A stretch of 64,000 bases of DNA, from assembly GCA_026874595.1 (NCBI GenBank), contig CM049320.1, positions 12,649,488-12,713,487 on the forward strand, in the 5' to 3' direction. Below the pieces are notes generated by a model. It searched no databases, was not told the origin of the DNA, and saw only the letters and a program-made list of their open reading frames with translations. The stretch is from Sipunculus nudus. Taxonomy: Eukaryota; Annelida; Sipuncula; Golfingiida; Sipunculidae. Of this stretch, positions 1 through 64,000 are shown one piece after another (within the stretch, counting starts at the first letter, position 1; each line of letters begins with the position of its first letter). The position numbers and the translations under genes were made by a program.

Positions 1-125
1 TGACACAAAAGCTGAAGTATCTAAACAACTAATGCAGAGATCAGCATGATTTTTTTTTGCATGGATATTGACCATTAAGTGTTTTTATTAGTTTCTGCAG
101 ACTGGTGGAGCCACCTATATTTTTT

Positions 126-924
126 GTATCCACCAAAACAAAGTTTGGGGATACTATGTTTTTGACCGGGTTTCGCTGCCGCCTCCGCCGCCGCTGCCGC
201 GTTCGTTTCCGGAGAATTCCTCTGAGACTACAGGACCGATTTTTCCGAAATTTTCACCAATTATCGGGTCACATGTGAACTGGTGCATAACCAATTTGCT
301 TTGACCTCTGACCTTTCCTTTCTGCCCAGCGTCCATTTATGCGTCTGTTTCCACACATAAACCCTCATATCTCGGGAACCGTTTGACCGATCAGGAAAAT
401 TTTTTTTATACAAATGTAGCCCTTGGATAGCTTTATAACATACACAAAAATGGTGGCGCCACCTGCAACCATGTTTGCGTAGTGTCCATCTGTTCATCTG
501 CCTTGGGTTAAAATCACGCTGCAGACATTCAAGCTCATATCTTGGGAACCGTTTGACTGACTGGGCCAAAATTGTGCATGTATTTAGATATCACATAGGT
601 CTTTATCATACACAAAACTGGAGAGGCCACCTGCAACCATTTTTGCACAGCGTCTGTCTGTTAGTCTGCCGTGGGCTAAAATCACTCATATACATGTAGT
701 GGTTTGACTTTTCTGCCTACAATTTTGCATATGTATACAACTTAGACAACTTTCAGGATTTGTGGTAGGTGGGACAACCTACATACACATTTAGGCTGCA
801 GACATCCATGCTAATATGCAACACACCTTACTCTATTTCCCCTTGCCACTCAATTCATGCCTCACTTCATCCGTTCCACTCTGATTATGGTGGATACACT
901 TGTCGACTACCCGTATTTTTAGTT
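126..924 (-). mobile_element. Copy A of an unclassified non-autonomous element (inverted)
   Basis: This stretch matches, in reverse complement, the elements at 56623-57530 and 61168-62939. Its left edge carries a hairpin of the form GTATCCACC...GGGGATAC (about 126-155). A GC-rich segment of CCG/CGC repeats follows (about 170-225), then degenerate internal repeat units of roughly 270-280 bp, and the opposite terminus reading CGACTACCCGTATT near 903-918. One perfect GGTGGCGCCACC palindrome lies at 452-463 and a perfect AGGTCA direct repeat (on the - strand) at 302-314. No transposase or reverse transcriptase reading frame is visible, so it must be non-autonomous. The class is unknown: the subterminal hairpins recall Helitron-like or foldback elements, but target duplications are not clear. 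The short open frames inside are not credible genes. Confidence 0.8.
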
Positions 925-1509
925 TTTAAAGTTTCCGCATTTTTTCTCTATTTTTGAGATATATAAATACAGACACAGTCTTGGCCTGTTGGTCAATCTG
1001 TTTGATGCTTCAGTTGAATGGGTATATACTACCATTCTGATGATAAAATTTCCTTTTGCAAATCTCTTCAAAGTCAGCTGAGCGTCAGGACCCATGGGTC
1101 ACTTGTTCAAGGTTCCAACCGGTGTTTCTTCTGTGTTTCTTCTTTCATGTTTCATGTCTGGGAGTTGTCTCGCATGTGCAAGATCGGACTTATAGTCTCA
1201 CAGACTCGTAATGGTGAACACCCACAGATGGACTACATGCGAATGGTTACTCACACACAGAACCACAACAACGTAAAAAATAGGTTAATCGGAGAGTAAG
1301 TCCATGTGATGGGATGGTTTTGCTGGGGAAATTTTCGTACTCAGCCAAAATTAACTAGTAGGATGAGATAATGCACATGGTATTGAAAAGGGTTCTGTTT
1401 ACCTTTCACCTATAATTTAAAGCCGTACTAAAACTTTCACATGTATTGGTCCAGAGAAGCGCTTGATTCCGACCTCCCTCGGTTAAACCCTTTAAATCCC
1501 AACCTAGAC
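925..1509. other. Intergenic stretch, no gene seen
   Basis: Moderately AT-rich unique-looking DNA. The open frame at 1018-1299 has no recognisable domain and no splice context, so I do not call it a gene. Confidence 0.5.
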
Positions 1510-1560
1510 TGGTACCCCCGCTCTATTATGGATCGCCACCATAATAGAGCGGGGGTACCA
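1510..1560. repeat. Perfect 22-bp inverted repeat (hairpin)
   Basis: The left arm (1510-1531) begins TGGTACCCCCGCTC and its exact reverse complement occupies 1539-1560, separated by a 7-nt loop (ATCGCCA). The arms are GC-rich in an AT-rich neighbourhood and have no mismatch. This could be a small foldback element, the remains of one, or a transcribed hairpin; no neighbouring feature says which. Confidence 0.9.
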
Positions 1561-2029
1561 ATCTAATCCCAACGACAAGTTGATTTTGGAATACAGATGT
1601 TGGTTTTGTGAGAGTGTCCGATGTTTCCTGACTAGTGTGCTGATACGATATTGTTCTATTTACATTTTTATCAAGATGACAATATTCAGTTCCTGATATT
1701 ATTCAGATAAATATGAATAATTCAGGATGGAGACCTTTCCTCAGTCTATGTTTATCTCACTAACATACATATATTCAAGAGACAACCCCATTTTATCAAA
1801 GAATAAATATACCTCCTTGTTTCTGTGTAACAAAACCCGCCTAACTGTAGCCTAGATCTTTTGCATCTATATTATATCTATTTTTAATGTATAGGCGTAT
1901 TATCATACCATAGTTATTTATGGAAACGTAATAATATGACATTTATTGTTGTATATTTAATGTTTAATAATAAAAGATTATTCCATTGTGTGTGGGAAGA
2001 TTTAAGATAAATACGCCTCAGCACAGAAC
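1561..2029. other. AT-rich intergenic stretch, nothing recognised
   Basis: Low-complexity AT-rich DNA with no coding signal, no tandem array and no similarity to the other repeats in the window. Confidence 0.5.
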
Positions 2030-2345
2030 CAGACACTTCCTGGCTTTCCGCACAATGTCACGTGGCTTCGCGACAGCCGGTGTCCGGGGGTGGTGTTCTC
2101 TCACATCTGTCGCCGCTTATCTGCGCAGATAGCGCCAAATGACGACAGACCGGGTGCTGACTGCGTGGACCCACGAGGATCTCGGTGTAATGGACCCGAT
2201 GAAATCATTCGCCGATAGCATCGAGACGGTGGACGCGTCGGAAATGTGCCGTGTTCCGTCGAGACCGGTCCGGAATTATATGCGGTCATTACATGAGACT
2301 TCTGATAAGGATGTGAAGTTAGTGGCCAACCCGTGCCTGTGTATG
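2030..2345. promoter_or_regulatory. CpG-rich block with an open frame of unknown meaning
   Basis: CpG dinucleotides are abruptly frequent here compared with the AT-rich flanks. An open frame runs on the + strand from 2139 to 2444 (101 codons) and another on the - strand from 2289 to 2101. Neither shows a known domain, and I see no convincing splice pair. The base composition fits either a short exon of an unknown gene or an unmethylated regulatory region upstream of the Eph gene. I favour regulatory DNA, weakly. Confidence 0.3.
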
Positions 2346-2445
2346 CATAAATCTACAAGCAGACGACACTTCACATCGCTTGCCTTAATCGATGATTGCT
2401 GTATGAAACCCAGACACATATATTATATCTATCGCTGCCCCTAGA

Positions 2446-3808
2446 ACTGGCAATCATCGGTAATGAAAATTCAGGATCTCACAAATACTAAATATCTCAA
2501 AATTCGAAAGGATTTACAACCTTTCTACCTTTAACAACATATTGTGATTGATTTTTTTTGGCAATATCGGGAAATAATATCATTTATTTATATTTTATTG
2601 TATACCTGCTGATTTTTTCATCTTTATGGTAAATTTAAGGAAACTATATACAAAACCATAATGTAACTGCTTTTAATTCTATAATACCTAATTTTTTCAG
2701 GCTTCTCTGTGTAATTCATAATGGTGAATAAACATAGTTCTTAGCAGATATATTTATTTCCTGATACTCTTTCGTAAAGACAAGAAAAAACAAGAAAGTG
2801 TATATTTAAGATTTTTACATATTCGTGTTTGTTCCGATTACGTCCAAAAAAATTGAAGTCCCAAAATGCCCCCCCCCCCCCATCTTTTTTTCCCAGTGCA
2901 CAGATAAACAAATTTACAATTTTATTTTTCAATTGCCTGTTTCATTAATTGATATTATTCGGCAAAAGCTGAAACAAAAAGGGTTTCACATAATACTTTT
3001 GTGCAGCCTGGGAGGCCTCTCCACGAACCCATGGATACAGCTCTCTTTGACAGAAGAGTACCGGATGTACGGAAAGAAATTATTGTTTATTGTGCTTCAT
3101 CTGGCGTCTCTTTTATCTTGCTTCATGCTCCAAGCAGAGCTTCGCTAACGCGAGAACGCTGGGTGTCATAATATCCCAGAAATAACAGGGCGGACTTCGC
3201 TTACACGAAAACGATTTGCAGCCCCGGGTTTGTCATATCTGAGCACTTTGATATCAGTAGAAGGACGGCTAGGAGATTTATTATATCGTTCCGTTAACGC
3301 TGTTCGATTTTTCTGTCAACTGATACGTTATTTATGGTTGTAATATCACAGTGAAAATAACAAATGTCCAAACAAGTGAACAGATGAAATTGGAAAAGAT
3401 CAAGGGCGTTTATATATGTCCCATTTCAAAACCTCCGTGTCCCATAGAGGTGGTTGTTTAGGCATTTCTTCATAAAGAAAATGGTGGTATAACACCTTCA
3501 ATATTGGTAGATATTACAGTACATAACCAGAAAACGCACTTTGAAGATTGCATAAAGAGACCATGACGCAATACGGGAGTTATCCACGTGACCTCCCTTG
3601 TTCAATGCATATTTTGTCATAAGGATTGCCACCCTGATAAAACACTGGATTAACCTTCTGTTTTATATGGGTATACCTATATACGGTGAAAATATCAGCT
3701 AACGGAGGCCATAGAAGATAGTGCGAACCTGCATCTATACATAATATTAAATATGCAGTACCTTGGCAGCTTTTCATATACATGTAACTTTATATGCATG
3801 GATTTTTG

Positions 3809-3811
<3 letters not shown>
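2446..3811. other. AT-rich intergenic stretch with a poly-C tract
   Basis: No gene is supported. A run of 13 C residues lies at 2869-2881. The open frames across it (2741-2932 on the - strand, 2825-3148 on the + strand) are low-complexity chance frames. A slightly GC-richer patch at about 3000-3300 holds no recognisable domain. Confidence 0.5.

Positions 3812-3870
<59 letters not shown>
3812..3870. repeat. (AT)n microsatellite
   Basis: About 29 uninterrupted AT dinucleotides. The YIYIYI-type open frames crossing it are artefacts of the repeat. Confidence 0.97.
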
Positions 3871-3874
<4 letters not shown>

Positions 3875-4634
3875 GCAAATGTTGTCAAGACAACTTGAAT
3901 CCATAGTGACGTGTGATGGATGTCCATGAAGAAATGTAAAACCCGCGCTGGGTTACAGTTCTGATAGCCATCTTTTTTCTTGCATGAAAGTGTTCTCATC
4001 ACCTGAACGCCAGGGAGAGCAAGTTCATCAAGACGGCCACCAGACGGCGCTAACGCTCTCACCTTGCAGTAGGCACATTTTCACGTTGCACCATTGACAT
4101 GTTTAAATGTATGCTTTATTTCACTGGAATTATAAGTATTTCTTAAACATTTCAAATCAATCTTCATTCTTGGTTAAAACGGCAATTACATCATATGAGG
4201 TCCAAACCTTCTTGTGTATACTTGAATACAACCCTGTGTAGTGTAAAATCCCCATAGATCTATAATATGTATTAACTAATATGATTGTAGGATTAAGTGT
4301 GTTAAGCGTCTAAAATACAACAACAAACCTGTGTTCAGTTAATATAAAGAGCCTGCAGTTTTACCGTTCCATTGCATCTACACAATACAAGAATTTTAAA
4401 TATAATTGGATCATGCATTGTGCACCAACTATTATTCATGTGAATCCAAATTGACCATGCACAAAATTACGTATGAAGGATACATATACATGTGTAGACG
4501 CAATTGAGCTTCTGCGCATAAATAGCCTACCGTAAAAGGATTTTATGACTTATTAATCTAATTAGTAGACAGAGGGGTGTATATTTAACCCGATTAACCA
4601 GGCTGACGTGATCAAGATACAACATGTATGTTTT

Positions 4635-4636
<2 letters not shown>
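3871..4636. other. Intergenic stretch, nothing recognised
   Basis: AT-rich DNA with a small GC-richer patch near 3930-4075. A - strand open frame there runs into the neighbouring (AT)n repeat and has no domain. No gene is supported. Confidence 0.5.
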
Positions 4637-4713
<77 letters not shown>

Positions 4714-4722
4714 GGGGGGGGG
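4637..4722. repeat. (GA)n microsatellite ending in a poly-G run
   Basis: About 38 GA dinucleotides with one interruption (AAGAGA near 4701) followed by a run of G. RERERE and SLSLSL open frames on the two strands are artefacts. Confidence 0.97.
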
Positions 4723-5499
4723 ATATATCAGTTGTTCTCTTCATTTTATCCACAGAGCAGGATTCATATAATGTTCAACAAATGTATAAATAAATGTGTC
4801 TTTGTTGACTGATTTAGTGGGGGTATAGTCGCTCTTACAAGTTATACATGTATGTAAACATACATGCACACATGCAACATAAAGAGTTCAATAATTTATC
4901 CCTTAATTTGAACTAAATGTAAAGTTGTAGGGTCATACTTATGAAGTTCTTTCACATATTTCACTTTCTCAAGTATTCTTCCAAAGTTAGACGCATGAAA
5001 GTTCAACAAAATATGCACTAAGGACAAAAATTTAAAAATTTGTGCAAAACTCGACATCTTGGAACGGAAACTTTATCCCCGGTATTCCTTAGCTTAATTT
5101 ACTCTAATGGGCATTAGTCTCAAATCTAACACGTTCATGTTTCCAGGAACAATTTGTTTAAATGACACTTCAAATTTTGGAGAGCGTGTAAAAAATGTAA
5201 TTTGAAAACGGAAACTTTAACCCGATTTTATTCTCTTATAGGAATGACAGCTGCTGAAAATACTGTCGGTGTACTCAAATATCATTCCAAAAGTGTCTGT
5301 TGCACCGTGTTTAAGTTTCCATTGTGGAGATAAAAATGTTGCATAAGGGATAGTAATTACACACTGGGACATCTGAAATTGAAATTAAAAAAACAGGAAA
5401 AAAGAAGTTACAGAAAAACTACCGCCAGACTCGTCTCAGTTGTCCAAACCTCTTTGATAAATCACAAAATGCGAGACAAAACAAGACCTTAAAATCGCA
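4723..5499. other. AT-rich intergenic stretch, nothing recognised
   Basis: No coding signal, tandem array or RNA gene could be recognised. Confidence 0.5.
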
Positions 5500-5930
5500 T
5501 GCACGTTATAAAATGTCTCAAAATGGACTATCCAATAAGGGAAGTGCCACGCATGTTCATCTGAAAGTGGAGCCAAGTTACGTGTCGGGTGACACATGCA
5601 CCTGTACCCCTGTGCCCCCTAATGTCTTCTGTTCCGATCGGTTGGCACAAGGGGCGGCACCTCATTAGTTGTCTGTACGTTTTCGGGAGTCTATCATTCA
5701 AAGAAGAGAACACCGCCGAACTGTTATAGATAGTCCCTCTGCAGCTGAAACCGTTACACGATCGAGCGCATCACTTTTTGCACGCGATATTTTGATGGCG
5801 GAACACGTGCTTGAAGACATCTTGAAATAGACAAGCCCCGCCCACTAAAATATTAAATTCGGTGCGTTTGGCTTGCGGTGGATTCGCAGCTGTTATGTTC
5901 AACAGCTGACCAGACTTGTATAGCTGTATA
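5500..5930. promoter_or_regulatory. CpG-rich block, candidate upstream regulatory DNA
   Basis: This block is clearly richer in G, C and CpG than its flanks. It contains a GC-box-like CCCCGCCC near 5835 and E-box-type CACGTG and CAGCTG motifs. It lies about 3.7 kb upstream of the inferred Eph promoter. The - strand frame at 5528-5713 shows no domain. A regulatory role is inferred from composition and position only. Confidence 0.3.
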
Positions 5931-6596
5931 TCCTTCCTTTTATATTCTATAGATTTATTAATACCAAGAAATGGCTAACGACTTCCTTAATTTGCTACGC
6001 GTGTATGGAGCGTGCAACAAATTATGCAAATTATAACCTTTGTATTATATTTACGGTGCATACTGCGATTAACAGATGGCGACCGGCTTAAAAATATCCA
6101 ATTCTCCACAAGCTGTTCCATAACGTACAATTTATAGTTCCATAATAACAAAACGAAAATCTGTTGGTAACTCGTGTGAAATTTAAATATATATACATAT
6201 GAGTTCTTGCTAGGGTTTATCATGCATTAACAGTTTGTTCAAGTAAAAATGGTTGGAAGGTGTGTTGAAAAGTAAATTGAAGTAAACATTAAAATACCAC
6301 ATGCAGAGTTAACCAGGTTCCATAAAATTGTAGTGTTGAGAAAAATAATATTGAATATGAGAAATTATTATACCGGAATGTTTTTCCACTATATTTCTCC
6401 CCATTTATAAAATTAATTGTATAATTTTTATAGTTATTGTTTACATTCTGTAATTTTCGTTGATAAATCCTTAATTGTATTAACACGCACGCACACACAC
6501 ACACACACAAACATATATATACATATTTTACATTGTTTTTCATATTTTACAATCAGGCATATTTTGTACCGTTCTATTATATCGCCGTATTAAGAG

Positions 6597-6649
<53 letters not shown>

Positions 6650-6899
6650 CTTTTTATGCATATTTATCTTTACTGTTCTATATAAATATATTATTTTACG
6701 CGTCCAAAGATCCTGAAAAATAAAAATGTATATTTCAGGCTAATTTATGAGCTATATACCAAATGAAATTTCTATTAATAAATATTTTTGTCGAACTTTC
6801 AGTGCATGATTGAAATGCCTCAATGATAAGCTATATATTCTGTTCAGTTTGGTTTAAGGCTAAATAGATTAAATGCTTTTAACAAAGTTGATTTGATAC
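5931..6899. other. AT-rich intergenic stretch with microsatellites
   Basis: It contains a (CA)n tract at about 6485-6509 and an (AT)n tract at about 6597-6647. Otherwise this is low-complexity AT-rich DNA without a supported gene. Confidence 0.6.
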
Positions 6900-7350
6900 A
6901 TTTTGTGTACATACAGAAGTCCCCGTTTTGGGAAGTGTCAGTTTAAACAAACAGGGCAGGCGACCCAGATGTCACTCGCACAGTGGACTTCATTACGCGT
7001 GCGCACAACAAACACCGTGGCACGCGTAAGAGGGGCATGCGTGGTTCTGGCGGTGAAAACCTCTAATGAGTAGTGAGAGCGCCCACCCAGCGATCACACC
7101 TGAACACAAAGAGGTTAACACTTGGTATTATACTGACATATCAGACCTCGGACAAATTATAATTACTGGCTAAATATTCCTACCGAACCATGCAGTAATT
7201 GAGCCAATTTGACAGGTCAGCTCATTAAAAGTCCTTCTTATACTGCTCAGCGGGCGGCCCGAATAAAATATCGCTTTTCCATGACATCGTGTGTGCATAG
7301 TTCTCCCTCATACTGGGAGCCCAGGCAATTAAATTACCGGAAAGATAGTA
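6900..7350. promoter_or_regulatory. CpG-rich block, candidate upstream regulatory DNA
   Basis: A compositional island with GCGTGCGCAC and CACGCGTAAG-type motifs, about 2.2 kb upstream of Eph exon 1. It has no open frame of note. A regulatory role is inferred from composition and from the similar block at 5500-5930. Confidence 0.28.
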
Positions 7351-9380
7351 AAGGTGTGACCGTTCATTTGGTGTTGTATAGAGTATAGCAAACCGCATGG
7401 ATACAGTGTTCCAAATAAAATTGTGAGATTGCTTGCGTTAGGCCTATTTCGTTAATATTAAATTTGCAAGTTTCGTGCACAAAAATAATAATTTACAGTT
7501 CATTTTTTTCAGTTCACGCATCTTTATTCTAAACACACATTTTCTTATTCTAAACAAATCAATTTTAGAATGTACATTTGATATTAAAAATAAAAGGCTC
7601 TACTGAAAGCAGATCCGCACACAATGCGCGCTAAAGTTCCAACTCTTCAATTCAAGGGAGATTAATTTTTGTTTTGGAGGCAACAAAAACCGGCATCAGA
7701 TTCACTCAGTCTTAGTTTATGACAAATATTAACAAACGATTCCAGCGCTGGAGTGTGGGCCTGACCGCATATCGGTTACATCATGGCGTTGGCCGCCACA
7801 AAGCACGTCTGTGAACACCTCCGACCATATTTATGTGACCCTGAAATATAATACCCGTCACACCCCTGCCCTGAATGTTTGTGGCCTTTTAATTTTAAAT
7901 CGCTTTACACGAGTCCTGCGTACACCAAAAACACCAATGTGTAATATATATGTACCTCTAAAAATAAAAAGTTCACCGAGTACTGCATGCACGATTAGGC
8001 CTATTTATATATATAAAGATTGAATTACTTTCTTCATGGTGAATTTAAAATTAACATATATATACATATATATATATATATACTTATATATTAAACCGAA
8101 TCAACAACAAGTGCTTATGTGTTTTTCTATATAAGTTAAGTTGTTTAGATTTATTTGGATATCATAATATGCATTTATGTCTACATATATATATATATAG
8201 GCAGTTTATTTATTCAACAGTATTAATGTAAGGTTTCACTTGCATCTTAGTTTTAAAAAAGAGACAAAGGCCTACTCTTTTAAAACTACTTCAATACTTA
8301 AAAAAATCTCCTAAATTCTAATGACATATTTTTCCTTATTCTTTTTTTTTTTACATGATCCGATTGATGTAGATTTATACATATTCAGATGTTAAAAATA
8401 AAAAAAAATAAAGAAAGATAGCAAAATTCCTTTAATCAAACCATGTAATAGGCCTACTTGTTATTCACCAAAATCTCACTTGTTAAGTGGCACAAAAGAA
8501 GAAGAAAATAGTTGCTTGTTATAGTTGTTTCATGCAGTTGCTCACCTTGTTGACGTTTTATATGATTGTTAATATTTATATTTTATAGTTTTTTGGTGTA
8601 TACTTCAGGTCTGTCGCGACAGATAACGTTCAAAATATTACTGTAGTTAATACTGTTAGATAAATCTATACTACCACCCAGTTCGGACAATTAACAGTGA
8701 TAATTAATGGATGGACTGAAAATAAGAATGTATGGATGATTAAAAAATTGACATTGCTGATATTGCCTATATTCTAGTTATTTTCATTTATTTATGCAAG
8801 CTCACCATATATTTCGTTTGAGTGAATTGTACGATTAAAATGAAAAAAAAAATAGTCAAACAAGCTGTTTCCACGACTGTATACATTTTATATGACTGAT
8901 TGCATTATTGAGTGATTGTCAGGAATGTCGCTTGCTTGGAATTCTTTTCTTCTTTATTATAATTTTAAAATGAAAAGTATATTAAAAACATTACATTTTT
9001 GAAAGACTCGATCAAAGGCGTGACAGGCCATGTTCAGTAGAAGATATCAACGCATCGGCTCACAATTTCACTTCCTACGTTTATACGTGACTTTTTTTAA
9101 TAGATGAGGCTAACACAATGCTTATGGCATGCATATCGTTTGTTTTGTTTTTTTTATAGTGACGAACTTTTCAACATTTTCCCACGACACATAACCCTTT
9201 GTATTTACGTTGTCAAAACTGGCCTTGAACAGTTTAATGATCTAAACCGGTCACTCAGTACCAATAATGTGATTAAAAGTGCCAATTACCCTCTTGGATC
9301 TGTTGACATTTTAATCAAACGAACCCTATTCCACTGCCTGTCTAATTCATGCGCCGAGCCGAGGTTTTCTTCGCAATCAG
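7351..9380. other. AT-rich intergenic stretch upstream of Eph
   Basis: No gene is supported. Interrupted (AT)n tracts occur near 8058-8085 and 8184-8200. The long open frame beginning at 9104 runs across the TATA box and exon 1 in a different frame and is discussed among the rejected items. Confidence 0.5.
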
Positions 9381-9396
9381 CCATAAAATCTGAAGC

Positions 9397-9430
9397 TATA
9401 AAAGGGGTATATTATCGTTCGATCCAGTCT
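9397..9430 (+). promoter_or_regulatory. EPH: Core promoter of the Eph gene (TATA box, initiator-like site)
   Basis: GCTATAAAAGGGG holds a textbook TATA box (TATAAAAG, 9397-9404) flanked by G/C. Twenty-nine bases after its first T is an initiator-like CCAGTCT with the A at 9426, the usual distance between TATA box and start of transcription. The site lies about 180 bases upstream of the exon 1 start codon. The spacing and motif are seen in the sequence; actual use as a start site is inference. Confidence 0.6.
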
Positions 9431-9503
9431 TGCCAAAACCAAAGTGTCCCAAGGGCCTCAAACCAAAACAATCGGACTGTCAATCAAAGCTGGAGGAGAG
9501 GCG

Positions 9504-9624
9504 ATGGGAGGCACATAATTGGCTGGGAGACGCGAACTCGATTAATTATTCATGAGCCACGGAGCAAGTGGGCATGTGCGAAATCCAATGTTGTCAGTGC
9601 AAGCAAAAATGGCGGTGGCGATAG
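9504..9624 (+). promoter_or_regulatory. EPH: Two upstream open reading frames in the Eph 5' leader
   Basis: If transcription starts near 9426, the leader contains two out-of-frame AUGs before the chosen start. One is a 4-codon frame (9504-9518). The other is a 16-codon frame (9574-9624) that begins upstream of and ends beyond the main AUG at 9609, so a ribosome translating it would miss the main start. Both could lower translation of the receptor. There are also two in-frame upstream AUGs (9552 and 9588) in poor context. Confidence 0.4.
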
Positions 9625-9699
9625 TCGCTGGCCTCTCGCCACTCGGAATATGTATTTGTATATTGTGTGGATTTACTCAACTTGTGCTGGCATATGAAG
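9609..9699 (+). CDS. EPH: Eph receptor tyrosine kinase, exon 1 (start and signal peptide)
   Basis: This exon encodes the first 30 residues plus one base of an Eph receptor, the membrane tyrosine kinase that binds ephrins on neighbouring cells. The peptide begins MAVAIVAGLSPLG, has a hydrophobic core with ICICILCGF, and ends LAYE. That is a typical secretory signal peptide with a cleavage point near the final alanine. A consensus donor, GTACGT, follows at 9700. Spliced to 48330, the split codon gives Val and the protein reads YEVVLLDTT, the characteristic start of mature Eph receptors; in vertebrate genes the signal peptide is likewise on a separate first exon. I chose the ATG at 9609 because it has A at -3 and G at +4 and gives a normal-length signal peptide. 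The in-frame ATG at 9552 would add 19 residues but has weak context. Confidence 0.85.
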
Positions 9700-12600
9700 G
9701 TACGTGTATTCCATACGTTTATTTCTACCGTTTGTGTGTGTGTGTTTGGTGCAGGACGGCTTCACTGACTGTAAAAACGAACAAAAACATCGCTCAGTGG
9801 TTTGCACGCACGCCGTGTAGAGCGCCACCGTAAAGGCCGAATAAAGTGCGCCTGGCAGCTCGGAGCAGCTGTCATCGGTGTGTGTTAGGGTCAGATTGCG
9901 ACCATGGGGTAGAAAATTAAAGACCGGTACCACACACTAATCTTTAATCCAGGTGAAGTGTAGGCGAGATTAAAGCTTATTTTAAAATTTCCAGGTTGTG
10001 ATCTGGAGATTCTCGAGTTTATTATCATCTGGTGTTATGTTACAAGCCTTGGGGTCAGAGAACCCGACTTGGGGGCCCATTGAAACCATTGCTGTATGCC
10101 CCGTAAATGTTTAGCGAGCTATTAGCTGAGGCTCCAAACTCACACCCAAGGGAAAAAACGACAGCTGCATATCCCCCAAGACTACAAAACCTAGTCCGTA
10201 CAGCTGTGAGATCTGTCAGGAACATTTGTGGCTGCCTTCCAGTGAAGCCCCAACTTCTCTTAGGTAAATGAGTATATAGCTTGAACCCCTGTTGCAAGTT
10301 GATTGGCAGAGAAAGGTGAATGCCAGAGGGGGTTGTGAACGTGTTTCTTCAGTGAGAGGAAATACATCACCCCCAGGCTGTATTATACACCTCTATAAAG
10401 GCTCAAGAGAAATGAACTGTGGTCAAACTTTGTTACATATAACACTCATAATGCTAATTTAGGAACCTGTTGGTAAATATGTTTTATATTTAGATACTGA
10501 ATTATTTGAAAAAAAATTACAAATAAAGAAAAAGATGTAACAATAAAATGTGCTACTAGCATGTTATAGGGTATCTGCCACTTGCTTCCCCCCCCCCCCC
10601 CCTTGTAACTGAGGTGTTTCAATCAAAGGATATAACGTACGTCAACCACCACCATTCTTAGACCCAATTCTTAGATTGTATTTGATGGATTGTAAATTGA
10701 AAACCTCTATTCCCTTTCATGGGATATTTGTGTACATAATTGACTACTTTGCTGAAAAAAAGTTAAAATGCTGGTGTTTTGTAGTGTATAGTTCACGTTA
10801 CTGAAAGCTATTTAATGTAATTGTTGTGATATTATGAGAACTTAGCTTATAAAAGAAAATGTTAAATATAAATGGAAACACTCCTACCGAGGACGTAGTA
10901 GTTTAAATGAATGCTGCGTTTTGATTGCTTCTGAATGCGAAGCACTTGGAAAGTACTCGGCTTCAATAAAATCAGCTGTCAGAAAATCCAGAGCTCTAGT
11001 AATAAAAAATAGTACAAAATTCAGTCTGGTTAATTTTCGATTTTGATTGGCTTCTCTGCTGTTCTAACTGTTCATCCATTATCGATATTCATTTGGTTCT
11101 GAGGTCTTTAAGTTATTTGCCGATGCTGCATTCTAGAAATACAATAATCCACCCAGACAGGCAGTGAAAACCAAGCCCAAATCATTGTGTTTTATAGGTA
11201 ATAGACACTGACAGATTTGTACGGATTTAGACTCCACATTTGGCTTCTAGGTATCATGGCTGGTCAATTTCCATCCATAAGTTCATCTTTAAGAAAACTT
11301 TCAAGTCTTGCTTGGAACTTCTTTGTAAGGAAGATATTTTGTCTGTGGGTTTACTTGCAACATTATAAGGCACTTTAAGAACACTCCAGTGGTGGCGCCA
11401 TGTAAATTAACAAGCCTGACAAACAACATCCATCAAACCGATGCGTTCAAAATCACTGCTTTCTGTACGGTATATATCTTTATAAAAAGACACTTGATAT
11501 TAGAATTCATGGGCTGTTTTGCTGTGTCTGTTACGGAGGGATTATACACAGCTAAGCTTTTAGTGGCGCATGTCTGGTATTGACAAAGCTATCGTGGATT
11601 CCCAGACCTGGACAGAATCTCTTTTTAGTCTCTCACCACAGTTCTTAGGTTGGAGTGAATTACTCTGTGGCTCTGTCTTTCAGAAGGGCTTTGTATAGAA
11701 ATGGTAAACTTTCACTGTACTGAAGTAGTTTAAACCGTGTATGGAAAACTTAAAATCCAGTGCTGAGAAAATGTGATATGCATAAAATATTTAATGCATA
11801 TGATTTTTAAGCCTGGTAGTGTTATTTGTACGGGGAATATTTGAAATCTGCCTTTAATTCATACCTTTAAACAATAATCACTGACTAAATTCTAAGTTAA
11901 TAAAATAAAAGCATATTGTGGTTTTCTTTCTTTGGGTTAAATAGATTATTCTTGTGTAAGTACTAAACAATACAAAGGTAGGGGAAATATAAATTTTCAA
12001 ATAGAAAAAATATAATGCCCAAGGATACTGGAATATATGAAATTAGTAAGCCATGAACTCAAATTTATTTGAAATTTGATTTTGCAAGGGTATGTTAAAT
12101 ATGTTTAAAAACATATATAATTACAACTTGTTACAAGAGAATCTAAAATTGGATAATGAAGACTTAGAGAAAAATCTTGAATATGTACATATTTTTCTTC
12201 GATTAATACATAGTTTATAGAAACATTTCACATGTCCCCTCTGAGACATTGATAGTTTCTCCTAAAGGCAAGTCAATATCTACAGAGTTCAGCCATCTGT
12301 TATTCCGATATGATGTGATCAGGGCAATACCATAATGATGCCATAAAATTATTCATCATTGTAGTCAAAGACTGGGGCACCTTTTGGTCACAGTGGAGAA
12401 TAGTGAAACCACATAAAAGCTTATATGTGTATAGTCGTCAGTCTGTGCACAGATACAAGATGTCAGGACCTCTGTAATACTCACTAGCATTAATAAGATC
12501 GTAATATCCAAATAAAACCTTCCCTGCATCCCAAGGCAGAAACGATGACAAAACATACTTCGGTGTTTAAAGGATCTCCGTCAAACAGATTGCCGTCATG

Positions 12601-13063
12601 CACCACTAGCTTTCACATGACTGTCGTGCTGCGGATCTGTTTTTTTTTGTGTTCGCTGCATGGTCTGTGCGTTAAGCTTTTTTGGTAGTAATTATATGAA
12701 TTGATATTCATGTGGCTGACAGGTGCACTATGAATGCAATATAGTAATTTCTCGTGTTATATAATGAGCCTATTGGAAGGTCTTTTGGTGCAGGGCTACC
12801 TGTATAGAAAGTGGCTTTGTAAAGTATCTAGGCATAACAGTTGATGTTTATCTCTGTAAGAATGCTGGAGCAGTACTTTGACAGTTTGAATACTTGTTTT
12901 ACCTAGAGTAAAACTATTGTGTTTAAGTGGGCCCTTTTGTCGAAAATCTAATGGCAGATATTCCACCAGAAATTCTAAAATATCTTAAGATCCTTCAAAG
13001 CACAAACCAGTTTATGAAGCCTTTTACAGTGTGGATCAAGCCAGTTTCAGAATGGTTTCATGT
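9700..13063 (+). other. EPH: Eph intron 1, 5' part
   Basis: Intron 1 runs 9700-48329. Its first 260 bases or so are richer in CpG and include a short GT tract (9735-9747), as expected beside a promoter, and may hold regulatory sites. A poly-C run lies at about 10588-10602. The rest is AT-rich DNA with only short open frames and no domain on either strand. No nested gene is seen. Confidence 0.8.
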
Positions 13064-13345
13064 GAAAGATATGTGCTTTTTTATGATTCTGGGGAAACCT
13101 GAAGTCCCTAGTTTAGGGAAAATTTCATTTCCTTAGCCAATATTTGTGGGCTTTAGATACCCTGACATAATTTCACGTCATCAAAATCCTCAAGTGAGGT
13201 AGCAAAATAACGGTGACTAAGTACTGCCAAAGTTTTTTAGGTGAGAATGGCTCGTCCCTTTCATTTTCTCAAAGATATCTCTAAAAATCCAGGGGGGGGG
13301 GGGGGTGCGCTCATTAAGTCAGGGTGCTCATTATGTTTATAATGG
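13064..13345 (+). repeat. Dispersed repeat, copy 1 (with poly-G tract)
   Basis: This segment is similar to the reverse complement of about 63430-63690. Shared landmarks are CCTTAGCCAATATTT, a 'CAAGTGAG.TGGCAAAATA'-like stretch, GGTGAGAA.GGCTC, and AAAGATATCTCTAAAAA. A run of 14 G (13292-13305) follows, then TGCGCTCATT. Both copies show scattered differences, so insertion is not recent. No coding capacity is seen; a SINE-like or MITE-like element is possible, but ends and target duplications could not be defined. Confidence 0.7.
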
Positions 13346-13501
13346 TACTTAAATTTTATATCACTGCGTAAATAAAGAACGGTTCCCATCTCGAAAAGAG
13401 AGTTCCTGGGAGCTCAAGAGCAGGAAGTTTACAGGTGAAAGAGACCTCATCACTTAAACACATAATGGAACAAAATTACCAAAAGTAATACAAAACAAGT
13501 C

Positions 13502-13560
13502 TGTATATATATATATATATATATATATACATGTGTGTGTGTGTGTACAGTATATATATG
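13502..13560. repeat. (AT)n and (GT)n microsatellites
   Basis: An AT dinucleotide tract (about 13504-13529) is followed by a GT tract (about 13533-13547) and a second short TA tract. Confidence 0.9.
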
Positions 13561-16500
13561 TACATCGCAGTACATGTTACACTGACACAGCAGTGATGCA
13601 GCAGGTGACATCAGCAGACAGGCTGATTTTCATGTGTTGAAACACCAGCCAATATCACCAGCCCACACATTAATAAGAAATAACAAGAATATCAGGTCCT
13701 GAAACACACTCCCTGCAAATATAGAAGTTATATATACACACGTAACAAACACTTAACATTATGCGTGACTTTATTTACCGTTCACACACTATGTCTGGTC
13801 GGTTTGTCACGCAACCTGTGCCAAAATCATAAGTGGTCACCTTGCAGGGGATGATATTACAGGCAGATCAAATAACAATTTACAAGTGAGACTTGTTCAG
13901 CCTGCTCAGGTTTTTACCAAATATAACATATATCAACTTTTTTTTCAGTCCCATGCCACAGGAAACTTTAGTGGTCGCATTACTCTTGGCACACATGTCT
14001 ATCACTAACACCTGAGTGAAGTTGTATAGGTCGCTTTCACATTAAAGTTTCATTTAGTTTTCAGACAAGAAACTGCACTCCAATATATATAAAAGCAGGT
14101 GTCAAAACAGACTCTCGCATGTTTATAAAGTAAACAGTTCTCAGTTCTTGATGGGTTTAACTATAACAACAAATCCTACAAAAACAAATTTAAGGATTTA
14201 ACCACAACTATATAAGACTTATTCTACTTTTTCCTTCACTGTTGGTGCAATTTTGACCTTTTAGTATGGTTAATGTATGTGTATATATTTATTTAAAATC
14301 CCAGAATTCTGGCATTTTTAAATATGATTCAACCTATGGTGAAATTAAACCTTTACCTAAATAGTTAAGAATCCCTATAAAGTCCTTTTGAGAAGTTTTA
14401 TTCATGTATTTTTATAATCTTGAAGCATTGAAAGCATAATACCAAGCATATATAACTAGACCATAAATTCTGTTTGATAAACATTATTGTAGAATGAACC
14501 ATGCATTGCATAATGGGTATATGGCACTTTTTCTGATGTAATGACTCGGGCATGATATACTTATGTGTGCGCCATCTATAAACAGAGACCAGACTCGTAA
14601 CTGGCGGGGAAATATGCCAGATAGCGCCAGGTGGTCGGAGATGATGAACGCAGATAATGAAAACAGGAGCACCCCAGCTATTCACAAATTCCAGAATAAC
14701 TGATAATTTTTTATGCACTTTTGCTCACCTGGCCCTGACTGGTATACATGTACATACATTTTGCAAATTTTGCAATACATGCTCCCTGGAAAGACTAGAT
14801 TAGCATGTCTTGAGCTGGTGCAGTTTATCTGCTTGCTGTGGTTTAACCATATTTTTTTAAAAAACTTGTATGATTTGTGATGTTATTCTTTTTTTGATTG
14901 ATTAGATTTAAATGGAGAACTTTTGTAAAGTCTCTGAGAGCTAATTATTACTAATAATTCGCAAACTAGTTTGATTGTTTTTTGAAATTGATATATGTTA
15001 AGTCTAAATTTTAAATATTTTTGATACCTTAATTAATGTTATTAAATATGCCTTTAGAATTAAAAAAAAACCTTTCATCCATTCAATGTCTATTTTGCTC
15101 TTTAATTCATTTGATACAAAAACATTTTGAGATATTGGTAGAATCATACAGATTTTGAGATTTTGGTAAAAGTTGAGTCAATTAATCTTAGTTTATCTGT
15201 GAATGATACACAGTTTAGTTACCAACCAGTATATATATGAACAAATTGTTGACTCAGCATGGATTGGAAGTAGAAAGAATAAACCAATACACACAACCCA
15301 CACACATAAATAATAAACTTTATGATTTTGAAAACCCACAATACAATCTATGTATGGGAAAATCATAAGATACTACAAGATGAAAAAAATTATGAAAGAA
15401 TAATCACTTCATAAACCAGTTAAAGGGGCTCTTTTTACCGTGGGCAATCACAGTCTGACCGGCATAGAGTGTGTCTTTCAAATAGCTGGAAACTTCGTAT
15501 ATTTTATGGGTGATGTGCTAGTCCTTAGATGCCTGATAAAGGAAATCATATGTGGAGACCATTCGTGTTTGATTGACGTCATCCCATTCTACAAGGGTTT
15601 TAAACCCCCTTATATTGCATGCCATGGGGTTTATAGCCTGAAAATGTCTGCATGCAGGATCATTAAATTATACACACAATGAGCGGTAGTTGTTGAGAGA
15701 ACCTGGGAACAAATTATGCGAACATGAAAAAATGGAAATATGTTGCACTTGCTTGGTGGTCACTGGCTTCGACAAGGATGGTGTCTTTTAGGTACAGTAT
15801 TTATGGTAATGCTGGTCCATTCGGTCTGTGATCAGTTTGGATTTTTTTTTCTTATCGTATATTTGTAGAATTCCAGATGAATCATGTTTTGTACAGTGGG
15901 ATAGACATCAAAAGATGTTATTGCAAGTATTAAATATGTAGAAAAGAGTATACCTACAAATCTAATGATGTAAAATGGCCTTTATGGCAGCGGCTGACAT
16001 AACATTACAAATCTACTTCATGGAAAACGTTATTGATTGCGGTTACATTGATCCGCAAGGTTTTGTGAGCCGGCATGCGTGATCATCAAGCAGCGGTCCA
16101 GCAATTCTAATATTAGCTCTGAACTCGTGTAATAACAGATGTAATATCAATTTATCATAAATTTAGATGTAGACACACCAAGCTTATTTGAGCTGAACAT
16201 GATAAAATTAAGTTTAGTGTTACAGTCCTCCGTAAAAGCTCTAGGAAAAAAAACTGAAAAAAAGCATACAGCTTTCACAATGTCATACCCAATATTGTCA
16301 GACTGCAATTTTTTTTGTCTTCAGCTTTAAGATTATTAATGATATTACCTTGAATTTTTACAATATATATTTTTAATCTAAGGGAAATATTCTTAATTTG
16401 AAATTGTTTTGATTTAATGTTATTTAGAGCTATTTTATTAGAATTAGGATATGCGATAAAATTTTATAGTGAACCCTCCCCCAGCCCTAACATGCCTTTG

Positions 16501-19500
16501 TGAGTCCTCAGATGAACCCTGATAAATACAGATATAAATTCACTTAGATGAAGCAAGAAGGGGCCAGCTTGATAGGAGCCATATTTAACACTAGAGGCTA
16601 GTGCATTTATTGAAACCACTTACTAGCTATAAACACCAGGGGGACCATTCCATCCAGATAAGGAACCCCTCACAGGAGCCCAGCTTAGGGGAATGTACAG
16701 GAGTACATATATACTCCAGGGGGGACAGCTGTTTGCTGGGGGAGCATTTGGGTTTGGAAGTGATTTTTGCTGGAGGTCAGGGGGTCGTGGCGTAAAATGA
16801 TACAAGGTATCAAAGCTCAGCCAGACAGCACAGCTTGCATTAGCTGACATGCGCCCCATCTGTATCTGAGGTGTTTCTGCGGGTTCTCGTTCATCTTTTT
16901 GGACGTACCTTCAGGTTGATCAGCTGTTTCCTGAATGGATGCTGTGCCTCCTCCATGTCTACCTGGAATGTATAACACACCCTTAGTAATTGTTTGTACA
17001 CAAATTTGGACTTATAATTGTTTGTACACAATCTTCAACATATTTCTTAGAAACAAAATAACTGTTTGTACACAGTCTTGGACTCATTATGTAGATACAT
17101 AGGTTTGAGCTTGGTCTTGAAGGAAATTTTAGGATATGTGCACAGACATACATTGGCCACCTACCATACAATGTGCCTTACCATTTAATCATTTGGAGGA
17201 AATAATTATAATATTTGCAGCTGCATCTTAAGCAGCAGACTTTTCAAATCTGCATAATAAATCTGCTTAGAAAATTGGCTCATGCATAATTCCTTTGTCA
17301 GTTATATAAGTATAATGAAGTATTGTGTGTATAAAATGTCATATTAAAAAAAAAATTAGCATCATAATGTCGAAATAAGCAAGAAAATATGTAATTGTCT
17401 GTGATAAGACACAGGAGGTCTGATCGTATGATTTTTACATTTCAGGGCATCAGTGACAAACAGATAAAAACCCAAACCTAATCTTATGCTTCCTTAAGCA
17501 TACACATGTAAGATACAGAAAATTGGCTGAATCACAAGAAAAAATGACTGAATCACATGGTAAAAAGGCCCAGCAGGGATCATCTGTTGTGAGAAATATC
17601 AGTTTTTCTTGGGACATTAAATCCTCAGACCCCCATGAGACACTGAAAGATATATCTCAACCAACACAGGGTCGAGTCAGACCCAATTGGCTGAATCATG
17701 ACTCATCGGCTAAGAAATGGCAGTGTCGAAATCGTATCTGTTTATTTATGGCAGTCACTAATGGTGACCTTGGGTTCAGTATTACAGACTGATCCCTTAA
17801 ATTGTATTTTTCCCTGAAAGATAATTTCTCATGTCCTAAAACAACCGGTAAATTTGTTAAAAATTTATTTTATATAAAAATTTGCTTTCTACTAGGTGTT
17901 AGTGTAAGTATCTATAATGTTGATATACAGGTTTATATATTTTATGAATTTTCATCTGTATCAGATTCTTTTGTTATATACACTAAGGAATAGCATTTGT
18001 AATTATTAATTGATTTTATTGTTAAATGGTCAGCTTCAAAAATATATACATGTGTGTATTAGTGGTAGAACTCTTTAGAAATCATAAAAAAGTACATAGT
18101 ATTTTATTAGTGAGTTCCCTGTGTTAGTACTATAACAGGATTTACTCAATGCTGGAAAATGGAAAAAAATCACGTTCTTCTTCCAATACTGGATGTAAAA
18201 TAAACCCTGTCCCTGTTCTACTAGTGTAATTACAAAGTATTGATGCAGGAGCCATGTCTACCAGCGGTTCAAGCGGCAGGGTTGAATCCCGTCAGCCAAT
18301 TTCCAGGAGCAATTATTGGGAGACACCAGTCTAATCTGTGCCTTAGCACTTTCATTTTTATGGCATTCACGAATACACGACTAAACGACTGGTGTTGGTA
18401 ATGCCAACTTGAAACGTAACACAGTCATACACAGGTTCATAATTGTTTCCAGCACGAGATGAAGATGCCCACAGTCCTCTCTTATTTCAATCCACTGGGC
18501 TGAAAACGTGGATATAGTTCAGATCGTTGATCAATAAACACAGTAGCGAAAAGGCCGAAGAATGATTCAGATTCGGTAAAACTCCCCAGAGAAGGCCCCT
18601 CCTTGATACTACCATAATTGAGTTTGATTGGTACCCTCAGGTTATTTGGTTGGGCCAGAACCTGCCCGACACAAATTCAGGCGAGCTCGCAGGCAGCTTG
18701 GAGTGTTCAATTGGGTTTAAGAGCTACAGGCAGAGGATTATGGGCTTTATGCAACAGGAGTGCTGTCCAAGTGGACAGGGTCTGGGTGGAAATTGCCGCA
18801 GAGATAACCTGTGCTTCCACAATTGATAGATTTGACCTGGCACTTTAAGAACTCTTGGATGGTGTTTTGAAACTCAATTTTATTGCTTTCCTGGAGGGGC
18901 TGGAGTTTGCCGTTTGAATACTGTGGCTGAGAGTTGCCTTTTCACTCTGCATGGAGAATAAAATCAGACATCGGCCTGTGGATTAAAACACCACTGGTTG
19001 TCTGATTGAAATTACACTAAAATTCTAATCATGTTAATTACAGTGACTTTGACCTCTAACCAATAATCTGCATAGAAGATGTTGCTTGGTTGTCCAAAAG
19101 CAAGTGCTGTGGATTTAGATAAAGTACTAACTGGTGAATTATACATCAGTTGCTATGGCCTTGCACTTTGGTTGTTATCAAATGGCTCCAGAGTTGCTAA
19201 GCAGCCCACCAGAGCAGTCTTCTTGTCGGCAGTTCCCTTATTTAAAAACAAGCGCTGCCTTTAATATGCCATAAGGTTATATCAGGCTTTGGGGACCATC
19301 TCCATATGAACGCCAGGCCATTATCACCCCGAGTTCCCCTCGGATCACATTGATGTCAGAAAATCTGTAAAACTCAGTCTTTGATCCAAGGAGAAAATGT
19401 CCATGATTGGCTGTAAAGCTCTGACAGAAAAGCAGTTTGACGGATCCCTAGCAAAACGGAGCCATTTTTGCTTGCGTAATCCCTGTGATAAATAACACAG

Positions 19501-22500
19501 GGATCCCCGTGATTTATAATAACGATCAACACAGGAGTTGAATCAGGTATTTTGATAAGATCATAAGAGACGTATTATATCCTGGAGTTATAACATCCAA
19601 CAAAACTAAGGTCCTGTCTGAGACCAGCATGGAACATTATCAAATGCTTATCTGTTATTCTTTGGAGTTTTGTGAATGAAAAAACTAGATAGAGGGTGCT
19701 CAGTAGAGAGCAAATACCTCTGTAAATATCATTACGCAAAGAATCTTGAGTAACTCCAACCTTTTCACTCTCACCAGCTTTACACAGTGGCTTAGCATAA
19801 CAGTAGGCATACAGGATAGATATTAATTACAAATGATGTAGTTTGTTAGTTTAAGAGTGTCAGAGATGATCCTAGTTTAAAAAAAATGTCCAAAGTTTGA
19901 AGAGCAGCATAAGATTTTAACCACATCTTACTGCTACTGGTTGTCCCAATATGTTATGTGAAAACCTATTTTGATCATTATTGTAACACACTTACAAACA
20001 CTGTTAAACTTAAAGACATTACCTCCTTGGGTCACATAAAAAATTAAATGTAATCAGGCTGTTATGCGATTCATCCATGCTGAGGACTTTATACTAGTTA
20101 CGATGTTTTAACAAAGAACTGTACCATTACAAAGGTTGAGATGATGAAGATATATTTTCCTGTCACTTTATTTGTAAACAAAGTATATATATTGAATTTA
20201 ATTCATGCTAGTATATGTTAGATGAATTTTTCTGTTATTTTTCATGAAGAAACTTTACCTAGATTTCAGACTGGACTTGGTGGTCATTGGCATTTATGAC
20301 AGAGAGCTAGGTCACGTACATTTATAACAAGTGATTGCATTCCTTTGCCTGTTTATATAAAGTACCATACAGAGGGGTTCAGTATCAGGGCAAAGAAATA
20401 ATATCCTTTGCCTTGGCATGGAGAGAAGCTCTGTTTTCAGTATTATCATTATCGTGGAAGAAAAAGGTTTTCCGGTTGTTTTGTTGCATCAGATGATTCA
20501 TTGTTGGAGAGGGAAATGGTGGAGATCTTTAAACAAATGGTAAATGGCGAAAAGGAAGGGGAATGATTGTTCTAAAGCGCAAGGTTGTTTATCAGACAGC
20601 GATCAGTACAAGCAGTAATTTAGGCATCCTCACAGCCAGCTGATGACTTGGCTTGTGTAAAGAGTATTTTCTGCCATCCTTAATGCATGTCTGGAGAATT
20701 TACGCCTTGTCTTCACAAAGCAGTCATGAAAGGCACACTCCGAACCAATAGATAATTATTACTTGTCTTCTGTAATTGTACCCGAAAGACATGACACAGC
20801 ATAAACGCCATTTCTGCAGACCAGGTTGTGAGAATCTCTCCTTGCATTTAATATGTTAGAATCATAATGGGCCGAGAACAAGAGACATTTGTCAGACATG
20901 CTTTCCTATGTTAAATGCAGGATATTGAGGCATTTATTTATCTGCTTGGTGTGGAGGCCGTGTATTTACACAACAAACTACCTAGAGCTTACTGGTGTCA
21001 CAGAAAACATGTGCTCCATGGCATTAGAACAACATGGTCCTGATACCAAGGGATTTGTAGGACCCATATATTAGTCTTTCTGGTATTTGCATATGAATTA
21101 CCGCCCCACGATATTGCATTCCTGCGTTCTTGGTTTGGTCACTAACGGTGTCTGGACTACTCTGTACTATTGAACAGCCGGGCTCCCTGTCGATATCTGA
21201 ATATTTAATATCGCTCTGGTGTAGAAGTACTACAATACATTGTCACACCAGCACAAATGATTCGGCGACCCATTTATCAACAATTTGCAGAGAAATTAAT
21301 CATTTGTAACAGCTGATGTTTGGAGGGGTCATTCCGTCAAGAGTGTGCTGATTTGGTGAATTTATTACGAGATGCATCGGGCACCTGGTGGTGGTTTTTA
21401 GCACCATCTGCTAAATGCTGCCTTTGTGTAGCTGGGTATTAATTAAGATGGTTTCTTTAGAGCAGTGAAGGTGTGATACTTTGTAACAGCTGGAGAAAGC
21501 TGACCCACGTTCTGGAGGTGACAAGGGCACACCCCTTCCTGCTAATTTATTCTTGATTGATTGACACAAACTGGGTTCTAATCAGACAGCATTTTTCATT
21601 AGATTCTCCACAGGTTTACTTAACAGTAATATCCCCTTGACTATTTATAGCATAGGTCCAGTCAGAATAAACAACATGAGATAAAAGATGGGAATCAAAT
21701 CAAAAGCAGTTCTGTTCATAAATATAAATTTTATATGATAAATATTATATATAAAAGCATACAAATTCTTTATTTTGACTTTTTTTATGGGAAAGATTTA
21801 TTTATCTTTAGTACAAGACAGTATTCTAGGGTAAGGATTATTTTAATTTATATAGGTTAATATGTAGACTTGCAGTCTAGAGACTTGCATTGGTATGATG
21901 AGAAAATGGGGGAGGGGGGCTCATGGACAAAAAATGTCATAGTGAAGAAAAGACAAATAGCCTTTTTGCACTTGATACCAGGTCAAGTGATTAGATTAGA
22001 TCAGGTGAACACCAGCAGATACATAATGGGACATTGATGAACAATACTTTACATTTATAAACTTCCATTTGAAGAATCCAAGACTGACACCAATTGCCCA
22101 TTGGTTCTGGTCCAGTAGCTGTCAAGGTGGTCTACATACTTAAACTGCATTGACCGATTGAATATTCCATGTGGCCATCATGCATGATGAAAATAACTGA
22201 TGGCAGACGAATCATTTACCTTTGATACCAGCATACTATGATGCTGCCAGTAACAGATGCGGATAGTCATATGATCGTTCATTGTATCATTAATCAAATT
22301 AAACAAACCCTTTATTGTGTCTGTCACATGGTGTTTAATAACGTTTACATGAAGTGGAGGCTGAGAGAGGTGTTTAACACAGGTGGGTATTGTATCAGTT
22401 CCAGCACCTAACAGGTCAACCAGCTTCTGTCATCCAAGGTTTACCTTTTTATTCAGTTATAACTTATAAGTAGTAAGCCCATGGCAGAGAGGAGCAAAAT

Positions 22501-23999
22501 TATTGTGGTTTCATGTGTTTTGGCCATAGCCTAGCATGCCTGATAATTTATCAGATAAAAGACCCATCTATATTGGCACACTTGTGCGAGTTTTACCAGG
22601 TATGGCATGGTACTTCAGATAACACTGATGTCAGCTAGTTTTTGGGCAGGAGTCAAGTCCTGTACATATACTGACAGATTTGTATGAGGGTGTGCAAAAT
22701 CCACAGAATCATTCATGTCTGCAAGTTGTTGAGTAGTGTCAGAAAAACCTGAGATGGATACATTAATATCAGGGAAATAAAACAACACAATTTGCTCCCT
22801 TAACATTGGTTTCAAGTACTTATTCGATTTTATTTACATACAGAAAATAACACCTGATTTGTATAAACACAGAATTACAGTGATATTGTATCTCCACTGA
22901 CTGTAACTCCATGGTATAAACTAAAAATTTTAAATTACATTATATATTGAAAATAATATTCTTGTACATGTTATTTTATCTTCATATTGTTTAAAACAAC
23001 AGTGATTATATAAATTATCATTAAATTTATGTTTTATGAAAATATGATGTAGGGTTTTTATTTACATATAAAAAAGGACTGAGTATTTTTCAGTCTGATT
23101 CAATTAGAGCAGTTGGTTCCTTATATGATATGTACTTAGAGATGAGTGTCAAATTATTTTACTAAATGCACATTGAAATTTGTTAGAATAAAGTGTAACA
23201 AGTATAAAAATTAATTTTGCATATTTATGGATTTGTTTGATGTGAATTGTGTTGTCGTGATTAACATTTAAATTCTCTCAGTTTTGCTTCAATAAACGAG
23301 CAAGTCCCTCTCCAACAAAAATTGTTTTAGAACAAACAGAATAACAAAGCCCAGGATGTAATCACATTTTCTTCTCATACTCCAGAACAAAATGAGGAGA
23401 TTAAATACTGGTTCATCTGTTCGGAGGCTAAACCTGGCTGTTACAGATCCAGAACGAGGCTTACAATAGTTAAGACCCCGTTCATGTGGGTATTAATCCA
23501 TGCTGGCCACACGGCCAGACTCTGTGCTGTGTTGAGTGTCAAATAGGATTAGATCCTACAATCCATTTAGATGAATGCTGTGCCAGGCATAGAGCATATC
23601 TGGTTCCTCTACCAGAACCAATGACAGGTCTGGGTCCACCAGTAGGGCCTTGCCTGTGCTTAGCTTTATTGTACAAGAGCGGGAAATTGATCGGGCCATT
23701 TCAGAGTCTTCAGTCTTTTATACTGCATTATCACATCATATAGTCTGCAGTGTTGTAAATCCAAACATTAATCAGTTTTAACAGAAATACTCCCTTTAAG
23801 TTTGTTTTCCTCTCATTTAGGTTTATCTCAGATTGTAGTCGATAAAATATATTATATCTTTTGATTTTCATCATGGCTACTTTTTTATAAGTTAAAGTAG
23901 GTGAACTGAAATCCAAATGAGATATGGCTTAACGTCATTTTCCATGACAGTAATTGATAAAAGCTGAGAAGTTTAACCCCAGCTTATCCCATCTGCCAA
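13561..23999 (+). other. EPH: Eph intron 1, middle part I
   Basis: No exon or nested gene is supported. AT-rich low-complexity DNA alternates with blocks of more balanced composition, for example about 15420-15700, 18240-19500, 20380-21600 and 23400-23720. Those blocks carry many short homeodomain-like (TAATTA), GATA-like and E-box-like words and might be enhancers, but this is inference from composition. The short open frames in these blocks lack domains and splice context. Confidence 0.6.
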
Positions 24000-24034
24000 C
24001 GTCAAATCTTGTCTCTTACCCTTTAAATCTAATC

Positions 24035-24059
24035 TCTGACCTTTGGATCAAAGGTCAGA
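24035..24059. promoter_or_regulatory. Inverted repeat with nuclear-receptor and TCF-like half-sites
   Basis: TCTGACCTTTG and its exact reverse complement CAAAGGTCAGA flank a GAT spacer. The arms contain TGACCT/AGGTCA half-sites, and the right side reads ATCAAAGG, a TCF/LEF-like word. A symmetrical binding site is plausible, but only the sequence symmetry is observed. Confidence 0.4.
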
Positions 24060-27000
24060 TTATAAGGAAATAAGATTTGTTTAACATTCAGGTAATCCTA
24101 ATTTTTTGCATGCCATATTATTGAGCATTTATTTATTTATATGAAGTTAAATTTAAAAAAAAGGTCTCCCTTTAATATACAGCCTGGCTTTGTTATTATT
24201 AATTAAATGATGGTAAAGTGACATGTAAAGTAGTTTAATCTATATAAGTATATATATATAAGTAAATACCATCATAAAAAATGTTAGAAGTTATAATCAT
24301 ATTTCTGAAGTAAAAGTGAAAGATTTGGTTTGTATGAGTTATGGTAAAACATTTTCAATACCTATAGACATATAGTTGAGTCAGCATACAAGCAGGACTT
24401 GCAGTATAGAGAGGTTATGGTTAGAGAAAGACAGTGGTTGATCCTGAGGCCATATGATGCCATCCTGTGTGAGTTTTATTAGTCTACATAGATATTTATC
24501 TTCTGAGGAGGTCAGGCAGGTTCTCTCATGCTGAAAGGCTGTCAGCAAGAATCACGTACTGTCCCTTCCACATGACCAGTCGAGTCAGCGGAAATTGGGA
24601 AGTCTCATATAGCACTCACTGGTAATCAGATTTATCCGCAAATGTTACGATGAGTCAATAGACGATAGTGTCCAGAACGCTCCCTGGGTCCTGCATTATT
24701 GAATATAAGCCATGGCGGCCATTTCTGTCTTACTTGGCTGGAGCCGATGGCATGTTCGTAATCACGTTAGCATCCAATCCCCCGAGCTTGACCGACGCTT
24801 TGTCTGATCCGCCGGTAGTCCGCTACCCATGTACCCGTGGACACAATCAGCGGGAGCGAAACAGCCACACGTTATGAATGACGGATAACAATGCCATATT
24901 GCCTGATTTAACAGGGCATAAGCTCACTGGCAGATTTCAGTGGGGATTCTTGTACAGCATTGTGGGATTGTAAAGAAGGGTGCGAGGGTTAGTGATCAAG
25001 GCTCAGTCCCTCGAGTGGGAGTTTTGATAACAGATTTGGTCAATGAACGAATGTTTAGATGCTCCATGTGGACATGGTATATTGCGTGTACCAGTTAAGA
25101 TTTGTAAGCTAAATATGGACCAGTCTATGGAGACATGATTTTATTGGGAATTCTCTGTATCAATGTGATATGTCAGACATGGTTTCTTGAATGTATAGTG
25201 TGCAGTTATGCACTCCAAACAATGTCAGTTTATTACATATATTATGCTTCAGACACAATAAAAAAATCCATTTTATAAGGTTTTATTTTAACATTTAAAA
25301 TTAAAATTATCATTTTTGAGGCTGTTTAGTTAAAATCCTTATACTTTACATATATTGTTATCAAATGAATGTAATTAAGGAAGCTTTAATTTAATTTTAC
25401 TTCAGTGAAATAATATTAGATATTAAACTCTGTGGAGACTACCTTTTCTAATAATTCATTAATGGTTTTGCTATAACATGAATTTGATCTTTCAAAAAAT
25501 AATACAAACAACCATAATGGGTAGGTTGATTATTGTTCAGTGTCTAAAAAATTTATATTAAATAGCTAATATGGTGTTTATTTCAGAAGAAAGATTCAGT
25601 CAGTCAAAATTTGAAATGTCAACTATAGATTTATGTTATTTTCTTTTTACTTTATGACATGATTGGGAACAGTCAAATGGTCTGGCACACTTACGGGTCA
25701 ACCAAATGATAAATATATGAGCTAGATGCTTATTAGTGAAGTTATATTATAAATGCATGTACGTTATTAATAATTGACTTCAGTAATGCTTATTCCAAAA
25801 CTGCATACAAGCTTACTGGTATGATGACTGGCATATATTTGTAAGTATACTTATCTATAGTAATACTAGAAAAAAAGCCATTTTTTCCCAATAAACAATA
25901 AAGCTGTCATATTCAGCTTCCTGACTTAGAGTGACAGAATTGGATTCATCAAGGGTTAGGTTTGTTTATTTTTACCTGTCGTATTTAACATTAAGGGTCG
26001 CAGGGTCAAGCCGATGTAGCTGGGTCCTGAGTGGTCCTTGAGGTTCGTTGATGTGGGCTTGTGGTTTAGGTCGCTATTCTTCGGGCCCAGTCGGTGGCAA
26101 ATTTTAACAAGATCCTACAGTCAGGCTTCCATAGAGGTTTTTGCGGTAATAGGCACTCGGTCATGCTCTGCTGAGTCTGGCAGACAACCAAACGGTCATA
26201 GCAAGTAACTGCTGTTAAAATTTACTGGCATGTATGTGTGGATTCAAGATAATTTATGTGAATATTGGGGCCCTCTTCACCTGCCGGTTCCTGTTAAGTA
26301 TGGTGAATATGGACCAATGAAGCTTGCCTTTATGAATACCAATATGATTCTTTGTGCAGGAAGTCACAGTTTTGATCATTTGGTAGTGATGCACGAGACT
26401 CTTCTTCATCCAGATACAATATGTACAATTATCAGTACAATTTAGAGTCAAGTAATATACCAGTAACCTCACAGTATTGCAAGATACCATATGATATTTC
26501 ATATGCATCAGAATATTCAAATGTTGGCACAAGAAATATCACTAAAATCCTTGTACGTTGGTCCAACTTGTACCAGGGTCCTGTTACATCTTCCTGCTGA
26601 TAAAATATTTAATCAAAACCTCAGCTCATGAAATGAAACTCTGTCAACCATATTCACCAGACTAATAATATCATGCCTAAGATGTAATTACGGAACCACT
26701 TAAAAAGTGTGAGTTAGTGAATTTTTAAACATAATTTTAAATATTTTCCATAAACTACTGAAAACAAACATTCAAAATATATGAGCTGAACTTCAATGAA
26801 ATTCCAAAAAGAAATACCGGTATTCAACAACACTGGAATTTCAATATACCACATGACAGTTAACATGTCAGAGATGAAAAGTGATGGTATTCTGTTTGAT
26901 GCCAGTATCTTGTCCTATTCCTGTGTACATAATGTATAACGTAACGTCTGGTGAATAAAAAATTCATATAAACTGAGGTGTCACTGCAAGTTTTAACATA

Positions 27001-29602
27001 TTTAGCAAGGAAACCCCTCTTACGTCACCTGCAACTTTTGCAGGTGGTGTGTTGTAATCTGATGTCATCTTTAATTGTAAGAATAGATGGTCAAGCATTA
27101 CCATATAGTAATTTTGTTATCATCACTGACATCATCACCATCATCATTGTCAACAATCACAGCTGCTGTGGGAGACAGGATCACAACATAGGATATTGCT
27201 AGTTACCTTGAATTAGTTTCTTTTGTAGGCTAAGAGCCCTCAGACATAAAAAGGATGACCTCTCCAGTCACCAATTTTGTCAGCTGTTTGTAAGCTACAA
27301 AGTTTAAATAAGGAATGTTGCATGAACAAAAAAAGTATATTTTTGATCTGTTATTTGTAATGTAAATAAATAAAAGTCACTGTGTTGCCACCATCTTCTA
27401 CAAGGTGAAGGTATGAAAATCCCATCAAAAACTCTACGTGTGATCAGAGAAAGTATAGGTTAATGGTACCTGATACATATTAAGTGTGAAAGTGATATTG
27501 AGGCTGTCTGACACCCTACAATTTAATAACAAAGCTCAGGTAAAGTCCATTTCAACAAGATGGCTTCAACAGTCTTTGTTGTCGTGACAAGGGGAATGCT
27601 ACCTTTCAGGTGTAATGAACGATCGTTACTGTTGCTACGGTAACACAGGTGCAGGCTGGACATGTGCGAGTTAGGTTTATGTTCTGAGGTCATTCAGAAG
27701 GTCATGTATTTAGTGAAGTCTGTGTGAAGTTCGCAAAATAACATGTATCAGGTTTTTCTTTTGAAGGGTGTCCAAACGTTTTCTTGATGAGTGTTTGGGT
27801 CAGGTGTGTTTGAGACTGGGAATGAGGCCAGAGGCACTGACGCATGAAGGCGATGAATGCTCTGTAGAATGAAGGGACTTTCCAAGGTGTTGGTTGGATG
27901 TGAAGGATGACTGACAGAGAACCACACCAACCACGGTCAATTTGAATTTTTAGGATTTTGTCAAAAACAGAATAATTTTTGCAAATTTTAAAAATTAACA
28001 TTCAATAGCATGTCTGCATATTAAATGCATGTTGAATTTTAAGCCCATATAGTTATGTGTAATTTAAAGTTTATCTGGTAAGGAAACAAAGCAAATACAG
28101 GAGAGCTTTTGTAAAACTGAACAAAAATCACAAACTCATGTGAATAAAGATATGAGCTCATTTATGAGCAGAGATTGTGAAAACAAGTCATTGTTTCTTA
28201 TATAAATAAAAAATCCCCTGGGCGAAGTTATTGGCAGTGACCTTTTTCACCTTTTTTCACTTAAATACCGCAACTGATGTAAATCACAATTCCTGCGAGA
28301 TCCCAAGTCCCATAATTATCAAAGACTAGTGCACTCTGGGTCACACAGAAACAAAACCGTTGCCGTGCACCTGAGAGATGCAGTGAAGCGAGGCCTGCGT
28401 GATTATAATGTTTGTGTAAGGCTGATTCTTTAGGAACTTGGAGGTACTAATAAACCCATAAACAGTGCGTCTGTATATGGACATCAGGCCGGACCTGGGT
28501 GCCAGGTTTAATGATGGCAGTAGGCTATAATTTGGTGCATAAATCCCCCTATCTAGCCATATTGAATACAGGGGCTGTGTGTGGATTGTGGTTGCGTCGG
28601 GTGCCAAGAAGTGGAGTGTGAACTTAATTGCAACCAGTTTGCTTAAATATTCCCTTTATATGTTATTTTTGATACATTATACCACAGATATGTTGTGGTT
28701 ATGAATAAATATATCCAAGGGTCACAAAATAAAAGGTCAGAGGTCACAGACCTGTGCACATTTTGAAGATAAAGCTGATTATGCACTTATTTAGTAATAC
28801 TCAATATTGACAGGAAAACATTAAAGATAACAATGACTGTGATTGATAAGTTAAGAGGATTTAAATATATTAATTAGAGGTTATTTGTTAATGTCATAAA
28901 TTAGTAAAGTTAGGGTTGAGCATACAGCAGGTGAAAACATTTGTTAATTATCAAGTATAAATAATTGTGGGGTTGTGTAAATAATGTCACCCCACCACAT
29001 ATTTTGGCCTTTTTAGCGGATGACTTGGTCGTTTAGACAGGGGCTTATGAAGCATAAAGTATGGAAGTATGGGAAAACTCGTCATGTTGTGTCTGGCCAT
29101 ACATAGCAGGTCTGAAAAACAAGCCTGGCCCCGTAGCAGGTCAGGCTTCAATTAAATGTTCAGCAAAATGTTTAATGTGAGGATAATGAATGCAGGTGGT
29201 TTAGATCGAAGGTCACATACAAAGATGTCATCGCTATTGATGTTCACTGGACCATTTAAATGATAAACTTTTACAGGTCTCTGTTTCCACAAAGAAGAAT
29301 AATTGTTTGTAAATATTAAGAAATGAAATGTAACAGCTGATACGGCCCTAATCAGTGCCATTGAAACTTTGCCGAATCGTCAACACATAACAGCACTAAA
29401 ATGCCATGAAGGTTATGTTGCACAGATTAGTATAAATTATAAATAGCTCAGTAAAGGCCATTCTTTTTTTTGGGAGCCTTTTGCTAACATTTAACCCAAA
29501 AGGTGCACTGAGCCTGTAGCACTCTATATATTATTGCAGGATCTTAAACATTTATTTTCATAAGCATATGCAGTGCAAATTGACAACGCTTTTGAGAGTC
29601 TG
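24060..29602 (+). other. EPH: Eph intron 1, middle part II
   Basis: No exon or nested gene is supported. A CpG-containing block at about 24640-24880 includes a GCCATGGCGGCCATTT motif resembling a YY1-type site. Other balanced-composition blocks lie near 26000-26200, 27540-27960 and 28200-28620. The remainder is AT-rich. Confidence 0.6.
28734..28746 (+). promoter_or_regulatory. Perfect DR1 nuclear-receptor element
   Basis: AGGTCA-G-AGGTCA is an exact direct repeat with 1-base spacing, the preferred site of RXR, HNF4 and COUP-TF type receptors. It lies in Eph intron 1 outside any copy of the mobile element that carries the same motif. Binding is inference. Confidence 0.45.
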
Positions 29603-29860
29603 GTAGCAGTTAAGAAAGCAGTTAGCAAATCAGGTTAGATAGCAGTTAACAAGACAGGTTAAGAAAGCAGTTAGCAAGTCAGGTTAGATAGCAGTTAAAA
29701 AGACAGGTTAAGAAAGCAGTTAGCAAGTCAGGTTAAGAAAGCAGTAAGCAAGTCAGATTAAGAAAGCAGTTAGCAAGTCAGGTTAAGAAAGCAGTTAGCA
29801 TGACAGGTTAAGAAAGCAGTTAGCAAGTCAGATTAAGAAAGCAGTTAGCAAGACAGGTTA
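29603..29860. repeat. 25-bp minisatellite, about 10 copies
   Basis: The unit is close to GTTAAGAAAGCAGTTAGCAA followed by GTCAG (25 bp). The early units alternate between a GTTAGATAGCAG form and a GTTAAGAAAGCAG form, giving a 50-bp higher-order period; later units are homogeneous. This indicates expansion by unequal exchange or slippage. It lies within Eph intron 1. Confidence 0.95.
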
Positions 29861-32800
29861 TATCAAATGTAAAAAAAGTATTAGTTTGAATTCTTTTATC
29901 TCTAGATGTTCAATTGCTTTTTTAGTATGTTTCATGTGACTTTGAAAACACATGAAATAGTGTTGTAATTATGGGATAGGGTGATCTTTTGTTTTCAACG
30001 AGACTGTTTTAATCTTTTAAGAAATTTATTTATAATGCAAGGTAAGCGAGTGCAGGTTTCACATTCTCATATAATTTATGACGGTCTCAGCTCCCTGGAA
30101 GATCGCTGCATGCAGGTAACAACTTTAGCATGCTTTCCCAAGGCATTATGTGTCTCTTTTTGCTGCAGTTCCTGTGGGAAAGGAAGTGCCAGAGTGGCCT
30201 TCTAGGTATAACCTAGTTTTAATTTCTGTTCCCATACCATACTTATTACAGACAGTTCACTGTGGCACACACCACAGTATACCTTTATTTGCAGAGTTTG
30301 TTACATGGGTTGTTTATTGGTTTATAATGAGGGTTCTTCCCTGCTGACATACAAGCATGTCTATGTCCATTTATAGTATTATGATTAACCGATCATGCGG
30401 GGATTGAGAGCTGTACACCCTGGATAAGTGTAACAATGCATTAATATCAGTATGGGGATCAGCAGGTACAGATACATACACCACCAAGCACATTACGAAA
30501 ACAGCGAGGAATAAATTTCACGATATGCCACCAACTGGGCAGTTTTTACAGCAGGTTCTCTGAGCTTATTTGGGAATCATCCCTGTTATATCAGCCACAC
30601 AAATAAGGGTAATTTAGAATACGTTCAGGGTTGGAGAATGCCAAAATCTGCCCAAACCTTTCTATTCAGTGGTAGATTTTGTTGACATTTGAATATAAGC
30701 CAATAAATCACATTTTATAAGAGTCTGTCCATGACCTGAACCAATTCATGGTAGATAAATGTATTAATGTTTATAAATAATGCTCATATATCATATATCT
30801 TGTTAAAGATGGAAATTTCTAAAACCCTACCAATAGCCCACAGAATAGATCAGGTGTATTGCAAAGAAAGATACGTGCCCATAATGATGAAGAGAATTTA
30901 TTTTATGTATCTTCTTAATGCATAAAATAAACTCACATCAGATTTTAAAGTCATATACATAGTGGAGTTGCCTTTGCTTAGAGATACAAAATAACCTTGG
31001 AACAGTAGCCAATACCTGTAGATTTTAAGTGTTTTATAGATTCTGCAGTTAATAGGCAGTGCAGATTGCAACCTAGTCATAAATTACAAAATGAAAAGGC
31101 AGCATGTATATGTATGTTAGTCATGCAGTTAAATTACAAATTCAATATAACTATGTCCGCAAAAGGTGGCAGTTTAAAATGCTAGTAATATCATATCATA
31201 AGTGTGGCACTATTAATGATATGGAAATGAGATGCTAATGAGATGCAGATAACTGTTGATGAAGCTGATGGAGACCAGCTATATAATGATGGGAATAACG
31301 TGCTGCTGCCAGCAAGAGGATGCTGGTTATATGGCTGTGATGAGGCTGCCACAGCAGTCCCATCCATTAGTCAGATGAAGCGCACAGGATACATGACCTT
31401 CTGACCTTGGTGTCATACTGTGCCAGGTAATCTCCAGGAAATCATCAGATTTCCTAGAAATCATTGGATTTAATTTGTTTGAAGTATCTTAAGTTATGCC
31501 TGTGATATATATGTGGATTTGCAAAACTGCATGTGGTAGATCCTATATATATATAACACCATTTTAAAATGTTAATACTTAAAGAAAATTCATTTTTCTC
31601 TTGAATAAGTGTATGAATATTACTATATAAAGCTGCTGACATAAGTTTGAAAATGAATTAATATGCGAGGATTTCTTGTATATTTCAAAGGACTCTAGAA
31701 AATACGTAAGACATAAATACATTAATGGATCAAAATTTAATAATCAGTTCATGCATGTTTGAGACACAGTAAAGCCATGAATGTAAAATTAGATTTAGAC
31801 ATTGAATAAATTTTATGGGCAATATTTTTTATGGCACAACTATGATCATTTGGTTCAAAGAAAGGTGTATGTAGGTTCAGCTAGTCCTGTTATTTCAGAA
31901 TCTATTTGAAGCATTACCATCAAAACACAAAGAAAGAAAAGCCAGTGCTTTGAATGATGCTCTGTTCTGATGAAGACATTTAAAAAGATCAAAATGAACA
32001 TGAACACCTGGTCTGCAAACATAGAAACCAGCAAACACACAAGCCAACAAATACAGAGAACCTATGTCAGAAACTCAAAACAACTTTAGAAAGATAAAAA
32101 CGGTAAAGTAGTTTAAGTATTAAACAACATATGTCTGGGGTTCATTGCTTTTGCTCATCTGTAAAGACAGCAAGACAACTGAACAAACACTTCATGTCAG
32201 AGTGTACCAACAGTGGTTGTTGTGAAAAAATGGCAGAATAACAGAGGCGCCAGGAAACCAGGGGTATTCTACCCCAGTGATGATTGGAAAAGTATGGCTA
32301 ATTTTCATGGTGGCTCTGGCATTAGTGTTTATCTGTATGGTACTTTTTGCGTATTTTTATCACAGAAAGAAATTTGAGATAGGAGCCAGTGTTTTGCTAT
32401 ACAGCAGCCACTTGTGACTTGAGATAAGGGTTTTCCGTCAGAAAAACACTGCAGCATTGCCGGTACATGTTCCGTGAATGATTTCTTATTGCCCATTAAA
32501 ACGACCCCTCAGTGGGTATACTGTTCAGTAAAGAATCCTTTATTAGGAAATGTTTTTGATTTCTCCTGCGGTTTATATGACCTTTTTGGTATTTTGTAAG
32601 ATTACATACACTTCAGTATTGATACATTCATGGGTAAATTAATAAAATAAAACCTGTATCGATTATTTGTTCCATACACACAGTAAAGAATTGTTTAAAT
32701 CGCAGCTTATTTTGCCATTTATTCTAGTAAATTTGGCTGAATATAGTTTGAGGTCAGACTGGCACAAATATCAAAATTGTAATCAGGATCATCATCGAGA

Positions 32801-33160
32801 CGTAAGTCTACTTAACTTAATTGCATGACTGGTATCATAGCCTAACAAGAAGTCTTTCTGTCCTCTTTCACAAAAGAGTGAATGGTTTTAGGAAATGAAA
32901 ATTGCCAGTAATTGTGTTTCCAGACAAAAAACGAGGGACATAATGGGTTTTTCAAGAAATGAAAATTGCTACTAATTCCCGTCGTCTGTCCATCAGTGTT
33001 TTCCTTTAATTAGTTGAGTGGGAGATAATTAGTTCTTGCTACATGTGTTTGCTAATTGTTTTTTAAGACTGTATTTAAACATGGGCGAAGACAAGTTCTT
33101 TTTAAATCTTTATTTTGTATATATAAAAAAATAAGAACGTGTGAGTGATTCATAAGTTGT

Positions 33161-33163
<3 letters not shown>
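29861..33163 (+). other. EPH: Eph intron 1, middle part III
   Basis: AT-rich intronic DNA. Short frames at 29981-30347 and 31454-32040 have no recognisable domain. Nothing else is seen. Confidence 0.6.

Positions 33164-33218
<55 letters not shown>
33164..33218. repeat. (AT)n microsatellite
   Basis: About 27 AT dinucleotides within Eph intron 1. Confidence 0.97.
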
Positions 33219-36200
33219 CAGAACTTCTCTGCTGGTAGGTTTACCTGCCAAAAGATGGACATTGGAACAGCCATAATTGTTTTATAATTGTCAAAGTACA
33301 GTTGATAAAAATCCACACATTGTTGAAATTTGCACGGGGTAGTTATAATTGTGATAAATTGATATTTCTTTAATATAAACTCTTTAAGAAGTAACAACAA
33401 TTATTTTACATAGGAAGTCACTGAGGAAACTGCATATGTGACTGTAAGTAAATAAAAATTGAGTTCTGTTGTTAAATTGTAATCAGATATATTAATTGAT
33501 ATCAAGACCTAAATTGATGGGGATATTACCATATATTTTTAACTAACCCATGTTTTAACACCAAGAAATCAATTGATGCAAAATTGCAAATTTACATCTG
33601 TACATATATGATTTCTGTGTGTTTTTCTTCAGTGATGCGCCTCATGTTTTAGGTGTTGATTGAGTCAGACTCTCCCTACTCAAGAGTAAGACCCTCTGTC
33701 AATAAAATTTGAATTCTTAACACGACATTTATAGCTTTGATGTATTCTGAGGACACAGATGTTTCGCCAGGGGCAACAAAAAGTCAGCATGGATGAAAGA
33801 ACCCGATGTTGAAACCGTAGCTTCACCACTTCCTTCTTAACCTAGTTCCACTGAATTTAAGACCAACCAGATTGGCTTTTCATGCGTCTTGATCGAAGTG
33901 TTAATGGGACAAAAGCTGTTCACTTGGTGTTGTTTTCACAGCCTGGTGTTTGAACAGTGTTTAACTGGTTCCATCTTTTGCTTTAATATGCCAAGTGTCT
34001 GCTTGTCCGTCACACAGAATAATATCATGTGCAATCAGATGCTGAAATTTAACTTTAGTCAATTATAGTCAAAAAGCCATGTGTTGTAGTGGAAAATATT
34101 TGCAGAATTCAACTTTTGGCAGATTAATGTGCCAGCTATAAATAAGCTTAGGTGAAATGTTTGCATTACCTCATATAGTTATACCTTGAAAAATGTTTTA
34201 CAACATCAGGCCAAACAGATTTTACTGGTTTGTTTATATGAATACTTTAAATGATAGAAAATATAAATTAATAAGAAAGTTTAAACTGAATGTAATTTTT
34301 TCAACCATGTTTAACTTATAGTGTAAATCCCAAAGCAATGAAATTGTATGACACAAAAGTGAAATGTTATGTATGTGTAATACTTGACTTGTAATATGCT
34401 GTATAGATTGCAGTTGCGTGCACCTACCCTTTGTGTAAAAAAATAAATTAGACAATTACCTGGAAAGAATTCGTCTGTGAGAGAAATAATTTAGAAGCAT
34501 GATTTTCATGTATTTTAGCAGGATTTAGCACTGTTTGATGTGCTAACCAACAAAAAAATCTTTTCTTGCACGAATCAATATTCTACCAGGACTGACTGCC
34601 ATTGAATTCAGCAAAAATGGGTTCATTAAGTTACTGTCACTATAATGACACATTTAACAAAATTGTGATCACCCTCAAATTAATTTTTTAAACCAGTAAA
34701 TTAAAAAAAGATAAAAAAAGCCCTTCACTTAGCTATTAGTTTATTGTACACAGGTGGTCTGACTGTCAATCAAATGGATTTTCTGACAGTTTTATGTCTG
34801 TTTTTTTGTCTCGAAATCATTCCTGTATTGATGAAATGCATGAAATCTGATACCAAAGTCCCTTGAGTCAACATTTTGCACAGGTGCAAAAGGGAAAGAG
34901 TTAATAATTTCCGTGAGGAATGTCAACAGAATTTCATTATTTTGATTTTTGCCAAGAGCATTTTATGTACATGTGCATTGTTAAAACAGAGTAATCAGTT
35001 TTTAAAGATTTTCTTCAATAATTCCTGATTTGCGTTTCGCGATCCTGGTTTCTGGGAAATTATAATAACTGTTCCGTATCTGATGCAGGATTCAAAATGA
35101 GGCTCTTGTGATTTATTGCACCGGCAGTTGACTCACCCAGCCTCCAGTTGTTTGTAAACTGGACCAACTTGGAATGTTTTTGACGTGAATCCTTGCACAC
35201 ACAAGTGCTGCATGGTTCTGGATAATTTTAACACAGGCGGTATTTACATTAATTGAGGAGTATTAGTCTGTGATCAGGCAGCCTGGGTCTGTTAAACAAA
35301 TTACTTGTCCGAGTAGATATTCCCGTTTAAGGCCACAATGATCCCCCTTGACATGTAGAGATTGATTTTTTCGCCTAATAACACAGGATGGATAATTTAA
35401 TGAGCTTCGAAAATGGACACCCCTTTCAGACGTTCCTTTCTTCTATCATTGTAAAAGGTGACAGACCTTTGCACCTTGTCAATTAAGCCGGGACCAGCCA
35501 TTATTGATGTTCCCAACAGGGTTCATTATATTGCCATTAACAGGTTTTCCGCCAATGGACACTCCTGTGTGCAGGTCAGCTGGTAAACCAGGGTGTAAAA
35601 TCCATGATAATATTTAGAATAAATGCTGAGGAGAAACAAAAATACTCTCTAGTCCCCTGCTGGGTATTTCAGTAATAAATTCCGAGTCAAACACTATCCT
35701 GCTCTGTGTATTTAACTTGTGGAGGTCTCACCGCATAGGCTATTATTTCTCCGAGTATTAACATATTGATTTTCATCTAGGTCATTAGCCTTCAGTCATT
35801 AGTGTAGTTTAATGACCAGGGTAGTTAATTTACCCTGTTTATTTACCCTAAAGCTGAGACCTTCCATCCTGATCTCAGATCATTGGGAAATTAAAGTTAA
35901 ACATAATCTAATGTTCTTTAATATTCAGCTGTTTAAGTGCTGTTGAAGAATCTTACTGACATTTGTTTTTTTTTTCTTAAATAATATGAATCTTCAATAT
36001 CAAGCCCACACAGCAAGTGGTAGATAAATAAGAAAATGCAGGTCAGCCAACAGATGGCCATTTTTTCTGATCCTGGATACAAGCTGCAAGAGCAGCAGAC
36101 GGGTCAATCTATCCCAAGATGCCGTATGGCTCTTTTCTAGCGGGTGTAGGGCTCTAGAGTGTATTTGACAGGGCGACAAAGATAATCAGGTCGGATAAAG

Positions 36201-39200
36201 TCTGTGCTCCTTCCCAACTCTCTGGAGAGTTGGATATGTGCATCTGGAATTATGGGATAGGATGAGGCTCAGGCAGAGGCTCTGACTTGGGTTGTGGGAA
36301 ATTTGTTTGGTCTATGAGGCATTTTTTCGTAATTATCCGAGGAAACTGTTACTGTGCTGGAGCTAGCTGTGATGGTTTAGTGGAGGGACTGGGCATTGTA
36401 AAGATTACCGAGATCATTGTCCTGCAGGGACCGGCTTGTATATCAAGGCCCAGTCTTAAGCTCTTCTTTTTTATCTCTACGTGCATGAAACCCTAATGGC
36501 CTGTATGTTTTGATATCCACTTCCCCTGTTTTTGGCCTTGGGGACAATAGATTGGCTTTTTCTGTGACTGTGTGATAGTCCATGTTAGTTAACATCCATG
36601 CTTCCCTCTCATAATGTTAGCTATAAATGAAATAAGCAGACCAGACAATCAAATATGGTCTTACCTGATATTTAATATACATGAATGAAAAAGAAAAGAA
36701 AAAAATATTTTCAGCTTTCAGTAATGGAATTTTAAAAATTGTCTTTCCAAATGTGTCAGGGTAGGCAAGGGGAAATATTCAACATTATTAATTAATTAAA
36801 AATTTATGTGCAAAAAACCTTCAATCACTGTTTTATCCATGCCCCATACATGTGCAATTAATGAAAAAGATTTATAGTATTGGTTTGATTTAATAAAGAT
36901 GGAAATAAATTCAAGCTCCCTACCAAATAAAGCTTGCATTGAATAATCTTGAATAAGAAACTTTGTATAAAAATAGAGAATAATTATAAAAAATTTATAT
37001 GTAGACTATTTCCAATGGGTCTAGTTTCTCTGGTAAGGGAATGCCACAACTGACCTTATTATTTATACAAAATAGAAAGCGCTGGGGGTGCACACACCTC
37101 TGCCAGCAGACAGAGATGGAAACATAACCTCCTTTGTCGCTAAAAATATTTTAAACAGACTCCCAAAAGTACCTGTGTTTCATTTTAGGGAACATCATAA
37201 TAAAAAATTGGGGATTTGGTAAATAAAGCTGTCTGATGATATATGGTTTTTAGGGGTTAAAAAGTGAAAGCATGCCCCCAGCTTAAAGCCTATATTGTTT
37301 GACTGCAGCAGCCAGACTGTCCTGATAGACCCTTATTTTCTTATGTTCGACAGCCATCAGTGAGGGCTATCAGCATCTGTAGCTGGCTGAATCATATTTT
37401 TTAACCCTACTTCATAAAATGGTACAAATTGGCCACAATTTAATCACTTTATGGGTAATTTGCCACTGGCAGGCATCAAATGCCTCAGCCCTGCTAGACT
37501 GATAACATCTGCTCGGAGAGAACACTTTCCGCTATCTGCTCTCATCTGGACTCACTTAGCCCGGACTCCCATCTTCACATGTCGGAATTACCCGGGTGCA
37601 TGACTTGTGCTGTTTGGAGAGAAAAACTGAATGCTTCGACAGGCTCCAGCAGACAAGAAGCATGTGTTGGGAAGTACCTTCTGCATGCTTTATGACTGGC
37701 ATCATATCCCTCTGTGCGGAGGTTATCTTTATTGAGCGTTGTTTAACATGCGGGCGGTCATGATTTACTACATCTTTTTCTTACCAGAACTGGTCTACTT
37801 GTCACCTTAATTGAGGCAAGTCTTCACAACCTTTTGCTGCTATGGTTACCTGTGGAAACTCTGCGGCAGTCAATTTTTCAGCAAACACTTACCTTCTGTT
37901 GATCCTTGGAATTGTCATCTTCTTCCACACATCTCAGTGGCATTTTTATATAAAGTATACATATTTTATCATAATACTAATCTATTCTTTTCATATTTTC
38001 ATCAAGAAAATATATTTAGACCTACTTTTGTTGAAAAAATACATAAGAGATGAAGAAAATTAGATTTCCTGCAAGCATAATAATTAATTTCTCCTGAAGG
38101 AAACGGACATCTTTATATATTGAATACTTTAATATATCTCTGCAGACAATACCAACAAACTCATCTTCCTAGCTTTGGAAAACAGATTTGTAAACCTTTT
38201 TCTGTTTAAGTATTTTTGGATCTAACTATGATTGCCTGTCTCTGAAGATCTGATTAGTTATCAGGGTGGGGGATACAGAGATTTAAATGTCTCCAAACCC
38301 TAATCGGTTGTAGTAAAGGTCACATCTGCCATACATTCCTCTTTAGTTCTCACGAGGATGGCCAAGACAATTTTGAGAATTCTGTAAAAAAAATTGTTAT
38401 ACAGGTGTTAATGTTGCATGTTGTTCCAGTTTTCTGAATCTGCTATTTACTGTGATCCACTGGCCACAGACTTATTGATTAGGGTTTTTGATAAATGTTT
38501 TATTGGTCATATTTATTAACAGTTTCAAACTTTACTACCACCATAGAGGTTATGTTTTCATCTGTGTTGGTTTGTCAGTTGGGTTGTTTATTGATTAACA
38601 CAATTTTGAAAAAAAACTAATGGAATGATTTGGATGAATGGGCAGATCCAGTGGAATTACGATGTCTTGCCATTTTTATTTATTATTGATCTCTTAACCA
38701 CATCTGTATTTTTCCCCTTTTTGAAAGAAAAAGATATCTGACACTTGGTATTTCAGCCCTGGTCATTGTTGACTCCCAGGTTCTGACTAACAGATTTGTT
38801 GTACTCTGACATGGAGGGCCTTGTTATGACCTGAGTGAGGGTCAGGGGTAGCCTTCTGACCTGTGTGCACCTGTGTACCCAGAGACCCCTGATCTTTTAG
38901 GAATTCCGTACTCTGCTGTTGTTCAAAAACAACAGCATTGTTTGGGCAGTCATCGTGTGACAAAACTACTTAACATACCGATTCTAGAGACGGGGAAACA
39001 GATTCCTTCTTTCACAAAACAGCCCAGGCAGGGACAACCTAAGGGTCATGTGAATACATTAATAATATTACCAGACCAGCTGCTTACTTCTCAAGGGTGC
39101 TTCCTGAAAAGAAAATCTGTCTCCTGAATATTCATGTTTGGTTAATTATTATGCATCTGACAAGATAGAAGGTTTGTGTTTTATTTTGTTTTGATAGATC

Positions 39201-42200
39201 ATGTAGCATGCAGTAAAAAAATCATAAACTTTATCTATGCATCTTCCACCATGACCAATCTCTTTTGAATATGTATGAATTCTCATGAATATACATGAAC
39301 ACACATTTAAACTTTTCCATTTCCATTATCAAAAATGAAATTTAAAGAAAACATAGTGTACATAATGGAAGTTGATGGTACATGTATTTAAACATAACAT
39401 AAGAAACTTGTTGGGATATAGAAATATGTAGGTTTCTTTAAAGAATTATAGAATTTCATATATTAAAGGATTTATTTGAGCTTTATAGCATTGACATTTC
39501 AGCAAAAGAGAAAAGGTTTGAGTAAAAGTATTGAGTTACACTTTTTTCTGAAAATTTACATCTTGCTGCAAGCAAAGACATTTATCCAACTGTGGTTCTG
39601 TTCCAAGATTGTTGTGATCAATAGAACTGTCTTGGTATATAACAGTAAGATTTATGAAAAAGCATGAAAGGTTCAGATGGTCCCTGACTGAAATGATGAC
39701 TGGCCATTTTATGAGAGCCTGGGAAAGATTCCTTCAGCTCGAACAGGAGCTGGTGCATTCAGCTTTAGATATCACAGCAGTTGTATATGGAGAGGGGGAA
39801 AAAAAGAGAATGTCTGCAAACCAAGATAGCCCGCTGGTTTCATTGACCAGGTACACTAGATTTATTGTTTACGAGAGAAAGTGGAAACCCATCGTAATGA
39901 CAGGCAGGAAGGAAATTGAAGCATTTGTTTGATCTACACGATACGCACTTTTACCAACAGATTTGCAGGAGGGATGTATATAGGAAAGCTTTAAAGTGCG
40001 AACCAATGTGGTGTAATTATAGATACGTCATAGAAAAGTCACATGACACCTAGGCTTTTAAATTGTGTTTTACCCAAAGTTTTTTTATGTCCTGATTTTA
40101 ACCTACTAAGAATTTGCGGCATCTTCACAAAGGCGTTATTAATATGGATAACTGAGCTGACTCCATTATCCTTGCGCTACTTCAGTTCTTCATCATCTTC
40201 TTTTGAAATCACCGTATGCACATTTTATTGTAGCGCTTCATGAAAATAATAATTGTCAGTAGACCTGAGAGAGCAAACATACCAGGCTGAAATACTGTCA
40301 ATTTTTATCCAGTCTTATTATTACATGGTGACACAACTGAATTTGAAAGTGTCACTTGTAAAAGGATTTGGAATGATATCGAGGCGTCAGGGACTTTGTG
40401 GCAGCAGTTAGACTTCTCCAAGACAATACAGCATGTAAAGTTTATTGACGTTTTGTCAAATCTGTGTGCTCACTTTTCTTAACGTGACATCTATTGATAA
40501 AAACAGAATGATCAGAGAGATCCATTCTTCAACTGTGTAGGGTCCTGCACTGAAAACGCACAACAGCGACTGAGATTTGTCTCATAATATTTCACACATT
40601 GGATAATAAAGCATTATGTTTGATTTCTATTGGATGACAAGCATGGTATTTGTAAAATGTCTGCAATGGCATCATGATGTTTGGAATCTAAATGTGAACA
40701 CATAAACCATTGAAAGCCATTTATGAGGTGATAATCACTTTTCAATGGCATAAAAAGCAAAAATCCATATCTTTTGTGTGAGGGCAAATAAAAGATGTAA
40801 ACGGAAAAAACCTTTTAGTTCAGGTGAATATCCTCTGGCAGTTAAAAAAGTCACACCTCTGCCTTTTATACTGCTAACACATTTGAGGCAGGAGAATAGC
40901 AAGCTAAACCTGTGCCCTAGCAAATACGGTGGACAAAGTATCCCAGCATCGGTCCTTTATCCTTTTCTGAGGTTTATCCTACATCAAATATGCCTGCACT
41001 GTAAGTTTCGGACAAAGTCATGAGGTACAATACTCCAATGTTTCCTGCCCAAGTCCTGGTTGGTATGCTTCACTAAACAGCCTGCCATGTTTAAATAACG
41101 GACCGGGAGCGTCTTAGTCATGAGTTGCGTTCCCTTCTACCTGGAGGGGGCGTGAGCCACATGAGTTATGTTTTCGTTTACTAAGCATCAGGCGTCTAAT
41201 TACTGTCAGCAATTGATGTTCATTGGTTTACTCATGACATGGACACATGCAGTTAAACATGTAGATGTTGGCTGAATATAAAGTTTTTTCAGTTAGCTTG
41301 AATTTTATCATCAGTATATCTTTAATTCATTTACTGTTTAAAAAGTTGTCCATTTTATGTCTGATCAAAGAGTTTTTCTGAAAAAAGTGGCTTTATTTGT
41401 ATCCAGAGAATCTTTTAAAATACTCAGAACACCTGTGCTGAGACTGTAATAGGAACATAATTTGTTGTGAATATGTGAAACAACTGAAGTTGAGGAGTTA
41501 TAACCTAAAGGGAATTTTGAATTATTGTGGGCAGCTCCAAAAATACACCTTTATTATACCTTTTGTTAATTTATGGTCTATTTGTTCTCCTTGAGACATT
41601 TTGTTATATATATTGGGCTGTCAAACTTGCTTCCACCAAGGCTGAAAGCACCTAGCCCTAGTGTCAGCTAGCGATAACCTAGGAGATGTCGCAAATTAAA
41701 CATGGTATAAGTTCATACATAAAAAAAAACATAAATGATCAATATTATTCCAGTCTGAGGCAGTTTTAGCATTTGAAAAAAAGTAAGCAGGGACATTCCA
41801 GGGTTTAAAGGGTTATTAATATAAATGAAAAAAAATTCTGCAGGATTTAATTGACATGGATTTGGATTTGCAGGTATGCAACACAGTAGTCTTGCTAATA
41901 AAATTTGCTCATAAAATACATGCAGGATAAAAGATATGAAACAAAATTCCATACATGAGTGAGCATTTTACAGATGTTAAAATGGAGTTGGTAAGTATAT
42001 GGAGTAGTGAATTCCTGTTATATACTGAAGCAAGTTTCTGCTCACCTCGCACAACAAGGCCAAAACAACCAGCCAATATAGATATACCAACAACCTGGTG
42101 GAGGCAAGAAACGGCAATATAATCTCAACAGACATGCATATAAAAATTGTATTAACACGCTTCCGAGACGGCAGGGAGGGTGGGCTATGAGTTAAGCTTG

Positions 42201-42918
42201 TTTAGCATGCTGGGCTTAGTGGCGGCGCCCGACAGGCAGCAAAGCCAGCTAGAGAGCCAGGGACGTGCCAGATTAGCAACTGAATAATAGATGAACTTCT
42301 GCTTTTTGTCCACATAGTTCAAGAATGCAAGGCCGACGGAGGGAGGGCTGGTGAAGCATGTTCGAATCTTGCGTTCTTTAATGACACCTGCAGATCCATG
42401 ACCTTACAAATCTTGTGATGTGATTTTCAAACTCAGAAGGAGGCTAGATATAAATTTTACTGTAATTACCTTTTATGGTGCATTGCCATGCCTGCAAGCT
42501 TACCATGATTAAAAATAAGTGCGTCCTTCATGCTGATGCCCAAGTGTTTTTGCACTATAAATTTGAGGTAGTGCAATGTAATGAGAGTCTCTGATGACAA
42601 GTCGCAATCTAATTAAGCCTTTTAATGACATCCCAGGAACATTGTAATGGCCTCCTCTGTGACAAGATATGGAAGAAACATTTACCATAAGTACTCCAGA
42701 GAGTTGAGCTGCTTTTATTTACTTGCCAGTGATCACTGTAACATACATATTATACATAAATCAAACTTGTGACTACCAAGAAGAAATCTTGTATAATCAA
42801 ATTTGGAATAGGATAAGGCTTTTGGAATAGGACAAAGCTTTTGACAATGTAGTTTAAATAATCTTTGGAAGGTAGATGTGAAACTTTCTCTCTGTATCAC
42901 TTTTACCTTTGTATCATT
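33219..42918 (+). other. EPH: Eph intron 1, 3' half
   Basis: No exon or nested gene is supported. The longest block of balanced composition in the intron (about 34860-36500) has forkhead-like TGTTTGTAAAC, homeodomain-like and GATA-like words; similar blocks are at 37250-37800, 38720-39060 and 42150-42400. Enhancer function is possible but not shown. The open frame at 39654-39932 (92 codons) resembles no family I know and has no clear splice context. Confidence 0.6.
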
Positions 42919-42995
42919 GTATCCCCAGACAAAGTCGGGGGATACTATGTTTTCATACCGGTCCCCCCGCCGCTGCTGCCTCCGCCGCATATAAA
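42919..42995 (-). mobile_element. Terminal fragment of the same mobile element (copy D)
   Basis: Only one end of the element is present. The terminal hairpin GTATCCCC...GGGGGATAC (42920-42945) is followed by ACTATGTTTTCATACCGGT and a CCG/CTG-rich stretch, as in copy A. The hairpin arms match almost perfectly here. The internal repeats and the other terminus are absent, so this is a solo end or a deletion remnant. Confidence 0.75.
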
Positions 42996-45900
42996 TCTTG
43001 TTGGCGCGATAACCCAAAAAATATTTTTTTATCTTGTTATTATTACTTGATTAGAATTTGAAAATCTTATGCTTTTAATGTCAAAAGAAGATTTGGAGAA
43101 TGGCATTTGATTTGTAAATGTAGATTTCGTAGAGGAATATAATGGATCGATAAATTAAGAAATAAAAAGGAAAATGTTTTCTGCAGGAATATAAAAACTG
43201 CACCCAGGACCCTATATTTTACATTGTATATCATTTGCTGAATTCAGACAAAACAAAATTTGAATTTGACTTTTGTAAAAACAGTGGTGTCAACCAGTTG
43301 AATTTCTAAACTGATTCAGGAGGGAAAACAGTTTCCATAAATACAAATACTTAATAGAAAACACTCTTGACAAACACTCTTGACATGAACTGCCTAAGTA
43401 TAATGGTAAGTTACCATATCAACTGAGATTCATTTGTGGAACAAACACTGTAGAGTATTCCTGCTGGTGCCTCATAGTTTTCAGAGTGTGTCTTATTAGC
43501 CAAACCAGGCAATAAGCTTACCCTGCTAACGTCAATCTTGGCTAATGCTGTGTCAATGGGGTCAATGCTGATTGGCTGTTTGTTCCTCGTTTGAGCAGAC
43601 ATGTTGATTCAGCTGACGCAGAAACGATATGGGTGGAATTCCGGTGACATATGGCTGTATTTGCTGTCTGTGTTTCTTGAAGTAAAAGAGAGAGGGGTTT
43701 ATTTACATCAAGCAAACTGATGGACATCATAATTAAGGAAAAAAACCTTCAACCATTGTGAGTGAATGAAGTGAGAAAGTTGGTCAAATGAAGCAGGACT
43801 ATAAAGAATTAAAACTGGGGACTTTGTGTTGTTTTTGCTGCAGACAGTTTCATCTAATTGGCAGTTTGTTTGTGTGGCGCCAAGGTGCTGTGTATATCCG
43901 ATATACTCATGACCAAGCTGTAAAGTATGGGTCCTATTTTTTTCAGGGTTCCCCCTCAGGATTAAAATCCTCCTGTGTCATAAAATAATGTATTTGACAT
44001 CCATATGTTATGGCTGACAGCTGCACAGGAGAAAATTTTGCTGATACAGCAAATGCAATAATATCCGTATTGAATAAACCTTGCATGAATTTTTGTGGTT
44101 GGTGATACAAAAAAATCATTTAAATGATCTTTAAATTTGGAAAACATTGAGGTTGTCAGGTTCTCATTGTGGGGTTTTATGTTTAAACATAAAAAGGCAG
44201 AAATTCTTTGAATATATCACAAAACTGCACTTTAATATTAAAAAAAGAACACATGCATATTTAATATTAAAAAAAATACTTCCTTACCATTCATAGTCAA
44301 GAGGATGACACCTGTCATATGACACCTCTTGCATTACCGATAGGTTGTTTGCGATGATTAACAGAGAAAGTTCTAAAGAGTTTTCTGTTAATTTTAGATG
44401 ATTCATAGTTTACTATCTGAATGATGGTCATTAATTGTGATTGGTTCATCTCCTACACTGTTTGACGTTATTCCAGAGTGTTTGCATGAATTATAAATCA
44501 TGTAACAGGAGTCCTCTATTTGCCAATTTTTTCATCGCTGCAAATATTGTTTTCACCTGTGTGAGCTGATAATGCTATTACGTTACCTGGTAACACTGCT
44601 AATGTAGAGGGGGTGTTTGTATGGGAAAATGCTAGATGGAGGGGTTTGTTTGAACTGCATGTGTCACAGTGGGGCATAAAGATGTTGAAGTCGTTGTCGC
44701 TCAGGTGTCACAGAAGAGGATTTTGTCTGAGCATAAGGAAGGATCCGTTTCAGTATTTGAAAGAACTCGTAGCAGAGTGTGGAGAATAAAACAGGCTGGG
44801 CATGGTTGCCATAATCGGAGGAACGCTAGAGGGTTATATGAATTGTATTGCAAACATTCACAGCTCTCTGGGCCCAGACGCTCAGACAGGACACTTCACA
44901 AGTTGTTGTGGCCGACTACTTGGACAGCCAGTTCAAGGGGGACTGGAATAAAAGGGTTAACTTGTCACGATGCTGCCATTATTGGTCTGTTATTAATATA
45001 GCACTGCTCACATAAGCTGTAGTTTATCAGAAGAAAATATAAAAATTTGGGTATTAATCTTTTATAATTGAATATTTGGACACTCATTTGACATAAATAT
45101 TACGAATTAATAGTTTTTACATTAGATGCCATCTTGATACTAATTAAGAAACCACCTGTTATTTTGAGTTAAAATACCTTTCACATGAAGTTCAATTCTG
45201 CTCATTAAGGACATTCTGTTTTTGTGGGCATTTTTCCCCATGAAATTGATTGATTGATTTATGCAGTGGTTCGATGAATTACTGAAACATCACTTTTATG
45301 GACAAGAAGCACACTGCTAACATAACCCTTAACATATGCCAAACCCTAGAAATAAATTTCCTGGATTGAATTTGATCAGTGTGTATACCAATTTTATAAA
45401 GACTGACTTTTGGAGGGCATCTTTCACTACCCTACCCTTTATCCCAACAAGCATGTCTAATGTTTCCCCATGACAGCTTGTGGGAAGCAGTCAGTGCAAA
45501 TTGGAAATTTGGACCAGTTCCAAACATGTTTGCACTTTTTCTTAAAGTATTTTTGGCAGTATTCCAGGGAATATTTAGCATACCATGAATTTACAGTTGC
45601 CTATATTTGCAGGAATGTGCTTCCAGCAGTGAGCAGGCAATAACAGTAACATTTATCAAATCTCTCTTTATTAGACAGTAATACATGAATTGAACTTTTT
45701 AATGATTTCAAATAGTTCCATCAGTTTTCTTTATCAGTATTATATACAGAACTGGAATTTGATCTGATGTTTGTATATATCAGTCAACACTGTATGTGAT
45801 GTATACCCAGTCCCATGTCCAGAATGGTCATCTGATAGATAATGATTAATTACTCAGCACCTGGCCACATCTGAGATAACAGAGATAACACATGGCTAAA

Positions 45901-48329
45901 TACTATCTGGTTATCTTCAGTATCTGATGACTTCTCACATAACCCAGAACAGGTGATAGAGGACGCAGGTATTATTGTAATTAATTGAACAATAAGAGAG
46001 GGTAATTCTCACTTTCTTAGCGTTATCACTGATGTAATTGATTAGAATAATACAGGATGTAATCAGGAGAATTTATAGACCGTGCAGCTTGAAAGTTCAT
46101 TCACGCAGAGTGCTTTAATACCAAAGCTGAAACAAAGAGGTCACAGACCTGAAACTAGTTTTATTTCTTTCTATTTCATCTGAAAGTAACACCAAAGGAA
46201 ATTCAGAAATGTGACAGTTATAAATCCCCTTTAGGAAACACCAGTGATAGCGAATTTGATTATTGCGTAGGTTTAACACAATTGTCTGCATTCTCTGATA
46301 CAGATTAGATAAAAAGTCTGTAAACAACTAATGAACTCTGACACTGGGATGGATGGATACGCGATTTTAACAATTCTGTTGTTGGGAATTTATTAACTTA
46401 CTCCTTTGGGAATTTATGGCTCCAAAAATTTCCCCAATTGTCTCTTTTTTAATATCGCAGTTGGGATGAACACGGAGAAATCAAATAGAATGGCTTTATT
46501 TGTGTGCCACAAGCTGAACAGAGCAATCTATTTGTGAGCTTTTATTTGTGATCTGTTTTGCCACAGTGTAACAGACCACTTTTTGTATGAGACAATACTC
46601 GACACAGAATAAGTAAATTTGTCTATCACTTTTAACAGGAAAACCGGGAGTTGTTCTCTAGCTATTGTTCATTGTCGTTATGGGAACACAACATTAAATT
46701 GAATACTTTGCCATAGAAAATATTCAAAACAATAGAGCAAACACTGTAAAACAAAGTCCATGACAATGTTATTATAACATCCATTGTCACAGTAAATTGG
46801 ACAAAGAAATACTTCATGTAGAAATTCGAAGTGTGACAGACAAAACACATGTTTCCTTGATCTTACTTTTATGAATTTTGTATATGAAAGAGAGCTAGAA
46901 ACAAGGGTTGAATTGTTTGATTGTAAGGAGCTACAGTTGATTTACAGCAGTCTTGTGGTACTGTTTTCTGTCATAACTTGTCAGGAATGTGCACCATCAA
47001 TAATGTTTCACATGCATGTTTTCATCAAATTAGGTCTAACCTATTGATTCTGAAGTGGGGTATTGTTTGCCTTCACCTATAGGATGATTAGTTCACAATA
47101 CTGAAGTAATGGTGTTTTTGGGATTGTCCAGTAAAGGGCTGCAGGGTGGTGCAAGCTTCATTTGGCTGTTCTTTCTGGTCAATTTCCTGACTGTGAAAAC
47201 TAAGATAAAACTAACAGGGATGTTTGTTTACCCCAAGGGCTTGACCTCTGGACATCTGTTATAAGTTAGAGCCTGGTCATTTCCAGCTCCACCATGTCTT
47301 GTTTGTTTAAATCCCTGATACGGCCTATCTGGAGGTGCCTACTGTGACCAGAAAGATCCAAATCAGATGCAGAGTTGTGTGAAGTTGTGATAAGGTGTTA
47401 GTATTTCTTTCTTCTTGGAGGTTTGCTAGTCTCAAGAGAATTAGGTAACTCTTGTCCTTATTTATCACAAACTGAGTCTTCTGCTTGGAAAATATAATAC
47501 TCTCCGTAGGTGGCTAGTCTCCAGAGAATGAAGCAGACCTGAACTCACAGATCTTATTTATCACGCACCCAGTCTTCTGCTTGGAGATTATAAAACTCTC
47601 CATAAAGTATGCCTTCATGGTCATTCCGTGCGGTCTCTTGAGGTTTCACATGAAAGAGTATGGTGCAGTGCTGGGCACTTTCTGGCAGCACTCGTAATCC
47701 CTAGGTGCCATGCGGTGGCCATGATATGTGGAGTAGAGGAGCATAATCAGAACTTCCTCCCCTCCCCGGGTCCTTCTGGTCAAAAGAGCAAATCATCAAT
47801 CTAGTATGGAGAGCACAGATACAGCGCTCTCTGTTCAAGATTAATATCAGTTTAAGATTGGTTCCATAAAATCCCTGTCATCAGCTGGCTTCACTGGCTT
47901 CTTCTCCCGTCAGCTTAGTTGTTCAGTATTCTTGATCAGTTGATAGAACCCTCAGATGTGCTGTGACATGAATAGATAAAGTAAGATCCATATGAGACCT
48001 ACCCTTACATGAGCTCAACCTGCAGTTCATAATCAACACTTTCAGTGAATAGAACCCTGTAATGAGATAACATATTTATCTGTGTGTAAGATGACCTATG
48101 TGTATATAATAAGTGTTATTTTGATGGTCTTTAAGTGTGGGAGAAATGTTTCAATTTTCTGATATTTAAAGAAATAAACAAATAGCATTACGAGGGATAT
48201 TTGAGCTCTTGGAACGTAATGCCTTTCAATATTTGTATAATGATGGGAAAATAATTATTTGTAGGTATTGTGCAGAAATTTAAACAATGAAAGATACAGC
48301 TGAGTAAATTTTGTACTCTCTCTTTTTAG
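42996..48329 (+). other. EPH: Eph intron 1, 3' end
   Basis: Intronic DNA. Frames at 43411-43602 and 44669-45001 (110 codons) have no recognised domain. The last bases form a good acceptor: a CT-rich tract ending CTCTCTTTTTAG at 48329. Confidence 0.7.
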
Positions 48330-48403
48330 TTGTCCTGCTAGATACTACCAAAGAACCTGCATTGAACTGGGTGACCCGCTCTGCAGGACACAAGCGCCAA
48401 GGG
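48330..48403 (+). CDS. EPH: Eph receptor tyrosine kinase, exon 2 (start of ephrin-binding domain)
   Basis: This 74-nt exon completes a codon split with exon 1 and encodes VVLLDTTKEPALNWVTRSAG followed by HKRQG. With the Glu from exon 1 it gives EVVLLDTT, the first beta strand of the Eph ligand-binding domain. The Leu-Asn-Trp-Val part matches the conserved Leu-Gly-Trp-Ile position of vertebrate Eph receptors, and the exon stops just before the place where family members read Trp-Glu-Glu. Vertebrate Eph genes also have a very short exon 2 here, so the intron positions look conserved. The acceptor has a strong pyrimidine tract and the donor is GTGAGT (48404). The exon ends in phase 0. Exon 3, expected to carry most of the ligand-binding domain, was not found in the remaining 15.6 kb. 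Confidence 0.92.
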
Positions 48404-51400
48404 GTGAGTTTTTTTCTTTATTATACAAGGGTAACTAGGATATCTATTGATATCTTTGCAGATTTAAAAAAGACATTCACTTTATTTTCCCTCTTAACAT
48501 TACTGACTGGACCTTAAACATGAGGTTAGTTACATGATCTATTATCAAACTAATATAAATTATAATGATTAAAATTAAAATTAAAGAATTTTTAGAATTT
48601 AACAAAGATGCTTTTAAAAGTAGAAAAATTATGAATAACAGCTGCATTAGAATGATAAAAAGTAACAGTTGATATAACACTTAATCAAGGTGAGAAAATG
48701 TTTATAAGTGTTCACTGTATATTCATACATTAAATTCCTTTCAAAAAGCTTTACCTTTTAGAAGTCAAAGTGTTAAGTAGACTGTTAATCTTAAATAAAA
48801 CAGTGTCTAAAGCAAATGTATACAGTGTGGATAGATTAGATCTGGGCTTGCTTTAATTTACACAGACACATTGTATCTATCCCTGTGGCGTGCCTGTCGG
48901 AAATATCAGATCAACACATACAGTACTATAACAACAGTCCTGAACACACGGAGAGTAGAGGCCTCTGTATCTAAGCAGATAATCTTGAGGGGATTATGAA
49001 TGTCAAAAGGGGATTAAGATAATCACTCCAGCCACTGGCCGACAGGATCTGGTCACATGGGCACTCTGGAGTAACCGGATACTTGCACCTGCAAAAAAGG
49101 CAGGGTTTCAATAAAGTTCTGTTCTCCAGTGCAAGAACAGAGGCCTGCAACAACATGGTCAGTGACCCCCTGGCTCTCAATCCAGAATATCAATTTACAA
49201 ATCTGGAACATAATTAGAACTAATAGAACAAAGACTTACAGCATATTTTCTAAGCAACTCTGTAAACAAACAAGACAAAGAAAGACCATGAGAAGATGGT
49301 GGCAGTGGGTTATCAAAAATGTATTTGTTAGATTAAAATATGTCCTGAAAAGTGTTAAGACAGTTTATTTAAATGAAAATTGGTTTTAAAAAACACAGTA
49401 TTTTTTAGTTTGTCATTACTATAAGTTTATACATTATATATTAAAATTTTAATGTAATATTATAAGACAAACTTAAGATCTGGTAAGCTTTGATTTATTA
49501 ATATCAACTTAATACTATTGGTCGTCATCTGGGACAGCAGATGTGTGAAACGTCAGGCCCAGGGCGAGTGGATTGAGGTGTATCTGGGTCCCTGTTCTGT
49601 AGGGTGTCACCTGTATAGGGGACATGTTTTGGTTACTGTGTCAGTAAGATTACCTTGAGATACCTGTGTTGGTTTATGAGTCCCTTTGATGTGCTTTACC
49701 TTGTGGGAGACTCAGGTATTTCAGGGATTTGGTGACAATCCAACCAGATTGACTGCGGATCACAGTGGATCAGCCCCTGACCGCACGACCATCGACCCAG
49801 CAAAATGATTTGCTATGTCACATGGACACCTGTTGTTTTAAGGTTTACATAGTGTCATTTTGGCCTGACCTGGTCAGGATGCGCATCTTTTAAAAAAAAT
49901 AGTGTAGTATACTAGTATTGATTGTACTATACCATTAACCATAAAGTATGGAAAATACAGTTACCATATATGGTAAATGGGAAAGACCACACCACCAACC
50001 ATTAAATTTTATGCATTTTATTTTATTGATTATAAGGAAGAAAATAAAATTGCTTGAGCAGATGTTACATTAGCTTTTATGCTAGTTCTCTTCAGAATAA
50101 AAAAAAATATTTCTTTCCATTCCTCCTGGTGGGGGGGGGGGGGTCATGGTGATATTTTGTACAAAATTTATAAATATTAATAAGTGGCCTTTCAAGGCCA
50201 ATGAATGAACCATGAATGTGACAGTTATTCAGAAGAAACAATCAACTTACTAAAATTTCAGTAAAACAGTTTAATATAATTATGAGAAAAAAGTTTGTTT
50301 TGTCATGACGTTCCCTGAAGTAAAAGGGTCAAGTACACTGTTCCAGATCTCCTAATTGGATGTTAGTCACAGGTTAAATTATAAAATACATCATCTGCTA
50401 ACAGGTGCCAGTGACTGGGCCACTAAAGTCACAAAATATATCATTTACCAGGTTGAAGCAAATATTTTGTTCTCTATTTGTGGAATGCTCATATAGTTTT
50501 GTCATTGTATCATATTGAAAAGAAATATGAGCTTTTCATGATTAAAAGTTAAATGTGGAACTACCTAAAGAAAGAGGAAAATATCGTAGAAGCTCTTTCA
50601 ATTCTTTCAGGCATGTCCATTAACTTTTTCCAAGACATATTATAACTGAATAAATTTGTGAATAATGATAAGTTGACATAATATGTCATTTGTACCATCA
50701 GACAGATAAATTATAGTTGTCATATATAGTGTGAATATAAATATATAATAAATGCTTAATAAAGTCTGTGTAAGCAACAGGAAATTTCATTTACCAAGTC
50801 TCTTTCAGTATTAACTCTCTCCGTGCTCTTGATACGGTTGATGCCTTGATGACTGTAGTTATTGTAATTAAATGTACACAAGTAGATATAGTGATAAGAA
50901 ATAACCACATGTAAACCATATTTCAATAGAACAAAGACCTAGGTTTCTATACTGTGTGAGCCTGAACCATTAGTGTATTGACGTAATCCTCAGAACGGAA
51001 TTGACTTGTACGGTCCTCTGCTTCTCTGGAATGCGTTTTCGGAGTCCTCATACAAACCTCGCGTAATGCCGGGTATATAAATTACAGGGTGCTTTGTACT
51101 GCCCAGTCCCACTCTGAGAGAAGGTTCTTCATGTTGTTTTCTGGCTGAATAACGGTCTCTTCAGTACATTCCTCTGAAGGCGGTCACAGGGACAAGGACC
51201 TGTCCCACATAATGTTATAACATCTATCTGTCAATCATGTCTTAGTGTCTTAACATTTTCAACCCAGTCAGCAATATTTCATATCTCTCATGAAACCCTT
51301 GTGTATTTGACCTTTTATATGAATGATAATACATGTTTATTATACACCTCTGCTGTTCCTACAGTTTAGCACAAAGGTAAATTGTCAGAAAGATCAAATT

Positions 51401-51653
51401 ATATGAAGGATGAATCTTGTTACATACATGTTCTTTTGGTCCTGAAATGATCCCAGCCCTAAACTGTTACTTTTATGAAATTTAGTTTATTACAGACATT
51501 TAGACGCGATTATTTTCTTGTTAATTTTCAGTGTCTTATGATAAGACCTGAACATCAGTCTTAATGAGTGTACAGAGTGGACTGACAGCCATCATTAGCA
51601 GATATATATAAATAAAATTTCCAGATCATATATAAAATGGGCAATATTAGAAA
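48404..51653 (+). other. EPH: Eph intron 2, first part
   Basis: No exon is supported on either strand. It contains a palindrome TTACCATATATGGTAA at 49961-49976 with a perfect CArG box, and a poly-G run at 50131-50143. Frames at 48477-48680 and 48971-49389 are low-complexity or domain-free. Confidence 0.6.
49964..49973. promoter_or_regulatory. CArG box inside a 16-bp palindrome
   Basis: CCATATATGG fits the SRF/MADS-box consensus exactly and is centred in TTACCATATATGGTAA. Function is not shown; such words also arise by chance in AT-rich DNA. Confidence 0.3.
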
Positions 51654-51837
51654 TACAGTAAACCTCACCTCACAGCCACCTCAGTTTAGGGACCACCTCA
51701 TATAACGACCACTTGTTCATGGTTTAAATTCCTTTTTGTTCTTTATATAAGACCTTGCTTCTAAGATGACCACCTTGAAAATGTGACCACATTATCAAGG
51801 TCCCTTTTAGTGGTCGTAATATAAAGGTTTTACTGTA
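51654..51837. mobile_element. pogo/Tigger-like MITE, about 184 bp
   Basis: The ends are TA-CAGTAAA-CCT at 51654-51665 and the inverse AGGTTTTACTG-TA at 51827-51837, consistent with a TA target duplication and CAGT-type inverted ends. Inside are GACCACCT and TGGTCGT words typical of short elements of this kind that are widespread in invertebrate genomes. There is no coding capacity, so it depends on a transposase elsewhere. Assignment to pogo/Tigger is by the terminal sequence. Confidence 0.75.
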
Positions 51838-54800
51838 TATGGACACTATTACGTACAGTGGTCTTCCTTACTGTAGGTATGACCATAGAGCAGATGTACT
51901 GAAAATTTGAAATATATATTTTTTAAATTGAAAGTTAGTATATATAGCTAAGTGGTAAATTAGGACTTTAAATTGAACCAAAACTGGCCTTGTCACCATT
52001 TGGTACATTCACCATACATTATAGCAGTCACTGGTCATGGTCCTATTTTTAATGAATGACATGAATGGGCAGGAACCATAATCAGTGGTGAAATGCCTGT
52101 CATTAGCAGGACTGAGATATTTCTCTTCATGCATGCCTTCTCAAGCAACAGAGGACTAATTTCATCAGACTTTGTGTCAAATTGCCAGATTTCCGTTTCA
52201 TCTGGAGTGCTGATGTGCGGCTGATGGCATCATTAGATCAGTTGACCAGGTTTGACCTCTGGTTGTCCTCTGCGTGTTATTAAAGCCTCACACTTTGGAG
52301 TGCTAAACAGATTTTCTGGAAGTGAATTTTGTATGACCTCACTGATGCCATAGATTTCCACATTATCTTCCGTTTGTGCATATATATGCGGAAATCAATG
52401 AAATGGGCCTGGAAGTGGCATTGTTAAGGACCAATATTGGCTCGCAGTTCTGATGGCTTGACTTCATCAAAATTGAAGGTCATCTTCGCGGCGCAGTAAA
52501 CTTGTCGTACCCTTCACCTTAGTTGATTCTGCGAACCTCACGGGAGAGATTTATTGTGGAATAGCCCTTCAGGGATGACTCAGTTTTTGCATTGTATTGA
52601 TTCTGGGTGTAGTAAATAAACATCCGACAGTTTATCACTCAATATATTTACAAAGCGTTCACGCTGTGGCTGTATAATGGCGTTTTAACTTACATCCAGA
52701 CATTTTGAAAGTGATTCATCAGCTGACAGTAGTCTTTAGGGTTTTAACCCATTACAGTGAACCTTGATTCATACTAACAGATATAATAAAACATGGCAAA
52801 GTGCCTTTTAAAATCTTTCATTGTTAACTTGATTTCCAATTTATTCATCATAATCAGATTGACTGGAGTTATCTAGACCATAATTTTGGTGATGTTTCAC
52901 AAGTTTCCCTAATCTCCATTTTTCATGGCTACATAATTAGTACTAAGTGAAATTTATATACAAATGGTATAACATTATTTGAAATTATATAGATTTATAT
53001 AAAATGGTTTAAAATGATGGAAAAATGGATATATATAGTAAACTATGCCTGATGATAAGATAAATTGCTCTGATGAATCATGTATTCAAAGGGTTTTAAT
53101 ATTGACACTGGTGTATCACATTTCAGTAGTTAATCACTTATTTTGGAATTTATATTAACATACCTAATAGTACAAATGTCAGACTGGTGTGTCATACATA
53201 ATATGCAGTACACTACAATCATGACAGGGAGTTCAGTGAGTACTACAGTACTACTGGCATAATCAGCTTCTGCGTAAGGACACTGAAGTCTGTTGAATTT
53301 ACTTTTGGACTATACTGACAACTTATTCATCATGTGTATTTCCTGTTACAGTGATGATACAATTCCATGCTCAACTAGTAGAGGACATCTAGCAATGACA
53401 ATTAAGGGAAGTGCCATTCCCCCCCCCCCCCCCCAAGTAACTTTAAAGTTGTCAAATTACAAAGTTTGATCAAGGTCAGAAATAAAAATAATAAAAAAAA
53501 ACGTGAAAATCTATCACCTTTGACTGTTATTTTTGAAAACAACCATATCAAAGATCGAGCGCAAATTTCGGCAGAAGTGAGCAATAATTGGGAATATGCT
53601 GTGTATTGAGGGGCCTTGAAAACTCAGTGCAAGTCTGTCACCTGTGACTATTACTTTGTGGTCAATGGTTCTGCACTAAGGAACCTAAAAAGTCCCAAAA
53701 AATTCTAGGTCCAAATGCTGATTTTAATGTATTAATAAATGTATGCATCATCTCCTTTAAGCCTCACAAATGGGGGAGACTAAGCTATATTTTTTTCAAA
53801 ATGATACAAAACACTGAGAGTATATTATAGGACTGTTGTAACACTTGGTAATATTGTTTGATACCAAACATACACCAGGACAGTAACAAGGACAGAAATC
53901 ATCAAAAGTCCTTGGTGCACTACCCAGAGAAAGGCCGATGTCAGGACAGCTGTGGACCCACCAAAAGCCATATCTTAACACTCTTATCTTTGTATGACCT
54001 CTTAGAGGTCACTGCCCTAATGTTATGAACTCACCCTTAGGGACAAGAGGTTGTAAACTTTACAGCATCATCATGATCGAGTGAGGTAGGAGGAGACTTT
54101 TATGGCCACTTCAACCTTTTATCCTCCATATTGTGAGAAGTGACCAACGCAACCATTAGTTGATTACCTAGCAACCACCGACCCCAAGTGTGCATGTGGG
54201 TGTCCCTGCGGCTGTCTCCATCTCAGCGACCACAGTGATAAGTCTGTAAATTATGACCTGAGTGTTTTGTTATGATGTACCGGTGAACGCACAGGGATCA
54301 TTTCTTATTTTCCTGAGGAGCGAGAACAGACTTAAAAGGTTTTCTTATGATCAGTCCACAAGAGCGAGGAATATATCCTAGATTTACCTTTTTGTTTTAT
54401 AGTTTCCATTTCCATTTTTATTCCAGTTTTACATTTCAATACAAGAAGTAAGTAAATATCATTTGTCTAGAAGAGAAAATATTATTGTGTGTGAGTTAGT
54501 GGGCAGCATAAATCTCACTCTCTTTGATAACTTGTCCAGTAATTAAAATTAACACAAAAAGGAATATAATATGGATCACCATTTTAAAAATTTATATTTA
54601 ATCATTAAATTAAAATATGATTAATATAATAATAATAACAATAATAATAATAATTATAATAATTATAGTCAGAATCATAAATGCAAATATATGGAAATTA
54701 AATCATTCAAAGTCTGAAGTAAATAAGGGGTATTGAGATGCTAAAATGCAGGTTTCACATGTATTTAACATCCATTTAACTCTTTTATTTGAAGCCAGCT

Positions 54801-56622
54801 GGGTGTATACAGGATTATTACAGGTATTAAGGGGGCAGCCACATTTTGAGCTTGGTGGTCCCAGCATGGTTGACCTGTTCTATTGGGATATTCTGACAGG
54901 GCAGCTGCCGAGACAGGGAGCTCACAACATGTATCAGCGGGTCATCGGCAGATTAATACGGCTTGGTCAGATGTTAAAATCAGAACAGTGGCCTTTGGTC
55001 ACACAGACAGGAACCATTGTTCAGCCCAGCAGTGAATGATCACACTTCTTCTAGTTGGCTGGATTAATTCAGGATCAGCCAATGGCATGTGCTGTATTTA
55101 ACCTGAAGGGCCACCTGGCCCAGATTAAATTAGCCTCTCTCATTAATGTCTCGGTGGCTTTTTGTCCAGACAACCACCAGAAATAATGTATGCCTGGATT
55201 TAGCCGTCATTACTCGCTATTGTTGTAACAACACACAGTGGGTAGACTACTGAGGATAAAGAATCTGCCGGCTCTTCTGCTGGTATTGTTACGATTACAA
55301 TGGCCAGTAGCACCAGGACAAATCAAGAAATCCAAGGTTACCATAACAATCACCCCACGAACCGACACCTTAACCTGGCAGTGTGAAAATGTGATTTACA
55401 ATCGATAAAAATCAACTTATATTCAGGTCAGGTTTAGGCTGGTTGATTCTGGGAATGAAGGCCGGAGGCTGAAACAGATGGAAAGCTGAGTTAGCGAGAT
55501 TTGCCATGTATCGCATGTTTCTGTCAATCGTGTATATGACAAAAACGGGATTGCCCAGTCAGTTTGTGGAGTTATTGGTGCACAGTATTGCATTGTGATG
55601 CGGAAGGCCGACACTCAGGCGACTCCATTGATTCTGACTCCAAATCCACGGAATTGTTTATGAAGTGATCTGGACATTTTTTGTGTCTCAGAATCTTGCT
55701 GGGGCTGGTCCGTTCATGCATGACTAATTTATTTGCAGGTGGTCACAATGATTGATGGGGCTGCTTACCCACCAGGCTTTAAAACACCTTTGTTAGTGGT
55801 CGTTCAGGAAGCTCCTTTACCCAGGGATGCCTGTATAGACCAGGTTACAGTCCCCGGTACCCTGGGTTGGCAGTACAGAGGGGATTACGCTATATTTGAT
55901 AATCATGCTGTAGGCTTTTTACTGCTGGCTGTATTTATGGAACAGAGATAGTATTTGCGGATTTATGCTTTATATACTTAAATTCAGCGACATGGTGGCC
56001 AATCAATTTGCTGGAGGGATGCGAAGAAATGATTGTCCCTTTGTGTTATTGATTTAGATTTTTGTATTATTAATGCAGTTTGATCCTGGTAGAATTAAAT
56101 AATGCTCCATCATTCAGTTTTTGTCATGTATTGAATAATATTAAACTCATATTAATGTAGTAAAGTTGAAATTGAGTTTGTATGTGTTAACTCTCTGTGA
56201 CTACAGGGAGAAATGTTAAAGGGGGCCCAATCACCTATCTTATCATTATAAACTAAAGCTAATCCCTTGGAGCTTTCATAAAAAATAGACCAGAAAACGG
56301 GTATCACTGCACACAAGCTGCATGTTTTGCTTATATCAACGTGTTTATAATATGTCGGGGCCCGCTGAAATAATCAAAACATGGGCATCTGGCAGCAAAT
56401 TGGATAAACCAGAGCTTTGCAAATGACATTTTGCAACAAATGATCTTTCTGCCTCTGCATATATTCAACCTACCATCTTAGGTTACATGTATTTCCCATT
56501 TGTCAACATTGCTGTGTTTACAAACATGTTGATAAACAAGTTCACATATCCTTCGTGAAGGCCATTCAAGAACTTTTCACAACCAAAATTACCCTTAGAT
56601 CACAAATTATACACAGATTAAA
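51838..56622 (+). other. EPH: Eph intron 2, middle part
   Basis: No exon was found on either strand. I looked on the + strand for Eph exon 3 and on the - strand for the missing M9-M10 end of the flippase. Open frames at 54746-55039 and 55733-55951 have no domain. There is a poly-C run at 53419-53434 and an AAT-rich low-complexity patch at about 54626-54665. Confidence 0.6.
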
Positions 56623-57530
56623 CTAGAATATGGGTAGTCGACAAGCGACTACGTGTATCCGCCAAAATCAGAGTGGAACAGGTGAAGTGAAGCATGGATT
56701 GAGTGGCAAGGGGAAATAGAGTGAAGTGTTGCATATTAGCATGGATGTCTACAGCCCAAATGTGTATGTAGGTTGCGCCAACTACCACAAAATCCAGAAA
56801 GCTGTCAAAGTTGTATACATATGCAAAATTTAAGGCAGATAAGTCAAACCACTACATGTATATGAGTGATTTTAGCCAATGGCAGACAAACAGATGGATG
56901 CCGCGCAAAAATGGTTGCAGGTGGCACCACCAGTTTTTGGTATGATAAAGAGCTATGTGAGATCTATACACATGCAAAATTTTGGCCCAATCGGTCAAAC
57001 GGTTCCCCAAGATATGAGCTTGGATGTCTGCAGCGTAAACTAGAATGTAGGTGGCTCCACCTGTCATAAAATCAAGAGAGCTGTCCAGGATGTATAAACC
57101 TGCAAAATTTTAGGCAGATATGTCAAACTACTGCCGAGATATGAGTGATTTTATCCCACAGCAGACAAACAGACGGATGCTGTGCAAAAATGGCTGCAGC
57201 TAGTGCCACCAGTTTTTGTGTATGTTATAAAGCTATCCAAGGGCTACATTTGTACAAATTTTTTTTCCTGATCAGTCAAATGGTTCCCGAGATATGTGAA
57301 TTTATGTGTGGAAACAGACACACAAACGGACGCTGGGCAGAGAGGAAAGGTCAGAGGTCAAGGCCAAGTGGTTAGGCACCAGTTAACATGTGACCCGATA
57401 TTTGGTGTAAGTTTCGGAAATATTTGTCGAGTAGTCTCAGAGGAGTTCTCCAGAAATGAACGCGGCGACGGCAGCGGCAGAACTTGGTAAAAAACATAGT
57501 ATCCGCAGAACTTCGTTTTTGCGAATACAA
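56623..57530 (+). mobile_element. Copy B of the unclassified element
   Basis: The left end reads ACTAGAATATGGGTAGTCG and includes a short hairpin (GTAGTCGACAAGCGACTAC) followed by GTGTATCCGCC. The middle has about two internal units recurring every 272 bp or so (ATGAGTGATTTTA at about 56862 and 57140). The right part is GC-rich (CGGCGACGGCAGCGGCAG), and the right end is ATAGTATCCGCAGAACTTCG plus its imperfect inverse. A perfect DR1 (AGGTCAGAGGTCA) lies at 57348-57360. It is in the same orientation as copy C and opposite to copy A. No transposase gene is present. Confidence 0.85.
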
Positions 57531-58109
57531 ATATTATCCAAATCAATAAAGATTTAACTCTAATATACAAGTTAATTAAGTATATCAAGTATACAAATCA
57601 ATATGTAAGCCATTATGTGTTGATCAGTAATATCTGAGGTACATCAATCAATCATAAATCACTTATAAGATTACAAACATTAAAATCCTGGATGCTTTAT
57701 ACAAATTCCGTAATGCGCCAATTGATGACACACAGTTTTGTTACAATACAATAACATCTGCCAAAATAGTGCTTTCAGTCAGCAAAGCCAAAAACAGTCT
57801 AAAATAATCTATTTAAAATAATAATAAATCTAAGTTAATCAAACTTATAATAGCAGTACAAAAAGCAAAATAAACTTATTCATAAAGTGTTCAAAACTGT
57901 ACTGTACTACAAGATACATTAATATCATATTCCTTAATTATGAAACATACTTGTTGAAGTGCTTTATGTAGTTAACTTTACAGTAAAACAGTAATAGTGT
58001 GTGATGGTGTATGTGTGTGTGTAGACATTGTGTACTACAGTAATTTCTGTTTATTTCCAAACATACACTCATGTTCCATTAGCCTGCTTATAAATTCATA
58101 TGTACTCAC
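57531..58109. other. AT-rich stretch between element copy B and the last flippase exon
   Basis: No continuation of the flippase is visible here on the - strand. If the donor of the exon at 58110-58171 is not used, the reading frame continues 24 codons and stops at 58035. Confidence 0.5.
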
Positions 58110-58171
58110 CGTGTATACTATATTTCCCAGGAATACATAATCTCCTATTTGCCCATTCTTAAAAGCAACAT
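58110..58171 (-). CDS. ATP8A: ATP8A-type P4-ATPase, exon encoding the M7-M8 loop and start of M8
   Basis: The exon completes an Asp codon split with the previous exon and encodes DVAFKNGQIGDYVFLGNIVYT. The GDYVFLGNIVYT part matches the (S/T)DYLF(V/L)GN(I/F)VYT motif at the start of transmembrane helix M8 in ATP8A1 and ATP8A2. It has a CATTCCAG acceptor and a GTGAGT donor and ends in phase 0. In the family the next residues would complete M8 (a VVVTVCLKAGLE-like stretch), but no such exon was found on the - strand at lower coordinates. This is therefore the last recognised exon. Reading through the donor gives 24 extra residues and a stop, which would produce a protein truncated in M8. Confidence 0.92.
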
Positions 58172-58855
58172 CTGGAATGGCAGGAATCACATTAAAATAA
58201 TAATAATAATAATAATGAAACATGACATCTATGTCTTTTGCAATTATGACCATTTAATTATGACATCTCACTCTGAAGACACTATCTTATAATTATGTAC
58301 AGTGAACATGCTCGAATCATATATCAAAATGTCAGTATACAAACTACTCTCTAAGGTCCAGCTTGTCTTCTGGGCCTGGACAAAGAGTGTTAGTATTATG
58401 TATTGTTACATAAACATTTTGCTCAGGGAAAAACACTGAACCCATGTCCATGGCACAAATGTCCAGCATTCCAACTGCTTTGCTAGAAATGCAAGCTTCA
58501 CAAGCAAGACAGTTCAGTCTGCTTTTATATGCACCCTGTAACAGGTTGTACATGAAAAGTCCACAGACATCACTTCCTAGTCAAGTCTACCTAACGTCTA
58601 TAAAAAGTCTCATTATTAAATCCCCCGGCAGGGAGCCACCATATACCACAACAACTATAAGTACAAAGCATTAGTAATTTCTCAATATCAAATATATACA
58701 ACCATTTAACAGTTAGCATGAAAAACTTGTAATTGTGGCTAAGGATAAACGTCTGGCAGTATTTCCATGGTCCACAAAACCTGCCAGTAAATGCTGTATT
58801 TGTCAGATACTGTTCCATTATTGTTACTTGTTCTTCACAATAATTTCAGTCTTAC
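58172..58855 (-). other. ATP8A: ATP8A intron between M7 and M8 exons
   Basis: 684 bp bounded by GTAAG and CAG. An (AAT)n tract lies near 58196-58217, close to the acceptor. Open frames at 58344-58674 are intronic and domain-free. Confidence 0.8.
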
Positions 58856-58934
58856 CTTTTTCTAATGAGAGCAGTGTCATCCAGAAAAGTAATATGGAAT
58901 GGTATATAGCATTCAACATCCACAACCAGAAGAT
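58856..58934 (-). CDS. ATP8A: ATP8A-type P4-ATPase, exon encoding transmembrane helix M7
   Basis: The 79-nt exon encodes IFWLWMLNAIYHSILLFW followed by MTLLSLEK and one base of the next codon. It matches the M7 region of ATP8A1/2 (VFWxxxLNxLxHSxxLFW). The acceptor is CTTTCAG and the donor GTAAGAC. The helix is hydrophobic and intact, with the Asn and His-Ser positions of the family conserved. It joins the preceding exon in phase 0 after FNVK and the next in phase 1. Confidence 0.95.
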
Positions 58935-59894
58935 CTGAAAGATTTACACTATGTGTCAGCATTATGTAAACTCACAAACAGTGCTCCACTAGTGGAATTC
59001 TAAGTGCTCTTACACAATAATTACCATGGAAATGCTCAGTTACACAATTACACATATTTTCATGCAAGTGCAATCATCAAATATGTTCATGTGATCATGA
59101 GTTGAAGCACTCGGCCATGGCCTGGTGAGAATGTAAAGGCCTGCTTATTGAAACATGCACAGATCTTTTGCCAAGTCTGTGTGACTTTGGGAAAGTAATG
59201 ATCTGACCTTTTCCTTCAAGGCAAAGATTACAGCTTCCACAGGGGAGCTTTCTCAGGGGTGTACGCTTGAGGACCAGTTTTGTGATGATTTGGGTACTCA
59301 CTTTGACATTGAACAACCTTGAGTTTGGTGATGATTTTGGTACTCACTTTGACATTGAACAACTCTAAGTTTTATGATGATTTGGGTACTCACTTTGACA
59401 TTGAACAACCCTGAGTTTTACGATGATTTTGGTACTCAGTTTGACACTGAATGACTCTGACTTTTGTGATGATTTGGGTACTCACTTAAACATTGAACTA
59501 CTATAGTTTTGTGAAGATTAAGGTACTTACTTTGACATTGAACAACTCTAAGTTTTATGATGATTTGGGTACTCACTTTGACATTGAACAACCCTGAGTT
59601 TTACGATGATTTTGGTACTCAGTTTGACACTGAATGACTCTGACTTTTGTGATGATTTGGGTACTCACTTAAACATTGAACTACTATAGTTTTGTGAAGA
59701 TTAAGGTACTTACTTTGACATTGAACGACTGAGTTTTGTGATGATTTTGGTACTCACTTTGACAATGAACAACCCTGAGTTTTACGATGATTTTGGTACT
59801 CAGTTTGACACTGAATGACTCTGACTTTTGTGATGATTTGGGTACTCACTTAAACATTGAACTACTATAGTTTTGTGAAGATTAAGGTACTTAC
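58935..59894 (-). other. ATP8A: ATP8A intron carrying the 46-bp junction-derived array
   Basis: 960 bp. The authentic donor is GTAAGTACC at 59894. The first 620 bases or so, in the direction of transcription, are tandem copies of the junction itself; the rest is unique. Reading past the authentic donor meets a TAG after nine codons. Confidence 0.85.
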
Positions 59895-59930
59895 TTTGAC
59901 ATTGAACGACTCTGAGTTTTGTGATGATTT
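59274..59930. repeat. 46-bp tandem array built from an exon-intron junction, 14 copies
   Basis: The repeat unit is about 46 bp. Each unit contains, on the - strand, a TCATCACAAAACTCAGAGT-like stretch, TTCAATGTCAAA and GTRAGTACC. The highest-coordinate unit is the real 3' end of the ATP8A exon at 59895-60017 plus its donor; the other 13 lie in the intron. Units carrying CTGAGT instead of GTGAGT recur at about 59431, 59614 and 59795, and TTTAAGTGAGT units at about 59477, 59660 and 59841. This reveals a 4-unit higher-order repeat of about 183 bp present three times. Eleven of the 14 copies keep an intact GTRAGT. Confidence 0.93.
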
Positions 59931-60017
59931 GTAGAGCTGTGGCAGTCTGAGCATGGTCTCTGCCTTACAGTGATGGTCAAACAGACCAAGGGCGAGAGGT
60001 GGTGCAGCCGTAATTAC
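59895..60017 (-). CDS. ATP8A: ATP8A-type P4-ATPase, exon encoding M6 and the M6-M7 loop
   Basis: This 123-nt exon encodes 41 residues containing TAAPPLALGLFD, CKAETMLRLPQLYKSSQN and ESFNVK. The family equivalent is the FTAxPPxxLGxFxxxC stretch of M6 followed by the conserved loop with MLRxPQLYKxxQN and FNTK. It has a CTGCAG acceptor and a GTAAGT donor, and both ends are in phase 0. Joined to the preceding exon the protein reads LFNVVITAAPPLALG, which aligns without gap to LYNV(M/I)FTA(M/L)PP of ATP8A. The last 36 or so bases of the exon are the founding unit of the 46-bp array in the next intron, so its coding end and donor are shared with 13 decoys. Confidence 0.96.
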
Positions 60018-60342
60018 CTGCAGAACATGCAAACCTGTAGTACACTAATGTCCCAATACTCTATACTTACATCAGCATTATTTAATTATTTAGTGTCATT
60101 TTACAATTAACTTTTTCCGCAATTCTGGTTGTGTCAATCATTTAAAGTTATTACTTAATATATACACTGGACTTTATATGATTAAACAACATCAGACTGG
60201 AATCTGCTGATTTTAACCTTCTGAATTCTGTTAACCCTTTTCAGCCTCTAAGAAATAAACCCACCAAAAAAACCTGTTGTTATTATCCTGGGTAAATTTG
60301 ATCATGTGCAGCTACTGAAAACACCACATATAAATTACTTAC
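60018..60342 (-). other. ATP8A: ATP8A intron between M5-M6 loop and M6 exons
   Basis: 325 bp with GTAAGT donor and CTGCAG acceptor. No array or other feature is seen. Confidence 0.8.
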
Positions 60343-60417
60343 CACATTGAATAATGAGATGGACCATCTCTCAAAAGCAATCTGACCAGAAAAACCACTC
60401 ATGATGGCAAACCAAAA
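60343..60417 (-). CDS. ATP8A: ATP8A-type P4-ATPase, exon encoding the M5-M6 loop
   Basis: The 75-nt exon encodes FWFAIMSGFSGQIAFERW followed by SISLFNV. Family members read (I/L)[24 protein letters not shown], so SGFSGQ and FERW are diagnostic of the ATP8A clade rather than ATP8B (where the same place reads CGFSAQ). The acceptor is TTGACAG and the donor GTAAGT; both ends are in phase 0. This segment is the short exoplasmic loop between M5 and M6 and the start of M6. Confidence 0.95.
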
Positions 60418-60902
60418 CTGTCAATACAAAACAGCTTTCATTGAAATCCACAGTAATTATATGTAGGACCTTTTATCACTGACAGGTATGATGTAAATAA
60501 AAGCATCATGTATATGATGCAGAGACATGTTTTATGAAATTTTATGATACAGAGACTGATGTATATATACCTGAGTGTATACTAGGGTTAACCTACTAAC
60601 ATTATGTATAATATAAACATGCATTTGTTCTCATGTTATGATGTAGACTTGTTTTTGTTTACATATGTATATAGTACAAACATGTTTTTTCTCACATCAT
60701 GTGCGACTGGAACACATTTTTCGCTTACTTGTATGATGTAGACTTTTTTATACTCATGTTTAATAAATAAACTTATGCAAGTGTAATATATATCTTCTGT
60801 ACTTGCATGTATGCTTTAGACATTGTTTTGGTGCTCACCAGTATATCAGATGCATAATTTGGTTATAACATATATGATGCAGACAGATGTATTTGTACTC
60901 AC
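60418..60902 (-). other. ATP8A: ATP8A intron carrying the second junction-derived array
   Basis: 485 bp. The donor GTGAGTAC (60902) is followed by degenerate tandem copies related to the exon end and donor (see the repeat entry). The acceptor is TTGACAG. Confidence 0.75.
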
Positions 60903-60925
60903 ATGTATGACATAGAGACAGATGT
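60500..60925. repeat. Degenerate tandem array related to an exon end and donor
   Basis: On the + strand, words of the form TACTCACATGTATGA...GACAGATGTTTTT recur every 37-40 bp or so. Examples are TATATGATGCAGACAGATGT at about 60871, GTATGCTTTAGACATTGTTTT at about 60809, GTATGATGTAGACTTTTTTA at about 60731, and TTATGATGTAGACTTGTTTTT at about 60636. Several copies keep a donor-like complement (CTCAC, CTTAC). The unit overlaps the real 3' end and donor of the ATP8A exon at 60903-61013. It is more diverged than the 46-bp array, so unit boundaries are approximate. Confidence 0.65.
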
Positions 60926-61013
60926 TTTTATAAAAACAGTATAAGATCAGCTTTGTCAGTCTGCTGTAGCACCATGCTCCATGTACCAGCAATAGTTTGT
61001 TCAGGTATCGGAA
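60903..61013 (-). CDS. ATP8A: ATP8A-type P4-ATPase, exon encoding helix M5
   Basis: The 111-nt exon encodes 37 residues: [19 protein letters not shown], then [18 protein letters not shown]. This is the M5 region of P4-ATPases (FRxLxKLLLVHGxWxYxRxxKxILYxFYKN). The Lys of FYKN corresponds to the M5 lysine (K873 in bovine ATP8A2) known to matter for phosphatidylserine transport, so a functional origin is likely. The acceptor is CTTGTAG and the donor GTGAGTAC; both ends are in phase 0. The final His takes the place of the Glu usual in ATP8A (LYIIE). The preceding exon should end in a Ser-Asp-Tyr-x-Ile-Ala-Gln motif; it is not found between here and the window end. Confidence 0.95.
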
Positions 61014-61167
61014 CTACAAGTAAAACATGGATCTTATCACCATCTGTTTATCACTCTAGATCTGAAACTGTGTCTCTTTGACATGTGTATGTCACTGAAG
61101 TGGGTTACTCTGAATCTGTTACCTTCTATGAATTACACATGAAATTACTATGCTATTCTGAGATAAA

Positions 61168-62939
61168 ACTAGAATACGGGTAGTCGCTTGACGGGTAGTC
61201 GACAAGCGACTACGTGTATCCGCCTAAATCAGAGTGGAACGGGTGAAGTGAGGCATGGATTAAGTGGCAAGGGGAAATAGAGTGAAGTGTTGCATATTAG
61301 CATGGATGTCTGCAGCCAAATTGTGTATGAAGGTTGCCACCCCCCCCCCCCCCCCCCCCCCGCACCACAAAATCCAGAGGGCCGTCCCAGTTGTATACAT
61401 ATGCAAAATTTAAGGCAGATAATTCAAACCACTACATGTACATGAGTGATTATAGCCCGTGGCAGACAATCAGATGGATGCTGAGCAAAAATGGTTGCAG
61501 GTGACGGCACCAGTTTTGCATATGATAAAGAGCTATGTGAGAACTATACACATGCAAAACTTTGGCCCAATCGTTCAAACGGTTCCCAAGATATGAGCTT
61601 GGAAGTCTGCTGCATAAACTAGAATGCAGGTGGCTCCACCTGTCATAAAATCAAGAGAGCTGTCGATGTATAAACCTGCAAAATTTTAGCCAGATATGTC
61701 AAACCACTGCCGAGATATGAGTGATTTTATCCCATGGCAGACAAACAGACAGGAGCTGTGCAAAAATGGCTGCAGGTGGCACCACCAGTTTTGCGTATGT
61801 TATAAAGCTCTCCAAGGGCTACATTTGTGCAAAAAAATTTTCCTGATCGGTCAAACGGTTCCCGAGATATGAGCTTGGATGTCTGCAGCATAAACGTGAA
61901 TGTAGGTGGCGCCACCTGTCATAAAATCAGAAAAGCTATCCAGGATGTATACGCATGCCGAATTTCAGGTGAATTAGTCAAGTCATTGCAGAGATATGAG
62001 TGATTTTAACCCAAGGCAGACAAACAGATGGACACTGTGCAAACATGGTTGCAGGTGGCGCCACCATTTTTTGTGTATGTTATAAAGCTCTCCAAGGGCT
62101 ACATTTGTGCAAAAAAATTTTCCTGATCTGTCAAACGGTTCCCGAGATATGAGCTTGGATGTCTGCAGCGTAAACGTGAATGTAGGTGGCGCCACCTGTC
62201 ACAAAATCAGAAAAGCTATCCAGGATGTATACGCATGCCAAATTTCAGGTGAATTAGTCAAGTCACTGCAGAGATATGAGTGATTTTAACCCAAGGCAGA
62301 CGAACAGATGGACACTGTGCAAACATGGTTGCAGGTGGCGCCACCATTTTTTGTGTATGTTATAAAGCTCTCCAAGGGCTACATTTGTGCAAAAAAATTT
62401 TCCTGATCGGTCAAATGGTTCCCGAGATATGAGCTTGGATGTCTGCAGCGTAAACGTGAATGTAGGTGGCGCCACCTGTCACAAAATCAGAAAAGCCATC
62501 CAGGATGTATACGCATGCCAAATTTCAGATGAATTTGTCAAGTCACTGCAGAGATATGAGTGATTTTAACCTAAGGCAGACAAACAGATGGACACTGTGC
62601 AAACATGGTTGCAGGTGGCGCCACCATTTTTTGTGTATGTTATAAAGCTCTCCAAGGGCTACATTTGTGCAAAAAAATTTTCCTGATCCGTCAAACGGTT
62701 CCCGAGATATGTGGGTTTATGTGTGGAAACAGACGCACAAACGGACGCAGAGCGCGGAGGAAAGGTCAGAGGTCAAAACAAAATCGGGGCGCAGCAGTTC
62801 ACATGTGACCCGAACATAATCCCGGGTTTCGTAAAATTCCGCCCAGCGGTTACGGAGGAGTTCTCCGGAAACCTACGCGGCGGCGGCGGCGTGCAGCTGA
62901 AAACATAGTATCCGCAAAACTCAGTTTTGGCGGATACAA
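61168..62939 (+). mobile_element. Copy C of the unclassified element, expanded internal repeats
   Basis: The left end reads ACTAGAATACGGGTAGTCG and forms a hairpin (GTAGTCGCTTG ... CAAGCGACTAC). The right end is ATAGTATCCGCAAAACT followed by AGTTTTGGCGGATAC, a near-perfect hairpin. Between them lie a poly-C run (61340-61361), four to five internal units of about 280 bp, a GC-rich CGGCGGCGGCG segment and a perfect DR1 at 62763-62775. It is nearly twice the length of copies A and B because of extra units. It encodes no recognised protein. Confidence 0.87.
61441..62705. repeat. About 280-bp tandem repeat inside element copy C
   Basis: The landmark GAGATATGAGTGATTTTA recurs at 61712, 61991, 62271 and 62551, and a degenerate form occurs near 61441. 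The units starting at 61991 and 62271 are almost identical over their whole length, so this amplification is recent. Each recent unit carries two GGTGGCGCCACC palindromes (for example 62054-62065 and 62185-62196). Identical 70-codon open frames in successive units are a by-product of the duplication. Confidence 0.93.
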
Positions 62940-63425
62940 TTATACACAGAGGTAGCCAGAAATCACATAAATTATTTTTCAAAAGTTAGGTGATTGGGCA
63001 CCTTTAATATTTAGTTACATTACAAGATTACAGAAATAAATCTATATTTTTACAGGTATCTTATATATAATTTAATGAACCACACCTGGCTCTCCTTAAC
63101 CATGGTTAAGTAGTACTAAGTGGGAGTACCAAATGTCTTTCTGAAGCCAGCATGATACATGTCTCAAATTAGACTGAGTTAGCCCTGAAATATGGGGATC
63201 TCAAAATCCTGTCATAGTGTTTCCTGTGATTGAGAAGTAATTTTATTTAAATCTCTTATTGATTTATGTTAACTGTGTTTAGCTGTTGTATCAGTTCTTA
63301 TTAGAATCAGAAATTGTATTAGTTCTTATCAGAGGCATTGTCACTTGCCGGAGCCGTTAATAATCATAATTGTCCTGATTGATATAGATATTATTTATCA
63401 GTATATACATATACCGTTTTTGATT
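62940..63425 (+). other. Eph intron 2 beyond element copy C, nothing recognised
   Basis: AT-rich DNA. I searched for the next upstream flippase exon (ending in the Ile-Ala-Gln motif) and for Eph exon 3 and saw neither. Confidence 0.5.
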
Positions 63426-63770
63426 ACCCCTTGGACTTTTTAGAGATATCTTTGTGAAAACGGAAGGGATGAGCCGTTCTCACCTGAAAAAAAAAAAATT
63501 GGCAGTTCTAAGGGTCACTAATATTTTGCCATCTCACTTGACAAATTTGATGACTTGAAATTTTGTAAGGGTGTCCCAAGCCCTTAAATATTGGCTAAGG
63601 AAAGGTATTTTTTTTCCTAAATCACCAACTAAAAGTTTCCCAAGAATCCCCCAAAGAGGATCATATCTTAACCTAGAACAGCACAGGGGTGGCGCTTTTT
63701 GGGGTACACATAATATTTAATAAAATTAAATTTTGATTGCGCTCAGGGCACTCATTATTTTAGTTACGGG
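63426..63770 (-). repeat. Dispersed repeat, copy 2 (inverted relative to copy 1)
   Basis: In reverse complement this matches 13064-13290: the same order of TTCCTTAGCCAATATTT, CAAGTCATCAAA, GGCAAAAT, GTGAGAACGGCTC and AAAGATATCTCTAAAAA. The neighbouring TTGCGCTCAGGGC (about 63736) resembles the TGCGCTCATT... part of copy 1 but in direct rather than inverted orientation, which suggests an internal rearrangement. Confidence 0.7.
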
Positions 63771-64000
63771 ATATGATATATCAGAATATCACCCCAGCCT
63801 TAGTATCTATGTAACTAATTTCTAAATATGTAAGAGGAAAACTTGACAGGTCATGTTTAAAAACTTTCCTAAGAAAAATAACATGTGTGTAGCTGCACAT
63901 ATTTGAACAGTCCTGTGTTCTTGATTGAACTTTACATGCATGTTGGTACACAGGTAATGATTTTCACCTGGCACTCCAAATGTTGTCCAGGATATTTGAG
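63771..64000 (+). other. Window end, Eph intron 2 continues
   Basis: No feature is recognised. The Eph intron is still open at the window edge. Confidence 0.5.

What the first reader, a model, noticed from the sequence alone, without database searches (positions are those of the whole stretch)
59274..60017. An intronic minisatellite amplified from its own exon-intron junction, making a ladder of decoy splice donors
The 46-bp array in this ATP8A intron is not independent DNA. Its terminal unit is the last 36 or so coding bases of the exon plus the real GTAAGT donor, and 13 more copies follow in the intron. Eleven of 14 copies keep GTRAGT; three periodically spaced copies have lost it (CTGAGT). 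Using any decoy would extend the exon into a TAG nine codons after the real junction, so decoys act as potential truncation switches. The U1-binding site is thus repeated at 46-bp intervals next to the authentic one.
Basis: partly seen in the sequence, partly recalled or inferred. Interest (0 to 1): 0.85.

Follow-up and report, generated by a model that had tools for sequence, protein, structure and literature searches.

The report
Splice-junction minisatellite carried by a transposon

Summary
At 59276-59931, 14 units of 44-46 bp lie in tandem; the first is the last 36 coding bases of an ATP8A exon plus its GTAAGT donor. The exon part is conserved protein sequence, so the array grew out of the junction. 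The three dead copies (CTGAGT) are one mutation multiplied inside a 183-bp higher-order repeat.

The setting was misread. The window holds only five ATP8A exons, between two copies of an abundant transposon. The parent gene, with exons on both sides, is on contig C10 of the same genome; its non-array introns differ by 1.9%. It carries the same junction array with 11 units, so the array predates the capture, and the two arrays have rearranged since. At least four more arrays in the parent match other exon edges (two donors, two acceptors). In two genes, 5 of 14 arrays (the given one left out) straddle an exon edge, against 0.5 expected.

The class is known: amphioxus "mirages"; human CBS and F7 repeats. 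I found no sign that decoys are conserved or act as truncation switches. Near-equal decoys suggest choice of the exon-proximal site; no RNA was available.

The parts
59276..59931 (-). junction-derived minisatellite: 14 units of 44-46 bp and a partial one, in three blocks of about 183 bp plus two older units
59887..59930 (-). unit 0: last 36 coding bases of the exon plus authentic donor GTAAGTAC (G of GT at 59894)
59294..59886 (-). 13 intronic units; 10 keep GTRAGT, units 2, 6 and 10 read CTGAGT
59895..60017 (-). ATP8A exon (VITAAPPLALGLFDHHCKAETMLRLPQLYKSSQNSESFNVK) from which the array grew
60903..61013 (-). ATP8A exon
60343..60417 (-). ATP8A exon
58856..58934 (-). ATP8A exon after the array-bearing intron
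58110..58171 (-). last ATP8A exon present in the window
57535..61167 (-). captured ATP8A segment (five exons with introns), counterpart of C10:59953773-59958744 apart from a 1.29-kb insertion on C10 and the array
56622..57534 (+). transposon copy A with 280-bp inner repeats; a copy short of its first bases lies in the same intron of the parent gene
61168..62943 (+). transposon copy B, same family and orientation; similarity to the parent gene ends where it begins

Best explanation
The array is a minisatellite seeded by tandem duplication across an exon-intron junction of an ATP8A-type lipid flippase gene, a 'mirage'. It arose in the gene on contig C10. A transposon in a neighbouring intron then carried about 3.6 kb of adjacent gene DNA, five exons and the array included, to the window's place on C15. 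Since then the two arrays have rearranged separately: 14 units with a 183-bp block on C15, 11 units with paired 92-bp repeats on C10. Shown: junction origin, parent and fragment, transposon borders, different arrays. Inferred: growth by slippage or unequal crossover, and transport by read-through past the transposon's 3' end. In RNA (inferred only): in the parent gene the spliceosome uses the site next to the exon and passes over near-equal copies deeper in the intron, so the decoys are mostly tolerated by-products; use of a donor decoy of this array would bring in a stop codon. The fragment on C15 most likely has no coding function.
For: Exon-array identity, score 61 v at most 24 in 1000 random segments; exon end conserved in human ATP8A1 and yeast Drs2. 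Second locus on C10 with ATP8A exons upstream and downstream of the shared five (bait recalled from memory), same junction array with 11 units. Shared DNA ends at 61168 where a transposon copy starts, and on the left inside another copy whose 5' flank is not shared. Introns outside the array differ at 34 of 1791 positions while the arrays differ in number and order. Real donor 7.7 on a recalled matrix, 7 of 13 copies equal or higher; U1 pairing -5.3 v -5.3 or -5.4 for the live copies.
Against: No RNA evidence on splicing. The element was not classified and no transposase was looked for; the C10 copy of the element lacks its first bases, so the 5' border is seen on C15 only. Direction C10 to C15 rests on completeness of the C10 gene. 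That decoys are tolerated is argued from other cases, not shown here; on C10 alone 4 of 29 minimal changes hit the GT (P 0.036), which could mean that decoys are being removed.
Confidence: 0.85

Rival explanations
1. Truncation switch: the intronic donors are used at a regulated rate, adding the TAG and sending the transcript to decay, so that array length tunes the amount of flippase.
For: A TAG lies in every extension (same place in the parent); live copies match the real donor in strength.
Against: GT is not kept better than other positions and is lost in 4 of 10 intronic copies of the parent gene; unit number and order differ between copies that are about 1.9% apart; in amphioxus such arrays are reported not to disturb splicing (PMC3087553 passages).
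Confidence: 0.07
2. C15 is a working partial duplicate, a new gene built from five transmembrane exons, and not a dead fragment.
For: The five exons are open and their donors and acceptors are kept.
Against: Divergence is so low that openness says little; 2 of the 3 exon differences change an amino acid; no other ATP8A exon in the 124 kb examined.
Confidence: 0.05
3. Chance: this animal's introns are full of minisatellites, and some happen to touch an exon, without any preference for junctions.
For: Arrays cover 13.7% of the C10 gene and coverage does not peak at exon edges: 6.9% at 1-10 bp. Only two genes, both flippases, were tested in full.
Against: An array over an exon edge must have been seeded there; 4 of 11 on C10 v 0.40 expected (P 0.0005) and, without the given array but with C8, 5 of 14 v 0.50 (P 5e-5). 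This bears on the preference, not on the junction origin of this array, which stands either way.
Confidence: 0.3

Closest known systems
Amphioxus 'mirages' (Adh3, globins BflGb6 and BflGb9, also named for PGBD5 and troponin C)
   Same: Minisatellite-like tandem duplications spanning exon-intron boundaries at either end of an intron, units 10-160 bp, AG or GT in many copies, unstable length (PMC3087553 passages; PMC3902484 passage).
   Different: Host not identified here; the window's copy lies in a transposon-borne gene fragment; the parent gene has five clear ones, one with 109 unit cores. Normal splicing is reported there and untested here. The naming paper (Canestro 2002) was not held.
Human CBS 31-bp VNTR, c.1444_1467+7(16_21)
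   Same: Unit made of the last 24 coding bases plus 7 intronic ones with the donor, 16-21 copies (notation in PMC2630376 passages).
   Different: Polymorphic in people and donor side only; the 2001 paper on its effects was not held.
Human F7 intron 7, 37-bp repeats
   Same: [quoted passage not shown] oriented scanning is said to use only the most upstream site (PMC6627357 passages, citing Borensztajn 2006).
   Different: Donor side only. In the parent gene here acceptor arrays exist too, where the exon-proximal site is the most downstream one (inference). The primary paper was not held.
Gene fragments captured by transposons
   Same: Host exons with introns between termini of a dispersed element, parent gene elsewhere.
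   Different: Element class and mechanism not determined; a single captured copy was found.

Membership tests
Mirage (junction-spanning minisatellite) | tandem units spanning an exon-intron boundary, terminal unit containing the authentic site | tested here: met
   window; parent gene
Mirage (junction-spanning minisatellite) | either boundary of an intron can be duplicated | tested here: met
   in the parent gene: donors of exons 6, 17, 21; acceptors of exons 5, 25
Mirage (junction-spanning minisatellite) | unit length 10-160 bp | tested here: met
   44-46 bp here; 17-71 bp in the parent gene
Mirage (junction-spanning minisatellite) | unstable copy number | tested here: inconclusive
   14 units on C15 v 11 on C10 with other order; alleles and somatic variation not seen
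Mirage (junction-spanning minisatellite) | regular splicing undisturbed | not testable with these tools
   no RNA data
Mirage (junction-spanning minisatellite) | cephalochordate host | tested here: inconclusive
   host unnamed; GFP family PF01353 no match, but controls silent
Transposon-captured gene fragment | host gene segment bordered by termini of a dispersed element, parent gene elsewhere | tested here: met
Transposon-captured gene fragment | identified element class with transposase or known termini | not tested
   ends and inner repeats described only
Working ATP8A (P4-ATPase) gene | full set of exons at the locus | tested here: not met
   five exons in the window, no other in 124 kb of C15 (recalled bait)

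The most novel reading that the evidence does not exclude
In this genome minisatellites arise preferentially at exon-intron junctions, about ten times more often than random seeding gives, on donors and acceptors alike, so that some step tied to splice sites or to transcription through them seeds tandem DNA duplication; the ladders of near-equal splice sites that result are a natural test, across the genome, of how the spliceosome picks the exon-proximal site.
Probability: 0.4. Interest if true: 0.8.

Novelty: new member of a known kind. Interest (0 to 1): 0.5.

Why it matters
One gene with five clear junction arrays on both kinds of splice site, one of them with 109 unit cores that all keep GT, is a rich natural experiment on splice-site choice and on the proposed gain of introns from such repeats. 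The captured copy gives a matched pair, 1.9% apart outside the array, for measuring how fast such arrays rearrange with and without a working gene around them. If the excess at junctions holds genome-wide, it points to a seeding process that is called unclear in the one paper I saw on it (PMC3087553 passages).

Tried and rejected
Array as independent DNA copied into the exon: rejected, since the exon end is conserved protein sequence. Window locus as an intact ATP8A gene: rejected. C8 paralogue as an array-free outgroup: rejected; it is an ATP8B-like gene without this intron (name from my reading, no call) and bears junction arrays of its own. Array coverage by distance from exon edges shows no peak at the edge (6.9% at 1-10 bp, 13.7% of the gene); this speaks against an enrichment measured by coverage. 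I rely on where arrays were seeded, a choice made. Of 14 arrays compared with the exon edges, 6 match an edge beside them better than all 400 null segments, 1 is borderline (exon 27 donor, 1 of 400 equal) and 7 do not; the sixth (25 bp x 3.8 at exon 28) matches intron DNA just before the acceptor, has under 4.5 copies and is not counted among the clear ones. The 17-bp array at exon 17 lies 26 bp from its edge and is not counted as straddling. A two-copy junction repeat in a C4 myosin gene is matched by 62 of 2000 null pairs. Naming the host: PF01353, PF01581 and PF14830 gave no match, each with silent controls. Earthworm metallothionein and chicken MUC2 papers: in the passages I saw, not this kind. 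The 25-bp array at 29609: I saw no open exon beside it by eye.

Full report
What is in the window. The array at 59276-59931 is real. It has 14 units of 44-46 bp on the minus strand and a partial unit. Unit 0 is the end of an exon: 36 coding bases (KSSQNSESFNVK) plus GTAAGTAC. The exon peptide with its neighbours matches human ATP8A1 (6k7g, E 1.1e-32) and yeast Drs2 without a gap over this boundary, so the exon sequence is ancestral and the array derived. The exon-array match scores 61 against at most 24 in 1000 random segments of the window.

Inner order of the array. Units 0-3, 4-7 and 8-11 are three copies of a four-unit block of about 183 bp; units 1-3, 5-7 and 9-11 agree at 136 or 137 of 137 positions. 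The three CTGAGT copies are therefore one mutation multiplied with the block; the parent array has it too. GTAAGT occurs only in units 0, 4 and 8, the first of each block, so the junction itself seems to have taken part in the block duplications (inference).

Strength of the decoys. On a donor matrix recalled from memory the real donor (AAA|GTAAGT) scores 7.7, the lowest of the five donors in the fragment (9.0 to 10.9 for the others). Of 13 intronic copies 5 score 8.3, 2 equal it, 3 score 6.9 and 3 are dead. Energy of pairing with the U1 end is -5.3 for the real one, as for the donor of the first exon, and -5.3 or -5.4 for the live copies. Any extension meets the TAG nine codons on.

The window holds a fragment. 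The own genome (1.43 Gb, 153 contigs, unnamed) has two places like the array locus: the window on C15 and C10:59957004-59957598. C10 has a collinear series of about 30 ATP8A exon pieces from codon 242 of the human protein to near its end (bait recalled from memory; its N-terminal end was not fetched). C15 has five of them and no other in the 124 kb examined. The shared DNA is window 56645-61168, with a 1.29-kb insertion on C10 and differences in the array and in the transposon's inner repeats. At 61168 a copy of an abundant transposon begins (43 match rows, 7853 first-look candidates; copies on C1, C13 and C5 compared). On the left the shared part runs through another copy of the same family (56622-57534) whose 5' flank is not shared. 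The parent gene has that copy, short of its first bases, in the same intron. I read this as transport of the transposon with 3.6 kb of its 3' flank; the element was not classified. Outside the array the introns differ at 34 of 1791 aligned positions and the exons at 3 of 450, two of them amino-acid changes. The arrays differ far more: 14 against 11 units, a 183-bp block against paired 92-bp repeats. The array predates the capture and turns over faster than single bases change.

The parent gene has more such arrays. Among 11 arrays of at least 4.5 copies and period 15-120 in the C10 gene span, four straddle or abut an exon edge: acceptor of exon 5 (38 bp x 29), donor of exon 6 (30 bp x 108.7), donor of exon 21 (the 46-bp array, x 11), acceptor of exon 25 (71 bp x 20) (exon numbers are mine, edges set by eye). 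A fifth, 17 bp x about 40, has the unit ATACAG|GTAAAACC of the exon 17 donor and starts 26 bp from it. Each of these five matches its own edge better than all of 400 null segments. Unit cores found by likeness, which favours kept sites, hold GT in 109 of 109 (exon 6, the real site included) and 22 of 26 (exon 17) and AG in 29 of 29 (exon 5) and 20 of 20 (exon 25). An ATP8B-like gene on C8 has two junction arrays among four: RKRMS|GTAAGT, 44 bp x 7, and an exon end followed by GTAGGT, 23 bp x 6. A 9.9-kb stretch of a myosin gene on C4 has one array of 4.5 or more copies, not at an edge.

Is that more than chance? Seeds of the same lengths were placed at random in each gene, not wholly inside exons. 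C10 alone: 4 of 11 against 0.40 expected, P 0.0005; 3 or more, P 0.006. C10 without the given array plus C8: 5 of 14 against 0.50, P 5e-5 (1 of 20000); the C4 stretch was not in that test. Against: the two genes were not drawn at random, both are flippase genes, exon edges on C8 are approximate, the C10 exon list is incomplete, and array coverage by itself does not peak at exon edges.

Do the decoys do anything? Over 17 distinct units from both arrays, 4 of 37 changes inferred on a tree fall on the GT (P 0.076 for an excess; 4 of 32 by minimal count, P 0.049), and +1 is the only column with all four bases; by array it is 4 of 29 on C10 (P 0.036) and 1 of 21 on C15 (P 0.61). GT is alive in 7 of 11 units on C10 and 11 of 14 on C15. 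So there is no sign that the GT is kept, and a weak, uncorrected hint that the working gene loses it. Donor arrays have the real site most upstream, acceptor arrays most downstream; common to both is that it is next to the exon. Upstream-first scanning, cited for human F7 (PMC6627357 passages), fits the former only; choice by nearness to the exon fits both (inference; no RNA seen).

What is known. Junction-spanning minisatellites were named mirages in amphioxus, at either boundary, with AG/GT signals in many units and RT-PCR results that suggest regular splicing, and proposed as a source of new introns (PMC3087553 passages; PMC3902484 passage). Human CBS has a 31-bp repeat whose notation means 24 coding and 7 intronic bases (PMC2630376 passages) and human F7 a 37-bp one. 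So the class is known and this is a new member. In ten searches of an open-licence library I saw no listing on a transposon-borne mirage or on a genome-wide excess at junctions; the searches were not aimed at transposon-borne ones. Whether the host is a lancelet is open.

Noticed in passing
G000:C10:59984509-59987739: Array of a 30-bp unit, 108.7 copies, starting in the last coding bases of an ATP8A exon; 85 of 109 unit cores carry exactly the real donor CAG|GTATTA.
   Followed up: partly
G000:C8:11048688-11053886: ATP8B-like gene with three different successive exons for the same transmembrane stretch, perhaps mutually exclusive.
   Followed up: no
window 56622-57534 and 61168-62943: Two copies of a very abundant transposon with 280-bp inner tandem repeats and a hairpin-like 3' end (GTATCCGC...GCGGATAC); not classified.
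   Followed up: partly
G000:C10:59954042-59955328: 1.29-kb insertion in the parent gene with similar ends (CTAG...GATACAA) and no target duplication by eye, absent from the window.
   Followed up: no
G000:C4:13959005-13959080: A myosin exon end with its donor recurs once about 57 bp into the intron, perhaps a nascent junction array, but 62 of 2000 null pairs match as well.
   Followed up: partly
window 29609-29860: A second minisatellite of the window, 25 bp x 10.2, with no exon recognised beside it.
   Followed up: partly
L002 about 1300-1420: Long TA run beside the distal end of the parent's array, absent from the window's copy, where the oldest units are also missing.
   Followed up: no
G000:C2:44848559-44854198: Several myosin-head pieces covering nearly the same stretch of the domain follow each other, some in one 2288-residue open frame; perhaps alternative exons.
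   Followed up: no
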